In this document: positions 1 to 64,000 of the stretch, piece by piece
Layout: the number at the start of each line of letters is the position of its first letter
How positions within the stretch are numbered: the stretch's first letter is position 1
Assembly (NCBI GenBank): GCA_903829945.1
Contig: CAIKRV010000078.1
Coordinates: 1-64,000, forward strand
Direction of reading: 5' to 3'
DNA from: an uncultured bacterium
GTDB taxonomy: Bacteria > Bacteroidota > Bacteroidia > CAILMK01
DNA length: 64,000 nt
Translations under genes and position numbers: made by a program
Notes under the pieces: model-generated
Told to the model about the DNA's origin: nothing
The model's database searches: none
The model's input: only the letters and a program-made list of their open reading frames with translations

Positions 1-1
1 A

Positions 2-601
2 AATGCTTTAGAAGATCTTAAAAGTACCTTCTTGAGAAAATCCATTCAAGATTTGGGGTCGGCACCCAAAATGATGGAAAAAGCTTATTATATTCATTAT
101 TCACAAAATGATACTGGTTTTATTTTTACCTCTGAGAAGCATAAAAGGAGTGCATCATTTTATTTGGTTCCTGACCTAGGGCTAGTATTGGTTGGGAATA
201 AACTGAGCCCAACCATAAATGTGGATATTTGTGCAAATTTCTTTGATAAATACGGATATTTAGAGGGTCAATTAGGTTTTAATTTTCTGTCATTTTATTT
301 TGAGGACATTATTAATGGTGTAATTACAAATTATAATACTGGAGGATTAATCAATATTTTTTTGATGGCTAATAATAATCCCAAGCATTATTTTTTATCA
401 GGCATGGAAGGAGGTGTTTTTCTGATGCGGGATGAAAATGGCAAATTAATTTTTAATGGATTTGATTTTGGTTTCCGAATCAAAACACGAATGGTTTCAA
501 CTTCATTAGACTTCGCAGCTAAATCTTTGGTGGATAAAAAGGGTATTATCCTATTAAGTCTTCGTTTGCCTTTCGAACAATTATTTTATCCGCACAATTA
601 A
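2..601 (+). CDS. Hypothetical protein, 3' part only (5' end cut by window edge)
   Basis: The reading frame is open to the left edge of the window, so the gene begins upstream and only its last 199 residues are visible. A TTG at 32 could be read as a start, but the codons before it continue the same frame without a stop. The visible part alternates short hydrophobic and polar stretches with many aromatic and glycine residues and ends in strand-like segments (LLSLRLPFEQLF). This resembles a beta-rich or outer-membrane protein. I recognise no family or catalytic motif. It reads toward the next gene with a 117-bp gap and no clear terminator hairpin. Confidence 0.6.
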   Translation, partial: NALEDLKSTFLRKSIQDLGSAPKMMEKAYYIHYSQNDTGFIFTSEKHKRSASFYLVPDLGLVLVGNKLSPTINVDICANFFDKYGYLEGQLGFNFLSFYFEDIINGVITNYNTGGLINIFLMANNNPKHYFLSGMEGGVFLMRDENGKLIFNGFDFGFRIKTRMVSTSLDFAAKSLVDKKGIILLSLRLPFEQLFYPHN

Positions 602-692
602 AATTTAAATGTTAGATAATCAGCGAATTAGTAAATCTAATATATCTTTTATAATTATTCTATTTATCTAAGTTATTGATTATTAATCTTCA

Positions 693-700
693 TATCTTTG
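693..700 (+). promoter_or_regulatory. Candidate -7 box TATCTTTG
   Basis: It matches the Bacteroidota -7 consensus TAnnTTTG exactly and lies 18 bp before the start codon of the T9SS cargo gene at 719. A TTG at 676-678 is closer than the usual -33 spacing, so the upstream element is uncertain. Confidence 0.5.
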
Positions 701-718
701 ATATCAAAATTTTAAGAT

Positions 719-2104
719 ATGAAAAACATCGTTTATTTTATTGCACTATTTTTCCCGATACTTGGATTTAATCAAAGTATTATTAACGGGAATTTTGAAT
801 CTTGGTCAAGTACTTCTTATGATGTATTAGGCAATACATTTTCAACTAATCCTGAATCCATTCAGCGATGTGCGAAACTTTCAGTTTCCAAATCAACAGA
901 TGCTCATGGCGGGAATTATGCTATGTTGATACAAACAGTCAGCAATTCCACCGATACCGTAGGAGGAGGTTTTGTAAATGGCAATCCAAATGGTGCCAAT
1001 ATAACCGGAGGTACTCCTTATAGTGGCCAGGTATTGGATGTAACCGGATATTATAAATACAGCACGCCGGGTAATGATTCCGGTGGAGTTTTAATTTCAT
1101 TTAAGAAGGGAGGTAAAGTTATTTTTTATAAACTTTATGCCTTGGCCCCCGCCTCATCCTATACTAAGTTTGATATTAAAGTAAATTTAGCTGTATCCTG
1201 TGATTCGTTTATCCTTGGTGCCGTGTCATCTTATCAAATAGTATCAAATAGTAAGAATTCTCATCCGGTTTCAGGTAGTACATTGTATTTAGATGATATC
1301 GTATTTACTGGAAGTACCACCTTACCAACTGTACCTGATGGAGATTTTGAAACTTGGAATACAGCAAATTTTGAACAGCCTGACGGCTGGTTTTTAGAAG
1401 GTAATAATTTTCAAAAATCCACCAATCATTACAAGGGAAGTTATTCAATTTTGATGTTTAATTCTACTTCTAATGCAGGCAGTAATACCATGGGGATAGA
1501 CAATGGAAGTTTAAACAAACATGGAGGTTTTAAAGGCCGCCCGTTTACCAACCAAGTTGATACTTTAATAGGATATTATATGTATTATCCAAAAGGAAAT
1601 GATACCGCAAGTGTAACTGTTGCTTTTTCTAAAAACGGAAAGCCTTTTTTCATGACAAGTAAAAAATTAATTGCTGCAAACAATTGGACATATTTTGAAT
1701 TGCCTTTTTCCGTAGGAACAGCTCCTGATACACTTTTTATTCAAGCCAGAACCAGCAACTATCCCGGACATGATAGCACTGTTTTGTATTTAGATGAATT
1801 GCAATTAAAATCAGCACCTCTATTTACCGGCATTAAGGAAAATGTATCAAATTATACCCAGGTAAATGTTTATCCTAACCCGGCACAAGGGTCAATTAAT
1901 TTTAATTTTGGGAACACCGTAATTAATAATTCTAATTTAAGAATTTACAATAGTACCGGACAAATTATCTATACCCAAATAATTAACCATCAAAACGGTA
2001 AAAATAACTACGAAATAAAAATTGCAAATTGGATTAATGGTTTGTACTTTTATGAATTAGAAACCGAGAGTGGACTTTTAAACGGGAAATTTATCAAGAA
2101 CTAG
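719..2104 (+). CDS. T9SS-secreted protein with two tandem jelly-roll-like domains
   Basis: 461 residues. A signal peptide (about residues 1-18) is followed by two homologous ~170-residue domains. Each opens with a G[ND]FE[ST]W motif (INGNFESWSS near residue 22, VPDGDFETWNT near 203) and ends with a LYLDD/LYLDEL motif. The pattern resembles the PCMD/carbohydrate-binding-like beta-sandwich modules of Bacteroidota exoproteins. The last ~80 residues form a type A T9SS sorting domain (VNVYPNPAQG, then NGLYFYELE). The protein is therefore predicted to cross the outer membrane and be released or anchored at the surface. Its ligand is unknown; carbohydrate binding is an inference from fold resemblance. 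A strong hairpin follows, so it is probably monocistronic. Confidence 0.8.
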   Translation: MKNIVYFIALFFPILGFNQSIINGNFESWSSTSYDVLGNTFSTNPESIQRCAKLSVSKSTDAHGGNYAMLIQTVSNSTDTVGGGFVNGNPNGANITGGTPYSGQVLDVTGYYKYSTPGNDSGGVLISFKKGGKVIFYKLYALAPASSYTKFDIKVNLAVSCDSFILGAVSSYQIVSNSKNSHPVSGSTLYLDDIVFTGSTTLPTVPDGDFETWNTANFEQPDGWFLEGNNFQKSTNHYKGSYSILMFNSTSNAGSNTMGIDNGSLNKHGGFKGRPFTNQVDTLIGYYMYYPKGNDTASVTVAFSKNGKPFFMTSKKLIAANNWTYFELPFSVGTAPDTLFIQARTSNYPGHDSTVLYLDELQLKSAPLFTGIKENVSNYTQVNVYPNPAQGSINFNFGNTVINNSNLRIYNSTGQIIYTQIINHQNGKNNYEIKIANWINGLYFYELETESGLLNGKFIKN

Positions 2105-2117
2105 ATCATAAAAAAAT

Positions 2118-2160
2118 AAGGGACTCTTACCATAAACTTAGTAGGAGTCCCTTCTTTTTT
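2118..2160. terminator. Bidirectional intrinsic terminator between the T9SS gene and msrA
   Basis: A 13-bp stem (2118-2130 with 2141-2153, one G-U pair) and a 10-nt loop. A T-run follows on the + strand and an A-run precedes it, so it can stop transcription from both convergent genes. Confidence 0.85.
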
Positions 2161-2169
2161 TAATAAAAA

Positions 2170-2817
2170 TTATTTTTTCATTTTATCAGCAAAAATCTTC
2201 TTGAATTTTTCCAATTTTGGGTGGATTACAAATTGGCAATAGGAGGCCTCTTTATTATTTGCATAATAATCTTGGTGATAATCTTCTGCAGGATAAAACT
2301 TAGTAAAAGCAGTTATTTCAGTGACCACGGGTGTGCTGAAAATTTTTGAATCATCAAGATCTTTTTTGTATTTTTCTGCTAATTCTTTTTGATGCCCATC
2401 ATGGTAAAAAATAACCGAACGGTATTGTGTACCCACATCTGCTCCTTGACGATTTAAAGTGGTTGGATCATGGCTACTCCAAAAAGCTTTTAATAAAAGG
2501 TCATAACTAATTTTTGTAGGATCATATATTACTTGGATTACCTCTGCATGACCCGTAGTTCCTGTACAAACATCCTTGTAGGAAGGGTTGGCAACATGGC
2601 CCCCTGAAAAACCTGAAGTAACTTTTAATACCCCTTCTAAACTGGTGAAAATTGCTTCGGCACACCAAAAACAACCTTGCCCAAAAGTAGCCGTATCTGT
2701 TTTTATATTGTTCATATTTAATGGTTTGTTAATATTTTTTTTCATTTTATCTTGTCCACATGATAGTAATGTAGTGCAGATTGCGATTCCTGTTAATATT
2801 AATTTTAAAGCTTTCAT
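2170..2817 (-). CDS. msrA: Peptide-methionine (S)-S-oxide reductase, lipoprotein
   Basis: Reduces methionine-S-sulfoxide in oxidised proteins. The GCFWC active-site motif is present with catalytic Cys49, followed by the typical SGFSGG, TGHAEV and DYHQDYY segments. The N-terminus is a lipoprotein signal (TLLSC, lipid-carrying Cys20), so the enzyme should act in the periplasm on the inner face of the envelope. An in-frame ATG three codons upstream (2826) exists, but a TAACTTCG promoter-like box at 2830-2837 lies too close to it, so I prefer the ATG at 2817. The partner MsrB, also exported, is 50 kb away at 53042. Confidence 0.93.
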   Translation of the reverse strand: MKALKLILTGIAICTTLLSCGQDKMKKNINKPLNMNNIKTDTATFGQGCFWCAEAIFTSLEGVLKVTSGFSGGHVANPSYKDVCTGTTGHAEVIQVIYDPTKISYDLLLKAFWSSHDPTTLNRQGADVGTQYRSVIFYHDGHQKELAEKYKKDLDDSKIFSTPVVTEITAFTKFYPAEDYHQDYYANNKEASYCQFVIHPKLEKFKKIFADKMKK

Positions 2818-2829
2818 ATTAGTCATATA

Positions 2830-2837
2830 CGAAGTTA
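2830..2837 (-). promoter_or_regulatory. Candidate -7 box TAACTTCG for msrA
   Basis: One mismatch to TAnnTTTG. The same variant occurs before the YceI gene. It sits only 4 nt before an upstream ATG and supports the downstream start at 2817. Confidence 0.35.
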
Positions 2838-2891
2838 ATAGTTAATTGGATTTAAGGATAATTAATTACTTTTTAAATCAGTAAAAAATAT

Positions 2892-2899
2892 TAACTTTA
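2892..2899 (+). promoter_or_regulatory. Candidate -7 box TAACTTTA
   Basis: One mismatch to TAnnTTTG, 22 bp upstream of the ATG of the PKD-domain gene at 2922. Confidence 0.3.
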
Positions 2900-2921
2900 C
2901 AGCCTAAATGTGTAAACTACA

Positions 2922-5900
2922 ATGGAAAACAAAAGAACTTTATTTAGATTTTTGGTTTTAGCTTTAATGATGGGCCTAAATTCTGTATTACATGCTCAAT
3001 CGTATTGCCAGCCTACGAGCTATACTTATTGGAATTATTATATTTCAAGCTTTAAATTGGACACTTATACACATGTTAGCAAAGGTTCCAGCAATGGTTA
3101 TGATTCAAGTACCATTAATTCTAGTAAAACACCAATAGATACACTACTACCAGGCAAAGGTTACACTGTTGTAATTAAAGTAGGGGGTGGAAATAAAATG
3201 TATATGGCTTATTGGGTGGATTGGAATAATAATGGTTCTCTAGATGATCCCGGTGAATTTATAGATTCATTAGCTACTGCTGCTACTTCTATGACTTCAA
3301 CATTAAATGTACCAAAGAAACAACTTTCAGGTACTTTTAGAATCAGAGCTCGCGCATTTTATTCTCCAATAGGTCCATCTGTTGGTTCTTGTGGATCTAA
3401 TTTATATAATTTAGGTGAAACCGAAGATTATGTATTCGCTGTTAAAAGTATTTCAACCAATGATGTAGGTATTACCCAAATTATATCACCGGGTGCTTCA
3501 GGTTGTGGTGATAGTACAACTAAAGTTACCGTTGTAGTAGGTAATTTTGGAACAAATGCGGTTACAAATATACCGGTAGCGATGAAAATTACGCCAAAAG
3601 GTGGAACTGCTACTACTCTTTACGATACCTTAAAAACTACCTTAAATCCTGGTCAAAAAGATACTTTCACTTTTTCGGCTACCTATAATACTTTTAGTGG
3701 AAGTCAATATTCCATGGCTGCTTATACGCAATTAGTAAAAGATACTTTTAATTATAATGACAGTGCTTATAGAATTGCAGGTGTTTTTAGTGGCGTTGAA
3801 ACGCCAATTACTGTTGGAAGCTCATTATGTAAACCCGGCAAAGTAAAATTGTATAATAGTAATAGTTATTTAGGATATAATACTTTCTGGTATAATTCCA
3901 GAAATTCAAATGCTCGAATCGCTAATTCAGATACATTTTACACCCCCAAATTATATTCTACTACTACCTATTATGCTGAATTTACTACAGCATACGTTTA
4001 TAATTTAGGCGAACCCGATAATTCAAAAGCCACGGGGTCTCTTAGTTATACTACGTTTACCAATGGACTCATTTTTGATGCAGTTTCAGATTTTACTTTG
4101 GATTCTGTTACAGTTTATGCAAATTCTTTAGGAAAAGTTTCAGTAAATTTATTGGATGCATCAAATAATACCCTTAAAACCGTTACGGTATCGGTGGCAA
4201 GTTCCGGCAAGCACCAATTGTATATTCATATGTTTATACCTAAAGGTACAGGATATACTTTAAATGCTGCTAATTCTACGGTGACCGGATTATATAGAAG
4301 TGCAGCAAATGCTACCGTTACCTATTTCTCATATCCATATAGTGCAAGTGGGGTAGTTGATATTACCAATTCCACAGCGGGTAATACAAGGTATTATTTC
4401 TTCTACGATTGGGTAGTAAAAGGACCGGGTTGTTATAGCAAACGTGATTCCTTTACAGTAAATATCGGTGGGCCTGTTGCCTCCTTAAAACAAGGCACAC
4501 CTTTTAAAGGAACCTACGCAGCGGGTACTTTATCATCACCTGATACCGTTGGACTTTCAGATACTGTTAGATATATCATTACTCCACCGGCAGGATTAAG
4601 TAATGCTGATTATGGTACCAAATGGACCATCAGTAATGTTAGTTTTGCAGGTGTATCCGGTACTAAATGTCCTGATACAGCTTTTGTATATCCTAAGGCA
4701 ACTACAAATGGTACATTTACTTTTTTCCCATCTACTGCCTACGCCAATGATACTTTCCAATTTAGTTATAAAATAAGTGTTTCAGGTTGCGATTCAACGT
4801 TAAGTAGATATATGTACGTTATTGGAAAACCCACTGCTAATTTTACCGCAACCGGGGTTTGTAGTGGTGCGGCTACTACTTTCTTAAACAAAAGTACAGG
4901 CATAGGAGGCCTTACCTATTTATGGGACTTTGGTGATGGAACCACTTCAAATCTTATAAATCCTTTGCACATTTTTAGCAATGGTGGATTACATAGTATT
5001 AAGTTAGTGGTTACCGCTGCTCATGGTACAACGGATACAATTACTAAATCTATTTTATTGTATAACCATCCTAATGCTAACTTTACATTTAAAAATACTT
5101 GTTTAGGTCAAACCACTATTTTTTCTGATTCATCTACTATATCAAGTGGAACAATTAGTAAATATTCATATGATTATGGAGACGGAAGTGCTACAGATAC
5201 CTTAGCATCTACAAAGCATACCTATACGGTAGAGGATGTTTATAGTGTTACTTTATCTTTGGTAAGTGATAAGGGATGTACAAATTCAGTTGTCAAAAAT
5301 GTTACTATTCATGTGGCTCCGGTGCCATCATTTGGTACAAATGTAGTTTGCCAAGGAAGCCCAACTATTTTTACTAATAATACCACTGATAAATCAGGGA
5401 CAACACCTAATTATACATGGAATTTTGGCGACGGTTCAAGTAGTAACCTTAGTGCTCCAACCCATTCTTATAACGGGGGAGGGCCATTTACCGCATGGTT
5501 ATATGCAACTAATACTTTCGGCTGCGAAGATTCTATCAGCGGAAGTGTTATCGTCCACGCAAAACCAAATACTAAATTTGGGGTAAGTAATACATGTGTG
5601 GAAGAAACCACAGTATTTACTGATTCAAGTTCCATCTCTGCAGGAAGCATTACAAAATATGAGTGGAATTTTGGTGATAGCACCTTTACTTATCAAAATA
5701 GTCCTTCGCATAGGTTTTTGAGTGCAGGTACTTTCAATGTTAGCTTATCACAAATTAGTGATCAAGGTTGTGTAAGTGTACTTACGAAAGCGGTAGTAAT
5801 AGGATCACAACCGGATGCAAGTTTCAATTCATTTGGTACTGATAGTGGTATGAAATTTATCCCTGTCAATTCGAGCTATACTAGTTATTTATGGAATTTC

Positions 5901-6335
5901 GGCGATAGCAGTACCTCCACCGCCATTGCACCTTACCACAAATACAAACGGGATAGTACTTATAAAGTAAATTTACAAGTGAGCAATGGATCCGGTCCGT
6001 GCAATACTAATTCTTATACTTTAGCCGTTAGTTCCACGGGAACCGGGATCCAAAATGCATTGGCCAATGCCATCCATCTTCAAATTTATCCAAATCCATT
6101 TAGTGATTTAGTTCAGATTAGCTATAGTTTGGACCATACTTCCAAAGTAAATATGTCAATTTTTGAACCGCGTGGTGGCATAATTGCCGGAAATTTGATA
6201 AATACTATACAAGATGCAGGTTACCATCAATTGGCCATTAATGCTAATGAATACCACTTAAATGCAGGAGTATATTTTATAAAGATTCAAGTAGGCAATT
6301 CAGTAATTACTGAAAGACTTATAGTTGTAAAATAA
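2922..6335 (+). CDS. T9SS-secreted multidomain surface protein (GEVED, CARDB-like, PKD domains)
   Basis: 1137 residues. Signal peptide 1-26 (ends in HAQ). A GEVED domain lies near residues 85-175 (YWVDWNNNGSLDDPGEF, ETEDYVF). A CARDB-like module follows at about 181-275 (DVGITQI, VVVGNFGTNAV), then Ig-like material with Cys pairs. About five PKD domains span residues ~635-1045, each with a Y.W[DN]FGD core. A type A T9SS tail occupies the last ~80 residues (LQIYPNPFSD). Such architectures belong to adhesive or matrix-like exoproteins; no catalytic domain is visible. It shares PKD and CARDB modules with the giant gene just downstream but has its own terminator. Confidence 0.85.
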   Translation: MENKRTLFRFLVLALMMGLNSVLHAQSYCQPTSYTYWNYYISSFKLDTYTHVSKGSSNGYDSSTINSSKTPIDTLLPGKGYTVVIKVGGGNKMYMAYWVDWNNNGSLDDPGEFIDSLATAATSMTSTLNVPKKQLSGTFRIRARAFYSPIGPSVGSCGSNLYNLGETEDYVFAVKSISTNDVGITQIISPGASGCGDSTTKVTVVVGNFGTNAVTNIPVAMKITPKGGTATTLYDTLKTTLNPGQKDTFTFSATYNTFSGSQYSMAAYTQLVKDTFNYNDSAYRIAGVFSGVETPITVGSSLCKPGKVKLYNSNSYLGYNTFWYNSRNSNARIANSDTFYTPKLYSTTTYYAEFTTAYVYNLGEPDNSKATGSLSYTTFTNGLIFDAVSDFTLDSVTVYANSLGKVSVNLLDASNNTLKTVTVSVASSGKHQLYIHMFIPKGTGYTLNAANSTVTGLYRSAANATVTYFSYPYSASGVVDITNSTAGNTRYYFFYDWVVKGPGCYSKRDSFTVNIGGPVASLKQGTPFKGTYAAGTLSSPDTVGLSDTVRYIITPPAGLSNADYGTKWTISNVSFAGVSGTKCPDTAFVYPKATTNGTFTFFPSTAYANDTFQFSYKISVSGCDSTLSRYMYVIGKPTANFTATGVCSGAATTFLNKSTGIGGLTYLWDFGDGTTSNLINPLHIFSNGGLHSIKLVVTAAHGTTDTITKSILLYNHPNANFTFKNTCLGQTTIFSDSSTISSGTISKYSYDYGDGSATDTLASTKHTYTVEDVYSVTLSLVSDKGCTNSVVKNVTIHVAPVPSFGTNVVCQGSPTIFTNNTTDKSGTTPNYTWNFGDGSSSNLSAPTHSYNGGGPFTAWLYATNTFGCEDSISGSVIVHAKPNTKFGVSNTCVEETTVFTDSSSISAGSITKYEWNFGDSTFTYQNSPSHRFLSAGTFNVSLSQISDQGCVSVLTKAVVIGSQPDASFNSFGTDSGMKFIPVNSSYTSYLWNFGDSSTSTAIAPYHKYKRDSTYKVNLQVSNGSGPCNTNSYTLAVSSTGTGIQNALANAIHLQIYPNPFSDLVQISYSLDHTSKVNMSIFEPRGGIIAGNLINTIQDAGYHQLAINANEYHLNAGVYFIKIQVGNSVITERLIVVK

Positions 6336-6356
6336 TCATTTTAGCAAGAAATAATT

Positions 6357-6387
6357 AGAGGTGGCCAAAAGCCACCTCTTTTTTTTC
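6357..6387 (+). terminator. Intrinsic terminator
   Basis: A 9-bp perfect stem AGAGGTGGC/GCCACCTCT (6357-6365 with 6371-6379), loop CAAAA and a following T-run. It separates the PKD gene from the giant gene. Confidence 0.88.
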
Positions 6388-6469
6388 TTAAAAACTGGAA
6401 ATATTAGTTAAAAACCAAGATTTCATCGCCCAAAATAATTAATTTCCTATCTGAAAACTTAAATTTTCA

Positions 6470-6477
6470 TATCTTTG
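6470..6477 (+). promoter_or_regulatory. Candidate -7 box TATCTTTG for the giant surface protein
   Basis: Exact TAnnTTTG match about 70 bp before the ATG at 6547, giving a 5' leader of roughly 60 nt. The 10-nt core CATATCTTTG is the same as upstream of the gene at 719. Confidence 0.5.
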
Positions 6478-6546
6478 AAAAACTACTTAGGTAGTACGAC
6501 TGGCAAACAAAAACAAAACGACTAAACGGTAATTATTTTATTAGCT

Positions 6547-9500
6547 ATGAGAAATTTACGGGCTAAAATGCGCTCCTGTATTCTATGGGTGTGCCTTATT
6601 ATTTCATTTTTATTTAATTCTTTTTACGCTAAAGGTAGTTTAAGTGGAACTTATACTATCGACGCTACTAAATCTGCTAGTTCAAGTAACTACAAAACAT
6701 TTAGTGCTGCTGTGAGCGATTTATTATCCGGCACCCGTGCAGACGGGGGTACAGCAAATGGATCCGGGGTGAGCGGAGCAGTAGTATTTAATGTAGCAAA
6801 TGGCTCTTATAACGAGCAAATTTCTTTTAATGCTATTAGTGGTGCTTCATCCACTAATAATATTACTTTTCAATCTGCCTCAGGTGATAGTTCTAAAGTA
6901 ATATTAAATTATGCCAGTGCCAGCTCAAGTACCAATAACTATGTGGTGCAACTTAGTGGAGCTTCTTGGATTAATTTTAAACAAATAACTATTTGGAGAA
7001 CAGGTTCTAATATTTGGGGAAATGTTATTACTGTTCAATCAAGTTCTAGTAATAATAGTTTTGTTGCTTGCCGATTATTCGGTTCAAAAACTAGTTCCAT
7101 GAATACCATAACTTCGGTAGTATATTCCAGTACAGATAATGATACTAATAATTTATTTCAAGGCAATGCAATGAAATATGGTAGTTATGCTTTTTATTGG
7201 AATGGTGTAAGTACGAGCAGCTATGAAAGATCAACACAAATTCTAGGCAACCTTATTGATAGTTGCTACTATTCTGCCATATACATGAACTATGAGGATA
7301 ATTTACACATTACCGGCAATACTATCACAAATGTTTATTATTCTTATGCAACCGGTGTTTATTTAAATTATTCAGTAAATGCATACCGAATTACAAAAAA
7401 TAAATTGGTTATGCCCAATGGGGGAAATTATGGATTTAGCATTAATAATTCATCCGGAACAAGTACTGCACGTGCACTCATTGCAAATAATATGATTTCA
7501 ATGGCAGGAAGTAATCAAATTATAGGAGGTTTATATTTTAATTGGTCATCCTACACTGATATTTATTATAATTCTATCAATCTTACCAATACAAATACAT
7601 CCTCCTATGGAATGTATTTATATTCTTTCAATGCTTATTTGACTAATAATTTAGTTAATAATTGCGTAACAAATTTTGGTGGCGGATTTGCCATGTATGT
7701 TTATTATTATGACGTAAACATGATGGATTATAATAATTGGTATGCTTCAGGTACTACCTTGGGTACATGGAATGGAAATAATTATAATAATTTAGTAAGT
7801 TGGCAAAGTGCCAGTGGAAAAGATGCATATGCAATAAGTGTTAATCCATACTATAATTCCTCCACCGATTTGCATTGCAGTAGTCCGCAAATCAATGGTG
7901 CTGCCTATTCGCTAGCCGCAGTTACTGATGATATAGATGGAGATAAGAGATCTACAACGCCGGATATAGGCGCAGATGAATTTAATTTACCTCCTTTAGA
8001 TGCAGGGGTTACCGGTCTTACCAATCCTAATGGAGGATATTGTGCAGGCACAAATAATATTAAAATTAACCTCACCAATTTTGGTAGTAATACATTGAGT
8101 TCTGCAAAAATTAATTGGTCTGTTAACGGTACTTTACAAACTGCTTATTCATGGACTGGAACTTTGTCTTCCGGAGGCATTGCCAATGTTACTATAGGTA
8201 CCTATTCTTTTGCTGCCAGTACGAGTTACAATATAAAGGTTTGGTCTTCCAATCCAAATGCCGGTATTGATGGTAATGCAGCCAATGATACCACCAATAT
8301 AGTTAATATGAAGCAAGGTTTAAGCGGTACTTATACAATTGGAGGTACTACTCCGGATTATGCTTCTTTTGGTGCAGCTGCTTTTGTTTTAAATAATTCA
8401 GGTATCTGTGGTGCAGTCACTTTCAATGTTCGTGACGGGTCTTACAATGAACAATTAATGTTTCTTCAAATTCCAAATGCTTCTGCAACTAATACAGTAA
8501 CATTTCAGAGCCAGAGTGGAGACAGTTCTAAGGTTATTTTATATTATGCATCAGGTGGTTCAATGAATAATAATTTTACGGTACAACTAAACGGTACAGA
8601 TTATTTGAATTTTAAACAGATCACTATCCAGAGGAATGGAAATATTTCTAATTTTTATGGTCGGGTTCTTGATTTTAGAGGAGGTGCTTGCAGTAATACT
8701 ATAAAAGGATGTCGAATACTAGGGTTGAAATCACCCTATTATTACTATAACCAAGATTTAATTTATTCCGGCCAGGATAATGATTCTGCAAACCAATTTA
8801 TCGGTAACTATTTAGTAAATGGTACTTATGGCTTTAACTGGAATGGTTCCAGTTCTTCTTCAAAAGAAAAAAATACAGTAGTAATGAATAATGTTATTGA
8901 TAGTACTTTAGGGTATGGCAATCAATTTTATTATCAAGATGGATTATTTATTAAAAATAATAAAATCAGAAATTTATCTACCGGTAGTACTTCATGGGCT
9001 GCCTATGGTTTGAACCTAAATTATTGTGATAATATAAAAGGAATCCTTAAAAATAATATTTATATCTTGGGAGCAAGCTATAATAGCTACGGTATTCAAA
9101 TTTCAAATTGCACCAATACCAGTACTTCTCCTGCACTTTTTGCAAATAATATGATAAGTGTGGATGGTGCCGCTCAGTATGGGACCTATGGTATTTATGA
9201 AAATGGTTCATCCTATCACAATTTTTATTTTAACAGTGTATTAATACCTAATGCTGCAAGTACTTCTTATGCATTTTATTTGAATGATTTTTCGGGATCT
9301 CAAAACATTGTAAATAATTGTTTTATTAATAAAGGAGGTGGACAAGCACTTTGGATTTATGGATATTATGTCAATACCATGAATTATAATGACATTTATG
9401 CTGGTACTGCTCAAATTGGTTATTGGAGCGGAACTACCTATTCCACTTTTGCAAATTGGAAAACCGGTACGAGTAAGGATGCCAATTCTATTTCAGTTGA

Positions 9501-12500
9501 TCCATACTTTGCATCAAATACCAATTTGCACGTTTCAAATGTTAGCTTAGATAAAAAAGCTACTCCAATTTCCGGAATTACCGATGATATAGATGGTGAC
9601 TTGCGCAATGCAACCAAACCTGATATAGGCGCCGATGAGTTTAAACCATTTAAAACAGATGCCGGAATTGTATCAGTTGATAGTCCTTTTGGAGGTTATT
9701 GTGTAGGTGCGCATAATGTAAAAGCTAGTATTATGAATTACGGTTCAGATACTTTGAAATCAGTGACTGTAAGTTGGAGTGTAAAAGGCACTGCTCAGAC
9801 GCCATATTCATGGACAGGCACTTTACTCCCGGGAGGGCAACAATCACTAAACTTAGGCTTATTTACCTTCAGCACAGGCAGTACTTATACTATCAAAGTT
9901 TGGACCACCAAGCCGAATGGAGGTCTGGATAGTAATGCATTAAATGATACGAATCAGCGATTTAATTTGCAACAAGGATTAAATGGCACCTATACTATTG
10001 GAGGCACTTCCCCCGATTATGTAAATTTTTCATTAGCAAGTACTGATTTAATGAATCGTGGAGTATGCGGAGCAGTTTTATTTAATGTTCGCGATGGATC
10101 ATACAATGAACAAGTTTATATTAAAACGATTCCTAATGCTTCGTCTACTTATACTGTCACTTTTCAATCACAAAGTTTAGATAGTTCTAAAGTGAATTTG
10201 AACTTTAATTCAGGTACCTGGCCTAATAATTATACCTTGCAATTAATTGGAGCAAGCTATATTACATTTAATAAATTAACAATTTCCAGAACAGGTACAA
10301 ATTTTTATGGAACAGTTGTAGAATTTAAAGGCGGTTCCTCCAATAATAGGTTTTTAAATTGTCAAATTTTTGGTGTCAGAAGTACTAATAATACCAATTA
10401 CAATAGTTTATTTTATTCTGCGAGTGATTTAGATTCCGGCAATTGGTTTAAAAATAATTATTTAAGAAATGGTAGTTATGGTTTTTATTATTACGGAATT
10501 TCTAGTTCCAGTTTGGAAATTGGTACAGTAATAGATCATAACTTAATTGACAGTTGCTACAATGCAGGAATTACCTTAGCATATCAAGATAATGTAAAAA
10601 TTACCAATAATATAGTTCGCAACTTAACATTTACAAATCCGGGTGGATCCAGTACTTACGGTTTACAAATGAATTATTGTAATAATGCACTTACCATTAC
10701 CGGGAACAAAATTTATTTGCCTTATGATGGCTATGGCATGTATATTTATTACTGTGTCGGTACCGCCAGTGCACAAGGTTATATAAATAATAATTTTGTA
10801 ACTGTAGGTGGAAATACATCGGCATCTTATTGTATATATTCTCAGTATTCCAATTACCATAATTATTCTTTCAATAATTTATTGATGACTAATAATTATC
10901 AACTGTCTTGTGCAGTAAATCATTACGGATACAGTATTATGTATATATGTAATTTTTCAAATAATAATATTGTCAATACCGGTGGTGGATTTGCAATGTA
11001 CGTGGGTAATAGCTCCGGTATAGGCACAATGTATAATAATAATTATTATGTTACCGGAAGGTATTTGGGTTATTGGAGTGGATCTAATGCCGGCACTTTA
11101 GCTGCATGGAAATCTATTTCAGGTCATGATACAGCTGCCATCAATGTAAATCCGTATTACTATAATTCTACTACAGATTTGCATGTTTTTAATCCATTAT
11201 TAAATGCCGCCGCAAAATATAATCCCGGAATAAAGTTGGATATAGATAAGCAAACAAGAAATACTTCAACGCCTGATATAGGAGCCGATGAATTTACACC
11301 TGCAAATAATGATGCAGGAATTAGCGCCTTGGTAAATCCTTATGGTAATTTCTGTCCGGCAAATACTAGTGTAGTGGCAACTTTAGTAAACTTTGGGACC
11401 AATACGCTCACCAGTGCAACCATTAATTGGATAGTAAATGGAGTAAGCCAGACATCCTATAGTTGGACAGGTTCTTTAAGTCCGGGTTCCTCCACTAACA
11501 TTACTATAGGGACTTATGCCTGGTCTAGTGCTACAGTTTATAATGTGAAAGTGTATCCAACTTCACCTAATGGTGCAATAGATGGAAATAATTTAAATGA
11601 TACTACCTATTATCAAAACTTATATTGTGGATTAAATGGAACTTATACCATTGGTGGTACATCACCTGATTATTCCACTTTTACGGCTGCTGCCAATGAT
11701 TTAAATTTAAAGGGCCTTTGCGGCAATGTTACCTTTAATGTACGAGATGGTTCTTACAATGAACAAATAGCATTAAATCAATATCCGAATGCTAATATTT
11801 ATTCAACCTTATTTCAATCTCAAAGCTTAGATAGTACTAAAGTAAATTTATTTTATCCTTCTAATAATACCTTTAATTATTTGAATTATACAGTAATGTT
11901 GAATGGTGCAGATAATATTACTTTCCAAAAAATGACTATATCACGTACGGGCACCAATATATATGGTCGTGTTATTCAAATTCAAAGAGGCGCCAATAGA
12001 AATAGATTTTACTCTAATATTATTCAGGGCGTAAGGGTACAAAATACTAATCCAATTGAATTGATGTATTCTTCCTCAGATAGAGATACCGGTTATATAA
12101 TCAGTAATAATGCATTTAGAAATGGTTCTTATGCTATCTATTTGTACGGTTTAAATAATAATATTACTGAACATGGACTAATTATCCAGAATAATATTTT
12201 TGATAGTAATTATTATGCCGGCATAAATGTTTATTATCAAGATTCAGTATTTATTAACGGGAATAAAATAAATAACATTTTAAGTAGTACCGGTTACGGT
12301 ATAAATGCTTATTATGTAAATTCAGTATTAGATATCAGTAAAAATAAAATATATATGCCAAATGGCGGTTATGGTATTTATATATATTTCTGGAACCAAA
12401 ATAATACTGCCCCGTATGGAAGAATAAATAATAACTTTATAGCAGTAGGAGGAAATAGCGGGGTAGGTTATGGATTATACACCTATTGGTCCTATAATTT

Positions 12501-15500
12501 AAATGTATACTTCAATAATATTAATGTATATAATACAGCTTCTCAAGCCGCAGCAGTTTATTATAATTATTCCTGGAATCTTAAATCACATAATAACAAC
12601 TTTGTAAACTCGGGTGGTGGAATGGCTTTGAATATGCCGAATTTTAGTACGTTCTCTACGAGTAATAATAATAATTATTTTACCAGTGGTAAGATTTTAG
12701 CATCTTTAAATGGGTCCTTTGCTTTTAGTTTGAGCGACTGGAAAACTTCTTCTTCGAAGGATACCAATGCCGTTTCTACTTATCCTTTTTATAAAAGCAA
12801 ATATGATTTGCATATAAATAATAAACTACTTGATAGTGCTGCCGTACCTATGGGAGGTATTACCACCGACATTGATGGGGATATTAGAAACACAACTAAA
12901 CCGGATATTGGTGCAGATGAAATAAAAATCGTAAATGTTACTGATATAGCAGTTACCAAAGTAGTTGTTCAACAATCCGGTGCATGCGAAGAAAGTCCGG
13001 TAAAAATTGGAGTAGTTATTTTAAATAATGGGACTAAAACACAAAGTGGTATTCCTGTTTATGCATCATTAAGCGGAGGTTATTCCGGATTACTTTCCGG
13101 AACATACAGCAAAGCACTTACTCCCGGTGCCTATGATACCTTTTATTTTTCTACTAAAATAGTTTCAACTACTACTAGTGTTGGAATCATTGGTTATTCT
13201 GCGCTGACCGGAGATATGGATCATACCAATGATTCTTTCCCTTTCAAGTTTACAATTACATATCGTACCCCATTGCCTTCGCCAAATGTGAACAATGCTA
13301 GTCGCTGTGCGTCCGGTTCTTTAAAATTAAGTTCGGGTCCGGCCAGAAGCGGATTACATGAATCTTGGTATGCTGCAGATACCGGTGGAATTGCCTTGGC
13401 TTATGGGGATACCTTCAATACGCCTATAATTTCTAAAACTACTAAGTATTATGTTCAAAGTAATGGTAAAGGAGCCGATACCTTAGGTACCACATTTGTA
13501 AATGGTAATAATAGTTCTCAAGGTGTAATGTTTGATATTATAGCTTCTAATCCTATTAGTATTGATAGCTTTGATATTGCTATGACCGGAAGTTCTGATA
13601 CGGTAGAAGTTTATTATAAATCAGGTAGCTATCAAGGCTATGAATTTTCACCAAGTTCTTGGAAATTATTAGGTAAAAAATATATTAGCGCTCCTAAAGG
13701 AGCCGGAAATCCTACTCATATTAAAGTAGCACCGACTTTCCCATTAACTTCAGGAAAAACTTATGGTTTTTATATTCGCCAACAAAGTTATTCCAACATT
13801 AGAAGTACTTATTTTAATGGAGGGAATTATTATTCTAATAATGATTTATCAATAAATACAGGTAAATTATTATTTATGTATTTTAATTCTGTGACCGGAG
13901 TTTACTATGCTTTTAATGGAAGAGTTTACTATACCGATTCAGGTTGTAGTAGTAAACGTTCACCGGTTACTGCAACCATAACCCATGGAATGAAAGGTTC
14001 GAAATGGATAAAGGGCTCTACCTATAATGGTGCATATGATTCGGGTACAGTTACTAATCCTGATATAGTTTGTTATGGAAATACGCTTCAATATGAAGTT
14101 ACTCCACCAACAGGTTATAATAATACAGGCTACGCTAAAAAATGGAGTTTTTCAAGTATTGTGATGTCTACCGTTAGCGGAAATATTTCTAAAGACACTT
14201 CATTCTCCTTACCTAATACATTTAATAATGGAATATTAACTTTTACTCCAGGGGCAACTACCTTAGCAGATAGTGTATATTTATTAAGTATAACTGTTTC
14301 GGATTCTTCCAAGAGTTGTGATTCAGTTTTGTATCGCTATATTTATGTAGCACCCAAAGCTAAAGCTGCATTTAATGTAGGCGCCAGTTGTTTAAATTCA
14401 ACAACTTTATTCTCGGATAGTACCAATACTAAAGCATTTGGCGCATTGACTTATACTTGGAATTTTGGAGATACTACCGGTTCCAGTTTAGCTAATCCTA
14501 CCCATATTTATACCCACAGTGGTTCTAAAACCGTTTGGATGAAAGTTTCATCGGGGACGGGCTGCGGAGTAGATTCTGTTTCCAAAACTATTACGATAGC
14601 AAATCCGCCAAAGGCTTGGTTTGGATCAACTTCGGTATGCTCCGGAGATAGTGTTTATTTTTCTGATTCCAGTACTATAAAAGCTCCGTCCACGGCTAAA
14701 TCTTATAAATGGTACTTTGGTGATGGGGCAACTTCAACATTAAAAAATCCTGCCCATTTATATGCTTCAGTTACATCTTATACAGTTAGTGAAGTGGTAA
14801 CCACTTCCTCCGGTTGTACTGATTCCGTTAGTAGAACAATTAAACCAAATGTAAAGGCGCCGGTGAGTCTTCAGGTTTCAAACTTTTGCTTAAAAGATTC
14901 TACTAAATTTATTGATACCGCAGCAACTACTCAAATTTCTTTATATGCATGGACCTTTGGTGATGGAAATACCGGCACCGGTCAAAATCCATATCATATT
15001 TATGCAACTTCCGGTACTTATAAAGTTAAATTAAAAGCCACCAGTAAAGGGGGATGTATTTCTACTGATTCTACTTCCATTACTATAAATCCTTTGCCAG
15101 CTGCAAATACAGGTGGTAATCAAACTATGTGTGCAAATGCAAGTGTCTTCTTAGGTACTACAGCAGTTAGTGGTGATACTTATAGTTGGACAAGTAAACC
15201 TGCAGGCTTTACCTCCTCATCGTCTAATCCTAATGTATCACCATCCGCTTCTACTAAATATATTTTAATAGAAACGAATACCAGTACGGGCTGTTTTAAA
15301 AAGGATTCTGCTATGATAACAGTAAATCCTTCACCAAGCCCCAATGCCGGAAACGATACCAATATTTGTCCGGGTACTACCCTAAGTATTGGTTCAGCAG
15401 CAATATTAGGACATACCTATAGTTGGGTAAGTAAACCTTTAGGGTTTACCTCTACTTCTGCCAATCCAAGTATTACTCCAACGGTATCGGCTACTTATTA

Positions 15501-18500
15501 TTTAACAGAAAAAATAACTTCAACTTCATGCAGTGCTTCTGATAGTATTGTGGTAAGTGTTAAATCTGTAATTAAAGGTTTGGTAGCAAAAGATACAAGT
15601 ATCTGTAAGGGTAAAACTATTTCTTTAGGAGTATCCAAAAAATCCGGAATTGCTTATACTTGGTCATCAAAACCATTGGGATATAGTTCCAATATTGCTA
15701 ACCCAAGTGTAACTCCTGTAAATAGTATTAGATATTATTTGAGTTATTATGATAGTTCATCAGGTTGCAGCGCCAAGGATTCTATAATGGTAAAAGTAAA
15801 TAGTCTTCCGGTACCGGTACCCGGCACTGCATCCAATGTTTGTGCGGGTTCAGCTGCAAGCATCGGAGGGCCTTCATCACTCGGTCATTCATATTCTTGG
15901 TCTAGTAATCCATTAGGGTATAGTTCTACATCATCTTCCAATACAGTTTATCCTAAGGTTAAAACTATATATTATATTACTGATAGCATAACTTCTACAG
16001 GATGTAGTGCAAAGGATTCCGTTATTATTTCTGTTAAAGCTTTACCAACGGCTACTGCAGGAAATGATACCGGATTATGTAAAGGAAGTGCAATTACTAT
16101 TGGTGCTGCTAAAATTAGCAAATTAAGTTATTCCTGGACTTCGTCGCCAATTGGTTACGCTTCTAATATTTCAAATCCAACGGTGAGTCCAAGTGTTACC
16201 ACAACTTATTATTTAGCTGTTAAGGATTCAATTACTACTTGTACTAATTATGATACCGTAATTGTTACCGTTAATCCTCTACCATCGGCCGTGGTTGGTT
16301 CTCCGAAATCCATTTGTTCCGGTCAAAGTTATACCATTGGTGCAGCTTCAGTTTCCGGCGATAACTATAGTTGGATTAGTAAACCTGCAGGATTTACTTC
16401 TAGTGCATCCTCCGTAGCTGTTAGTCCTACTACTACCACTAAATATATTTTAACAGAGACAGTATCCGCTACAGGTTGTTCTCAAAAGGATTCTGTCATA
16501 GTAACAGTAAATCCTCTACCATTGGCAAATGCCGGACCGGATGATTCAGTTTGTTTAGGTAATTCTGCTAAAATAGGAAGCACCTCAGTTATTGGAAATT
16601 CGTATTCTTGGACTAGTAATCCAACAGGTTATTCCTCTACAACATCTAGCGGTTCAGTAAAACCTACTATTACAACCTCCTATTATTTAAGTGTTAAAAA
16701 TACTGGAACCGGCTGTATGAATTATGATACAGTAAATATTAAAGTGAAAGCTTTACCAACAGTAAGTGCCGGTTCAGCACTAAGTACATGTATTACGACG
16801 GCAAGTGTTAAATTGACTGGTGCCTCTCCTAGTAAGGGATACTGGAAAGGTACAGGTGTAACTGATTCAATTAATGGAATATTTACGCCCTCCAAGTCAG
16901 GAAAAGGTTCATTTAGCTTAACTTATTTTTATACAGATAGCACTTCAGGCTGTAGCAATATGGCTTCCACTTCAATGTATGTTAGTGGATTGCCTACTGC
17001 ATTGTTTAAATCTGATAGTACTGCATGCCAAGGAGTTTCTTTTACTTTTACAAATAAATCAAGCGGAGATTCTTTGGCGAATTGGTGGTTTGGTGATGGA
17101 AATTCGTCAAAAGGATTGGCTACTACTACCGTTTCCAATAGCTACGTTTCCTCTGGAAAATATACCATTAAATTGAAAGTAACAAATGCTTATGGTTGTT
17201 CAGATTCTTTCTCAAGTTTAGTGCGCGTAGATACCAAATCAGTGCCTTCTTTTTCAATGAATAAAGATTCTATTTGTTCCGGGAATAAAGTTGTTTTTAC
17301 CAATAAAAGTACCGGAACTATTGATAAATATTTCTGGAATTTTGGAAATGGAGATACCAGTATTATTAAAAATCCAAGCGAAAGTTTTAGTGCTACCGGT
17401 GATTCAACTTTCTATGTAAAACTAAGTACGTACAATGGATGTGGTGCTGTTTCAAGCAAAGATTCTGTAATGGTTATGGGTAAACCATCTGCAGCTTTTG
17501 CTACCAATAAAACGAAATTATGTGCAGGGGACTCATTGATTGTACTGGACAAAAGTAAAGGAATAATTAGTACATGGAGTTGGAGTTTTGGCAATGGTTC
17601 AACTTCTAAATTAAAAAATCCGCTTGGCATGAGTTATTCTTCCAATACCATGGATAAATTTTATCCGGTGAAATTGACGGTTGGCAATACGTGCTTTACT
17701 GATACTGCATCTTTAAGTATTACGGTTTATGCGTCCAAAGTAAAATCAATTGTGAGCGCCAATATTTTAGTGGGCTATGCTCCATTAAAAGTGAATTTCC
17801 ATAATACCTCACCTGCCACCGGTAACTTAAAAATTAGCTATGATTATGGTGATGGAAGTAGCGGTCCGGATACTTTTCATACCTTTAAAACTGCTGGAGT
17901 TTTTGTTGTTAAACAAATTGCAACTAATGGTTGTGCTTTAGATACTGCTACTATAAGTATTGATGTACGATCTATTCCTATTGTGAAATGGTCAGGAACT
18001 AAAAGTATATGTAGTAATTTAATAGCTAACTTTAAGAATATTACCAATGATTCCTGCATTAGTGCTAATTGGGATTTTGGGGATGGTAATATTGCAAGCG
18101 GAGATTCCACAGCGCATCATTATTCCAAATCAGGTAAGTTTATTGTTAAATTATCTGTAGTTACAAAACTTGGTTATAAAGGGTCTTACAGTGATACTGT
18201 AACAGTTATGAAATTGCCTAATGCAAAAGTTTATCCCGATACTATTAAGGGCTGTAGCAATAAGGCATTGACTATAAGCAAAACTTCTACAAGTGATACT
18301 TATTTGTGGAGCTTTGGGGATGGTGATTCTGCTACCGGTAATTTTCCAAAGCATACTTATTTAACGCAAAGTACCTATGTATTGAATTTGATTGCCATCG
18401 GAAGTAACGGATGTGTAGATAGTGGTAGTGCAATAGTTGTCATTGGATCAGGGCCTGCAAGCAGCTTTACTATGAGCCAAACTGCATCGTGTAAATTGCC

Positions 18501-19485
18501 TATTACCGTAAGCTTTACAAATACCTCTACCAATGCTAATACTTATGCATGGAGTTTTGGTAACGGAAGGCGTTCTTATAATTTAAATGATATATCTACA
18601 TTTGATACTCCGGGGGTTTATACAGTAAGATTAATTTGTCGTAACCCTAATGGCTGTGCTGATACCAATATTCAGACTTTTACTGTTAATCCTATTCCTA
18701 AGTTAGACTTCCTTTCAAATAATAAATCAGTATGTCAAGGTGAACCGATCGAATTTTATAATAAATCAAATTTCCCTTCAGGTGCGGCTACTTATAAGTG
18801 GCTATTTGGAAATGGTGATTCTTCGATTCTTCAAGATAGTGTTTCTTATCTCTATCCAAAATTTGGAAGATTTGATGTATCCCTTATATCACAAACGAGT
18901 GCCGGTTGCATTGATACGTTTACTAAACATGCATATGTAACTGTTCACTATAAACCTCATGCGGGATTTACATATGCTTTGGCACTTGATCCTTTTTATT
19001 ACGGATATACTAATTTCCACACCAAGGACAGTATGGTTAAAAAATGCTTCTGGACCTTTGGTGACGGAACTAACTCTACTGATGTTAATCCAAGTCATAA
19101 ATATGGCCACAATGGATCATATATAGTATCACAAATTGTACAAACGCAGTTTGGTTGCGCAGATACCACTATCGATACCGTTATTGTAGATTTTGAGGCA
19201 AATATTGATGTTACTACTGCGCTTCATCGAGGATCTGATATTGAGCAAAATAAATATTTCTTTGCCCGAGGCATCGGTGTTAGAGAATACACAATTCGTG
19301 TATTTAATAGATGGGGCGGTTTGGTTTGGAGTTCGGAAGAATTAAAAGACCATGCACCAAGTGGCAAATGGGATGGAACATTTAATGGTGCAAATTGTCC
19401 GCCGGGTCTTTATATCTGGGATATAGAAGGACATTTTTGCAATGGAAAGGAATTTCAGGATCATGGGGTGATGGTTCTGTATTGA
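6547..19485 (+). CDS. Giant T9SS type B surface protein (4312 aa; beta-helix, Ig-like and PKD repeats)
   Basis: 4312 residues, about a fifth of the window. Signal peptide 1-29. Four long homologous units begin with GTYTI at residues 34, 594, 1147 and 1698. Each carries right-handed beta-helix-like strands rich in N, Y, S and G, a PDIGADE[FI] motif and (units 1-3) a CARDB-like DAG[IV] module. Then come three PKD domains (~2600-2848), seven ~79-aa Ig-like repeats (~2849-3400, each with a SYSW core and two Cys) and about nine further PKD-type domains (~3470-4215). The C-terminus (FNRWGGLVW, WDGTFNG, PPGLYIW) is the gliding-motility-associated type B T9SS domain. Such proteins are surface adhesins or fibres, often linked to gliding or attachment. 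The beta-helix part could be structural or polysaccharide-binding; no catalytic residues can be assigned by eye. Confidence 0.9.
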   Translation: MRNLRAKMRSCILWVCLIISFLFNSFYAKGSLSGTYTIDATKSASSSNYKTFSAAVSDLLSGTRADGGTANGSGVSGAVVFNVANGSYNEQISFNAISGASSTNNITFQSASGDSSKVILNYASASSSTNNYVVQLSGASWINFKQITIWRTGSNIWGNVITVQSSSSNNSFVACRLFGSKTSSMNTITSVVYSSTDNDTNNLFQGNAMKYGSYAFYWNGVSTSSYERSTQILGNLIDSCYYSAIYMNYEDNLHITGNTITNVYYSYATGVYLNYSVNAYRITKNKLVMPNGGNYGFSINNSSGTSTARALIANNMISMAGSNQIIGGLYFNWSSYTDIYYNSINLTNTNTSSYGMYLYSFNAYLTNNLVNNCVTNFGGGFAMYVYYYDVNMMDYNNWYASGTTLGTWNGNNYNNLVSWQSASGKDAYAISVNPYYNSSTDLHCSSPQINGAAYSLAAVTDDIDGDKRSTTPDIGADEFNLPPLDAGVTGLTNPNGGYCAGTNNIKINLTNFGSNTLSSAKINWSVNGTLQTAYSWTGTLSSGGIANVTIGTYSFAASTSYNIKVWSSNPNAGIDGNAANDTTNIVNMKQGLSGTYTIGGTTPDYASFGAAAFVLNNSGICGAVTFNVRDGSYNEQLMFLQIPNASATNTVTFQSQSGDSSKVILYYASGGSMNNNFTVQLNGTDYLNFKQITIQRNGNISNFYGRVLDFRGGACSNTIKGCRILGLKSPYYYYNQDLIYSGQDNDSANQFIGNYLVNGTYGFNWNGSSSSSKEKNTVVMNNVIDSTLGYGNQFYYQDGLFIKNNKIRNLSTGSTSWAAYGLNLNYCDNIKGILKNNIYILGASYNSYGIQISNCTNTSTSPALFANNMISVDGAAQYGTYGIYENGSSYHNFYFNSVLIPNAASTSYAFYLNDFSGSQNIVNNCFINKGGGQALWIYGYYVNTMNYNDIYAGTAQIGYWSGTTYSTFANWKTGTSKDANSISVDPYFASNTNLHVSNVSLDKKATPISGITDDIDGDLRNATKPDIGADEFKPFKTDAGIVSVDSPFGGYCVGAHNVKASIMNYGSDTLKSVTVSWSVKGTAQTPYSWTGTLLPGGQQSLNLGLFTFSTGSTYTIKVWTTKPNGGLDSNALNDTNQRFNLQQGLNGTYTIGGTSPDYVNFSLASTDLMNRGVCGAVLFNVRDGSYNEQVYIKTIPNASSTYTVTFQSQSLDSSKVNLNFNSGTWPNNYTLQLIGASYITFNKLTISRTGTNFYGTVVEFKGGSSNNRFLNCQIFGVRSTNNTNYNSLFYSASDLDSGNWFKNNYLRNGSYGFYYYGISSSSLEIGTVIDHNLIDSCYNAGITLAYQDNVKITNNIVRNLTFTNPGGSSTYGLQMNYCNNALTITGNKIYLPYDGYGMYIYYCVGTASAQGYINNNFVTVGGNTSASYCIYSQYSNYHNYSFNNLLMTNNYQLSCAVNHYGYSIMYICNFSNNNIVNTGGGFAMYVGNSSGIGTMYNNNYYVTGRYLGYWSGSNAGTLAAWKSISGHDTAAINVNPYYYNSTTDLHVFNPLLNAAAKYNPGIKLDIDKQTRNTSTPDIGADEFTPANNDAGISALVNPYGNFCPANTSVVATLVNFGTNTLTSATINWIVNGVSQTSYSWTGSLSPGSSTNITIGTYAWSSATVYNVKVYPTSPNGAIDGNNLNDTTYYQNLYCGLNGTYTIGGTSPDYSTFTAAANDLNLKGLCGNVTFNVRDGSYNEQIALNQYPNANIYSTLFQSQSLDSTKVNLFYPSNNTFNYLNYTVMLNGADNITFQKMTISRTGTNIYGRVIQIQRGANRNRFYSNIIQGVRVQNTNPIELMYSSSDRDTGYIISNNAFRNGSYAIYLYGLNNNITEHGLIIQNNIFDSNYYAGINVYYQDSVFINGNKINNILSSTGYGINAYYVNSVLDISKNKIYMPNGGYGIYIYFWNQNNTAPYGRINNNFIAVGGNSGVGYGLYTYWSYNLNVYFNNINVYNTASQAAAVYYNYSWNLKSHNNNFVNSGGGMALNMPNFSTFSTSNNNNYFTSGKILASLNGSFAFSLSDWKTSSSKDTNAVSTYPFYKSKYDLHINNKLLDSAAVPMGGITTDIDGDIRNTTKPDIGADEIKIVNVTDIAVTKVVVQQSGACEESPVKIGVVILNNGTKTQSGIPVYASLSGGYSGLLSGTYSKALTPGAYDTFYFSTKIVSTTTSVGIIGYSALTGDMDHTNDSFPFKFTITYRTPLPSPNVNNASRCASGSLKLSSGPARSGLHESWYAADTGGIALAYGDTFNTPIISKTTKYYVQSNGKGADTLGTTFVNGNNSSQGVMFDIIASNPISIDSFDIAMTGSSDTVEVYYKSGSYQGYEFSPSSWKLLGKKYISAPKGAGNPTHIKVAPTFPLTSGKTYGFYIRQQSYSNIRSTYFNGGNYYSNNDLSINTGKLLFMYFNSVTGVYYAFNGRVYYTDSGCSSKRSPVTATITHGMKGSKWIKGSTYNGAYDSGTVTNPDIVCYGNTLQYEVTPPTGYNNTGYAKKWSFSSIVMSTVSGNISKDTSFSLPNTFNNGILTFTPGATTLADSVYLLSITVSDSSKSCDSVLYRYIYVAPKAKAAFNVGASCLNSTTLFSDSTNTKAFGALTYTWNFGDTTGSSLANPTHIYTHSGSKTVWMKVSSGTGCGVDSVSKTITIANPPKAWFGSTSVCSGDSVYFSDSSTIKAPSTAKSYKWYFGDGATSTLKNPAHLYASVTSYTVSEVVTTSSGCTDSVSRTIKPNVKAPVSLQVSNFCLKDSTKFIDTAATTQISLYAWTFGDGNTGTGQNPYHIYATSGTYKVKLKATSKGGCISTDSTSITINPLPAANTGGNQTMCANASVFLGTTAVSGDTYSWTSKPAGFTSSSSNPNVSPSASTKYILIETNTSTGCFKKDSAMITVNPSPSPNAGNDTNICPGTTLSIGSAAILGHTYSWVSKPLGFTSTSANPSITPTVSATYYLTEKITSTSCSASDSIVVSVKSVIKGLVAKDTSICKGKTISLGVSKKSGIAYTWSSKPLGYSSNIANPSVTPVNSIRYYLSYYDSSSGCSAKDSIMVKVNSLPVPVPGTASNVCAGSAASIGGPSSLGHSYSWSSNPLGYSSTSSSNTVYPKVKTIYYITDSITSTGCSAKDSVIISVKALPTATAGNDTGLCKGSAITIGAAKISKLSYSWTSSPIGYASNISNPTVSPSVTTTYYLAVKDSITTCTNYDTVIVTVNPLPSAVVGSPKSICSGQSYTIGAASVSGDNYSWISKPAGFTSSASSVAVSPTTTTKYILTETVSATGCSQKDSVIVTVNPLPLANAGPDDSVCLGNSAKIGSTSVIGNSYSWTSNPTGYSSTTSSGSVKPTITTSYYLSVKNTGTGCMNYDTVNIKVKALPTVSAGSALSTCITTASVKLTGASPSKGYWKGTGVTDSINGIFTPSKSGKGSFSLTYFYTDSTSGCSNMASTSMYVSGLPTALFKSDSTACQGVSFTFTNKSSGDSLANWWFGDGNSSKGLATTTVSNSYVSSGKYTIKLKVTNAYGCSDSFSSLVRVDTKSVPSFSMNKDSICSGNKVVFTNKSTGTIDKYFWNFGNGDTSIIKNPSESFSATGDSTFYVKLSTYNGCGAVSSKDSVMVMGKPSAAFATNKTKLCAGDSLIVLDKSKGIISTWSWSFGNGSTSKLKNPLGMSYSSNTMDKFYPVKLTVGNTCFTDTASLSITVYASKVKSIVSANILVGYAPLKVNFHNTSPATGNLKISYDYGDGSSGPDTFHTFKTAGVFVVKQIATNGCALDTATISIDVRSIPIVKWSGTKSICSNLIANFKNITNDSCISANWDFGDGNIASGDSTAHHYSKSGKFIVKLSVVTKLGYKGSYSDTVTVMKLPNAKVYPDTIKGCSNKALTISKTSTSDTYLWSFGDGDSATGNFPKHTYLTQSTYVLNLIAIGSNGCVDSGSAIVVIGSGPASSFTMSQTASCKLPITVSFTNTSTNANTYAWSFGNGRRSYNLNDISTFDTPGVYTVRLICRNPNGCADTNIQTFTVNPIPKLDFLSNNKSVCQGEPIEFYNKSNFPSGAATYKWLFGNGDSSILQDSVSYLYPKFGRFDVSLISQTSAGCIDTFTKHAYVTVHYKPHAGFTYALALDPFYYGYTNFHTKDSMVKKCFWTFGDGTNSTDVNPSHKYGHNGSYIVSQIVQTQFGCADTTIDTVIVDFEANIDVTTALHRGSDIEQNKYFFARGIGVREYTIRVFNRWGGLVWSSEELKDHAPSGKWDGTFNGANCPPGLYIWDIEGHFCNGKEFQDHGVMVLY
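6646..13290 (+). repeat. Four long intragenic repeats of 1650-1680 bp
   Basis: Unit starts (GTYTI codons) at 6646, 8326, 9985 and 11638 give periods of 1680, 1659 and 1653 bp, all multiples of three. Units 2-4 open with GTYTIGG(T)xPDY and contain FNVRDGSYNEQ. They are similar at protein level but clearly diverged in DNA, so they are old duplications rather than recent ones. Confidence 0.85.
15091..16760 (+). repeat. Seven tandem ~237-bp Ig-like repeats within the giant gene
   Basis: Each encodes about 79 residues: a Pro-rich linker (PLP.A.AG), a D..[IVL]C.G motif, S[YH][ST]W, a G[FY][ST]S segment, P..TT.Y.L and a C...D[ST] end. The copies are diverged in DNA. Confidence 0.8.
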
Positions 19486-19505
19486 TAAAGTATTTTTCCC
19501 CCTAG

Positions 19506-19538
19506 AAGCGCTTGGTTTAAACCAAGCGCTTTTTTTTG
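19506..19538 (+). terminator. Intrinsic terminator, perfect 26-nt palindrome
   Basis: Positions 19506-19518 are exactly complementary to 19519-19531 (AAGCGCTTGG core) and are followed by a run of T. It ends the giant gene. Confidence 0.85.
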
Positions 19539-19671
19539 TTCTTATAATTCCGGCATTTTGTCATGGGATTAGAAAATAATTTTGATCCTGATCAAATAAT
19601 CTAGAAATTTTTATTTTTTTAAGTTATTGATAATTAGCAATATGTAATATTTTTTTGCTCTAAATCGTGAA

Positions 19672-19684
19672 AACGATAATCGTT
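19672..19684. promoter_or_regulatory. Candidate MarR operator (AACGATAATCGTT)
   Basis: A perfect 13-nt dyad centred on 19678, 17 bp upstream of the -7 box of the efflux operon and so overlapping the -33 region. MarR regulators usually bind palindromes in their own promoter and block polymerase, so this is the natural autoregulatory site. Confidence 0.45.
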
Positions 19685-19700
19685 CAAACAATATATGTAC

Positions 19701-19708
19701 TAACTTTG
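19701..19708 (+). promoter_or_regulatory. Candidate -7 box TAACTTTG of the MarR-efflux operon
   Basis: Exact TAnnTTTG match 17 bp before the ATG at 19725. It is the only such box seen before the four-gene operon. Confidence 0.55.
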
Positions 19709-19724
19709 CGTCTTTATAACAACT

Positions 19725-20192
19725 ATGAAAGATAATTTTAAAATTCGGAAATTTCAAAGTGAGTATCATAAGCTCATGGCGAATATTAATTACACCGGTG
19801 CTTTTATCACCGCTGCTTTACAAAGAGTCTTAGAGGTTCATAATTTGACGCATCCTCAATTTATTATTTTACGTGCATTACAATACGTAGCTCCGGAGAA
19901 TTTATCCATGTCAGAAGTCAAGGAACAAATGCATGATCGTAATTCAGACATCACTCGTTTGGTGGATAGATTAATTGAGAAGGAACTTGTAATCCGTGAA
20001 AATGATCCTCTTAATAGAAGGAAAGTTAAGTTGGCATTGAGCCCGCTTGCCATAGAATTGCTGATTAAAATAGATAAAGCAATTTTAGAATTTGAAACCA
20101 GGCTTCATGATTTTTCAGAACAGGAAGTAAACTATTTAAATGAATTATTAGACAAAATTAGAGAAAGAATTGCTATAGAAAATGAAAAGTAA
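19725..20192 (+). CDS. MarR-family transcriptional regulator
   Basis: 155 residues with the MarR winged-helix fold: dimerising N-terminal helices, a helix-turn-helix around residues 60-95 (LSMSEVKEQMHDRNSDITRL) and a wing with the conserved DPLNRRKV segment. It is first in an operon and overlaps the following TolC-like gene by 11 nt, indicating translational coupling. Drug-efflux repressors such as EmrR have the same position before emrAB. It probably represses this operon and is relieved by a lipophilic ligand. A dyad at 19672-19684 is a suitable operator. Confidence 0.88.
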   Translation: MKDNFKIRKFQSEYHKLMANINYTGAFITAALQRVLEVHNLTHPQFIILRALQYVAPENLSMSEVKEQMHDRNSDITRLVDRLIEKELVIRENDPLNRRKVKLALSPLAIELLIKIDKAILEFETRLHDFSEQEVNYLNELLDKIRERIAIENEK

Positions 20193-21492
20193 CCTACTAC
20201 TATTCCTATTGATATTTTCATCAACAGGATTTTTAAAAGCACAAGACAGAATTACATTACAACAAGCCATTGATCTTGGAATAAAAAACAATCCCAGCTT
20301 AAAAGTTTCAAGTGCAAAAATTAAAATTGCACAAAGCAGATTGTCTCAATCCGAGGAAATGCGTTTACCACATGCCGGTGCATCCATTGCATATTCACAT
20401 TATGAGATACTAACTCCATTTGCATTAAAATTTGGTGGTTCTCCAAAGCCTTTATTTGTATTACCTAGCCAAGGTTTTGATGCAACAATTGGGTCAGCTA
20501 GTATATCTCAGGATATTTTTGCCGGATTTAAGACTAAAAGCGCCATTAAATCTTCCGAATATTTATTGCAAGCCGCAAAATTAGATGCTGAAAAAGATAA
20601 AACTGATTTGGCCTATACTATTGCTTCTGCTTATTATAATATTTATAAGATCATAAAGTCTGAAGAAATTATTGATGTTAATCTTAAAGCTTTAGATGAA
20701 AAAATTCGTGAATTAAACAGTCTTGAAAAAAATGGATTGGCTTTGCATAATGATGTTTTGAAAGTATCCTTGCAAAAAACAAATCTGGAAATGTCAAGGA
20801 TGGATGTGGATAATGCAAAAACTACTGCTTTGTATGCATTTGCTATTATTACAGGCTTGCCTGAAAACACACCCTATACTATAGATACTACTGCATTATT
20901 TGGCACCAATCCCGAATTAGCTATAGGTGATTTACAAAATCAAGCAGTAACAACTCGCGAAGAACTCAGATCAAATTCATTTAAGCTTAAAGCTTGGAAT
21001 GAAAATGTAAACTCTTTGAAAGCTGCTTATTATCCAAGCCTTGGTGTAGCATTGAATTATTATTTAATCAATCCGGGAAGTAATTTTATTCCTCAAAAAG
21101 ATGCATTTTTAAATGCAGCCGGCGTAGGCGTAAATTTAGCTTATAGTATTTCCTCATTATGGGAAAAAGGAAAATTGGATGAGGCTCGAGCAAATATTGC
21201 ACAAATAAATGCAGTTAATGAGTTACAAGAAAGTCAAATTAAATCTGAAGTTTTTACTAACTATAATTCTTGGAAAGTTTCCAATGATAAAATAGCGTTA
21301 ATTCAGGATGCAATTACTCAAGCTGCCGAAAATTACAGAACGACTAATTCCAGATATACTAATAATATTGCAACAATGACCGAGTTGATGGATGCAAATA
21401 CTATGTTATTGCAGGCGCAACTCAATAAAATTAATGCTTTGGCTGATGCCAAACTTGCTTATATCAAATTAATGTATTCAGTTGGAAAATAA
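20182..21492 (+). CDS. TolC-family outer-membrane efflux protein
   Basis: 436 residues. Signal peptide of about 21 residues (ends in LKAQ). Two halves of long alpha-helical hairpins with TolC-family motifs: ITLQQAIDLGIKNNPSLKV at the N-terminus and Q...A.ENYRTTNSRYTN followed by ATMTELMDANTMLLQAQ near the C-terminus. It forms the trimeric outer-membrane channel for the downstream EmrA/EmrB-type pump. It overlaps the MarR gene and sits 41 nt before the adaptor gene. Confidence 0.9.
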   Translation: MKSNLLLFLLIFSSTGFLKAQDRITLQQAIDLGIKNNPSLKVSSAKIKIAQSRLSQSEEMRLPHAGASIAYSHYEILTPFALKFGGSPKPLFVLPSQGFDATIGSASISQDIFAGFKTKSAIKSSEYLLQAAKLDAEKDKTDLAYTIASAYYNIYKIIKSEEIIDVNLKALDEKIRELNSLEKNGLALHNDVLKVSLQKTNLEMSRMDVDNAKTTALYAFAIITGLPENTPYTIDTTALFGTNPELAIGDLQNQAVTTREELRSNSFKLKAWNENVNSLKAAYYPSLGVALNYYLINPGSNFIPQKDAFLNAAGVGVNLAYSISSLWEKGKLDEARANIAQINAVNELQESQIKSEVFTNYNSWKVSNDKIALIQDAITQAAENYRTTNSRYTNNIATMTELMDANTMLLQAQLNKINALADAKLAYIKLMYSVGK

Positions 21493-21533
21493 TTAATCAA
21501 AAAATATAAAACATAATTAATAACTTATTAAAA

Positions 21534-22586
21534 ATGGAAGAAAATATTCAACCCACAAAGAAAAAGAAAAATTTAGCTCCAATTATTTTATCCGTAGTTT
21601 TGATTATTGCTGCGGTGTTTGGAATTGTGAAATATAATTATGCTCAACATCATGAAGAAACTGATGATGCGCAATTGGAAAGTGATATCAGTACTGTATT
21701 GCCTCGTATTTCAGGTTATATAACTGAAATAAATTTTGAAGATAATCAGACCGTAAAAGCCGGACAAATACTCATCAAGCTCGACGAAAATGATTTGCGA
21801 TTAAAAGTGGACCAAGCTCAAGCAGCATTAGATAATGCAATAGCAAATGAGGCGGTAATTCGTGCCAATGTTGGCTCTTCTTCTGCTATTGTGGAAACTT
21901 CTAAAGCAAGCATTGAACCGGCGAAAGTTCGTTTGTGGAAAGCAAATCAAGATTATGATCGATATAAAAAATTATTGGCGGATAAAGCAGTAACTCAACA
22001 ACAATTTGAGGCCGTAAAGGCAGAAAAAGAAAGTGCAGAAAGTGCATTGGAAGTTGCCAAAAAACAAGAAACTGCAGCAGGCACTCAAGAAAGCGCCACA
22101 AGTGTTCAAATTAAAGTTGCTCAATCTGTAATTGCACAAAGAAAAGCTGACTTAGCTTTTGCTCAATTGCAATTATCCTATGCAACCATTAAAGCACCTG
22201 TATCAGGCGTTACCTCTAAAAAAACAGTACAATTAGGGCAATATATTGTTGCAGGACAACCATTAGTTGCCATCGTAGCTGATTCGAGCATTTGGGTGGT
22301 CGCTAATTTTAAGGAAACACAATTGTATAAAATGAAGGTTGGTCAAAAAGTAGAAGTTGAAGTAGATGCTTTTAAAGATAGAAAATTAAAAGCTGAAATT
22401 AGTTCGTTTTCCGGAGCCACCGGTGCAAGATTCTCTTTATTGCCTCCAGATAATGCAACAGGTAACTTTGTAAAAGTAGTTCAACGTTTACCTGTTAAAA
22501 TTAAATTACTAGAAGATGCCAAAACTATGGCCATGCTTCGCCCGGGTATGAGTGTAAAAGTTAATGTTGACCTTGATTCTAAATAA
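21534..22586 (+). CDS. emrA: EmrA/HlyD-family membrane fusion protein
   Basis: 350 residues. A short cytoplasmic N-terminus is followed by one transmembrane helix (~residues 14-33), a biotinyl-lipoyl-like half-motif (VLPRISGYITEI, DNQTVKAGQILIKLD), a long coiled-coil hairpin (~75-215) and a beta-barrel part with GQKVEVEVDAF. This is the adaptor that joins the inner-membrane EmrB-type transporter to the TolC-type channel. It sits 4 nt before the transporter gene. Family and role are clear; the exported drugs cannot be read from the sequence. Confidence 0.9.
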   Translation: MEENIQPTKKKKNLAPIILSVVLIIAAVFGIVKYNYAQHHEETDDAQLESDISTVLPRISGYITEINFEDNQTVKAGQILIKLDENDLRLKVDQAQAALDNAIANEAVIRANVGSSSAIVETSKASIEPAKVRLWKANQDYDRYKKLLADKAVTQQQFEAVKAEKESAESALEVAKKQETAAGTQESATSVQIKVAQSVIAQRKADLAFAQLQLSYATIKAPVSGVTSKKTVQLGQYIVAGQPLVAIVADSSIWVVANFKETQLYKMKVGQKVEVEVDAFKDRKLKAEISSFSGATGARFSLLPPDNATGNFVKVVQRLPVKIKLLEDAKTMAMLRPGMSVKVNVDLDSK

Positions 22587-22590
22587 TTAA

Positions 22591-24141
22591 ATGGCAGAAA
22601 CAGGTGCACGAAAATGGATCATTACCATTACTGTAGTGATGGCAGCTCTTTTGGAGCTGATTGATACTACGGTGGTAAATGTATCTTTAACAAATATAAT
22701 GGGTAACCTTGGTGCTACCCTGGAAGATGTGGCATGGGTGATTACTGCATATGCAGTTGCCAATGTAATTATTGTTCCAATGACAGGTTGGCTGTCTTCC
22801 AAATTTGGACGGAAAAACTATTTTGCGTTTTCCATCATACTCTTTACAACTGCATCCTTCTTTTGCGGACACGCTACATCAATCTGGGAATTGGTAATTT
22901 TCCGATTTATTCAGGGCATTGGAGGTGGAGGATTGCTGACCACATCACAAGCTATTTTAATTGAAACTTTCCCTAAAGAAGAATTGGGAATGGCCAATGC
23001 ATTATTTGGATTGGGTGTTGTTATTGGCCCTACTATAGGGCCTACCCTCGGCGGTTATATCACCGACCATTTTAATTGGCCATGGATTTTTTATATAAAT
23101 ATTCCTTTAGGTGCAATTGCAACTTTTTTAACGTTAACATTTATTCATGAATCTCCCAATCGGCGAAAAATTGACGACATTGATTGGTGGGGGATTATTT
23201 TATTGGTGATAGGTGTTGGATCTTTGCAAGTTGTTTTGGAAAGAGGTGAAAGTGAAGATTGGTTTAGTACTCCGTATATTGTTGTCCTTTCTATTACTGC
23301 AATCTTAGGAATGGTTGCATTTATATGGCGAGAACTTACTACTGCACATCCTATAGTTGATTTACGGGTATTAAAATCTAAATCCTTAGCATTGGGTACT
23401 GTCTTTACTTTTATCCTTGGATTTGGATTATTTGCTTCCGTATTTATATTCCCAATTTTATGTCAAAATTTATTGGGATTTACTGCACAGCAAACTGGGC
23501 TAATATTACTTCCGGGAAGCTTGGCTACAGCATTAATGATGCCTTTTGTGGGAACTATGCTCAAAAAGGGAGTACCGCCTCAATGGATGGCTGCAGTAGG
23601 TTTTACAGGCTTCTTTTTATTTTCAGTTTTATTGTCACATTCAACTTTGGGATCAGGAATCGATGATTTCTTTTGGCCATTAATTGTTAGAGGGATTGGC
23701 TTAAGTTTATTATTTGTGCCTCTAACCACAATGGCATTATCAGGTTTGCAAGGAAAGGATATTGCAGCAGGTGCCGGACTGAATAATATGATGAGACAAT
23801 TGGGAGGTTCATTCGGAGTAGCAATTATGACTACTTTTGTTACTCAAAGAACTGCCTTTCATCGCTCAAATTTAATTGAGCATATTAATTCATTTAATCC
23901 AATTTCAGCAGAGCGAATTAATACCTATACTAAAGGGTTTATGGCAAAAGGTTTTCCTTTGCAACAAGCCCAAGCTATGGCTAATCGAGCTTTGGAAGGT
24001 ACCGTAATAAAACAATCAATGCTAATGTCCTATATGGATTCATTCCTAATTGTAGGTGTATTTTTTATTATTTGTATCCCTATTGTTTTAATATTCCAAA
24101 GAAAACATGAAGGACAAATGATTTTGGATGCAGGGCATTAA
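22591..24141 (+). CDS. emrB: DHA2-family MFS drug:proton antiporter (EmrB/QacA type)
   Basis: 516 residues with about 14 predicted membrane helices. It shows the DHA2 signature motifs: LIDTTVVNVSL in helix 1, GWLSSKFGRK after helix 2 (motif A), RFIQGIGGGG (motif B) and GPTIGPTLGGYI (motif C). Proton-driven export of hydrophobic drugs across the inner membrane, working with the adaptor and TolC channel encoded just upstream. It is the last gene of the operon; its 3' end overlaps the convergent gene at 24138-25193 by 4 nt and no terminator is visible. Confidence 0.92.
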   Translation: MAETGARKWIITITVVMAALLELIDTTVVNVSLTNIMGNLGATLEDVAWVITAYAVANVIIVPMTGWLSSKFGRKNYFAFSIILFTTASFFCGHATSIWELVIFRFIQGIGGGGLLTTSQAILIETFPKEELGMANALFGLGVVIGPTIGPTLGGYITDHFNWPWIFYINIPLGAIATFLTLTFIHESPNRRKIDDIDWWGIILLVIGVGSLQVVLERGESEDWFSTPYIVVLSITAILGMVAFIWRELTTAHPIVDLRVLKSKSLALGTVFTFILGFGLFASVFIFPILCQNLLGFTAQQTGLILLPGSLATALMMPFVGTMLKKGVPPQWMAAVGFTGFFLFSVLLSHSTLGSGIDDFFWPLIVRGIGLSLLFVPLTTMALSGLQGKDIAAGAGLNNMMRQLGGSFGVAIMTTFVTQRTAFHRSNLIEHINSFNPISAERINTYTKGFMAKGFPLQQAQAMANRALEGTVIKQSMLMSYMDSFLIVGVFFIICIPIVLIFQRKHEGQMILDAGH

Positions 24142-25193
24142 AAATATAAGCAGCGAGCAATTCCAAAAATAACTTGGTAGGTCCATCCGGAAAAGTTGCT
24201 ACGTTCTAAAATAGATCCAATAGAGGTTCCATTCCCATTTATAAAATAATCCCGAGAATATATAATGGGAATGGAACCTCCATTTATGCAAAATCTATTA
24301 AATAAATAAAAACCTCTGAATTTGTAATTGAAATCTAAAGAGCCTTGGTACCCAAATCCGGTTCCATGTACATTATTGTCAATGTTTAAATATACACTAC
24401 TTGTGGTTTTCCCATCAAAGTAAGTGTATTCTAAAGGAGGCAATACCCATGCACAAAGGCCTAAGCCAAGTCCCGGACGGAAACTGAATCTGTGATTACT
24501 ACTTAATGGTATTTCATAGAAAATACCTGCAATACCATTTCCAAATGAATAATAGGAGGATTCATTCATAGTAAAATTTCGCACAGTATGAGAAGGAATA
24601 CTATAATACCAGTTTTCATCATTACTACTATGACCGGAATAGGCAACAGACATATATACTCCAAAATGCTTTGTAAATTTCCTCCCGCCATCAAAACTTA
24701 TACTGAAACCCTGTCCAACTACATCCAAAGCATTGTCCCATTCAGTGCCAAATGAATTTGTATACCCAAGTCCGATACCATAATAATTAGAATAGTCATA
24801 GGGCAAATGAGTACCTGGATTTAACGCAGTATTATTGGAATAGGCATACCATCTTTCTTGCATATTTAAGAATTTTATTATTACACTTTCCGGAAAGTTA
24901 TTTGTACGATAATTTAATACTTTTTCAATAGCTTCATTATTCAACTTAATTCTATTTTTCAATATATATGCAAGTTCGTAATCATTAATTCCTTTTTCCT
25001 TAAGTATATTGCATTGTTCAATTTCTGGTAAGTAGAACTCAAAGGAAGTGGCAATATTTATTATCTCAGCAGATTGCTTTTTCAACTCAAGCATCTTTAT
25101 TTTTTCATAATTGGATAATTTCTGGGCATTTGTTTTAGTAATTAAACTCAGCATCAGTAATTGAACTAATATGAATGGGATTATTTTTTGCAT
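24138..25193 (-). CDS. Predicted outer-membrane beta-barrel protein of unknown function
   Basis: 351 residues. Signal peptide about 1-23 (ends in TNAQ). A short helical, charged region (~25-115) is followed by a ~230-residue C-terminal half of alternating aromatic and glycine strands that ends in phenylalanine (IARCLYF), typical of outer-membrane barrels. I do not recognise the family. It is convergent with the EmrB gene, overlapping by 4 nt, and lies 120 bp downstream of the response-regulator gene on the same strand, separated by a hairpin, so it is probably transcribed on its own. Confidence 0.65.
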   Translation of the reverse strand: MQKIIPFILVQLLMLSLITKTNAQKLSNYEKIKMLELKKQSAEIINIATSFEFYLPEIEQCNILKEKGINDYELAYILKNRIKLNNEAIEKVLNYRTNNFPESVIIKFLNMQERWYAYSNNTALNPGTHLPYDYSNYYGIGLGYTNSFGTEWDNALDVVGQGFSISFDGGRKFTKHFGVYMSVAYSGHSSNDENWYYSIPSHTVRNFTMNESSYYSFGNGIAGIFYEIPLSSNHRFSFRPGLGLGLCAWVLPPLEYTYFDGKTTSSVYLNIDNNVHGTGFGYQGSLDFNYKFRGFYLFNRFCINGGSIPIIYSRDYFINGNGTSIGSILERSNFSGWTYQVIFGIARCLYF

Positions 25194-25278
25194 ACTTTAT
25201 TGATGAAAATAAAAATACCCTAATTAAATTCATAAATAGGGTATTCAAAAACAAATGTATGAAGAGCCGGATAAATAT

Positions 25279-25302
25279 AAAATCCCCTGTAATAGGGATT
25301 TT
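25279..25302 (-). terminator. Hairpin downstream of the response regulator
   Basis: An 8-bp stem AAAATCCC/GGGATTTT with an 8-nt loop, 12 bp after the response-regulator stop codon. It probably ends the two-component operon. A similar dyad lies upstream of the operon at 27222-27247. Confidence 0.55.
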
Positions 25303-25313
25303 AATTAACTGCT

Positions 25314-25949
25314 TTATTCTTTAATCAATTTATTTTCCACGGCATATCGAACGATCCCAACTACACTTTTTACATTTAGTTTGCGCATTAAATTTTTACG
25401 GTGAGAATCTACCGTATGTGTACTAAGAAATAATTGTGTGGCTATTTCATTTGTAGTAAGTTCATTACTTAATAATTTAACAACTTGCAATTCTCTCTTA
25501 GTAAGTTTAACGTCTTCAAAAAATGAATATTCTGAATGGGCTGCTAAAATTACTTCCGCAGGAATATTTGTTTTTTTATCTGAAACTTTTTTAATTGCAT
25601 CAATCAAAAACTTGGTGTCTTGATTTTTACAAACGTACCCTGAAGCACCTGCACGAAGTGCTTTTTTAATATATAAAATATTATCATACATTGATAAAAT
25701 AATAACTCGGGTATTTGCATAAGTTTTAGTTAGAACTCTTGCTAAATCCAAGCCACTCATATCAGGTAAATCAATATCCATAATGACTACATCAGGAATA
25801 TTTTTGAATGTTGAAATTTTTTCAAGAGCCTCTTGTCCTGAATGTGCTATGCCTAAAATACTAAATTTAGTTTCAAGCTGAATTATTTCTTTCACACCTT
25901 CCACAAATAATGGATGGTCATCAATTAAAAAAATGCTAGTTTGTGTCAT
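25314..25949 (-). CDS. NarL/LuxR-type response regulator
   Basis: 211 residues. Receiver domain at 1-120 with the acidic pair D10-D11, phospho-acceptor Asp58 (VVIMDIDLPDM) and the conserved lysine in SGYVCKN. A LuxR-type helix-turn-helix occupies ~145-211 (LTKRELQVVKLLSNELTTNEIATQ, STHTVDSHRKNLMRKL). It is phosphorylated by the sensor kinase encoded immediately upstream, whose gene overlaps it by 4 nt. Targets are unknown. Confidence 0.93.
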   Translation of the reverse strand: MTQTSIFLIDDHPLFVEGVKEIIQLETKFSILGIAHSGQEALEKISTFKNIPDVVIMDIDLPDMSGLDLARVLTKTYANTRVIILSMYDNILYIKKALRAGASGYVCKNQDTKFLIDAIKKVSDKKTNIPAEVILAAHSEYSFFEDVKLTKRELQVVKLLSNELTTNEIATQLFLSTHTVDSHRKNLMRKLNVKSVVGIVRYAVENKLIKE

Positions 25950-27040
25950 AGGGTTAATGTTGGTATATTAATACAAGCAGTGGTTCCATTAAAGTGACTG
26001 GAGTCTATTTGAAGAATTCCTCCAAATGCTTCCAATCGAGTATGAATACTTTTTAAGCCTAAGCCTTGATACATGTTTTCATTTATTCCTTTACCATTGT
26101 CTTCTACCATTATTGTTATTGCATCGTCATGTGCTAATAATCGTATTTCAGCTTCCTTGGCATTGGCATGTTTCAATACATTTTGTACCAATTCTAAAGT
26201 GATTCTATATATAGTTAATTGTAGGGGCTTACTTAAACTTTCGTCTATGCCTCTGATATGTAAGGTAAAATGTGTTTGCTCCAAATTGTTTACATCTGCA
26301 ACAATTTGTTCGATGGCATCTTTTAGCCCGAAGTGACATAAAACCGGAGGGTACAGGTTGTGTGAAATAGAACGTAATTGGTCCAATGATGTAGAAGCTA
26401 ATTCTTTACAACGGGCCAGCGACTTTTTATTTTTTTCATTTAAAGCATCACAAGGGATGCTATTAATAACCATTTTCATTAGGGATAAGGTGCCTCCCAT
26501 TTCATCATGCAGATCCCTGGCTATTCGCATTCGTTCTGTTTCTTGTCCAATTAAAACAGCCTGTGAGGTTTTATTTTCTTGATTAAGTTGTAATAAATTG
26601 ATTTGAGCAAGTAATAATTGTTCTTGCTTTTGACAACTGACTAAATCTCGTTTATGTTTTAGTTTTAAATACCGGTAGGTGAGAATATAAGCGCCGAAAA
26701 CCATCGCACCACCGGCACCAATGCTATAAGCAAGGGGGTCGCGGGAACCTGCTATATTTAAATTGGTTTCCGAATTAAAATAGTTGGAATTTTTGCTTCG
26801 GAATGATTCATTTATATGACGTGAGGCAAATGGTGATTTGAAGTTTAATGGAAAACCATTTAAATAAAATGGTAAATTTCTTTCCAAGCTTATTGATAAA
26901 GGGTCACCTTCCGTTAATAAGTTTGTACTTACTGCAGAATTTGTAGTACTGGTAAATTTAAATTGTGGTATTCCGCTAAGATTATGTGATTGAACTTGAA
27001 AACATAAGCTTAGAAATACACCTATTAGTAGTGCTTTCAT
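25946..27040 (-). CDS. NarX-type sensor histidine kinase (HisKA_3)
   Basis: 364 residues. N-terminal signal or anchor, an ~80-residue extracytoplasmic region without a recognisable sensor domain, one membrane helix (~103-123), a coiled coil, then HisKA_3 with phospho-acceptor His178 (RIARDLHDEMGG). The ATPase domain has N-box LELVQNVLKHANA and G-boxes EDNGKG and GLGLKSI. It overlaps the response-regulator gene by 4 nt, so the pair is co-translated. The short extracytoplasmic part suggests sensing of membrane state or a partner protein; this is inference. Confidence 0.9.
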   Translation of the reverse strand: MKALLIGVFLSLCFQVQSHNLSGIPQFKFTSTTNSAVSTNLLTEGDPLSISLERNLPFYLNGFPLNFKSPFASRHINESFRSKNSNYFNSETNLNIAGSRDPLAYSIGAGGAMVFGAYILTYRYLKLKHKRDLVSCQKQEQLLLAQINLLQLNQENKTSQAVLIGQETERMRIARDLHDEMGGTLSLMKMVINSIPCDALNEKNKKSLARCKELASTSLDQLRSISHNLYPPVLCHFGLKDAIEQIVADVNNLEQTHFTLHIRGIDESLSKPLQLTIYRITLELVQNVLKHANAKEAEIRLLAHDDAITIMVEDNGKGINENMYQGLGLKSIHTRLEAFGGILQIDSSHFNGTTACINIPTLTL

Positions 27041-27537
27041 GGTAGTGTGTGTGCTTTAAATTAAACAAAAGTGTGGGTTTAAATATTAATTTAACGTACT
27101 ACTAAGTCTGAAAGTTATAAGTTGAATAATAATTATTTTGAATTTTGGCGAAATTCATAGTTTTCGTATTAGTTATTTTTCAAAGTTAGTAATTATCCAA
27201 ATGTACAGACCATTTGGTATGAAAAATCCCTAAAATTGGGGATTTTTGAAGCTTTTTAAAATGTATAGATTCCCATCGATCCAATGCTTAAAATATTTAA
27301 TATTTATTTAGACCTTAAGTATAGATATTCATTTATTTAGACAATGGAATCAATGTTATGTTGCGGACGAAAGGCCAAACGAAATAAATTTGGAAGAAAA
27401 GAATTTATTAACTGTCTAAATTTCGTTTTTCTAATTGAATTGGCCGTGATTCTGCCTTTTTGTCATATAAATAGCTTTTGGCAGGGTGATTGTTAAATCC
27501 AACGTAAAGATTTAAAAATTTAACAACCAAAAAGTTT
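27041..27537. other. Intergenic region between the kinase gene and dnaK
   Basis: A 497-bp gap between divergent genes with no convincing ORF. It contains a dyad AAAAATCCC-N8-GGGATTTTT (27222-27247) and a weak -7 candidate TAGCTTTT at 27472-27479 before dnaK. I see no CIRCE-type inverted repeat. The rest looks AT-rich and featureless. Confidence 0.5.
27222..27247. promoter_or_regulatory. Inverted repeat upstream of the two-component operon
   Basis: 9-bp arms AAAAATCCC and GGGATTTTT with an 8-nt spacer, about 180 bp upstream of the kinase start. It may be an operator or a relic terminator. It shares its arm sequence with the hairpin at the other end of the operon. Confidence 0.35.
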
Positions 27538-29445
27538 ATGGCAAAAATAATCGGAATTGACTTAGGAACAACTAATAGTTGTGTATCTGTTATGGAAGGC
27601 AATCAACCTGTGGTAATTGCAAACCATGAAGGCAGAAGAACAACGCCATCAGTAGTTGCTTTCCTTGATAACGGGGAAATTAAAGTAGGGGACCCGGCTA
27701 AAAGACAGTCTATCATTAACCCTAAAAATACTATTGCATCTATCAAGCGCTTCATGGGTCGTAAATACAATGAAGTTGGAAGTGAAACCAAACTTGTTTC
27801 CTATCAAGTTTTAAGCGGTCCTAATGATACTGCACGCGTTCAGATTAACGATAAGAATTATACCCCTCAGGAAATCTCTGCAATGATTCTTCAAAAAATG
27901 AAGAAAACTGCAGAAGATTATTTAGGTACAACCGTTACCGAAGCTGTAATTACAGTACCTGCTTATTTTAATGATTCTCAACGTCAAGCTACCAAGGAAG
28001 CAGGAGAAATTGCAGGTCTGACCGTAAAACGTATTATTAACGAACCTACAGCTGCTGCCTTAGCTTATGGTTTGGATAAACAAGGTAAGGAACATAAAAT
28101 TGCAGTGTTCGACCTAGGTGGTGGTACATTCGATATTTCAATTCTAGATTTAGGAGATGGGGTATTTGAAGTTAAATCCACCAATGGAGATACACATTTA
28201 GGCGGTGATGATTTTGATGAAAAAATTATTCATTGGTTAGCAGATGAATTTCAAAAGGATGAGAATGTAGATTTACGTAAAGATCCAATGGCTTTGCAAC
28301 GCTTGAAAGAAGCTGCTGAAAAAGCTAAAATAGAATTATCCAGTGCAATGGAAACTGAAATTAATCTCCCATATATTATGGCAGTGGATAATATTCCTAA
28401 GCACTTAGTGAAAAAATTAAGCCGTTCAAAATTTGAACAGCTTTGCGATGACTTATTCCAACGTTCCATTAAACCTTGTGAAGCTGCATTGAAGGATGCA
28501 GGTTATAAAACCTCTGATATTGATGAAGTAATTTTGGTAGGTGGTTCTACTCGTATGCCAAAAGTACAAGAATTGGTAAAACAATTTTTTGGAAGAGAGC
28601 CGCATAAAGGGGTAAATCCTGATGAAGTTGTTGCTATTGGTGCTGCAATTCAAGGTGGAGTATTAACCGGTGAGGTAAAAGATGTATTATTATTGGATGT
28701 TACTCCATTATCTTTAGGCATAGAAACCTTAGGAGGGGTGATGACAACTTTAATTCCTTCCAATACTACGATCCCAACTCGTAAGAGCGAAACATTCTCC
28801 ACTGCTGCTGACAATCAACCTTCCGTTGAAATTAATGTATTACAAGGTGAACGTTCAATGGCAAAAGATAATAAACAATTAGGTCGCTTTATTTTGGATG
28901 GAATTCCACCTGCTCCAAGAGGCATTCCTCAAGTGGAAGTTACTTTTGATATTGATGCCAATGGTATTTTAAATGTTTTAGCAAAAGATAAAGCTACCAA
29001 TAAAGAGCAAAAAATTAGAATCGAAGCTTCCAGTGGTTTATCCCAGGATGAAATTGAAAAAATGCGTCGCGAAGCAGAAGCAAATGCCGAAGCTGATAAG
29101 AAAGCCAAAGAAAATATTGAAAAAATCAATCAGGCGGACGCCCTTATTTTTCAAAGCGAAAAACAATTGAAGGATTATGGCGATAAAATTCCTGCGGATA
29201 AGAAGGGAGCTATAGAATCGGCTTTAAATCAATTAAAAGAGGCACATAAAAGTCAGGACATAACTTTAATTGAATCCGCAACAGCCAACTTAAATACTGC
29301 ATGGCAAGCAGCCAGCCAAGAGATGTATGCAGCGGATCAGGCAGCCGGTGCTCAGGCTGGTGCGGAAAGTGCTCCGAATGCTGAAACACCAAAAGGTGAT
29401 GTAACTGATGTTGAATATGAAGAAGTAGGCGGAGAGAAAAAATAA
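27538..29445 (+). CDS. dnaK: Chaperone protein DnaK (Hsp70)
   Basis: 635 residues, the normal DnaK length. The ATPase domain shows [14 protein letters not shown] at the N-terminus, the phosphate motif [13 protein letters not shown] and the adenosine motif [10 protein letters not shown]. The substrate-binding domain starts after the linker [16 protein letters not shown], and a helical lid and acidic tail end the protein. ATP-dependent folding of nascent and stressed proteins with DnaJ and GrpE. Neither grpE nor dnaJ is adjacent, so dnaK appears monocistronic with its own terminator. Confidence 0.98.
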
Positions 29446-29473
29446 ATATACTTTTTAACGCTATACTTAAAAT

Positions 29474-29511
29474 TTAAGAAGGGCTACCTATAAACAGGTG
29501 GCCCTTCTTAA
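29474..29511 (+). terminator. Intrinsic terminator of dnaK
   Basis: A 16-bp stem with one or two G-U pairs: outer TTAAGAAGGGC/GCCCTTCTTAA (29474-29484 with 29501-29511), inner TACCT/AGGTG, loop ATAAAC. The downstream T-tract is short (TTTT). Confidence 0.75.
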
Positions 29512-29538
29512 TTTTGGCAAGGAAGTGGGTTATAAAAC

Positions 29539-29568
29539 GCAATGCCGGCAGGTTCAGACCGGCATTGC
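29539..29568. other. Perfect 10-bp hairpin of unknown role
   Basis: GCAATGCCGG pairs with CCGGCATTGC across a 10-nt loop CAGGTTCAGA. It is GC-rich in an AT-rich spacer, 28 bp past the dnaK terminator, and no T-run follows. It may be a small RNA structure or an mRNA 3'-end stabiliser. Confidence 0.4.
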
Positions 29569-29798
29569 TTAAACAGAATTTGATTCTTTTTCACAGGCAA
29601 ATGTACATTTTGAACCGAATCATATCCTGTATTAGAAGAAGTCTTTGTCATTATAATAGACGTTTTAAAATGATGGAGCGTTGCCTGCCGCATAAATTTT
29701 ATTGTATCCTTATTTTAACATTGCTAATGTGCATAAGATTTAATATTATTTGCGTTTTAAATACATTAGAAATTGATTTTTAGTTAATTCTAATTGAT

Positions 29799-29806
29799 TA
29801 ATTTTG
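29799..29806 (+). promoter_or_regulatory. Candidate -7 box TAATTTTG for the WD40 gene
   Basis: Exact TAnnTTTG match 28 bp before the ATG at 29834. A TTG at 29773-29775 (23-bp spacer) could be the -33 element. Confidence 0.45.
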
Positions 29807-29833
29807 GCATGCCTTTGGCGGCAATGAATACAA

Positions 29834-31318
29834 ATGTTATATAAATTAAGGGTCTTTTTTTTCTTTTTGCTCGGAATGGCTTTTGTCCGACAGGCGACAG
29901 CTCAATCTAAATTCGATATTCAATCTTATAATGTAATAGATACCGTTGGTCCGTATAGAAGTGCATTGCATTTAGTGGCATTAAGTCCGGATACCAAATA
30001 TGTTGCAAGCAGTGGAGAGGATAATAATATTGTTATTTGGAGAGTGGACTCCAATACCGTCTTTCGGACGCTGAAAGGACATAAAGGAAGAGTAAATGAT
30101 ATAGAATATACCGGAGATGGTAAATATTTGGCATCAGCATCTGCTGATGGTACGGTTATTATCTGGGATATTAATAAAAATAAATCTATTCGTAGTTATG
30201 TTCCAGAGGGAACCGGTGGCGCGAAAGGAAAATCCATCAATTTTGTTTGTTTTTCCAAGGATGATAAAGATATTTTATTTGGAGGCGAAAATAATAATAT
30301 TACTAAAGTTCATACACCTTTAATTGGGGGCAGTATTAATCAGATCGCATCTACTGCTGAAAGTGTATCCACCGGCGTAATGAGTCCTGATCGAAAATGG
30401 TTTGCCTTTAGCAGTGGGGCATTAATTTATTTAATGAATATGGCGAATAGTGATTTGAAGGTAATTGCAGGTAGTAGCGATCAAGTTACTTCATTGGCAT
30501 TTAGTCCCGATAATAAATATTTAGCCTCTAAATGTAAAGATAGATATATAGAATTTTGGAATTTACGTACTTCCGTGAAGGCAAAATCAATTAAACCTGA
30601 ATACGATGAGCGAGCAGCGGATTTTTCAAAAATTCAATATTCACCTGATGGAAAATATTTCTGCACCGGCAGTTTGGATGACTCCCCGCAAATGTGGGAT
30701 ATGGATGATTATAAAATGCTATATCGATTAAAAGGTCATGCCGGTCCTACTCCTGAAATTGAATTTAGTAGGGATGGTCGGTTAATTGCCTCTGCAAGTC
30801 AAGATTCTACCATTCGTATATGGTATTTGGCCGAAGCGGTATTATTAGCGGAGGAACAAAAGAAATTTGCAAATGACAGTTTAACCAAGGCAAGAAGAGC
30901 TAAAAATGGACTCACCGATTCCACTAAATTGGAGTCTGAACTTACTTATACCAGTAATAGTAGTATTCCCCTAACATTAAATGGTAGAAAAGTTAATGCC
31001 AGTCATCCGGTGGAGGTGATGAGTAAAAATGTAAGTTTGTATGTTTGGGATGATGATCAAGTGGATGGAGATATAATTTCCTTAAATTTTAATGGTCAGT
31101 GGGTGTTAAATGCCTATAAATTAACCAAAAAGAAAAAAGTCGTGAATATAATTCTTAATGAAAATGGCGACAATTTCTTATTGTTATATGCACATAATGA
31201 AGGAGATACGCCACCAAATACCGCTGGTGTTTCCATTTATGACGGCTACCGAGAAACCAGACTGATTCTAAAATCAGACCTTAAATCATGTGATGCTGTG
31301 CGACTTAAGCTAAAATAG
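29834..31318 (+). CDS. Exported WD40 beta-propeller protein
   Basis: 494 residues. Signal peptide about 1-24 (ends in ATAQ). Residues ~45-340 hold about six to seven WD40 blades (LKGHKGRVNDIEYTGDGKYLASAS, GTVIIWDI, LKGHAGPTPEIEF, STIRIWYL). A ~150-residue C-terminal domain follows with strand-like segments (SIPLTLNGRKV, LYVWDDDQVDGDIISLNFNG) and no catalytic motif. It would act as a protein-interaction scaffold in the periplasm or at the surface. The C-terminal part resembles no family I can name. Confidence 0.8.
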   Translation: MLYKLRVFFFFLLGMAFVRQATAQSKFDIQSYNVIDTVGPYRSALHLVALSPDTKYVASSGEDNNIVIWRVDSNTVFRTLKGHKGRVNDIEYTGDGKYLASASADGTVIIWDINKNKSIRSYVPEGTGGAKGKSINFVCFSKDDKDILFGGENNNITKVHTPLIGGSINQIASTAESVSTGVMSPDRKWFAFSSGALIYLMNMANSDLKVIAGSSDQVTSLAFSPDNKYLASKCKDRYIEFWNLRTSVKAKSIKPEYDERAADFSKIQYSPDGKYFCTGSLDDSPQMWDMDDYKMLYRLKGHAGPTPEIEFSRDGRLIASASQDSTIRIWYLAEAVLLAEEQKKFANDSLTKARRAKNGLTDSTKLESELTYTSNSSIPLTLNGRKVNASHPVEVMSKNVSLYVWDDDQVDGDIISLNFNGQWVLNAYKLTKKKKVVNIILNENGDNFLLLYAHNEGDTPPNTAGVSIYDGYRETRLILKSDLKSCDAVRLKLK

Positions 31319-31357
31319 TAGAAAAATATTTAGGTTTTATTGCTTGAAATTCAATAA

Positions 31358-31376
31358 TTGGCATTAATATTGCCAA
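31358..31376. promoter_or_regulatory. Palindrome overlapping the promoter of the lysine-rich peptide gene
   Basis: TTGGCATTAATATTGCCAA, nearly perfect over 19 nt. It contains a -7-like box TAATATTG (31365-31372), with a TTG at 31344-31346 giving an 18-bp spacer. The overlap with the promoter suggests a repressor site. Confidence 0.4.
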
Positions 31377-31405
31377 AGTTTTTAAAATTTTAAATTCTTA
31401 CAAAA

Positions 31406-31612
31406 ATGAAGAACATCATCAAATCACTTTTCGTAGCAGTTATCGCTATGTCAGTAACTTTCGCTTATGCACAAGCTCCTAAAGCAGCTGCTAAAGATGC
31501 GAAAGCAGACAAAAAAGAAGTAAAAGCTGACAAAAAAGAAGCTAAAGCTGACAAAAAAGAAGCTAAAGCAGACAAAAAAGAAGCTAAAGCTGAGAAAAAA
31601 GCTGGTAAATAA
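31406..31612 (+). CDS. Small exported Lys/Ala/Asp/Glu-rich repeat peptide
   Basis: 68 residues. A clear signal peptide (about 1-23, cleaved after AYAQ) precedes a mature part of about 45 residues made almost only of K, A, D and E, with the heptad KADKKE[AV] four times plus a fifth variant copy. It has no Cys or aromatic residue and should form a highly charged helix. It has its own promoter-like sequence and a strong terminator, so it looks like a real single-gene unit. Function is unknown; small charged secreted proteins of this kind occur in Bacteroidota but I know no characterised homologue. Confidence 0.75.
   Translation: MKNIIKSLFVAVIAMSVTFAYAQAPKAAAKDAKADKKEVKADKKEAKADKKEAKADKKEAKAEKKAGK
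31502..31606 (+). repeat. 21-bp tandem repeat, five units
   Basis: Units start at 31502, 31523, 31544, 31565 and 31586 and encode KADKKEV, KADKKEA (three times) and KAEKKAG. The near-identity at DNA level suggests recent slippage expansion. Confidence 0.85.
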
Positions 31613-31632
31613 TTTTACTGCTTTTAAAAATT

Positions 31633-31666
31633 ATAGCCCGTGCTAATGCATGGGCTATTTTTTTTG
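31633..31666 (+). terminator. Intrinsic terminator of the lysine-rich peptide gene
   Basis: An 11-bp stem (31633-31643 with 31648-31658, one G-U pair), UAAU loop and an eight-T tract. Confidence 0.88.
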
Positions 31667-31676
31667 CACTATTTTG

Positions 31677-31684
31677 TAAGTTTG
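31677..31684 (+). promoter_or_regulatory. Candidate -7 box TAAGTTTG
   Basis: Exact TAnnTTTG match, 33 bp before the DUF2147 start at 31717. Confidence 0.45.
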
Positions 31685-31716
31685 AAAAAATCTTCATTAT
31701 TTAAAATAGGTACGGC

Positions 31717-32175
31717 ATGCGTGCATCGAAAAAAGTTAAAGTATTAATTCTAATAAGTTTATTCTTTTTTGGAAATATTTTAACCGTATTTCCAAGTGCA
31801 AATTCTGATTTATTAATTGGTACTTGGCAAAATGCATCCGGCGAAGTGAGGGTCGAAATATATAAAAAAGGGCATATGTTTTTCGGGAAGTTGGATTGGC
31901 TTAAAAATCCTTATCGTAATGGAAAACCTAAAACAGATATTAAAAATCCTAACCCTGCTTTAAGAAGTAGACCGGTTATTGGCCTAATTATTATCAGAGA
32001 ATTTATGTATGAAGGTAATTTTGTGTGGGACAATGGTAAAGTTTATGATCCGGATAGCGGAAATGACTATTCCTGTAAATTGCGGCTTTTAAATCGCAAT
32101 AGTTTAGAAGTCAGAGGTTTTATTGCAATTTCCTTGATTGGTAGAACTGAAGTTTGGACGAGAATTGTTAAATAA
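31717..32175 (+). CDS. DUF2147 family exported protein
   Basis: 152 residues. An N-terminal hydrophobic signal (~1-28) is followed by a DUF2147-like domain: LLIGTWQNASGEVRVEIYKKG, a D..NPNPALRSRPVIGL segment, WDNGKVYDPDSGNDYSCKLRL and a Trp near the end. Members are small periplasmic or secreted beta-barrel proteins with no established biochemical function. It lies between two unrelated small envelope genes and has its own promoter box. Confidence 0.8.
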   Translation: MRASKKVKVLILISLFFFGNILTVFPSANSDLLIGTWQNASGEVRVEIYKKGHMFFGKLDWLKNPYRNGKPKTDIKNPNPALRSRPVIGLIIIREFMYEGNFVWDNGKVYDPDSGNDYSCKLRLLNRNSLEVRGFIAISLIGRTEVWTRIVK

Positions 32176-32208
32176 CTTATTATTATACTTATTTAAATTC
32201 CTTTTATA

Positions 32209-32216
32209 TACTTTTG
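32209..32216 (+). promoter_or_regulatory. Candidate -7 box TACTTTTG
   Basis: Exact TAnnTTTG match, 26 bp before the ATG at 32243. Confidence 0.45.
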
Positions 32217-32242
32217 CATTTTATTAACTAAAACTAAAAAAC

Positions 32243-32896
32243 ATGAAAATCAAACTTTCAATCTTCGCCATTTTAATGGCAACTGCATGCATTTTCTCTA
32301 CGAAAGCAAATGCACAACTTTCATTAGGAGGTCGTATTGGCCTAAACATGCCTATGTTAACAGTGGGTTCCTTGCCAAATGGAGTAAGCAATGGTTTTAA
32401 TACCGGTTTAGCTTTTGGTGCAGTTGGAAACTATGCTATAAATGATAAGTTTTCCTTACAAGCAGAAATTTTATATTCTCAACAAGGTTCTAAATTAACT
32501 ATGGGTAGTGATTATTCCTCCGTGAGATATAATTATATTTCCATTCCACTATTGGCTAAATATAAATTTGGTCAAGAAACAATGGGAGGTTTTGTTGATG
32601 GCGGATTACAATTGGCTTATTTAGCCAGTGGTTCTGGTGAAACAAGTATTGGTGGTCAAACCACTACTGCCTCAATTACCGACTATTCTGGGATGAACCG
32701 TATGGATGTAGGTTTAAGTTTAGGTGTTGGTGGATATTATAAACTAGGCCCAGGTGAATTGCAATTGGATATCAGATATTTATTAGGATTTATTGCTACT
32801 AATAAAAATAATGATCCTACTGTAACTAATTATACTGCTGAAGATAATCGTGTGTTTAGTATTTCATTAGCATACTTATTTTCCATGGGTAAATAA
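32243..32896 (+). CDS. Outer-membrane beta-barrel protein (PorT/OmpX-like)
   Basis: 217 residues. Signal peptide about 1-24 (ends in ANAQ), then eight or so amphipathic strands of the small beta-barrel family found widely in Bacteroidota (LSLGGRIGLNM, FSLQAEILYSQQGSKL, YNYISIPLLAKYKF, GELQLDIRYLLGF). The final strand ends SISLAYLFSMGK. Structural or transport role in the outer membrane; substrate unknown. Its own promoter box and terminator suggest a single-gene unit. Confidence 0.82.
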   Translation: MKIKLSIFAILMATACIFSTKANAQLSLGGRIGLNMPMLTVGSLPNGVSNGFNTGLAFGAVGNYAINDKFSLQAEILYSQQGSKLTMGSDYSSVRYNYISIPLLAKYKFGQETMGGFVDGGLQLAYLASGSGETSIGGQTTTASITDYSGMNRMDVGLSLGVGGYYKLGPGELQLDIRYLLGFIATNKNNDPTVTNYTAEDNRVFSISLAYLFSMGK

Positions 32897-32918
32897 TTTA
32901 TTTTTAAATAATAAAAGG

Positions 32919-32956
32919 TAGGAACCGATGCTAATGTATCGGTTCCTATTTTTTTT
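32919..32956 (+). terminator. Intrinsic terminator
   Basis: An 11-bp perfect stem TAGGAACCGAT/ATCGGTTCCTA plus a G-U pair (32919-32930 with 32937-32948), loop CTAATG and eight T. Confidence 0.88.
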
Positions 32957-32999
32957 GTCTGAATTTTAAAAGTAATGAAACAAGGAATTAGAAATTATG

Positions 33000-33007
33000 T
33001 ATTTTTG
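33000..33007 (+). promoter_or_regulatory. Candidate -7 box TATTTTTG
   Basis: Exact TAnnTTTG match. It lies inside the longer reading frame that opens at 32975, which argues for translation from the ATG at 33026. Confidence 0.45.
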
Positions 33008-33025
33008 TTTTTAAATAATCGAGTT

Positions 33026-33628
33026 ATGAAAAAAGTTATTCGTTCTATAAGTCTAAGTGTCACGCTAATATTTACCTTATTTTTTACCATTAATTCCAAG
33101 GCAGATGTTTTTGGAAAAGATGGAAATATGTTGAATCTCAATATTGGCCTTGGAACACCTTTTGTCTATTCCGGCAGTACTTTGTCTATTCCGCCATTAA
33201 CGGTGGCCTATGAGAGAGGAATCACGGATAATATTGGTGTTGGTGGGATGATAGGCTATTATTCTGCAAGTACCAGTGCTGCGGTAGGATCCAGTCCTTT
33301 TGCAGGTTTAGGATATACCTATACATGGAAATTTACTTACATTAATATTGCTTTGCGTGGTTCTTATCATTATAGCCTTAGTGATAAAGTGGATGTTTAT
33401 GGAGGATTATTGCTTGGATATTCAGTGGAAAATACCTCATTCTCTACTAATGATCCAAATACTAGCGGTTCTACAAGTTATTTTAACTCCATCCAACCAA
33501 AAGATGGCGGATTGATCTTAGGAATTTATGCCGGGGCACGCTATATGTTTACTGATCATATTGGAGTAAATGCAGAACTTGGTTATAGCATTGCATTTTT
33601 AAATGTAGGTGCTACTTTCAAGTTTTAA
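33026..33628 (+). CDS. Outer-membrane beta-barrel protein
   Basis: 200 residues from the ATG at 33026. This start gives a clean signal peptide (MKKVIRSISLS..., ending in NSKA), whereas the in-frame ATG at 32975 would place 17 extra residues before it and lies upstream of the probable -7 box. The mature part has alternating strands (LNLNIGLGTPFVYSG, VGGMIGYYSAS, ALRGSYHYSLSDKVDVYGGLLLGYSV, GLILGIYAGARYMF) and ends in GATFKF, a barrel-type C-terminal Phe. Resembles the small OmpW/OmpX-like barrels of Bacteroidota. It overlaps the convergent DUF4286 gene by 4 nt. Confidence 0.78.
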   Translation: MKKVIRSISLSVTLIFTLFFTINSKADVFGKDGNMLNLNIGLGTPFVYSGSTLSIPPLTVAYERGITDNIGVGGMIGYYSASTSAAVGSSPFAGLGYTYTWKFTYINIALRGSYHYSLSDKVDVYGGLLLGYSVENTSFSTNDPNTSGSTSYFNSIQPKDGGLILGIYAGARYMFTDHIGVNAELGYSIAFLNVGATFKF

Positions 33629-33930
33629 ACTTCTTCCAATAAGCTTCGAAATGCCACAAATTTCCCACTGTAGCGTTCATTATACTCTTGCTGTAAAGTA
33701 GGTGCAAATTCAGTTTGGTATAAATTATAATCATCCATATTTCTCAAAAAATATTGAATAGAATAAGTAATGCCTGTTTCATCGCTTTGTCGGGTCATTA
33801 GCTTATACATTTTATGACCTTTAAACAAGCCGGTTTCTAAAACATCAGGAATATGCTTATTTATCATCCAATTCAACCAATCCTTTTCAATTGTATCATC
33901 AATATTTACAGTAACATTATATAATATCAT
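33625..33930 (-). CDS. DUF4286 family protein
   Basis: 101 residues, cytoplasmic, no signal peptide. It shows the family pattern MILYNVTVNIDD....WL.WM...HIPDVL.TG.F.G.KM.KL and YSIQYFL...DDYNLY...FAP.LQ.E...RY. DUF4286 proteins are small ferredoxin-like alpha/beta proteins common in Bacteroidota with no known function. Its divergent neighbour is dacB. Confidence 0.85.
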   Translation of the reverse strand: MILYNVTVNIDDTIEKDWLNWMINKHIPDVLETGLFKGHKMYKLMTRQSDETGITYSIQYFLRNMDDYNLYQTEFAPTLQQEYNERYSGKFVAFRSLLEEV

Positions 33931-33959
33931 AATTTAAATATTTATTCCTACTCGTGTTG

Positions 33960-33967
33960 CAAAATTA
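33960..33967 (-). promoter_or_regulatory. Candidate -7 box TAATTTTG for the DUF4286 gene
   Basis: Exact TAnnTTTG match on the minus strand, 29 bp before the ATG at 33930. Confidence 0.45.
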
Positions 33968-33995
33968 CATCAATTAAATTTCTGATATTTGTCCA

Positions 33996-35474
33996 ATGAT
34001 GCAAAAAGTGATTGTTTTCTTTGTGTTTATTGTAACGGCAATTACTAGTTGTAATGCGCAATCTGAAGCCTATTTAAAAAATATAAACGCTGTTTTACAA
34101 TCCTTTGAGGGAGATACAGCTTTGCAACATGCCAGTTGGGGTTTTTGTTTAATTTCAGATAAGGATGGGAAAATAATAAGTTCTAATAATGAAAAAAGAA
34201 GTCTGCAGCCGGCTTCTACGACAAAGGTATTAACCACCAGTGCCGCACTTTCCATTTTAGGATCGGATTATACTTTCAAAACTCGATTAGCCTATAAGGG
34301 TAAAATTACCAAACAAGGTGTTTTATTAGGTGATGTATACGTAATAGGTGGAGGTGATCCCAGTATTGGATTTAATCGAATAAAAGGCGTAAAAAATGAT
34401 AAAGAATTAATTGATGCCTTTGAATATGTATTGAGAAAAGCAGGTATTAATACTATTCAAGGGAGCATCATTGCTGATGCTACTTATTTTGAAAGAGCCA
34501 TGCAACCAAATGCTTGGGCATGGGACGATATAGCCAATTATTATGGGGCAGGTCCCAGTGGCTTAAACTTCAGAGAAAACCAATATAATTTATATTTAAA
34601 ACAATCCAAAACTCCCGGTGAACCTTGTGCTTATGTGTGTACTTATCCTTTAATACCTGGATTACAATGTTATTCAGAAATTGTATCAGGAGCAAAAGGT
34701 TCCGGCGATGAAGGTTATATTTATGGTGCCTCCTATAGTAATTTACGATATTTACGAGGTAAAATACCGCCGGGAGATACCTTGTTTTGTATTAAAGGTT
34801 CTTTACCTGATCCGGCCCTTATATGTGCGCAATTATTAGCCGGACGAATGACAAATGGAAAAGTAACTCCTAAAGCTACTACAGTATATTTATTGCAAGA
34901 ACAAAATAATATGCCTGATACAAATAGTAGGACGATATTACTTAGCATTGCCTCACCACCTTTAAAAGAATTAGTAAAATATACCAATATTTATAGCATC
35001 AATTTATACGCGGAAACACTGCTAAAGGAAATAGGAAAAAAAGTAAATGGTAAAGGTAGTACCGAGGAAGGCTTACGTGTTTTAAAACAGTTTTGGCTAA
35101 ATAAGGGGATTGACCTATCAGGTTTATTTTTATTGGATGGTAGTGGTTTGTCGAGATATGACGCCATTACTGCTGAACAATTTGCTCAAGCCATTCATGC
35201 TATGAGGAGTGAAAAAGCTTTCGCAGATTTTTATTTATCATTATCCGTGGCAGGCCAATTTGGTGCATTGAGTTCTATTGGTAAGGGAACGGTTGCAGAT
35301 GGGAATATCCATGCAAAAAGTGGATATATGACCAGAGTTAGAAGTTATGCAGGATATGTGAGAAATAAAGAAGGCAAGGAATTTAGCTTTGCTTTTATTA
35401 TTAATAATTACTCTGAATCTGCCTATTCCGTAAAAATGAAAATTGAAAAACTTTTAATTGCCCTGGCGGAATAG
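33996..35474 (+). CDS. dacB: D-alanyl-D-alanine carboxypeptidase/endopeptidase (PBP4 family)
   Basis: 492 residues. Cleaves the terminal D-Ala and peptide cross-links of peptidoglycan in the periplasm. All three serine-peptidase motifs are visible: S74-x-x-K77 (PASTTK), S-x-N near residue 334 (YSINLY) and KSG near 440 (HAKSGYM). The family DGSGLSRYD segment is also present. The N-terminal signal may be of lipoprotein type (ITSC at residue 19). Two adjacent ATGs (33996 and 33999) could start translation. Confidence 0.93.
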   Translation: MMQKVIVFFVFIVTAITSCNAQSEAYLKNINAVLQSFEGDTALQHASWGFCLISDKDGKIISSNNEKRSLQPASTTKVLTTSAALSILGSDYTFKTRLAYKGKITKQGVLLGDVYVIGGGDPSIGFNRIKGVKNDKELIDAFEYVLRKAGINTIQGSIIADATYFERAMQPNAWAWDDIANYYGAGPSGLNFRENQYNLYLKQSKTPGEPCAYVCTYPLIPGLQCYSEIVSGAKGSGDEGYIYGASYSNLRYLRGKIPPGDTLFCIKGSLPDPALICAQLLAGRMTNGKVTPKATTVYLLQEQNNMPDTNSRTILLSIASPPLKELVKYTNIYSINLYAETLLKEIGKKVNGKGSTEEGLRVLKQFWLNKGIDLSGLFLLDGSGLSRYDAITAEQFAQAIHAMRSEKAFADFYLSLSVAGQFGALSSIGKGTVADGNIHAKSGYMTRVRSYAGYVRNKEGKEFSFAFIINNYSESAYSVKMKIEKLLIALAE

Positions 35475-35497
35475 GGTCCAACTATTTTGAATAATAT

Positions 35498-35505
35498 TAA
35501 CTTCG
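35498..35505 (+). promoter_or_regulatory. Candidate -7 box TAACTTCG
   Basis: One mismatch to TAnnTTTG, 18 bp before the YceI start at 35524. Confidence 0.35.
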
Positions 35506-35523
35506 CAGATATAATTGCATATT

Positions 35524-36069
35524 ATGAAATCAAGTAAATACCTTTTTGTTTTTTTGTTGTTATTGTGCCTATCAGCTTTTGCTGCCGTTCATTCAATTTA
35601 TTGGACAGTAAAGGATGACTCCTATGTTATAAAATTCTCAGGCAAAAAAGTTACCGGAACTTTTAAAGGTTTAAAGGCCAATATTATATTCGATGAAAAT
35701 CATTTAGAAAAATCAAAGCTTTCAGGAGTGGTAGATGCTTCCACCATCAATACCGGCAATGGTGTTATGAATAAGGAAGCAAAAGATGAGGATGCACTTG
35801 ATCTTAAAAATAATACGACCATCAATTTTGCTTCCAGTGTTATTCGAAAAAGCAGTGTTGGATATGAAGCCGAGGGAGAATTAACAATTAAAGGCATTAG
35901 TAGAACAGTTATTATTCCTTTCACTCTTGAAAAAAATGGGGAAGATGTTACCTTTAAAGGACATTTTTCTTTAAATCCTAAAGAATATCATGTGGATAAA
36001 GTAAATGCAAAGCAAAGAAGAGAAATGCCGGATAAACTGAATATTGATTTATCAATACCTGTCAAATAA
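35524..36069 (+). CDS. YceI-family periplasmic lipid-binding-like protein
   Basis: 181 residues from the ATG at 35524; an in-frame TTG at 35515 adds only three residues. Signal peptide about 1-20. The mature part has YceI features: YVIKFSGKKVTGTFKGLKANI, VVDASTINTGN, KDEDALDLKNNTTINF and GELTIKGISRTVIIPF. YceI proteins form a lipocalin-like barrel that binds polyisoprenoids or amphiphiles. Its stop overlaps the start of the next gene (TAATG), so the pair is translationally coupled. Confidence 0.88.
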   Translation: MKSSKYLFVFLLLLCLSAFAAVHSIYWTVKDDSYVIKFSGKKVTGTFKGLKANIIFDENHLEKSKLSGVVDASTINTGNGVMNKEAKDEDALDLKNNTTINFASSVIRKSSVGYEAEGELTIKGISRTVIIPFTLEKNGEDVTFKGHFSLNPKEYHVDKVNAKQRREMPDKLNIDLSIPVK

Positions 36070-36476
36070 TGATTCCTTGGAAAACTCCAGTGTTACACTG
36101 TGTTTTTGCTTGTATTTTAGCAGGAATTTGCGGCGTAATTTATAATTTATTTTATTGTAGAATATGGGGTTGTGATTTTAGTGAAATTGTACACCCACTT
36201 GGTATTTTTTCTGCTTATTTATTTTTATCTATAGCCCTTTGTGGTATATATTTTATATTTGGAAAATGGCAAGGCAAACAGGTATTCAAATGGATAAATT
36301 TGAGTTTTTCTTTAGTTTTCTTTATGGGCGTTTTTTTAATTTTTATGATTCGTTTGCCATTAGATATTGAACATCCTGAGTTATTCCCTGCCCTTGCCAT
36401 TCCCTTGGAATTATTTCCAGTGATAGCATTTTATACACTAATACCTTTTTTTAATTATCAGTCTGCGCTTAAATAA
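36069..36476 (+). CDS. Small integral membrane protein coupled to the YceI gene
   Basis: 135 residues with about four hydrophobic helices (~8-28, 45-63, 75-96, 108-128) and no recognised family. The start codon overlaps the YceI stop codon, indicating co-translation and perhaps a shared job in lipid or quinone handling; this is inference. It overlaps the convergent Fic-like gene by 8 nt at its 3' end. Confidence 0.7.
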   Translation: MIPWKTPVLHCVFACILAGICGVIYNLFYCRIWGCDFSEIVHPLGIFSAYLFLSIALCGIYFIFGKWQGKQVFKWINLSFSLVFFMGVFLIFMIRLPLDIEHPELFPALAIPLELFPVIAFYTLIPFFNYQSALK

Positions 36477-37530
36477 AATTTAAGGTAAACCGCATTTCTT
36501 TTCCACTCCCTTTCAATGAAGCAATGCCGCAGTTTAATAGAACTGCAATTTCGTCCTGAATAGTCTTTTTATCTACATTATACTGAATGGCGAGAGATGA
36601 TGTACTCAGTTCAACTTGGGTATATAATTGATATAAAATTTCCCGTTGACGTGGATTTAATGAACTCAGCATTCCCTGGTGTAATTTAAAACCTTTTTCT
36701 AACCAATAGTTTACTGCGTTTTTCTGTCTAGGTTTTAGCAAGGAATACTCTAGCTGCTTTTTAACTGACAGGAGGTATTTTTCATTAATTGCATTTAAAT
36801 TCTGATCAAAACCTTGCAAACATATGCTTAGAAAATTTGATAAATCAAGGGTATTGCCTTGGTCAAAAGAATTATTTTTAAAATACATCATGCTATAGGC
36901 CATAAATTTTTTACTATGCAAAACATATTTTTCTAATTTTAAAAGATGGCGATATCCATATCCTTCTCTTTGTAAAAAATAATAGCAAAAAATTATGGCC
37001 AACACTTCATTATGAGTATTGAAAAATCTTGCTGTGTAAATGTAATAATAAAGCAACCAAACTCTAATCAGGGGATGAATGCTTTGATCTATGGATAATG
37101 CTGTAAAATCATCTAATAATGCACGTACCATACTAGCTGAAGGATTTTCACCATTATTTCGAACGCGTCCGGATTCGTCTTCCATTGCTAGCTTAAAAGA
37201 AAGAATTGCATGTAACTTTTGCAGTAAAGGAGTTCCATAATTTTCCTCAGTAACTCTGCAAAACTGGAGAGCTTTACGAATATTTATCAATCTTTGTGCT
37301 TCAGGAGTCATTTCCTCCTCCGGACGGTAAACAAAATTTATAATTTGTTGTTCATCGAATGCACTTGCATGTTCAGGTAGATAATGCAAGAGCCTTCCCA
37401 AGTCACTTTGTCGTCGCTCGGTATCAAATGATACATTTGTGAGTCCGAACCAACGAGCAAATTTATTGAGCTCATCTGCACGTTCGAGAATAAATTTGGC
37501 CTCATCATTTAATTTGAAATTAAAATGCAC
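36469..37530 (-). CDS. Degenerate Fic-fold protein with C-terminal winged helix
   Basis: 353 residues. The central part (~80-230) follows the Fic fold in order: LLQKLHAIL, a GRVRNNGENPSA segment like the G.[YF]R..... stretch before the Fic motif, a HPLIRVWLLYYYIYT helix, then the loop and QREGYGYRHLLKLEKYV like the following Fic helices. Where active Fic proteins have HPFxDGNGR, this one reads ARFFNTHNEVL (167-177), so the catalytic His and anion-binding GNGR are absent. Residues ~290-353 form a winged helix (LNPRQREILYQLY...SLAIQYNVDKKTIQDEI). AMPylation is therefore unlikely; a DNA-binding or sensory role is more probable. GTG start; no nearby ATG. Confidence 0.65.
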   Translation of the reverse strand: MHFNFKLNDEAKFILERADELNKFARWFGLTNVSFDTERRQSDLGRLLHYLPEHASAFDEQQIINFVYRPEEEMTPEAQRLINIRKALQFCRVTEENYGTPLLQKLHAILSFKLAMEDESGRVRNNGENPSASMVRALLDDFTALSIDQSIHPLIRVWLLYYYIYTARFFNTHNEVLAIIFCYYFLQREGYGYRHLLKLEKYVLHSKKFMAYSMMYFKNNSFDQGNTLDLSNFLSICLQGFDQNLNAINEKYLLSVKKQLEYSLLKPRQKNAVNYWLEKGFKLHQGMLSSLNPRQREILYQLYTQVELSTSSLAIQYNVDKKTIQDEIAVLLNCGIASLKGSGKEMRFTLNFI

Positions 37531-37611
37531 GTATTTTTTTGATTTTCTTAGTTCTTGGGACGAATTTCCGTTTTTCTTTGTTTATAATGAATAAAAGAGG
37601 ATAATTTTGTC

Positions 37612-37619
37612 AAATCATA
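37612..37619 (+). promoter_or_regulatory. Candidate -7 box TAATTTTG for paaD
   Basis: Exact TAnnTTTG match only 8 bp before the ATG at 37628, which would give a nearly leaderless mRNA. Confidence 0.35.
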
Positions 37620-37627
37620 TTTAATAA

Positions 37628-38128
37628 ATGACTCACTTGGATATAAATATTAATAAAGCACAAGTGCTCGATGCATTGAAGGAGGTATTTGATCCTGAAA
37701 TTCCTGTGCTTTCGGTAGTTGATTTAGGCATTATTGCGGATGTTGAAATAACTGAAGATGGCATTTTGGTAAGAATGACACCTACATTTTCAGGATGTCC
37801 GGCTTTGCATTTTATCCAGGATAATATTCGAACTACATTAATTCAGAAATTGGGTACCTCTAAAGTTGAAGTAATTTTGGACTTTGAAGCGTCCTGGAAT
37901 TCGAATCATATCAGTGAAGAAGGCCTAAAAATATTAAAAAAGTTTGGTTTGGCCCCGCCTAAACGTTATTCTACTGAATTGGAAATAGATGGAATTTCTG
38001 ATATAACCTGTCCGTATTGTGATAGTAGTAATACGGTAATGAAATCCGCCTTTGGTTCAACATTGTGTCGTTCAATACATTACTGTAATGAATGTAAACA
38101 AAGTTTTGAGCAGTTTAAGCCCGTATAA
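37628..38128 (+). CDS. paaD: PaaD-like Fe-S maturation protein (MIP18 domain plus zinc ribbon)
   Basis: 166 residues. An N-terminal MIP18/DUF59 domain (~8-95: EVFDPEIPVLSVVDLGII, TPTFSGCPALHFI) is followed by the PaaD-specific tail with FGLAPPKRYS and a zinc ribbon (CPYC near 120, CNEC near 154). In phenylacetate degradation PaaD supports the PaaABCE epoxidase, probably by maturing the Fe-S centre of PaaE. No other paa gene is in this window, so it stands alone between a Fic-like gene and recA. It could instead serve general Fe-S targeting, but the zinc ribbon favours PaaD. Confidence 0.85.
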   Translation: MTHLDININKAQVLDALKEVFDPEIPVLSVVDLGIIADVEITEDGILVRMTPTFSGCPALHFIQDNIRTTLIQKLGTSKVEVILDFEASWNSNHISEEGLKILKKFGLAPPKRYSTELEIDGISDITCPYCDSSNTVMKSAFGSTLCRSIHYCNECKQSFEQFKPV

Positions 38129-38140
38129 AAGATTTAAGCA

Positions 38141-38177
38141 AAACAAAACCCCGGTGATTTTCCGGGGTTTTGTTTTC
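38141..38177. terminator. Bidirectional terminator between paaD and recA
   Basis: A 15-bp perfect stem (38141-38155 with 38163-38177) with a CCCCGG core and 7-nt loop. A-rich and T-rich flanks make it functional in both directions for the two convergent genes. Confidence 0.9.
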
Positions 38178-38191
38178 TAAATTTAATTATA

Positions 38192-39232
38192 TTAATCCTC
38201 TACTTCAATGGCTTCCTTTACAGCACCATTGGCATTTGCGAAAGCTTTTTCTTTAATTTTCAATTCTATTTCTAAAGCAAGTTCGGGATTATCTTTTAGA
38301 ACTTGTTTTACTGCTTCTCTGCCTTGTCCTAATTTGGTGTCATTATAACTAAACCAAGATCCGCTTTTTTTCACTAAACCATAATCTACGCCTATATCTA
38401 GTATTTCACCATCCTTAGATATTCCTTCACCATATATAATATCAAATTCAGCTTGACGGAAAGGAGGGGCTACTTTATTTTTAGCAACTTTTACACGGGT
38501 ACGATTACCTACATTTTCCATTCCTTCTTTTAAAGTACTGATACGACGAATATCTAAACGAACGGAAGCATAAAATTTTAATGCATTTCCTCCTGTGGTT
38601 GTTTCAGGATTGCCGAACATTACTCCAATTTTTTCACGCAATTGATTAATAAAAATTACGACACAATTGGTTTTGCTGATGGAGGCAGTAAGTTTACGCA
38701 AGGCTTGGCTCATCAATCGAGCTTGTAAGCCCATTTTACTTTCACCCATATCGCCTTCTAATTCGGCTTTAGGTACCAAGGCTGCAACTGAGTCGATAAC
38801 TATAATATCTATAGCACCTGAGCGAATTAAGTGGTCAGCAATTTCCAATGCTTGTTCACCATCATCAGGTTGGGAGATTAAAAGGTTGCTGGTATCAATT
38901 CCTAGTTTTTCAGCGTATGATTTATCAAATGCATGTTCTGCATCCACAATTGCTGCCATTCCACCTGCTTTTTGAGCTTCTGAAATAGCATGCATGGCTA
39001 AGGTTGTTTTACCTGAAGATTCAGGACCATAAATTTCTACTATTCTGCCTTTTGGAAAGCCACCTGCTCCCAAGGCAATATCAAGCGTAAGTGAACCTGT
39101 AGGTATTACTTCTATACCTTCCAATTGGTTATCGCTCAATTTCATTACTACACCTTTACCATAGGATTTTTCTAATTTCTCTATGGTTAATAATAGGGCT
39201 TTTTTCTTTTCGTTGCTTGATTCTTTAGTCAT
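38192..39232 (-). CDS. recA: Recombinase RecA
   Basis: 346 residues. ATP-dependent strand exchange in homologous recombination and activation of the SOS response. Walker [10 protein letters not shown] (~69-77), Walker [13 protein letters not shown], loop-1 region [18 protein letters not shown] and the [16 protein letters not shown] segment are all canonical. It appears monocistronic; no regulatory recX follows. I found no obvious SOS-box dyad in the 170 bp upstream. Confidence 0.98.
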
Positions 39233-39373
39233 ATTGTTTTATCCGATTTCGAACTTTAAAATTAATTATAAATATCGACTTATTTATTACTTCCATTGAA
39301 TAAATTTCAAGTGATAAATTCAATAAAAGGTAATGTTCACGTTTTCTGTAAGATACTAAATGAATATTTTTTA

Positions 39374-39392
39374 CGCGACAAAAAATGTCGCG
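39374..39392 (-). terminator. Hairpin downstream of nth
   Basis: A 7-bp perfect stem CGCGACA/TGTCGCG with an A5 loop (T5 on the transcribed minus strand), 10 bp past the nth stop. No T-run follows on the minus strand, so termination would be weak. Confidence 0.45.
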
Positions 39393-39401
39393 ATAGTCAA
39401 T

Positions 39402-40040
39402 TTAATGATTCTTTTGATAGTATTTGCATATAAGGCTCAAACCACATCCTAAGCAATTTGGATTCCTCGCTGTACAAGTATATCTGCCATGTAAAATCAT
39501 CCAATGATGAAAACGACCTTGTATTACTTCAGGTACATTTTTAGTTAATTGTTTTTCTACTTCTAATGGCGTTTTTGAAGTGGTTGCTAAACCAATTCTT
39601 TGTGACACTCTAAATACGTGGGTATCTACTGCTATTGCCGGTTGGTCAAATAATACTGATACGATAACATTTGCAGTTTTCCTTCCTACTCCCGGTAATT
39701 TTATTAGTTCTTCCCATTGCTCCGGTACACTGCCGTGATAGTTGGCAACTAACATTTGTGCCATACCTACCAAATGTTTAGATTTATTATTTGGATAACT
39801 AATACTTCTTATATATTCAAATACTTCTGCCGCGTCCGCTTTTGCCATTGCATTAGCATTAGGGAATCTTTTAAATAATTCCGGAGTAATCATATTGACA
39901 CGTTTATCTGTACATTGTGCAGATAAAATTACAGCTACTAATAATTCAAAGGGTGAAGCGTAGTGTAATTCGGTTTCTGCAATCGGTATGTTTTTTTCAA
40001 ACCAATTGATGCAAAATTCAAAGCGTTCTTTTTTATTCAA
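39402..40040 (-). CDS. nth: Endonuclease III
   Basis: 212 residues. DNA glycosylase/AP lyase of base-excision repair for oxidised pyrimidines. Helix-hairpin-helix LPGVGRKTANV with the catalytic Lys, catalytic Asp in AIAVDTHV, and a C-terminal [4Fe-4S] ligand set C-x6-C-x2-C-x5-C (CTARNPNC onward). The frame stays open upstream to 40103, but that part overlaps the terminator of the preceding gene and a TATATTTG -7 box (40058-40065), so I place the start at the TTG codon at 40040 (LNKKERFEF), which fits the family N-terminus. Confidence 0.93.
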   Translation of the reverse strand: MNKKERFEFCINWFEKNIPIAETELHYASPFELLVAVILSAQCTDKRVNMITPELFKRFPNANAMAKADAAEVFEYIRSISYPNNKSKHLVGMAQMLVANYHGSVPEQWEELIKLPGVGRKTANVIVSVLFDQPAIAVDTHVFRVSQRIGLATTSKTPLEVEKQLTKNVPEVIQGRFHHWMILHGRYTCTARNPNCLGCGLSLICKYYQKNH

Positions 40041-40057
40041 AGGAAAATTATTTATTG

Positions 40058-40065
40058 CAAATATA
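40058..40065 (-). promoter_or_regulatory. Candidate -7 box TATATTTG for nth
   Basis: Exact TAnnTTTG match, 17 bp before the proposed TTG start and just after the terminator of the upstream gene. Confidence 0.45.
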
Positions 40066-40076
40066 TTTAAAAAAAG

Positions 40077-40100
40077 AAAGCCTCCACATTGGGAGGCTTT
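40077..40100 (-). terminator. Intrinsic terminator of the T9SS gene
   Basis: A 9-bp stem AAAGCCTCC/GGAGGCTTT with a 6-nt loop, followed on the minus strand by a T-run. Confidence 0.85.
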
Positions 40101-40121
40101 CAATCATTATTTTTCAATAGC

Positions 40122-41477
40122 TTATTGAGCTACAGTAAATTTTTTAGTTTGAGTAAATCCATCAGCATTGATGGTGTAGAAATAAATACCCGGTACCATA
40201 CCTTCAGTATTTATTTTCAAAGTATGATTACCAGAAGTAAACATGCCTGATGCAGCTGTCATTACTTTACGACCTACAATATCATAAATTTCAATGCTGG
40301 CAGTACTAGATTTTCCAAGTGCAAAATCAATAGTTGCATTACCGTTTACCGGATTAGGATAAATATTTCCTAAGCCATAACCTTCTCTTGTCATTTGGCT
40401 GATACCTGTTCCTGTATAACCGGTTACTTTGTAATTGGTACGAGGATAGAAGTTAAGATTACCAGTTGCACCAAAACCTGAGAACATCATGTACATTGGG
40501 CTATCCTTAGGGTTATAAAACCAAGTTGGTAAATATCTTTGTTGCTTATTAACTACTAAGCCATTGTTTGGACGGTGAGATAGGTTTTGAGTACCATTAT
40601 CATCATACATGGTCCATAATCCGAATCTATTGAATTTTTTAGCTGGTTTATGAGCGGTAGTATCCGGACCATAATAATCTGCTAAAGTATCATTTAAAGA
40701 ATATTTGTTGCCTGGTTTAAAGCTAACTACAGTAATAACATATTCTCCAATATTACAAGTTATACCTAAACCTCTTTGCAAGGTTTTAAAGTAGTAGGTA
40801 GAAGTATCTTTTTTAGTCAAAGGAATTTTTAAGGTCATGCTCATTCCTTTTCCGTCATTATTTCTATTGTCATACAAAGTGGTACCTTGGCCACTAGTAA
40901 TACCACCGCTTACAGCATCCTTTTGGATATAGTATAAAGAAGCTTTGGTAGCTTGGAAAATCAAAGTATCCACTACAGAGGTATCTGTACTACGAGTATA
41001 AGTATAAAAATAAGCCACTGAGTCAACAGTATATGAAGTAGAAGATCTTGAAATGGCATCGATAGTATCTCCATCTAATGAATAGATAGAATCCGTTGGG
41101 TCAAAACAAGTACCTAGTGAGCACCAGTTTGAATAAGATGGAGAAGCAGCAGCTGTAGTTTGATCAACGTAGATAATTTTTACAAATGTATCCGGAAACA
41201 TCACCAAATTGTAATATTTCTTTTTCAAATCAAAACCACCATTTACTTGTGCTTGAGAAAAGGAATAAGTAAAATCATACCATGCGCTTTGCTTGGATAA
41301 TTTATTCATTCCTGAATTTGCAGGGTTAGTGCGAACTGCCGGTAAGCCAACAGTAGTACCGGTGTATGGTACTGAAAACGGTAATATCCCGTTTGAGTTT
41401 GAAGGGAACTCGACTCTTTGTGCGAAAAGGCTGGCACAAAAGCTAAGCATCATAATTGCAAGTGTAAACTTTTTCAT
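40122..41477 (-). CDS. T9SS-secreted protein of unknown function
   Basis: 451 residues. Signal peptide about 1-20 (ends in LFAQ). The ~340-residue middle part is rich in S, T, Y and D with no recognised catalytic motif; it has a CSLGTC pair near residue 115 and many beta-strand-like segments. The last ~80 residues form a type A T9SS sorting domain (GNIYPNPVNGNATIDF, IEIYDIVGRKVM, PGIYFYTI). It is predicted to be exported to the cell surface. A clear -7 box and terminator frame it as a single-gene unit. Confidence 0.82.
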   Translation of the reverse strand: MKKFTLAIMMLSFCASLFAQRVEFPSNSNGILPFSVPYTGTTVGLPAVRTNPANSGMNKLSKQSAWYDFTYSFSQAQVNGGFDLKKKYYNLVMFPDTFVKIIYVDQTTAAASPSYSNWCSLGTCFDPTDSIYSLDGDTIDAISRSSTSYTVDSVAYFYTYTRSTDTSVVDTLIFQATKASLYYIQKDAVSGGITSGQGTTLYDNRNNDGKGMSMTLKIPLTKKDTSTYYFKTLQRGLGITCNIGEYVITVVSFKPGNKYSLNDTLADYYGPDTTAHKPAKKFNRFGLWTMYDDNGTQNLSHRPNNGLVVNKQQRYLPTWFYNPKDSPMYMMFSGFGATGNLNFYPRTNYKVTGYTGTGISQMTREGYGLGNIYPNPVNGNATIDFALGKSSTASIEIYDIVGRKVMTAASGMFTSGNHTLKINTEGMVPGIYFYTINADGFTQTKKFTVAQ

Positions 41478-41503
41478 GTCCGTTATTTACTTTATTTAGA
41501 TTA

Positions 41504-41511
41504 CAAATTTA
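41504..41511 (-). promoter_or_regulatory. Candidate -7 box TAAATTTG
   Basis: Exact TAnnTTTG match on the minus strand, 26 bp before the ATG at 41477. Confidence 0.5.
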
Positions 41512-41592
41512 GTAATTATATTTTAACTCTATATCGAATTGTGCAGACAATTTATTTGAAATATCGCTAGGTAACTTTAGTCTTAAAAAGGG

Positions 41593-43518
41593 TTAAATAG
41601 CATGTTTATCAATCCAATAGCCATCATCTTTTATCAAATTTATCAGTTCGTTCAGTGCATTTTTACTCTCAATATTTCTTTTGACCACTTCTTTTCCTTT
41701 ATAAAGGGTAATTTTTCCGGGTCCGGTTCCGACATAACCGTAATCTGCATCAGCCATTTCTCCCGGTCCGTTGACAATACAACCCATAATGGCAATTTTA
41801 ACACCTTTTAAATGATCCGTCTTTGCTCGAATCATGGCTGTAGTTTCTTGTAAGTCAAATAAGGTTCGCCCGCATGACGGGCAAGAAATATATTCCGTTT
41901 TTGAAATGCGACTTCTACTGGCTTGTAAAATATTGAATGCAGTTCTATTAACTAACCTAATTATATTTAAAAGATGATTGGCATTATCATCCTGCTTATA
42001 ATTTAGCCATATCCCATTTCCTATACCTTCTGCAAATGCTCCCCCTACTTCAGTTGAACTTTTTAAAATAAATGACTCCTCATCAATGTTGTTGTAAACT
42101 GCTTTTAAAACTACCGGTTGCTTTAATCCGTTCAAGCGTATGTTTCGACAAAATGTTCTTATCGATTTTAAAGGCATTTGAGCTGTTTTATTAATAACTA
42201 AAATAGCAGAATTATGCTTTTTTAATTGCATAATAAAGGAATCAGATAAGCTCTCTCTACTTATTTCCAAAAAATGTAAAGTATCCATTTGATTTGGATA
42301 TTCATCATTTTCATTGAAGTATGGATAATTATTGGTTTTATCCTTTATAGTTTTCCAGATATTATAATTAAAAATTCCTTTTGCGCCATTGGGTAAACTA
42401 AAATCAGGAATTAGATTTCCAAAATAAATAAAATCAGCACCCAGTTCTCCCATATTCCATTTATCACTTATGTCATCATAATGATAGTCTATTGTTTTAA
42501 GAGTCAATTCATGAACTGAATCCAATTGACTTAAATCCGCAATTACTCTTGGCACGTTGCCGGCACCAAATATTGAAGTTTCCAAACTTTCATGGCGATT
42601 TTGTAATTCCGGCATTGAAAATTTGTAAGCATCGACATTAGGTTGTGCATTATTGAAAGGGGTTACAAGCTTTTTAGCCACCGGTATTTCAAATTCCGGA
42701 GCTTCAGTCAAGGAAACCCTAATGGTATCTCCTAAGCCTTCCTCTAATAAGGTTCCAATACCCATCGCAGACTTAATTCGGCCTTCTTCTTGTTCTCCTG
42801 CCTCTGTTACTCCCAAATGCAAAGGATAATTCATCCCTTCCATGTCCATTTGTTTTACTAGTAAGCGATAGGCTTGTATCATCACTATTGGATTGGATGA
42901 TTTCATTGATAATACAATATTGTGGTAATTCAAGCCATTGCAAATACGTAAAAATTCCATAGCTGATTCCACCATTCCTTCGGGCGTGTCTCCGTATCGA
43001 TTCATAATCCGGTCCGAAAGGGAACCATGGTTGGTGCCAATTCTCATGGCGGTACCGTACTCCTTGCATATCTTAACTAATGGTTCAAATCTTTTTTGAA
43101 TCCTTTCAATTTCTGCTATATATTCGGCATCTGAATATTCTTTCTGTTCGAATTTCTTTTTATCCACATAATTTCCCGGATTAATTCTTACTTTCTCTAC
43201 CAAACGCGCAGCCAATTCGGCTGCATTTGGAGTAAAATGAATATCGGCAATTAAAGGAGTTTGAAAACCTCTAGCACGAAGCTCCTTCTTTATAACCGCA
43301 AGATTTTCTGCCTCCTTAAGAGAAGGGGCGGTGATACGAACATATTCACAACCGGCTTCTATCATTCTGATACTTTGGGCAACTGTTTGCTCAGTGTTCA
43401 TGGTATCAGTGGTGGTCATTGATTGTACGCGTATGGGATAATGGCCACCTAATGGAACATCCCCAATATTTACAATCCTAGATGGTCTTCTATTATAAAT
43501 TAAAATATTATCTTCCAT
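41593..43518 (-). CDS. ispG: 4-hydroxy-3-methylbut-2-enyl diphosphate synthase (long Bacteroidota form)
   Basis: 641 residues, much longer than the ~370-residue E. coli enzyme because a ~250-residue domain is inserted between the TIM barrel (~1-280) and the C-terminal [4Fe-4S] domain (~530-641). The cluster ligands CPSCG and GCIVNGPGE are present, as are the barrel motifs RVQSMTTTDT, PLIADIHF and RINPGN. Catalyses the reductive ring-opening step of the MEP isoprenoid pathway. The insert type is usual for Bacteroidota, Chlorobi and plants. It follows batE on the same strand but has its own -7 box. Confidence 0.95.
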   Translation of the reverse strand: MEDNILIYNRRPSRIVNIGDVPLGGHYPIRVQSMTTTDTMNTEQTVAQSIRMIEAGCEYVRITAPSLKEAENLAVIKKELRARGFQTPLIADIHFTPNAAELAARLVEKVRINPGNYVDKKKFEQKEYSDAEYIAEIERIQKRFEPLVKICKEYGTAMRIGTNHGSLSDRIMNRYGDTPEGMVESAMEFLRICNGLNYHNIVLSMKSSNPIVMIQAYRLLVKQMDMEGMNYPLHLGVTEAGEQEEGRIKSAMGIGTLLEEGLGDTIRVSLTEAPEFEIPVAKKLVTPFNNAQPNVDAYKFSMPELQNRHESLETSIFGAGNVPRVIADLSQLDSVHELTLKTIDYHYDDISDKWNMGELGADFIYFGNLIPDFSLPNGAKGIFNYNIWKTIKDKTNNYPYFNENDEYPNQMDTLHFLEISRESLSDSFIMQLKKHNSAILVINKTAQMPLKSIRTFCRNIRLNGLKQPVVLKAVYNNIDEESFILKSSTEVGGAFAEGIGNGIWLNYKQDDNANHLLNIIRLVNRTAFNILQASRSRISKTEYISCPSCGRTLFDLQETTAMIRAKTDHLKGVKIAIMGCIVNGPGEMADADYGYVGTGPGKITLYKGKEVVKRNIESKNALNELINLIKDDGYWIDKHAI

Positions 43519-43525
43519 GTTGAAG

Positions 43526-43533
43526 CAAAGGTA
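43526..43533 (-). promoter_or_regulatory. Candidate -7 box TACCTTTG for ispG
   Basis: Exact TAnnTTTG match on the minus strand, 7 bp before the ATG at 43518. The mRNA would be nearly leaderless. Confidence 0.4.
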
Positions 43534-43588
43534 AGAAAATTTAAAATGATGTCTTTAAAGGACAAATTAGCAGCTCTGGAATGTGTTT

Positions 43589-44377
43589 TTAAATTATTTC
43601 TACTTCATCTTTTTTCATCCAGCCTGTTTTTCCATCAGAAAGTCGGATATTTATCCAATCACCTAAAGTTTCTTTAATTTGTACCTTTGTGCCACTATGC
43701 AAATAAAAGGCATCTTTGCCATTATCTTCTGGTGAGGTTTTAATGTAAGCAACCTCTGAAAATATTATTGCAAATTTTTTATTTTCTAATTGATTTCTAA
43801 AGTTACCGAAAATATAAGTACTTATGCTTAGAATCATAAAAAGTATTCCACTATAAAATCCAATTTTGCGAAATAATAATTTGCTTAATAATAAATAAAT
43901 TGCAGTGCTTACAAGCGCAAACCATAAAAAGAAGATGGAAATTTTAATCCATCCTGAGGAACTACGTATCGAAATAAAATTATTGAAATAACGAATAATA
44001 GCAAGCTCAGGTAATATCTCATTTTTATCTGTAACCGAAAGATTAGCTATTTTTAAATTGTTATCCAAATCTTCATCTCCGGGCATTAATAATTTTGCTT
44101 TTTCATAGTATAAGATGGCTTTTGGAATTTTATTCATTCGATAATAAGTGTTACCCATATTATAATACAATTCTGCAGAACTATAACCTTCTTTAAGTAG
44201 GGATTCGTAAGTTTCTGAAGCATCCTTAAAATGATTTATTCTATAAGCATCATTCGCTGCTTTCATTCGTTCTTCCGGAGTTTTTGCAAATATTAATGAG
44301 GGTAAAATAATTCCGAATACAAAGGTTAATATTTTGATTTTCATTTTTAGAAATGATAAAATATTTGGCAATCTCAT
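43589..44377 (-). CDS. batE: BatE, TPR and SH3-like membrane protein
   Basis: 262 residues. Signal sequence, tetratricopeptide repeats (~35-115: AAELYYNMGNTYYRMNKIPKAILYYEKA type), two membrane helices (~140-190) and a C-terminal bacterial SH3-like domain (~205-262: VAYIKTSPEDNGKDAFYLHSGTKVQIKETLGDWINIRL). Last gene of the Bat cluster, named for Bacteroides aerotolerance; it overlaps batD by 4 nt. Probably a periplasmic scaffold in a complex with the VWA proteins. Confidence 0.88.
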   Translation of the reverse strand: MRLPNILSFLKMKIKILTFVFGIILPSLIFAKTPEERMKAANDAYRINHFKDASETYESLLKEGYSSAELYYNMGNTYYRMNKIPKAILYYEKAKLLMPGDEDLDNNLKIANLSVTDKNEILPELAIIRYFNNFISIRSSSGWIKISIFFLWFALVSTAIYLLLSKLLFRKIGFYSGILFMILSISTYIFGNFRNQLENKKFAIIFSEVAYIKTSPEDNGKDAFYLHSGTKVQIKETLGDWINIRLSDGKTGWMKKDEVEII

Positions 44378-46167
44378 TTTAGTTGCTCCTCCATAGCACT
44401 GATTAATTCTACACTTTGTTGGTAAACTTCTTTTAAATTACTACTTACTGCTGAAGGTGCATATTTTGCATATTCGCATGCATCCAATATGGCAATAAGT
44501 TGGGTAATGGTTTCTGCACTGGCCTGATGATTTTGAAGTACCTCTTTAATTGTATCTCTGGAAGTTTCTGAAAGCTGAAGCCCAATTTTGTTTTGAACAT
44601 AACCATAAAGTGCAAAAAGCACTTCGGTATAAAAACCTAATTTATCATTTTTATCCAGGTTAGTCTTTGCATTTTTTAGACTCCTTTTAGCAATTCCGGT
44701 TGCTTTCTTACGCAAACTACCTTTAATATCTAAAGATTGTTCTTCGTTTCTACGTCTTAATAATATTAACAATGCAAATATTGGAAATGGTAATAGACCT
44801 AATAAATAGGCTTTCCACGAACCATAAAATGGCGTTGAATTCTTTTCTAATTCTGAAGTGGAAGTTTTAATAAAACGTATATCTGTACCCAATAATTTAA
44901 TGTCTTCCTTATTTAAACCGCTTCCCGGTGCTGCCAATATTCCATTGCCTTTTTCAACATTAATTTCAAATACTTTTGTTTGCTCAGTATTGAATTTTTT
45001 TGATCCAATGTCAAAATATGAAAATTCTAATGCCGGTATAGTATATTTCCCCATTTTTTTAGGAATTATAGTATATTCAAAAGTTTTAGCGCCGGGTTTA
45101 TCACTTGTTTTTGGGTCATAAACATCCCAATCAGGTGGTAAATTAAGACTAAATGCTTGCAATTGCTGCAAATTTCCGTTGCCCTCCACAGTTACTTTAT
45201 AAGTTAATGCTTCATTCTCTTTAAGTTTTGTTTTATCTACTGCTGCGTGTATATGGAAATTTCCGACCAGTCCGCTATATGAGGTTGGTTTACCATTTGA
45301 AGGAACGTCATTAACATGGACCGTTACAGTATTACTTCTGAGTAGCTTTCTTACAACTTCAACATTTTGATTAAAAAAACGGTCAAAGAAATCATCGCCA
45401 AAGGGATCAAATACATTATTTCTTTTTTGTCTAGGTACCTGCATAGCAAGTGCTGCATCCATTTCAAGTGGATCTATAATTAAATCACCCGTATGCTGAG
45501 GATATAGCGTGGATTTTTTTACAACTGCCACCAAATATTGTTTGCCATTTTTTGTTTCGGCATGTAGTTGTTTTTCAACTTGGTCAGGTAGGTCTTTTGC
45601 CCAGAAACCGGTAAAATTAGGATACTTTTTATAGGCAACGCCTTGTGGATCTACTTTATATAAATATAACTTATAGGTTACGGTTATTGGTTCGCCTTCA
45701 TAAACATTTGCTTTATCAACGGTGGCAGAAATGAAGAATTCTGCACCGCCGTTTCCTTCTGCACCATCATTTTTGCCTTTAGCTCCATTTTTTGAAATAT
45801 TTCCTTGAACTACTTTAATGGTTATTTCATTTGATTTTACAATGCCATTTCTAGTCCTAACTATTGCAGCTGGAATTTTAAATGTGCCTACTTTTCTGGC
45901 ACGTAAATGGTACATGAAAATTGTGCTTTGGGTCATTACTCCATTTGCATTAGAAAAAGAGTTTTCTTGTGAGGGGCCCATCAATATATCAAAATCTTTA
46001 ATATCCGGTAAAGTTACATTCCCCGCTAATCCCTCTGCCGTCCACTCTATTTGAAATGCGTCTCCTAAGCTAACTTCTTGCTGCGATGGGCTAGCAACAA
46101 ATTTTTGTGCATATAAATTTAAAACACAAAAAGTAAAGAGCATTAATATTAATAAAATCTTTCTCAT
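44374..46167 (-). CDS. batD: BatD, large membrane-anchored protein
   Basis: 597 residues. Signal peptide 1-21, a long extracytoplasmic part of Ig-like beta domains (~22-440: VSLGDAFQIEWTAEGLAG, NVYEGEPITVTYKLYL, LKENEALTYKVTVEGNGNLQ), one membrane helix (~452-475) and a cytoplasmic helical tail (~480-597). This is the BatD organisation. It lies 4 nt after batC and overlaps batE, so the five genes are one operon. Confidence 0.9.
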   Translation of the reverse strand: MRKILLILMLFTFCVLNLYAQKFVASPSQQEVSLGDAFQIEWTAEGLAGNVTLPDIKDFDILMGPSQENSFSNANGVMTQSTIFMYHLRARKVGTFKIPAAIVRTRNGIVKSNEITIKVVQGNISKNGAKGKNDGAEGNGGAEFFISATVDKANVYEGEPITVTYKLYLYKVDPQGVAYKKYPNFTGFWAKDLPDQVEKQLHAETKNGKQYLVAVVKKSTLYPQHTGDLIIDPLEMDAALAMQVPRQKRNNVFDPFGDDFFDRFFNQNVEVVRKLLRSNTVTVHVNDVPSNGKPTSYSGLVGNFHIHAAVDKTKLKENEALTYKVTVEGNGNLQQLQAFSLNLPPDWDVYDPKTSDKPGAKTFEYTIIPKKMGKYTIPALEFSYFDIGSKKFNTEQTKVFEINVEKGNGILAAPGSGLNKEDIKLLGTDIRFIKTSTSELEKNSTPFYGSWKAYLLGLLPFPIFALLILLRRRNEEQSLDIKGSLRKKATGIAKRSLKNAKTNLDKNDKLGFYTEVLFALYGYVQNKIGLQLSETSRDTIKEVLQNHQASAETITQLIAILDACEYAKYAPSAVSSNLKEVYQQSVELISAMEEQLK

Positions 46168-46171
46168 CCTA

Positions 46172-47008
46172 TTACCATTGTTGAGTTTTAGGTTGACTTT
46201 GTTGCTTTTCTTTCATAGCACGCAACAACATCTTTTTCTGAACTTTTTTTTCTGAATCTTTTAAACCAATTAATATTTTTTTAGCTTGTTCATCACTCAT
46301 TTTTGAATCTTTATCGCCATTTGATTTTTCTTTATTATTTTGATCCTGTTTTCCATTTTCAGGTTTTTTTTCTTTTCCTTTATCACCATCATTTTTTTCC
46401 TTGGTAGAATTATCTTTCTTTTGTTGTTCTTTATCTCCGGATTTTTCCTGCTTATTATCTTGATTTTTATCTTGCTGTTTATTATCCTTATTTTCCTTGT
46501 TGTTTTTGTTTTGTTTATTTTTCTTGTTCTGCTCTTGTTCTTTTTTAAGTTTTGCTAATGCATAACTTAAATTATATTTAGCATCTTTATCGTACGGATT
46601 ATTTTTTAATGCGTTTTTATATGCTTCTATTGCCGGCTCATATTTTTTATTATCTAAATTCGTATTTCCGGAATTATAAGATGCAAGGAATTTTTCTGAC
46701 TTGTCTTGAGCAGTTAATAATGCAGATTCAAACTTTGCTTGAGCGCCATTTGTATCTTTCTTCATATATAAGGCATCACCTAAATTAAAGTGGCTTTTAA
46801 AATAATTATTATCTTCATTCAATGCTTTCATGTAATTAGAAACCGCATTGTCATAATCTTTCTTATCATAACTTTTATTTCCTTCTCTCAGGTATTGTAT
46901 TCTTAATGGTGAATCTGTACACGAGCATAGCAATAAGGGAATAATAATGCATATCACTCTTGATAGAACGTAGGCATAATTTGTGTATTTTATTATTCCA
47001 AATTTCAT
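46172..47008 (-). CDS. batC: BatC, TPR lipoprotein with a charged low-complexity tail
   Basis: 278 residues. A lipoprotein-like signal (LLLCSC near residue 30) and tetratricopeptide repeats (~35-160) are followed by ~110 residues composed mainly of K, N, Q, E and D (KQNKNNKENKDNKQQDK and similar). BatC proteins are TPR scaffolds, usually combined with BatB. The tail is probably disordered. The position between batB and batD confirms the assignment. Confidence 0.88.
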   Translation of the reverse strand: MKFGIIKYTNYAYVLSRVICIIIPLLLCSCTDSPLRIQYLREGNKSYDKKDYDNAVSNYMKALNEDNNYFKSHFNLGDALYMKKDTNGAQAKFESALLTAQDKSEKFLASYNSGNTNLDNKKYEPAIEAYKNALKNNPYDKDAKYNLSYALAKLKKEQEQNKKNKQNKNNKENKDNKQQDKNQDNKQEKSGDKEQQKKDNSTKEKNDGDKGKEKKPENGKQDQNNKEKSNGDKDSKMSDEQAKKILIGLKDSEKKVQKKMLLRAMKEKQQSQPKTQQW

Positions 47009-47021
47009 TTTTTATTAAACA

Positions 47022-48047
47022 TTAAAAGGGTTTCCAGTTAAATAATTTACTTTTACGTTCCGATAAAATAAATTCGCAAGTAATCAATATTAATGCTACG
47101 CTAAGAAGCCATTGAAATTGATCATCGTAATCACTATATAACTTAGATTCTATGCCTCCTTTTTTTAATTTGTTTAATTCCTTCTCAACATCTTCCATTA
47201 CTTGATTATTGTCAGATAATCGAAAATATTTTCCTTCTCCTGCATCTGCAATTTTTCTGAGCATACCATCATCAAGTTTACTAATTACAGTGCTGCCTGA
47301 TTCATCTTTTTGAAATCCGATCATAGTAGCATCTTTATAAAGCGGAATAGGGGAGCCTTGTTCGGTCCCTACGCCTATCGTATAAATTAAGGTTCCCGCT
47401 TTTAAGGCATCTTCAGCTTGCTCTATTGCCTTGCCTTCATGGTCTTCACCGTCCGAAATGAGCAAGATTGCTTTGGCGGCTTTGCTTTTTTCGCTAAAAA
47501 GTGATTGACCTACTTCAATGGCTTCTCCTAAGGCTGTTCCTTGCGTTCCTGCCATATCAGTGGAAACTGTACTGAGAAAAATTTTAGCGGCACTATGGTC
47601 AATGGTTAATGGCATTTGCACATAAGCATTACCTGCAAAAACGACCAGTGCTATTCTATCACTCTCTAATTTATCAATGAGCCGTGATGCCAATTGTTTG
47701 GCTCTTTCCATACGATCAGGTTTTACATCCTGAGCATTCATTGACCTACTAATATCTAAAGCAATTACTAAGTCAATACCTTCTCGTTTTACATTCTCAA
47801 TTCTACTACCAATTTGTGGATTAGCAATTCCAATAACTAAACAAATGGCAGCTATTGTAAGAAAAATTATTTTAATAATTGGTTTTGCATTGGATCGTTC
47901 CGGCATCAATTGTTGAACTAACACTGCATTGCCTAATTTGTTAAATCTATATTTTCGTTGTAGCCAAAATACTACAAATAACAGAGGGATAAGGATCGCA
48001 AATCCTCCGTAATAATAGATATATTCAAAATGTGCAAAGCGAAACAT
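47022..48047 (-). CDS. batB: BatB, VWA-domain membrane protein
   Basis: 341 residues. Two N-terminal membrane helices (~8-30, 58-76), a von Willebrand factor A domain with the MIDAS motif D-x-S-x-S (ALDISRSMNAQDVKPDR) and SDGEDHEG, and a C-terminal membrane helix (~312-330). MIDAS domains bind Mg2+ and partner proteins. Paralogue of BatA next door. Confidence 0.92.
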   Translation of the reverse strand: MFRFAHFEYIYYYGGFAILIPLLFVVFWLQRKYRFNKLGNAVLVQQLMPERSNAKPIIKIIFLTIAAICLVIGIANPQIGSRIENVKREGIDLVIALDISRSMNAQDVKPDRMERAKQLASRLIDKLESDRIALVVFAGNAYVQMPLTIDHSAAKIFLSTVSTDMAGTQGTALGEAIEVGQSLFSEKSKAAKAILLISDGEDHEGKAIEQAEDALKAGTLIYTIGVGTEQGSPIPLYKDATMIGFQKDESGSTVISKLDDGMLRKIADAGEGKYFRLSDNNQVMEDVEKELNKLKKGGIESKLYSDYDDQFQWLLSVALILITCEFILSERKSKLFNWKPF

Positions 48048-48117
48048 GTATATTTTTTATTTTCAATTTAATTATTCTAAATTTACTTTTCTCATTTGGT
48101 AAAATACTTAAAATTCT

Positions 48118-49119
48118 TTAAGGTAGGGGTTTTATGTAAATATATTTTAGTATCATTTCTAGCATCAAAAATATTATTGACATTATTGCAAAAGCATAGA
48201 ATTTTTCTCCTTTATGATGAAATGCATTCACTTGAATTTTAGTTTTCTCTAAGTGGTCAATTTCTTTGTAAATGCTTTTTAGTTTATTATCATTATCTGC
48301 ACGGAAATATTTGCCGTCAGTTTGTGCGGCTATTTTTTTCAATAAACCTTCATCAATATCCGCATTAATGGTAGCAACGCCTCCGCCCGGAATGTGTATT
48401 TGAGCAGTACCTTCATTGCCTAAACCAATGGTATAAACTCTGATATGATATTTTTTTGCCAAATCTGCCGCAGTTAGCGGATCTATATCTCCGGTATTAT
48501 TGGCTCCATCCGTCATTAAGATAATTACTTTTCCTTTAGCTTCGCCATCATGCAGGCGATCTACAGCAGTGCCTAAACCCATCCCAATAGCTGTTCCGTC
48601 CTTCAATTGGTTATCGCCGCATTTTATGTCTTTTAATTGGTTTAGTAAAACAGTATGATCTGTAGTTGCAGGGCATAGTGTAAAGCTTTCTCCTGCAAAA
48701 ATGACTAGCCCGATTCGATCATCATTCCTGGATAATATGAATTTTCTTGCTTCGCTTTTTGCTCGTTCCACACGATTTGGAGTCATATCTTCTGCCAACA
48801 TTGAAAGTGATACGTCCATGGCCATAATAATATCAATTCCTTCCGAACTGATTTTTTCATTGCTAAAGCTGGTTTGTGGACGAGCCAAAGCAATAATTAA
48901 ACATGCAATGCTAATACTTCTAATTATTGGTAAAAAACGTAGACACCATACCTTGAAAGGTGTTGAGGCCCCTTTAGAGCTATCAAATTTGGATAAAATG
49001 AAATTTGGCTTTCGTTTAGAATTATATAAATATTCGTATCCCAACAAAATAGGGATGACCAATAAGGCCCAAAGCCAAATTTTATCAGCAAATACGATGG
49101 AATTATAAAATTCTTTCAT
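48118..49119 (-). CDS. batA: BatA, VWA-domain membrane protein
   Basis: 333 residues from the ATG at 49119. A TTG six codons upstream (49137) lies inside the TATTTTTG promoter box and is rejected as a start. Helices near 12-30 and 55-75, VWA domain with MIDAS D-x-S-x-S (MAMDVSLSMLAEDMTPNR) and TDGANNTGD, C-terminal helix near 310. First gene of the batABCDE operon, linked to oxygen tolerance in Bacteroides. The moxR ATPase and DUF58 genes that usually precede batA are absent; the neighbour is tag. Confidence 0.92.
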   Translation of the reverse strand: MKEFYNSIVFADKIWLWALLVIPILLGYEYLYNSKRKPNFILSKFDSSKGASTPFKVWCLRFLPIIRSISIACLIIALARPQTSFSNEKISSEGIDIIMAMDVSLSMLAEDMTPNRVERAKSEARKFILSRNDDRIGLVIFAGESFTLCPATTDHTVLLNQLKDIKCGDNQLKDGTAIGMGLGTAVDRLHDGEAKGKVIILMTDGANNTGDIDPLTAADLAKKYHIRVYTIGLGNEGTAQIHIPGGGVATINADIDEGLLKKIAAQTDGKYFRADNDNKLKSIYKEIDHLEKTKIQVNAFHHKGEKFYAFAIMSIIFLMLEMILKYIYIKPLP

Positions 49120-49134
49120 TTTTAAAAAACTGCG

Positions 49135-49142
49135 CAAAAATA
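49135..49142 (-). promoter_or_regulatory. Candidate -7 box TATTTTTG of the bat operon
   Basis: Exact TAnnTTTG match on the minus strand, 15 bp before the ATG at 49119. Confidence 0.45.
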
Positions 49143-49214
49143 ATAAAAATGCCTTTGAAGTACCGATTCAGACATATGATAACTAGTTTGGTTGTCACAT
49201 CTAAATGCCATGAC

Positions 49215-49249
49215 TTGCTTAGCAAAAATTTTGCCAATACCTAAAGGTA
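49215..49249. repeat. Cluster of three small palindromes upstream of the bat operon
   Basis: TTGCTTAGCAA (49215-49225), GCAAAAATTTTGC (49222-49234, overlapping) and TACCTAAAGGTA (49238-49249). It lies 25 bp past the tag stop codon and 73 bp upstream of the batA -7 box. Could be an operator cluster or the 3' end structure of tag. Confidence 0.4.
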
Positions 49250-49273
49250 AAATTTTGTCTGGGTATTATTGGA

Positions 49274-49864
49274 TTATGATAAGGTATTATATCGAAAACA
49301 GGAGCTTAAATGATCATTAACCATTCCCGAAGCTTGCATAAAGGCATAACAGATCGTGGATCCAACAAATTTGAAGCCTCTTTTTTTGAGCGATTTGCTC
49401 ATAGCATCCGAAACTTGACTGCGGGACGGCACATCTTTTTGTTCTATCCATTTATTAATAATGGGTTTTCCGTCACTAAATTGCCATATGTATTCTGAAA
49501 AACTACCGTATTCCTTTTGAATATTAATAAATGCCTGGGCGTTGCTAATTGTTGCTCTGATTTTCAGTTTGTTGCGAATAATTCCTTCGTCTTGCAAAAG
49601 CCTATTATAATCTAACTCGGTAAATCTGGCCACTTTTTTTACGTCAAAATTTGCAAAGGCATTTTTAAAGCCTTCTCGCCGATGGAGAATAGTTGACCAA
49701 CTTAATCCTGCTTGAAAAGTATCTAAGACTAAATACTCAAATAACTTTTTATCATCCCTTACTATTACACCCCATTCTTCGTCATGATATTGAATCATTT
49801 TTTCGGAAGAACCGCACCAAGGACATCTAAGGATGTTTTTGGACTTAATTTTTGACTTATTCAT
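49274..49864 (-). CDS. tag: DNA-3-methyladenine glycosylase I
   Basis: 196 residues, the usual Tag length. Removes 3-methyladenine from alkylated DNA. Family motifs: RCPWCGSSEKMIQYHDEEWG at the N-terminus, QAGLSWSTILHRREGFKNAF in the active-site helix region, and GFKFVGSTICYAFMQASGMVNDH, which carries zinc-ligand histidine, with further Cys/His ligands at both ends. Likely monocistronic; divergent from the PepSY-like gene. Confidence 0.95.
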   Translation of the reverse strand: MNKSKIKSKNILRCPWCGSSEKMIQYHDEEWGVIVRDDKKLFEYLVLDTFQAGLSWSTILHRREGFKNAFANFDVKKVARFTELDYNRLLQDEGIIRNKLKIRATISNAQAFINIQKEYGSFSEYIWQFSDGKPIINKWIEQKDVPSRSQVSDAMSKSLKKRGFKFVGSTICYAFMQASGMVNDHLSSCFRYNTLS

Positions 49865-49885
49865 AGTATGAAATGCAAATTAATG

Positions 49886-49893
49886 TAATTTTG
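49886..49893 (+). promoter_or_regulatory. Candidate -7 box TAATTTTG
   Basis: Exact TAnnTTTG match. It abuts the upstream ATG at 49895 and so favours the downstream start at 49970. Confidence 0.45.
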
Positions 49894-49969
49894 TATGCGA
49901 AAGCACAAAGTAAATAAAAGGCTTTATGAATATTACCCTGCAGTCCTTTTATTTGTTGCGTGTCGAATT

Positions 49970-50443
49970 ATGAAGCGTCCCTGCATTATTGTATTATTTT
50001 TAATTGTTAGCTTGCCACTCTTGGCACAGGAACGTCCTGAAGTTTGGGAGGTAATTGATTCTTTACCTCGTATTCAAGTGCCTAAATCAGTAATATTAGC
50101 GTTTAAAATTAAATATCCGAGTATCAATCCTTTGTTTTGGTTTCAATTAAATGATGATTATGAGGCACAGTTTGTAATAAATGAACACAGTGTTTCTGCT
50201 GAATTTAGTAAGGCCGGGAAGTGGATCAATACAGAGACCGTATTACCAGAAGAAGAATTTAATGATAGAATTATTAGCTATGTAAGGAGTTATTATCCAA
50301 AATATGAATTGGACATGGTTATTTTGGAAGAAAGTCCGGTGGGTAAGTTTTTTGACGTTACCATTATAAATGAAGATTTAGACTTGGAGCTTATATTTGA
50401 TGAAAATGGTTTCTTCCTTAGAAAAGCTGAAACCTTAGAATAG
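49970..50443 (+). CDS. PepSY-like exported protein
   Basis: 157 residues from the ATG at 49970, which gives a clean signal peptide (MKRPCIIVLFLIVSLPLLAQ). The frame opens earlier at 49895, but that ATG is only 1 bp past the -7 box. The mature part shows the PepSY-like family pattern of Bacteroidota: a VPKSVILAFKIKYPSINPLFW block, YEAQFVI with EFSKAGKWI, then a second IISYVRSYYPKYELDM block. Family members are small periplasmic proteins thought to bind or inhibit partners; the role here is unknown. Confidence 0.75.
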   Translation: MKRPCIIVLFLIVSLPLLAQERPEVWEVIDSLPRIQVPKSVILAFKIKYPSINPLFWFQLNDDYEAQFVINEHSVSAEFSKAGKWINTETVLPEEEFNDRIISYVRSYYPKYELDMVILEESPVGKFFDVTIINEDLDLELIFDENGFFLRKAETLE

Positions 50444-50480
50444 AACATCTAAAGTATTTAACCTAATATGTTGAATTATA

Positions 50481-50515
50481 AAAAAGCCCCCTTTTTATCT
50501 AAAAGGGGGCTTTTT
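50481..50515. terminator. Bidirectional terminator between the PepSY-like gene and aconitase
   Basis: A 15-bp perfect stem (50481-50495 with 50501-50515) with a GCCCCC core, 5-nt loop, and A- and T-runs on both sides. Confidence 0.92.
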
Positions 50516-50534
50516 TATTTTTAACTTAAATATT

Positions 50535-52802
50535 TTAAGCGTTTAATTCTTCCCTAATCAAGTTTAAGGCACTACCTGCTTTAAACCATTCAATTTGGAT
50601 TTCATTATAAGTATGATTCAAAACAATAGTATCTGTACTTCCATCTTTATGAGAAATAGCCAAATGCAAAGGTTTACCAGGAGCAAAGCTTGTTAAACCT
50701 TGAATTGCAAAGGAATCATCCTCCTTAATTTTATCGTAGTCAGAAGGGTTAGCAAATGTTAATGCCAACATACCTTGCTTTTTCAAATTAGTTTCATGAA
50801 TACGTGCAAAAGACTTTACAATTACTGCACGAACTCCTAAATGACGAGGTTCCATGGCAGCATGTTCACGAGAGGAGCCTTCGCCGTAATTTTCATCACC
50901 AATTACAATTGAACCTTTGTTATTGGCTTTATAATAACGTGCAACATCTGGAACACCTGCATATTCACCCGTCATTTGATTTTTTACAGAATTTGTTTTT
51001 CCATTAAATGCGTTTTCTGCACCTATTAGACAATTGTTGGAAATATTATCCAAATGCCCACGATATTTTAACCATGGACCAGCCATAGAAATATGATCTG
51101 TAGTACATTTCCCTTTGGCCTTAATCAATAAATAAAGGTCATTTAAATCAGTTTTTTCCCAAGGACTAAAAGGATCAAGTAATTGCAAACGTTTTGAATC
51201 AGGTGCCACAGCTACTACTACCTTAGAACCATCGGCTGCCGGTTTTTCGTAACCTGGATCATCTACTTCAAATCCTTTGATTGGAAGTTCTATGCCCATT
51301 GGCTCATCTAGCATAATGTCTTCGCCTTTGTCATTTTTTAATGTGTCCTTCATTGGATTGAAACTAAGCTTTCCTGCGATAGAAAGAGCGGTAACAATTT
51401 CAGGAGAGGCTACAAATGCATGGGTGTTTGGATTGCCATCATTACGTTTCGCAAAATTGCGATTAAATGAAGTTATAATAGAATTTCTTTTGGTAGGGTC
51501 ATTGGTATGACGTGCCCACTGTCCGATACAAGGTCCACAAGCATTTGCCATCACCACTCCACCAATTTCTTCAAATGTTTTAAGTAGTCCGTCACGTTCA
51601 GTTGTAAATCTAACCATTTCTGAACCCGGCGTAACAGTATATTCAGCTTTCGCTTTAATGCCTTTAGCAATTGCTTGATTTGCAATAGATGCAGCCCTGG
51701 TAATATCTTCATAAGAAGAGTTGGTACACGAACCGATTAATCCTACCTCAACTTCTTCAGGCCAATTATGTTCTTTAACAGCAGCAGCAAATTGAGATAA
51801 TGGCCATGCAGCATCAGGAGTGAAAGGACCATTAATATACGGTTCCAATTCTGATAAATTAATTTCAATTAATTGATCAAAATAATTTGAAGGATTAGCA
51901 TAAATTTCTTCATCAGCACGCAAATGTTGTCTAACACCATCAGCTAAAGCGGCTACTTGTTCTCTTCCAGTTTGACGTAAGTATGCACCCATTTTATCGT
52001 CGTAACCGAAAATGGAAGTAGTTGCCCCAATTTCAGCTCCCATATTACATATGGTGCCTTTGCCGGTACATGAAATTGCATCTGCACCCTCACCAAAATA
52101 TTCAACAATGGCACCGGTACCGCCTTTTACTGTAAGAATTCCGGCTACTTTTAAAATTATATCTTTAGCAGATGCCCATCCGCTAAGCTTACCGCTAAGT
52201 TTTACACCAATTATTTTCGGCATTTTTAGTTCCCAAGCCATGCCACTCATTACATCCACAGCATCAGCTCCACCCACACCAATTGCTACCATACCTAAAC
52301 CACCGGCATTTGGAGTGTGAGAGTCTGTTCCTACCATCATTCCACCGGGGAAAGCGTAATTTTCAAGTACTACTTGGTGAATAATTCCGGCACCGGGTTT
52401 CCAAAAGCCGATACCATATTTATTAGATACTGAAGACAAGAATTTATAAACTTCAGCATTTTCAGTATTTGCAGTCATTAAGTCTTCTACTGCACCATTT
52501 TTTGCTTGGATTAAGTGATCGCAATGTACCGTACTTGGTACTGCAGTTGTGCTACGACCGCAAAGCATAAATTGAAGTAAGGCCATTTGAGCCGTTGCGT
52601 CTTGCATGGCAACACGATCGGGAGCAAAATCTACATAGGATTTTCCACGTTCAAAGGCGGCATTTAATTGATTTTCAAATAAGTGAGAATAAAGAATTTT
52701 CTCGGTAAGTGTTAAAGGCTTACCTAATAATTTACGGGCGGCCTCAATGCGGCCGGGCAAGTTTTCATAAACGGAGCGAATGAGATCTAAATCAAAAAGC
52801 AT
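50535..52802 (-). CDS. acnA: Aconitate hydratase
   Basis: 755 residues, close to the mitochondrial-type aconitase length rather than the ~890 of E. coli AcnA. Interconverts citrate and isocitrate in the TCA cycle. [4Fe-4S] ligands appear in [10 protein letters not shown] and [10 protein letters not shown]; other active-site segments are [30 protein letters not shown] and [22 protein letters not shown]. Single gene with a promoter box about 67 bp upstream and a shared terminator. The gene symbol is given by function; the protein is not an AcnB. Confidence 0.96.
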
Positions 52803-52868
52803 ATTCTTAATTTTTTAAAGTTCTGAATGTTAAGAACAAAGCAACTCTTTTGCTGCTCAATTTTGGCG

Positions 52869-52876
52869 CAAAGGTA
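52869..52876 (-). promoter_or_regulatory. Candidate -7 box TACCTTTG for aconitase
   Basis: Exact TAnnTTTG match on the minus strand, 66 bp before the ATG at 52802. Confidence 0.45.
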
Positions 52877-53041
52877 CATATAATTGAGGCAAATATCCAG
52901 TTTAGATACTTATATATTTATCCTAAAAAGGATTAAATTTCTCTTTCTTCTTGAAGTTGTCATTTTCAAAAAATCAAAACTTTTAAAATGAAAACAAATC
53001 CGTTTTGAAATTTTGACCGTATATTTCCTAAAATTAATAAA

Positions 53042-53545
53042 ATGAGAACGATTTTAATATTATCAACTGTTATTCTTTGCACCATAGGAGTAATGGCTCA
53101 AAAAAAGAAAATGGAAAAAATACACAATCCTTATTATTCAAGAACGGACACTAAGAAACTTAATGTTACAGATGCGGAATGGAAAAAAGTTCTACCCGAA
53201 GATGTTTATTATATTGCCAGGAACAAAGGTACTGAACGTGCATTTACAGGTAAATATTGGGATTATGAAGGAATAGGAACCTATTATTGTGCAGCTTGTG
53301 GTAATGCTTTATTCAAAAGTGATTCTAAGTTTGCAAGCGGATGTGGATGGCCAAGCTTTTTCGAGAGCATTAGAAAGAATAGTGTGGAGTATCAAACAGA
53401 TCAGTCTCACGGAATGGTACGGACGGAGGTACTATGCGGTAGATGTGGAGCACATTTAGGACATGTATTTGATGATGGTCCAGCTCCAACTCATAAAAGA
53501 TTTTGCATGAACTCAATAGTATTGGATTTTGAACCGTCCAAATAA
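53042..53545 (+). CDS. msrB: Peptide-methionine (R)-S-oxide reductase, exported
   Basis: 167 residues. Reduces methionine-R-sulfoxide. Signal peptide 1-20 (VMAQ), so it acts in the periplasm. Zinc ligands Cys83/Cys86 (CAAC) and Cys132/Cys135 (CGRC), catalytic Cys155 (RFCMNS) and the family motif SGCGWPSFF. It complements the lipoprotein MsrA at 2170-2817, so the envelope can repair both sulfoxide isomers. A TATATTTC near-match to the -7 box precedes it. Confidence 0.95.
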   Translation: MRTILILSTVILCTIGVMAQKKKMEKIHNPYYSRTDTKKLNVTDAEWKKVLPEDVYYIARNKGTERAFTGKYWDYEGIGTYYCAACGNALFKSDSKFASGCGWPSFFESIRKNSVEYQTDQSHGMVRTEVLCGRCGAHLGHVFDDGPAPTHKRFCMNSIVLDFEPSK

Positions 53546-53562
53546 ATTATAATATTCAGTAA

Positions 53563-54186
53563 TTATAACTTTTTCTTTTTTTGGAAAACGGGTCGAATAA
53601 ATTTGTGATATAGTGGCTTGAAATAAATTTCGATGCCAATATCTACAAAAGGTGCACTGACATTTTGTACAGGGACCAAAGTTATGCCCAAGGCAGCCCC
53701 TAAACCTAACCAATAGCGAATTTTATAGCTTCCGGATAAATAAGGTGCAAGTAATGGATAATAGGTGGTATTGATTTTTGTATTGCTTCCTGAGTTTTCA
53801 GTAAATTGATTATAAATATTTCCAAAGCCAATTTTGGTACCTGCATTGAGCTCCCATTTTTCATTTTCAAAGTAAGTGTATTCCATATATACTGCTACAT
53901 AACTCATCAATAAACTCGTATGTATGGTATGGTTTTGATAAGCCATATTTTCATTTACATTTGAACCTAAGGTGTAATAACTTAAACCGGCGGTATATTT
54001 TTCTTGCCATTGAATTCCTGCTTTAATGCCGGAAAAATTAACATTATGGCTTTTAACAGCAGTATTAAAACCATCTAAACCAAAATCAGGTTCTAAATTC
54101 TTAAATACTAAAATTGAATCAAGTATTCCTGCATTTGCCAAAGAATAAAACCAAGTAAATAAAAGGATAAAACCAAGTTTTTTCAT
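53563..54186 (-). CDS. Predicted outer-membrane beta-barrel protein
   Basis: 207 residues from the ATG at 54186. The frame is open to 54273, but the 29 extra residues do not look like an N-terminus, whereas MKKLGFILLFTWFYSLANA is a standard signal peptide. The mature part has about eight amphipathic strands (GIKAGIQWQEKYTAGLSYYTLG, VAVYMEYTYF, ELNAGTKIGFGNIY, IRYWLGLGAALGITLVP) and a basic C-terminus (FQKKKKL). No family recognised. It lies 104 bp downstream of the efflux adaptor gene on the same strand. Confidence 0.68.
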   Translation of the reverse strand: MKKLGFILLFTWFYSLANAGILDSILVFKNLEPDFGLDGFNTAVKSHNVNFSGIKAGIQWQEKYTAGLSYYTLGSNVNENMAYQNHTIHTSLLMSYVAVYMEYTYFENEKWELNAGTKIGFGNIYNQFTENSGSNTKINTTYYPLLAPYLSGSYKIRYWLGLGAALGITLVPVQNVSAPFVDIGIEIYFKPLYHKFIRPVFQKKKKL

Positions 54187-54289
54187 TGGTGCAAAGTAAT
54201 AAAAATAATTTTGATTGAAATAAATAAATCCAATATCCCATTGAAGTAAATTCTTTAGGATATTGGATTGCAAAATTCACCGAAAGTCT

Positions 54290-55420
54290 CTACATTCTTA
54301 TCACCGCTCCATCTCTAATCTCCTCATTACCTTTGCTAAGAATTGTATCCCCTTCAGATAGGTGTCCAAATATTTCGATGCTTGTATCTGTTTCATAACC
54401 TTTTTTTACATCAATCCATTTGGCTTTACCTCGTACTATCCTTATGACGAATAAGTGCTCAGTAGATTGTACTAATGCATTTTTTGGTACAATTAAGGCA
54501 TTAGCGCCTCTTTGAATTTTTAAAATTACATCCGCATAAATACCGGATTTTAATTTTTGATTGGCATTAAAAATATCAGCCTCAATAACTTCTGATCGAA
54601 TTCCGGCATTTATACTTCCGGTCGTACGACTAACAGGCACTGTGAAAGTATCCCCTGGAAGCGTTTTCACTGTAAAAGAAATTGAGGTATGAATCAATCT
54701 GGCTGAAGTATAATACTCAGGAATTGCAACCACCAGCCTCAATGTATTTTCATCTTCCAGTTTAAATAATGGTTTTTCTGAATTTTTATTATTGGGTCCC
54801 ACCAGTGCCCCGGGATGTACATTTCTTTCAGTAATGATACCGTCAAATGGTGCACGGAGAATTAAATAGTTTTTTATTTCTGCTATCGATTGGCTGTATG
54901 ATTTAGCTGACGAAACATTTTCTAGAGCAGCAATCATTTGCATACTATCCATTTTCATTTTGGAGGCTGAAATATCTAAATCATTTGCAGCAACAGTTCC
55001 TGGCGTTTTACTGGTAGCTAAAATTCTTTTATAAGTTACAGCGCTAGTTTTATATAATGTTTGTTTTTCTAATAACACAGATTCTGCAGCATGAAGCTTA
55101 GACAATGCTTCTGCGAATTGTGCTTCTAACTCCGGAGCATCTAATATTGCAATTTTATCTCCCTTTTTTACTTTTGACCCTCTGTCTACTAGAACTTCCC
55201 TGACAAATCCATTAACTTTTGAGTATATTTCTACTTCCTGAAAAGGCTTTATTTCACCAGGTAATTGAATGGAACTGCTTATTTCTCCTTTTTTAATAAT
55301 TGTTATTGGTAATTTGTTGTCATTAGACACCATTTTTTCTTCTTTCGATTGTTCCTTGCATGATGCTAAGATTAATAACAGTGCTATAATATTTATAAAT
55401 TTATATTTTCTCATTTTCAT
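54290..55420 (-). CDS. RND efflux periplasmic adaptor lipoprotein
   Basis: 376 residues from the ATG at 55420. An earlier in-frame start (55477) would overlap the RND gene by 38 nt and precede the lipoprotein signal (LLILASC). Domains: lipoyl-like half-motifs (GEIKPFQEVEIYSKVNGFVREVLVDRGSKVKKGDKIAILD), a coiled-coil hairpin (~95-170), a second lipoyl half (LRAPFDGIITERNVHPGALVG), beta-barrel and membrane-proximal parts. It bridges the RND pump and TolC channel encoded upstream. Third gene of the pump operon. Confidence 0.9.
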   Translation of the reverse strand: MKMRKYKFINIIALLLILASCKEQSKEEKMVSNDNKLPITIIKKGEISSSIQLPGEIKPFQEVEIYSKVNGFVREVLVDRGSKVKKGDKIAILDAPELEAQFAEALSKLHAAESVLLEKQTLYKTSAVTYKRILATSKTPGTVAANDLDISASKMKMDSMQMIAALENVSSAKSYSQSIAEIKNYLILRAPFDGIITERNVHPGALVGPNNKNSEKPLFKLEDENTLRLVVAIPEYYTSARLIHTSISFTVKTLPGDTFTVPVSRTTGSINAGIRSEVIEADIFNANQKLKSGIYADVILKIQRGANALIVPKNALVQSTEHLFVIRIVRGKAKWIDVKKGYETDTSIEIFGHLSEGDTILSKGNEEIRDGAVIRM

Positions 55421-55439
55421 AATTTTTAATAATTGGAAT

Positions 55440-58400
55440 TTAATTTTGTGAGTTATCGAAGTATTTGCTTTTTTCATCCTCGGGATCTAATGAAACTGAA
55501 GCAATACTTGCATTTTTACGTATAGAAGAAAATGCCAGAGGTAAAATAAACAATGCAGCAAATGTAGAAGCTATCAATCCACCAATTACGGCTCTACCTA
55601 AAGGTGCAGTCTGATCTCCTGCTTCTCCTATGCCGGCTGCCATGGGTATCATTCCTGCAATCATTGCTAAACTAGTCATTAAAATTGGTCTTAATCTGAC
55701 ACCGGCTCCAATTATTGCAGCTTGTTCTGCATTATCATTTTCTAATCTCAGTCGTTCTGCATTAGTTACTATCAGGATCGCATTGGCCACTGAAACCCCG
55801 GTGGACATGATGATTCCCATATAGGACTGTAAATTGAGGGTAGATTTTGTAATTATTAATAAAACTAGTGAACCGGCTATAACTGCCGGAATGCTAACTA
55901 AGACTACTAAGGATAGTCCAAACGATTGATAATTTGCAGCTAATAATAAGAAAATTACTAATATAGCCACTATTAAACCCATTTGTAAGCTAGATAATGT
56001 CTCTGCTAATAATTTAACTAATCCATGTTGTTCTATAATTATTCCTTTTGGAGGCGTACCCATGCTTGATAAAATAGCATTGATTTTTGTCGAAACCGTT
56101 CCTAAATCTACACCTTTAATATTTGCTGTTAATGTCACTAACCTTCTTGGTCCCATACGATCATATTCTCCAACGGTAGTATCAATTTTTACATCTGCAA
56201 TATCCGCTACTATTGGTCTGGAATGATCTGGTTTTAATGGAATGTTTTTGATTGCTTCAAGGTCATTCATCAAGTATTCCGGTACTTCAACTTGGACTTG
56301 ATAGGCATATCCATTTTTAGGATCCATCCAAAGGTTTTTATCCGTAAAGCGACTGGATGATGTAGCTGCAGTTAATGATTTTGAAATTTCAGATACATTA
56401 AGGCCTAATTGGGCAGCGCGTTCACGATCAATATTAATAGTTATTGTGGGATACCTCAAAGGTTCAGAAATTTGGACATCACGCAAATAATCAATTTTCG
56501 AAAGTTTATTTTTTATTTGATCAGCCACCTTTTTTGCATCATCCAAATTTTTACCGGCTACCATTATTTCTACAGGAGTAGGAGAGCCCTGGCTCATTAT
56601 TTTACAAGTTAATTCAATCGGCTCAAAGGAGATTTTTAATTCAGGAATTTCATGTGCAATATCAATTCTAAGTTTTTCTTTAAAATCTTCAATATCTGGA
56701 TGAAAATCTTCACTTAATTTCACCTGCATAACTGCTTCATGAGGTCCGCTGTTAAATATAAAAATATTACTGGTTCCATAACTGGAAGGCATCATTCCTA
56801 CAAATGCAGAACTAATACTTACATGATTTGGTCCTGCATCTTTGTCAATAATTTGTAAAACCTTCAATAGTTTTAATTCCGTTCTTTCAATTCTTGTTCC
56901 ATCAGCAGCTCTGATTCTTAACTGAAATTCACTGCTATTTGCTTGCGGTAGGATATCCTTTCCAATAATAAATGCACAAATAATAATTATGCTAAAAATT
57001 CCAATAAAGTAGAATAGTAAAACTTGACGTCTTTTTTTCATTAAACGTCCAAGTGTTTCCATAAATTTAAGCTTTATCTTTTCAAAGCGATTAAGTTTTT
57101 TAGGATGCTTTTCTTCAAATAAGACATCCTTTTGAACATCTGCAACTTCAAATGAATTTAGTGCTAAAGTAGCATGGTGTGAGTGATGATGATGAAATAA
57201 ATTTTCTTTCAACATCCAATTGGCAATTACAGGCACAAATGTTTGAGATAAAATAAAAGATGCAATCATTGCATAACCAATGGATAATGAAAGAGGTAAA
57301 AACATTGATTTAGGAATCCCTTTCATCATGAATGAAGGAGCAAATACAGCTAAAACACACAATAAAATTAAAAATGCGGGTAAGGCAATTTCACGAGTGG
57401 CATCCAATATTGCACGAGATTTTAATTTCCCCATTTCTAAATGTTGATGAATGTTTTCAATAGTAACCGTAGCTTGATCAACTAAAATTCCTATGGCTAA
57501 TGCAAGTCCGCTTAAGGTCATTATATTGATGGTTTGTCCCGATAAATAAAGACATAAAACTGATGTTAAAATGGCAATAGGAATAGTTAGTACCACAATT
57601 AAAGCGGAGCGTTTGTCTCCTAAGAATAATAATACCATGAGTCCGGTAAGTATTGCGCCTAGGATTCCTTCACTGATTAAGCTTTTAACTGCATTAATCA
57701 CATATACCGATTGATCAAATTCATAAGATATTTTAACATCATCAGGCAATAGGCTTTGCATTTGTGGTAATGCTTTTTTTACATTATTTACAACATCCCA
57801 AGTGGAAGCCTCTGCCCGTTTAGTAACTGGGATATAAACTGCTCTTTTACCATTTACTAAGGCGTAACCTGTAGTTACATCAGCACCATCTTCAACAGAG
57901 GCAATATCTCTTATAAAGACGGTAGTTCCACTGCCTTTCCGAATGGGTATTGATAAAAAATCTTTTACTTTTTCGATAACTGAATTAACTGGGCTTAAAT
58001 ACATGAAATCTCCCATTCTTATATTCCCGGCAGGTGCGATAGTATTACCCAATGTTATTGCTTTTACGATTTCATCAGGGCTCAATTGATAACTTCGCAT
58101 CCTTTCAGGATCTACTTTTATTACTATTGTTCTGGCATTTCCTCCAAACGGAGGCGGTGAAGATACTCCGGGAATGGAGGAAAACATAGCTCGAATTTTT
58201 GTTGAAGCTAAATCTTGAATTTCATTTAACGAACGAGTATTGCTTTTAAAAACGATTTCACCTACTGGCAAGGAGGATGCATCGAATCGCACAACCGTTG
58301 GTGGTACCGTCCCGGCCGGTAAATAGCTCATCACACGATTGACTTGAGAGGCAACTTCACCTGCGGCTTGTGCCATATCTGTCCCTTCATAAAAGCTTAA

Positions 58401-58676
58401 TTTTATTAAGGATAATCCTTGGATGTTTTTTACCTCAATATTCTTAATTCCACTAACGTATAGAAATTGATCTTGATATCGAGTGGATATAAATCCTTCC
58501 ATTTGTGCAGGTGACATTCCGCCATATTGTTGTGCTATATAAATGGTAGGTAAATCTAATTTAGGAAATATATCAACAGGGATATTGAATATTGAAGCCA
58601 ATGAAAAACTAAATATACTAATAATTGCTACAATTATTGTTATTGGATTTCTAAGTGCACTTTTTAATAATGACAT
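55440..58676 (-). CDS. RND-family efflux transporter with non-canonical proton relay
   Basis: 1078 residues with the AcrB-type layout: 12 membrane helices and two large periplasmic loops. Helix 4 reads AIGILVDQATVTIENI, so the usual Asp-Asp pair is D400-Q401. Helix 10 reads STGVSVANAILIVTNAE, with Ala (964) where AcrB has Lys940. A histidine cluster HHHHSHH (495-501) lies in the cytoplasmic linker after helix 6. Family motifs such as ARTIVIKVDPERM and RLRPILMTSLAMIAGMIPMA are intact, so it is not a pseudogene. Substrate unknown. The operon order TolC-RND-adaptor is the reverse of acrAB. Confidence 0.92.
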   Translation of the reverse strand: MSLLKSALRNPITIIVAIISIFSFSLASIFNIPVDIFPKLDLPTIYIAQQYGGMSPAQMEGFISTRYQDQFLYVSGIKNIEVKNIQGLSLIKLSFYEGTDMAQAAGEVASQVNRVMSYLPAGTVPPTVVRFDASSLPVGEIVFKSNTRSLNEIQDLASTKIRAMFSSIPGVSSPPPFGGNARTIVIKVDPERMRSYQLSPDEIVKAITLGNTIAPAGNIRMGDFMYLSPVNSVIEKVKDFLSIPIRKGSGTTVFIRDIASVEDGADVTTGYALVNGKRAVYIPVTKRAEASTWDVVNNVKKALPQMQSLLPDDVKISYEFDQSVYVINAVKSLISEGILGAILTGLMVLLFLGDKRSALIVVLTIPIAILTSVLCLYLSGQTINIMTLSGLALAIGILVDQATVTIENIHQHLEMGKLKSRAILDATREIALPAFLILLCVLAVFAPSFMMKGIPKSMFLPLSLSIGYAMIASFILSQTFVPVIANWMLKENLFHHHHSHHATLALNSFEVADVQKDVLFEEKHPKKLNRFEKIKLKFMETLGRLMKKRRQVLLFYFIGIFSIIIICAFIIGKDILPQANSSEFQLRIRAADGTRIERTELKLLKVLQIIDKDAGPNHVSISSAFVGMMPSSYGTSNIFIFNSGPHEAVMQVKLSEDFHPDIEDFKEKLRIDIAHEIPELKISFEPIELTCKIMSQGSPTPVEIMVAGKNLDDAKKVADQIKNKLSKIDYLRDVQISEPLRYPTITINIDRERAAQLGLNVSEISKSLTAATSSSRFTDKNLWMDPKNGYAYQVQVEVPEYLMNDLEAIKNIPLKPDHSRPIVADIADVKIDTTVGEYDRMGPRRLVTLTANIKGVDLGTVSTKINAILSSMGTPPKGIIIEQHGLVKLLAETLSSLQMGLIVAILVIFLLLAANYQSFGLSLVVLVSIPAVIAGSLVLLIITKSTLNLQSYMGIIMSTGVSVANAILIVTNAERLRLENDNAEQAAIIGAGVRLRPILMTSLAMIAGMIPMAAGIGEAGDQTAPLGRAVIGGLIASTFAALFILPLAFSSIRKNASIASVSLDPEDEKSKYFDNSQN

Positions 58677-58687
58677 AAGAAATAATT

Positions 58688-60073
58688 TTAAAATTGTTTT
58701 GTAAAAATACTTAAGTCACCTATGGATTCTGCTTTAAATAGTAATGCCTTCCAAGCTGCATTTATATAAATTGTTTGCGCAGTTTCCGCTCTATTTAAAT
58801 TGTATAAAGCCTGTGCCAAATCAACGATACTTGCTAAACCGTTATTGTACATAGTTAATTTTTGATTGTAATTATCAGTCCCTGCTTTTAGTTGATTAGG
58901 AGCTTCATTTGCTTGTTTTAAAGAAAGGACTAAATTGTCATCTGCTAATTGCTGTTCATTTTTAAGTTCTTGTTTAATGCCATTTAGATTTTCCTTTTCC
59001 GATGCTATTTTTAGATGTTCAACCCTTTTTAATAAAATGTTTTTTGGAATATCTGATATTGTAAATGTACATGCTATTCCAATTGCGTAATTAAAGCGAG
59101 TTAAATTAGTTCCTTCATTAAAAGAAGTTGAATTTTCAGATTTTGAAATAGGAGACAAACCACTTCCGCGTCCCCAATCCGCCCCTAACAAGGAGAATTT
59201 TGGCAAGTAATTCAGAGCGATATAATGTTCTTTAGCTTGACTTTCTTTTATTCTACTTTCGAAATATCGAACTAAAGGATGATTTATTACGCTATGTATA
59301 GTATCAAGTTTTAATAAGGCGTTAGAAAAACTCATTGTATCCGGATTAAATTCATTATTTAAAATTCCGATACTATTCGCGAGAATATTTTTTTGTTCAT
59401 TCTCTTTTTTTTCAAGCTCAAATAATTGCAACTTGGCATTGGATATTTCAGCCGCCGCAAAACTTGAATCTACGCCTGGTTTGAGCCCATTACGTACATT
59501 AGCAATGATAGATTTTTGTAAAGTTAACGCGCGCTCAAGATTTTTTTCTTGGACAATTTTTAATTGGTGATAACTTAGAAAATCCAAATAACTAATACAT
59601 ATTCTAATATACATGTTAAATTTTTCATTTTCATAAGCTCCTAGTTCAGTTGCATATGATGCTTTAGAAATGTTAACCTTTGCTCTTATTTGACCAAATC
59701 CATACAATGGCAATTCTAAATAGGCTAATCCGATGCTGCCAAAATATGATTTAGGATCACTGGTATTATTAATGGCTCCTGAAATGGGTACCACAACACC
59801 ATAGGGGAAATAAGTACCTGCTAAAGAATTTGCAGTTGCATTGTCTATTTGTGCATGCAACTTAATATTTGGCAGGTAGTCCATCTGACTGGCTAAAATA
59901 TTTGCTTTTGCTGAAGATACTTGAAGTTGCTTAGCTTTTATTTGAGGATAATTTTTCTCTGCTAATATTAATGCATCTTTTAGACTTAATGACTTTAACT
60001 GCGCCGTAATTGAGGTACAAACCATACAAGCCAATACAAGCTGTATCATTTTAAATACTTTTAAATTACTCAT
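58688..60073 (-). CDS. TolC-family outer-membrane efflux protein
   Basis: 461 residues. Signal peptide about 1-25 (ends in SITAQ). Two repeated helical halves of the TolC fold: LSLKDALILAEKNYPQIKAKQLQV at the N-terminus and NQLKAGTDNYNQKLTMYNNGLASIVDLAQALYNLNRAE near the C-terminus. It forms the outer-membrane duct for the RND pump; the stop codon is 11 nt before the RND start. First clearly recognised gene of the operon, with a 500-bp stretch between it and the likely promoter at 60600. Confidence 0.9.
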   Translation of the reverse strand: MSNLKVFKMIQLVLACMVCTSITAQLKSLSLKDALILAEKNYPQIKAKQLQVSSAKANILASQMDYLPNIKLHAQIDNATANSLAGTYFPYGVVVPISGAINNTSDPKSYFGSIGLAYLELPLYGFGQIRAKVNISKASYATELGAYENEKFNMYIRICISYLDFLSYHQLKIVQEKNLERALTLQKSIIANVRNGLKPGVDSSFAAAEISNAKLQLFELEKKENEQKNILANSIGILNNEFNPDTMSFSNALLKLDTIHSVINHPLVRYFESRIKESQAKEHYIALNYLPKFSLLGADWGRGSGLSPISKSENSTSFNEGTNLTRFNYAIGIACTFTISDIPKNILLKRVEHLKIASEKENLNGIKQELKNEQQLADDNLVLSLKQANEAPNQLKAGTDNYNQKLTMYNNGLASIVDLAQALYNLNRAETAQTIYINAAWKALLFKAESIGDLSIFTKQF

Positions 60074-60185
60074 ATTATATCTATTGTTTAAGAATTAAAA
60101 TTAAATAGTGCATCTTGCACCTGTTTTGGATAATTTTGGTAGAAGGATAACTACCTTATAGAGAGGGGTGAAACCTCTATAAAAG
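60074..60185 (-). other. Spacer between the small ORF and the TolC-like gene, with a hairpin
   Basis: Contains an 8-bp perfect hairpin TTATAGAG/CTCTATAA (about 60154-60180). It sits in the probable leader of the efflux operon. No other feature seen. Confidence 0.4.
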
Positions 60186-60569
60186 TCAAATTCTAAACAG
60201 ACAATTGACAATATGTAGGCTCACCTTGCGTAAGCCTATGCTTGGATGTGGGATAGGGATGAAATTTAATTTTGACTTCAGTTCCAATTTTGCAGTTGGA
60301 AGAAATGACTTTATTAAGACGTTAAAATGAGCCAACAGTGAACAAAGTGCCTTTCCATGGTTAGTAACAATGGCTTGCATTCGTACCCTTGGCGGAAAAT
60401 GTGATTTACATTTTAATAAACTATTGCTGTTTGAAACAATAGTGCTTGTATTATTAAAGGAACGGCTTGTGTGCAGGAATATCGACGCATTGTCATAAAT
60501 AACAGTAAATAAAAGCCTTAGAATAAAAATTCCAACTAAAAATCTGCTATATTTAGTGCTCCTCGTCAC
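60186..60569 (-). CDS. Possible small exported protein at the head of the efflux operon
   Basis: 127 codons from a GTG at 60569, with no early ATG. The N-terminus has a hydrophobic stretch (FLVGIFILRLLFTVIYDNA) like a signal peptide. The rest is basic with scattered His and Cys (KCKSHFPPR, IPHPSIGLRKVSLHIVNC). A TAACTTTG box on the same strand at 60600-60607 would start transcription just before it, and the TolC-like gene follows after 112 nt. I recognise no family. It could be a genuine leader protein, or simply an untranslated leader that happens to be open. Confidence 0.35.
   Translation of the reverse strand: MTRSTKYSRFLVGIFILRLLFTVIYDNASIFLHTSRSFNNTSTIVSNSNSLLKCKSHFPPRVRMQAIVTNHGKALCSLLAHFNVLIKSFLPTAKLELKSKLNFIPIPHPSIGLRKVSLHIVNCLFRI
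60216..60238. other. Hairpin in the efflux operon leader region
   Basis: TAGGCT/AGCCTA with an inner AC/GT pairing and a CTTGC loop. It lies within the possible small ORF, so it could be RNA structure or chance. Confidence 0.3.
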
Positions 60570-60599
60570 GAATTAAATTTCAATAATAAAATTATTAGA

Positions 60600-60607
60600 C
60601 AAAGTTA
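60600..60607 (-). promoter_or_regulatory. Candidate -7 box TAACTTTG of the RND efflux operon
   Basis: Exact TAnnTTTG match on the minus strand, 30 bp before the possible GTG start and 69 bp from the Pho-like array of the divergent porin gene. Confidence 0.45.
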
Positions 60608-60675
60608 TGTACTAAAGTTTAAGATTTTGAGCGTACGTAAAATTTAATTTTTTGATAGTGTAGGACTAAGGCTTG

Positions 60676-60725
60676 TTAACAATTACATAACATATGAGTA
60701 AAGTTAGCTTAACAATTCCGTAACA
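60676..60725 (+). promoter_or_regulatory. Pho-box-like array upstream of the porin-pstS operon
   Basis: Five half-sites in exact 11-bp register: TTAACA (60676), ATAACA (60687), GTAAAG (60698), TTAACA (60709) and GTAACA (60720). The outer pairs form two copies of TTAACAATTnnnTAACA 33 bp apart. A near -7 box CAACTTTG (60724-60731) follows directly. Direct repeats at 11-bp spacing are the binding geometry of PhoB/PhoP response regulators. Confidence 0.6.
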
Positions 60726-60782
60726 ACTTTGCACCATTAATAAACAGTGTAAAACTTGTTAAATACAATTAATTTAATATTT

Positions 60783-62030
60783 ATGAAAAAAAGGTTATTG
60801 ACACTTGCATTTGCCACATTTACGTTGGCTGCAATGCTACCGGGCGCGGTGAACGCACAAACAACCACTACAGACGCTCCTGCTACCGATGAGTTCAAGC
60901 CATCCGGTAAACTTTGGGGTTATGCATTTGGTGATTATTCTTATAAAGTACATGCTGACTCTACAGGTACTGCTGGTAAGAGAACTAGTCCGGGAAACCA
61001 ATATTTAGGTCAAGCGAAAGACTTTGGTTCATTTGCTTTCAGACGTATATATTTGGGGTATGACTATAATTTTGCTCCAACCGTTAAAACTCAATTATTG
61101 TTGGCTCATGAAAGTGATGCAACATTAGCTGCTGATGGAAATCGTACTTTTTATATCAAGTTAGCTAATATTCGTTGGACATTTGCAAAAAATACTGATT
61201 TAGTAGTTGGTTCTCAAGAAACACCGGGCTTCCCTATGTTGGAAGAAAAAATTTGGGGATATAGATCTATTGAAAAAACCATTACGGATTTCAGAAAGAT
61301 TATTACCTCAACAGATTTAGGTGCTTCTATCCAAGGTAAATTTAATGACAAAGGAGATTATGGATATAATTTCTTATTCTCCAATGGTTCTGTTGCTGCT
61401 CCTGAAAATGATCCTTACAAAAAATTATCTGCTGATGTTTATGGTAAATTCATGGATCAAAAAATCGTAATTGATCTTTATGGAGATTATAATTTGAGCA
61501 AACGTACTCCTACTGAAGTAAGTAAAGCTACTGGTAAGTTATTTGCTGCTTATACAACTCCGGGATTAACAGTTGGTGTTACTGTATTTGAACAAGTACA
61601 AGAACATGCTGTAACTTATACTGAAAGTGGTTCCACAACCAAATTAAACAAAAATGCTGTAGTATTTGGATACTCTGCTTTTGTAACCGGTGCAATAATT
61701 AAAGATAAGTTGAATTTCTTTGCCCGTTATGATAATTTCAATCCTGATAATTCTTATAACAGCAGCCGTACTTATTCTGCGGGTAGCTCTTATTATACTA
61801 CTACTACCGGTGGTATTTTAGCACCGGTTCTTGAAAATTTCATCACTTTAGGTGTTGATTGGATGCCGGCTAAAAATGTTCATTTCATGCCAAATATTTG
61901 GATTGATACTTATTCTAATCCGGCTGCAAATGCAATTAAGTTGAACAAATCTGATAATGATATTGAAGCTCGTATGACTTTCTACTATATTTTCGGTAAG
62001 GAAAATAACAATATACCGAACAAATTGTAA
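60783..62030 (+). CDS. Porin, probably phosphate-related
   Basis: 415 residues from the ATG at 60783; the frame opens at 60756 but the signal peptide starts at MKKRLLTLAFATF (cleaved after VNAQ). The mature protein has the strand pattern of phosphate-selective OprO/OprP-like barrels (SFAFRRIYLGYDYNF, VKTQLLLAHESD, FYIKLANIRWTFAKNTDLVVGSQETPGF) and a final strand DIEARMTFYYIFG. It sits 29 nt before pstS, downstream of the Pho-like array. A phosphate role is inferred mainly from this context. Confidence 0.82.
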   Translation: MKKRLLTLAFATFTLAAMLPGAVNAQTTTTDAPATDEFKPSGKLWGYAFGDYSYKVHADSTGTAGKRTSPGNQYLGQAKDFGSFAFRRIYLGYDYNFAPTVKTQLLLAHESDATLAADGNRTFYIKLANIRWTFAKNTDLVVGSQETPGFPMLEEKIWGYRSIEKTITDFRKIITSTDLGASIQGKFNDKGDYGYNFLFSNGSVAAPENDPYKKLSADVYGKFMDQKIVIDLYGDYNLSKRTPTEVSKATGKLFAAYTTPGLTVGVTVFEQVQEHAVTYTESGSTTKLNKNAVVFGYSAFVTGAIIKDKLNFFARYDNFNPDNSYNSSRTYSAGSSYYTTTTGGILAPVLENFITLGVDWMPAKNVHFMPNIWIDTYSNPAANAIKLNKSDNDIEARMTFYYIFGKENNNIPNKL

Positions 62031-62059
62031 TTATTGATAACCATTAAATTTTATAAACT

Positions 62060-62881
62060 ATGAAATCTTTAAAATTAATCATTGCTCTTTTCCTTTCAGG
62101 AATGGTGAGCTTTGGTACTCAGGGACAGCTTAAAATAAAGGGAAGTGATACTGTATTGCCTTTATCCCAAAAAGAAGCTGAAAAATATATGGCTTCTCAC
62201 AAAGGAGCAAATATTTCTGTATCCGGTGGAGGAAGCGGTGTGGGCATTACTGCTCTTATTGATAACAACACTGATATTGCAATGTCTTCTCGTTCTATGA
62301 AAATGGAAGAGAAAATGAAATTGAATGATACTAAAAGAGCATTCAAGGAAGTAATGATTGCAAAGGATGCTTTGGCTGTAATTGTAAATAAAAGCAACCC
62401 TGTAAGCAAACTAACTCGTCAACAATTAGAAGATATTTTCACAGGAAAAATAACTAATTGGAAAGAAGTAGGAGGCCCTGATTTAAAGATTATCGTTTAT
62501 ACACGTGAATCTAGCTCCGGTACCTATGAATTTTTCAAAGAACACGTAATGATGAAAAAGAATTACGCTGCTGATGCTTTGGCAAAACCTGCTACCGGTG
62601 ATATTGTTCAAAGTGTAAGCCAAACCAAAGGAGCTATTGGTTATGTAGGCCTAGCCTATTTATCTAAAACGGTAAATTCTATTGCCGTTAGCTTTGATGG
62701 CAAAACATTTGAAAAACCAAGTTTCAAAGGTGCTAAAACCGGTACATATCCGGTATCAAGACCATTATTTTATTATTACTTAGTTTCTAAGGAAAAAGAG
62801 GTTAAGCCTTTCTTAGATTATATCCTATCAAAAGAAGGTCAAAAGATCGTTGATGAAGTAGGATATGTATCAATAAAATAA
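62060..62881 (+). CDS. pstS: Phosphate ABC transporter substrate-binding protein
   Basis: 273 residues. Signal peptide about 1-22. Family motifs: IKGSDTVLPLSQKEAEKYM, the glycine-rich SVSGGGSGVGI, DIAMSSRSM and the phosphate-contact segment TRESSSGTYEFF, then GAIGYVGLAYL. It captures phosphate in the periplasm. It forms an operon with the porin upstream and is ended by a strong palindromic terminator. No pstC, pstA or pstB is visible here; the transporter genes may lie elsewhere. Confidence 0.92.
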   Translation: MKSLKLIIALFLSGMVSFGTQGQLKIKGSDTVLPLSQKEAEKYMASHKGANISVSGGGSGVGITALIDNNTDIAMSSRSMKMEEKMKLNDTKRAFKEVMIAKDALAVIVNKSNPVSKLTRQQLEDIFTGKITNWKEVGGPDLKIIVYTRESSSGTYEFFKEHVMMKKNYAADALAKPATGDIVQSVSQTKGAIGYVGLAYLSKTVNSIAVSFDGKTFEKPSFKGAKTGTYPVSRPLFYYYLVSKEKEVKPFLDYILSKEGQKIVDEVGYVSIK

Positions 62882-62939
62882 TTGGGCAATCATTTTAAGA
62901 TGGCCACAATTTAGAATGTTTAGTTAATAATGGCAGAGG

Positions 62940-62969
62940 CGCCCGGAATTAATTCCGGGCGTTTTTTTT
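62940..62969 (+). terminator. Intrinsic terminator of the porin-pstS operon
   Basis: A perfect 22-nt palindrome (62940-62950 with 62951-62961, CGCCCGG core) followed by eight T. Confidence 0.9.
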
Positions 62970-63039
62970 AATTATTTTCAACATTAATACTAATTTTTAT
63001 TTTCGCAACACATTGTTAAACAATAATATAAAAAAGTGC

Positions 63040-63111
63040 TTAACAATAACTTAATATTGAGCTAACATTAGCTTAATAATTGGGAAATCATAGCGTAACA
63101 ATTACTTAATA
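63040..63111 (+). promoter_or_regulatory. Pho-box-like array upstream of the DUF47-pit operon
   Basis: Half-sites at 63040 TTAACA, 63051 TTAATA, 63062 CTAACA, 63073 TTAATA, 63095 GTAACA and 63106 TTAATA, all on one 11-bp grid with one empty slot at 63084. Read as pairs, these are three copies of nTAACA-N5-TTAATA. The -7 box lies 17 bp downstream. Confidence 0.65.
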
Positions 63112-63128
63112 CTGAAATTGGTTTTTAT

Positions 63129-63136
63129 TAACTTTG
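63129..63136 (+). promoter_or_regulatory. Candidate -7 box TAACTTTG of the DUF47-pit operon
   Basis: Exact TAnnTTTG match. It covers an in-frame TTG (63134), so translation must start downstream, at the ATG at 63155. A dyad GCTCAAATTTTTGAGC (63136-63151) overlaps its end and lies in the leader. Confidence 0.6.
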
Positions 63137-63154
63137 CTCAAATTTTTGAGCAAA

Positions 63155-63802
63155 ATGAATATTAATAAGATTTTACAAGTCCTCGTTCCAAAGGATCACA
63201 AGTTTATTCCAATGTTGTCTGCAGCAACAGCTAATCTGCAATTAATGTCTAAAAAACTTATTGAAACTTTAAGTGAAGGTGATTGGGATAAGCGTAGAGC
63301 ATTAATTAATGAAATAGAGCAACTTGAAAAGAAAGGAGATGAATTAACCCACAAAATTTTTCATTCTTTAAGTGCCAGTTTTATTACTCCATTTGATAGA
63401 GAAGATATTCATTTATTAGCATCAGAAATAGATAATGTAGCAGATTACATTCATGGTACTGCTAAGAGATTATATATTTACAAAATTCAAAATATTCATG
63501 ATTCCATGCTAAAAATGGCTGATTTAATTCAAGCTGCGGTTGAAGAATTAAATAAAGCTATTTTATCTATTAAGGACATGAATGACCCTCAACAAGTAAG
63601 AGAATCCTGCACGCGAATACATGCTATTGAAACCCATGCTGATGATATTTATGATATGGCTATATCCCAACTTTTTGAAAAGGAAACAAATGCCATTGAG
63701 GTAATTAAAGTACGTGAAGTATGGTTGGTATTAGAAAAGGCAGTAGACAAATGTGAGGATGCCGCAGATGTATTGATGTCCATACTTGTTAAAAACAGTT
63801 AA
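63155..63802 (+). CDS. DUF47 family (PhoU-like) phosphate transport accessory protein
   Basis: 215 residues, all-helical. It shows the DUF47 pattern: FIPMLSAATANLQLMSKKL, EIEQLEKKGDELTHKIFHSLSASFITPFDREDIHLLASEIDNVADYIHG and IHAIETHADDIYDMAI. Such PhoU-like proteins pair with PiT transporters and modulate uptake. The start is the ATG at 63155, because the promoter box covers the earlier in-frame TTG. It is 8 nt upstream of the PiT gene and downstream of the second Pho-like array. Confidence 0.9.
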   Translation: MNINKILQVLVPKDHKFIPMLSAATANLQLMSKKLIETLSEGDWDKRRALINEIEQLEKKGDELTHKIFHSLSASFITPFDREDIHLLASEIDNVADYIHGTAKRLYIYKIQNIHDSMLKMADLIQAAVEELNKAILSIKDMNDPQQVRESCTRIHAIETHADDIYDMAISQLFEKETNAIEVIKVREVWLVLEKAVDKCEDAADVLMSILVKNS

Positions 63803-63810
63803 TTATTAGT

Positions 63811-64000
63811 ATGTTAATTTTAGTTTTTATCACCATATTGTCAGCATTAATATTCGATTTTGTAAATGGAATGAATGATGCTGCAAATTCAATTGCTACA
63901 ATTGTATCCACACGTATTTTATCACCTAGATGGGCAGTAGTTTGGGCAGCAACCTTTAATTTTATTGCCATTTTTATTTTCGGCACACCGGTGGCAAAAA
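63811..64000 (+). CDS. pit: PiT-family inorganic phosphate transporter, 5' part only
   Basis: Only the first 63 codons are inside the window; the frame is open at the right edge. The N-terminus carries the PiT signature FDFVNGMNDAANSIATIVSTRILSPRWAVVWAA in the first helices, with the conserved Asn-Asp-Ala-Ala-Asn core. Low-affinity phosphate/cation symport across the inner membrane. It is co-transcribed with the DUF47 gene. Confidence 0.9.
   Translation, partial: MLILVFITILSALIFDFVNGMNDAANSIATIVSTRILSPRWAVVWAATFNFIAIFIFGTPVAK

Follow-up and report, generated by a model that had tools for sequence, protein, structure and literature searches.

A tandem array of TAAYA half-sites on an 11-bp grid precedes the operon DUF47-pit-pstS-pstC-pstA-pstB-phoU in the genome of an uncultured Bacteroidota bacterium. 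The window, i.e., the whole stretch of DNA that was analyzed, is 64,000 nucleotides long and ends within pit; the remainder of the operon lies beyond it (L019). Judging from sequence and genomic setting, we are highly confident that the array is a Pho box of a Bacteroidota type, at which phosphorylated PhoB would activate DUF47-pit-pstSCAB-phoU, and that a sister array would serve porin-pstS likewise. The array has the direct repeats with an 11-bp period, in at least two units, by which a Pho box is recognized, and in this genome and its relatives such arrays lie upstream of phosphate-acquisition genes. We infer that PhoB binds the array, that binding activates transcription, and that phosphate exerts the control.

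The initial annotation described six half-sites: TTAACA (63040), TTAATA (63051), CTAACA (63062), TTAATA (63073), GTAACA (63095), and TTAATA (63106). All six are present, and their spacings, re-read from the letters, are 11, 11, 11, 22, and 11, every one a multiple of 11; a degenerate slot at 63084–63089 (slot from 63085) also falls on the grid. The three copies of nTAACA-N5-TTAATA occur as written, and an exact TAnnTTTG follows 17 bp beyond the end of the array at 63111. The best seven-slot 11-bp grid holds six TAAYA, a number that was not approached in 20,000 dinucleotide-preserving shuffles of the 273-bp spacer (62882–63154, 72.5% AT, both strands), which gave three at most (0/20,000 exceeded three). 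At other steps of 8–14 bp the real spacer holds no more than three half-sites, and in the whole 64-kb window no run at other steps between 7 and 15 rises above three. Spacers of 72%–74% AT and one long, near-exact 11-mer array elsewhere (L033, see below) would suit an origin by chance, or a decaying minisatellite that plays no part in regulation, but the shuffles argue against both, as do the bases between half-sites, which vary from unit to unit within the array. The positions of the features are collected in Table 1.

Table 1. Features of the Array-Bearing Region and the Regulator Gene (Window Coordinates unless a Contig Is Named)
Feature	Position	Strand	Remarks
Sister array, before porin-pstS	60676–60725	+	TTAACA 60676, ATAACA 60687, TTAACA 60709, GTAACA 60720
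Probable -7 box CAACTTTG, porin-pstS promoter	60724–60731	+	TTTG at 60728, 18 bp after TAACA at 60710
Outer-membrane porin-like gene	60783–62030	+	weak OprO/P similarity; PF07396, 17.8 bits, below cut-off of 20.9
pstS, phosphate-binding protein	62060–62881	+	TIGR02136, 253 bits, above cut-off
Intrinsic terminator	62935–62966	+	between pstS of porin-pstS and the reported array
Reported array	63040–63111	+	TAAYA half-sites at 63041, 63052, 63063, 63074, 63096, 63107
-7 box TAACTTTG (TAnnTTTG)	63129–63136	+	TTTG starts 26 bp after last half-site TAATA; -7 consensus from PMC6847099
DUF47/PhoU_div gene	63155–63802	+	PF01865, 95 bits; first gene of DUF47-pit-pstS-pstC-pstA-pstB-phoU
pit phosphate transporter, gene start	63811–64000, runs out of window	+	PF01384
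PhoB-like regulator	G000:C93:8402-9082		receiver and OmpR/PhoB winged-helix domain; beside a PhoR-like kinase

The array precedes DUF47-pit as first described, and the pst-phoU genes follow in the same direction. Scores above the curated NCBIfam cut-offs were obtained for both PstS-family genes, PstC, PstA, PstB, and PhoU, and the porin-like gene is related to porins that adjoin pstS at other loci. A scan for sigma-70 promoters gave matches only at the number expected by chance. Between the last base of the -7 box and the position just before the DUF47 start codon lies a perfect 7-bp inverted repeat, GCTCAAA-tt-TTTGAGC (63136–63151), which is broken by one base in a congener. The window also holds a single ORF of 4312 aa (6547–19485, + strand).

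The genome encodes only one OmpR/PhoB-type DNA-binding domain (PF00486, Trans_reg_C). The two best families of the protein that carries it are PhoB (TIGR02154, 225.2 bits) and Bacteroides PhoB (NF053854, 223.8 bits); these scores are below the equivalog cut-offs of 296.2 and 270 bits, respectively, and we therefore call the protein PhoB-like. Its DNA-binding domain matches the structure of E. coli PhoB (1gxp, 8e-20). The next gene encodes a histidine kinase whose best-scoring families are PnpS and PhoR, likewise below cut-off. PhoB/PhoP-type regulators had been said to bind direct repeats of this spacing; domains of the PhoB type line up head to tail on direct repeats whose period is 11 nt (PMC4415409). 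A different regulator, from the OmpR or some other family, that happens to control phosphate genes is very unlikely to be what binds the repeats: the protein falls short of the PhoB equivalog cut-offs, but no second domain of this type is available in the genome, the best families are PhoB, and in other genomes arrays lie directly before phoB-phoR or adjoin phoB (L079, L046).

Further arrays were found in the same genome. The pattern TAACA-N6-TAAYA-N5..30-TAAYA has nine matches in the whole 2.9 Mb; on the grid are only those of the 60.7-kb and 63.0-kb arrays and one inside an 800-aa ORF. The sister array at 60.7 kb, absent from the initial annotation, has spacings of 11, 22, and 11, and its half-site count was reached in 2 of 20,000 shuffles. 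The TTTG of its promoter stands in the register common among relatives. A third array (G000:C40:6249) consists of three on-grid half-sites (TAATA, TAACA, TAACA) with TTTG at +29 in an exact -7 box; downstream are genes for a lamin-tail-domain (LTD) lipoprotein, an SdiA-regulated/phytase-like protein, and a Porin_O_P protein, the only one in the genome above cut-off (G000:C40, L290 739-3259). From its sequence, this is a third candidate Pho promoter. One on-grid pair 87 bp before the start of the phoB-like gene, with TTTG at +40 (18+22) and an imperfect -7 box, is only suggestive of a Pho site. The third pstS-like gene of the genome (G000:C21) has no array. Scanning this genome with two half-sites, as had been proposed, recovered the sister array and the Porin_O_P operon, but a TAACA pair at spacing 11 was matched eight times, no more often than the backward control (eight), so the pair alone is no signal. 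A consensus pair, TTAACAATTCCTTAACA, is found before a nuclease-A-inhibitor-like gene (NuiA, PF07924; L269, G000:C34:21427-21442, minus strand), with no TTTG in register.

Comparison with a congener (G001) indicates which positions of the reported array are constrained. The DUF47 proteins are 86% identical and the half-site grid is kept; the TAAYA columns are identical at 28 of 30 positions, the other columns at 25 of 42. On this alignment, the half-sites are conserved while the spacers drift, contrary to what a chance or minisatellite origin would predict. The slots at 63051 (TTAATA) and 63062 (CTAACA) read GTAACA and TTAACA in the congener. Since TAACA stands there in some TAATA slots, a TAACA+TAATA dimer is ruled out as a fixed unit. 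The half-site is nTAACA at every slot, and TTAATA is a weaker version of it. Of the original proposal of a Bacteroidota Pho box with three dimer sites, the Pho box is upheld by the phosphate genes, the spacing, and the conservation, but the dimer unit is not. In both congeners TTTG starts 26 bp after the last half-site, outside the register of 18 or 29 bp.

Relatives of DUF47 from Bacteroidota (Pedobacter, Sphingobacterium, Mucilaginibacter, Chitinophaga, and others) were chosen by protein alone, and 200 bp upstream of each gene were analyzed (n = 79). TAACA-TAACA pairs occurred 49 times at spacing 11, 6 times at 22, and 7 times at 33, and not once at spacings of 8–10 or 12–15; shuffled sequences gave a mean of 0.12 pairs per spacing. 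After removal of near-identical regions, 37 pairs at spacing 11 were left in 60 regions. The 16 kb of upstream sequence holds 49 such pairs, whereas the rest of these loci, 1.0 Mb read on both strands, holds 16. The random scatter of arrays in AT-rich spacers that the initial annotation had named as grounds for refutation was thus not seen. With spacing and register common to protein-selected loci across the phylum, and with the shuffles, the spacing counts, and the difference in density between upstream and remaining sequence all opposed to it, an origin of the reported array by chance or as a minisatellite is refuted and hardly conceivable.

The same loci define a register. An on-grid TAAYA pair is present at 53 of them, and at 37 of these TTTG begins exactly 18 bp after the last half-site. 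The array consensus in Bacteroidota is CTTAACATTAACTTAACATTgnnnnnnTAnnTTTG, and a profile of 36 distinct sequences, which were selected for the 18-bp geometry, reads CTTAACATTAACTTAACATTg, six weak positions, and TAnnTTTG. The TTTG of the -7 box lies 18 or 29 bp from the last half-site in relatives, 18 bp from it at porin-pstS, 29 bp at the Porin_O_P array, and 26 bp at the reported array. In the relatives, PhoB on a half-site whose end is 9 bp upstream of the -7 box would cover the -33 region. As the last half-site lies 18 bp (or 18+11) before TTTG in most of them, PhoB at the -33 position could touch the sigma factor, which makes activation through such a contact the likeliest mode. The reported promoter, at 26 bp, has either a different geometry, or another true start site, or control other than classical activation. 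With its -7 box out of the usual register, the reported array might be a PhoB site that represses or fine-tunes its own promoter. The 26-bp distance is kept in the congener, and low-affinity Pit does not in every case belong to the starvation genes, both of which would fit; but the high-affinity pst genes come next on the same strand, the DUF47 genes of many relatives have an array in the activating register, and the array lies upstream of the -7 box and does not overlap it. We consider repression or fine-tuning quite unlikely, and continue to favor an activating Pho box.

Inverted arrays before DUF47 in Chitinophaga were considered as a reversed mode of action, an idea that was rejected: in the species checked, they are canonical for a divergent gene. 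This gene encodes a metallophosphoesterase of the PlcP type and has an array with TTTG at +18 on the strand opposite to DUF47. At the Chitinophaga loci L194, L197, L199, L220, L229, L233, and L237, the TTTG before DUF47 is 46–47 bp from the array. One array may serve both the PlcP-type gene and DUF47.

When 393 genomes were scanned, blind to genes, for TAACA triplets with 11-bp spacing, the matches listed numbered 91, versus 22 for the backward pattern. Only four array loci were inside ORFs of 150 aa or more. About 21 of the 60 nearest downstream proteins have TonB-receptor N-terminal domains and 7 match PstS-type PBP_like_2; the remainder include porins, PstC-type permeases, phosphonate-binding proteins, Na/Pi and PHO4 transporters, and one PhoB. 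In a second scan, two half-sites were fixed and the distance to TAnnTTTG was left free. Among the matches listed, 109 distinct ones show peaks in the distance to TTTG at 18, 29, and 30 bp, with roughly two cases at most other values. The 18/29 class consists mostly of DUF47, TonB-receptor, and PHO4-family genes. The 30-bp class largely precedes other gene families and may be a different signal, perhaps of a different regulator. At L116, L152, L158, L161, L162, L163, and L164, TAACA pairs, mostly with TTTG at 30 bp, lie before a family of ∼450–485-aa proteins, of which those scanned gave no Pfam match; MauE-type or LTD proteins are encoded behind further pairs of this class. L033 (G013:C1, about 1717414-1717500) has 12 half-site slots in near-identical 11-mers (TAACAACCCAA) before a 464-aa ORF, and is either an overgrown array or a minisatellite. 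PhoX loci of a Flavobacterium-like genus, used as a positive control, lend no support, since their short flanks had no array with a -7 box (only two strong matches).

The data are consistent with the following model. When phosphate is scarce, phosphorylated PhoB would bind the tandem nTAACA half-sites, one per 11-bp helical turn, and recruit RNA polymerase to the -7 box TAnnTTTG, so that DUF47-pit-pstSCAB-phoU is switched on; the sister array would play the same role for porin-pstS. The E. coli Pho box consists of two 11-nt direct repeat units with the conserved part CTGTCAT (PMC4415409). Like the array described here, it has 11-bp direct repeats and AT-rich spacers, and it is found in front of pst and further phosphate genes, a short way upstream of the promoter core. 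The two differ in the half-site, which is CTTAACAT here, and in the promoter, which has a TAnnTTTG -7 box of the sigma-ABfr type here and a -10 TATAAT in E. coli. E. coli PhoB contacts the sigma factor, sigma-70. In Bacillus subtilis, the PhoP box is made of TT(A/T/C)A(C/T)A repeats ∼11 bp apart; half-site and period are nearly the same and the same, respectively, and there are often more than two copies, but phylum, regulator clade, and promoter type are different. We know of no fixed 18-bp register for the PhoP box.

Within Bacteroidota, low phosphate induces TonB receptors, PlcP, LTD-domain nucleases, and phoB in Flavobacterium johnsoniae, a regulon whose gene families overlap those behind the arrays; it was defined by expression, and no operator sequence was found in the text (PMC8115612). 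The -33 element of this species is hardly visible (PMC6847099). Expression of pstC in low phosphate requires PhoB in Bacteroides fragilis, where a Pho box was invoked with neither consensus nor site given (PMC3547664). The accessible part of a study of Riemerella anatipestifer PhoP reports an in vitro DAP-seq motif for this OmpR-family regulator of the same phylum, described there as ArcA-like and not tied to phosphate genes (PMC9603813). The statement that Bacteroidota have no widely used Pho-box consensus agrees with the open-licence literature, in which none was found; an earlier description elsewhere is possible. Pho boxes as such are known; the variant described here is specific to the phylum in its consensus and in its register to an unusual promoter.

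Bacteroidota are major scavengers of phosphorus in soil, sea, and gut, and their PhoB regulon has so far been studied by expression. We think it reasonably probable that CTTAACATTAACTTAACATT-N7-TAnnTTTG represents a PhoB promoter architecture used throughout the phylum, in which the array contacts the unusual primary sigma factor, sigma-ABfr, and takes the place of a -33 element that is weak or absent. The consensus and register allow a direct test of how an activator works together with a sigma factor that has an ill-defined -33 element. Together with the fixed distance to the -7 box, the consensus permits regulon prediction and the naming of unknown low-phosphate genes. If the architecture is indeed phylum-wide, the Pho regulon of thousands of genomes would be readable from this signature.
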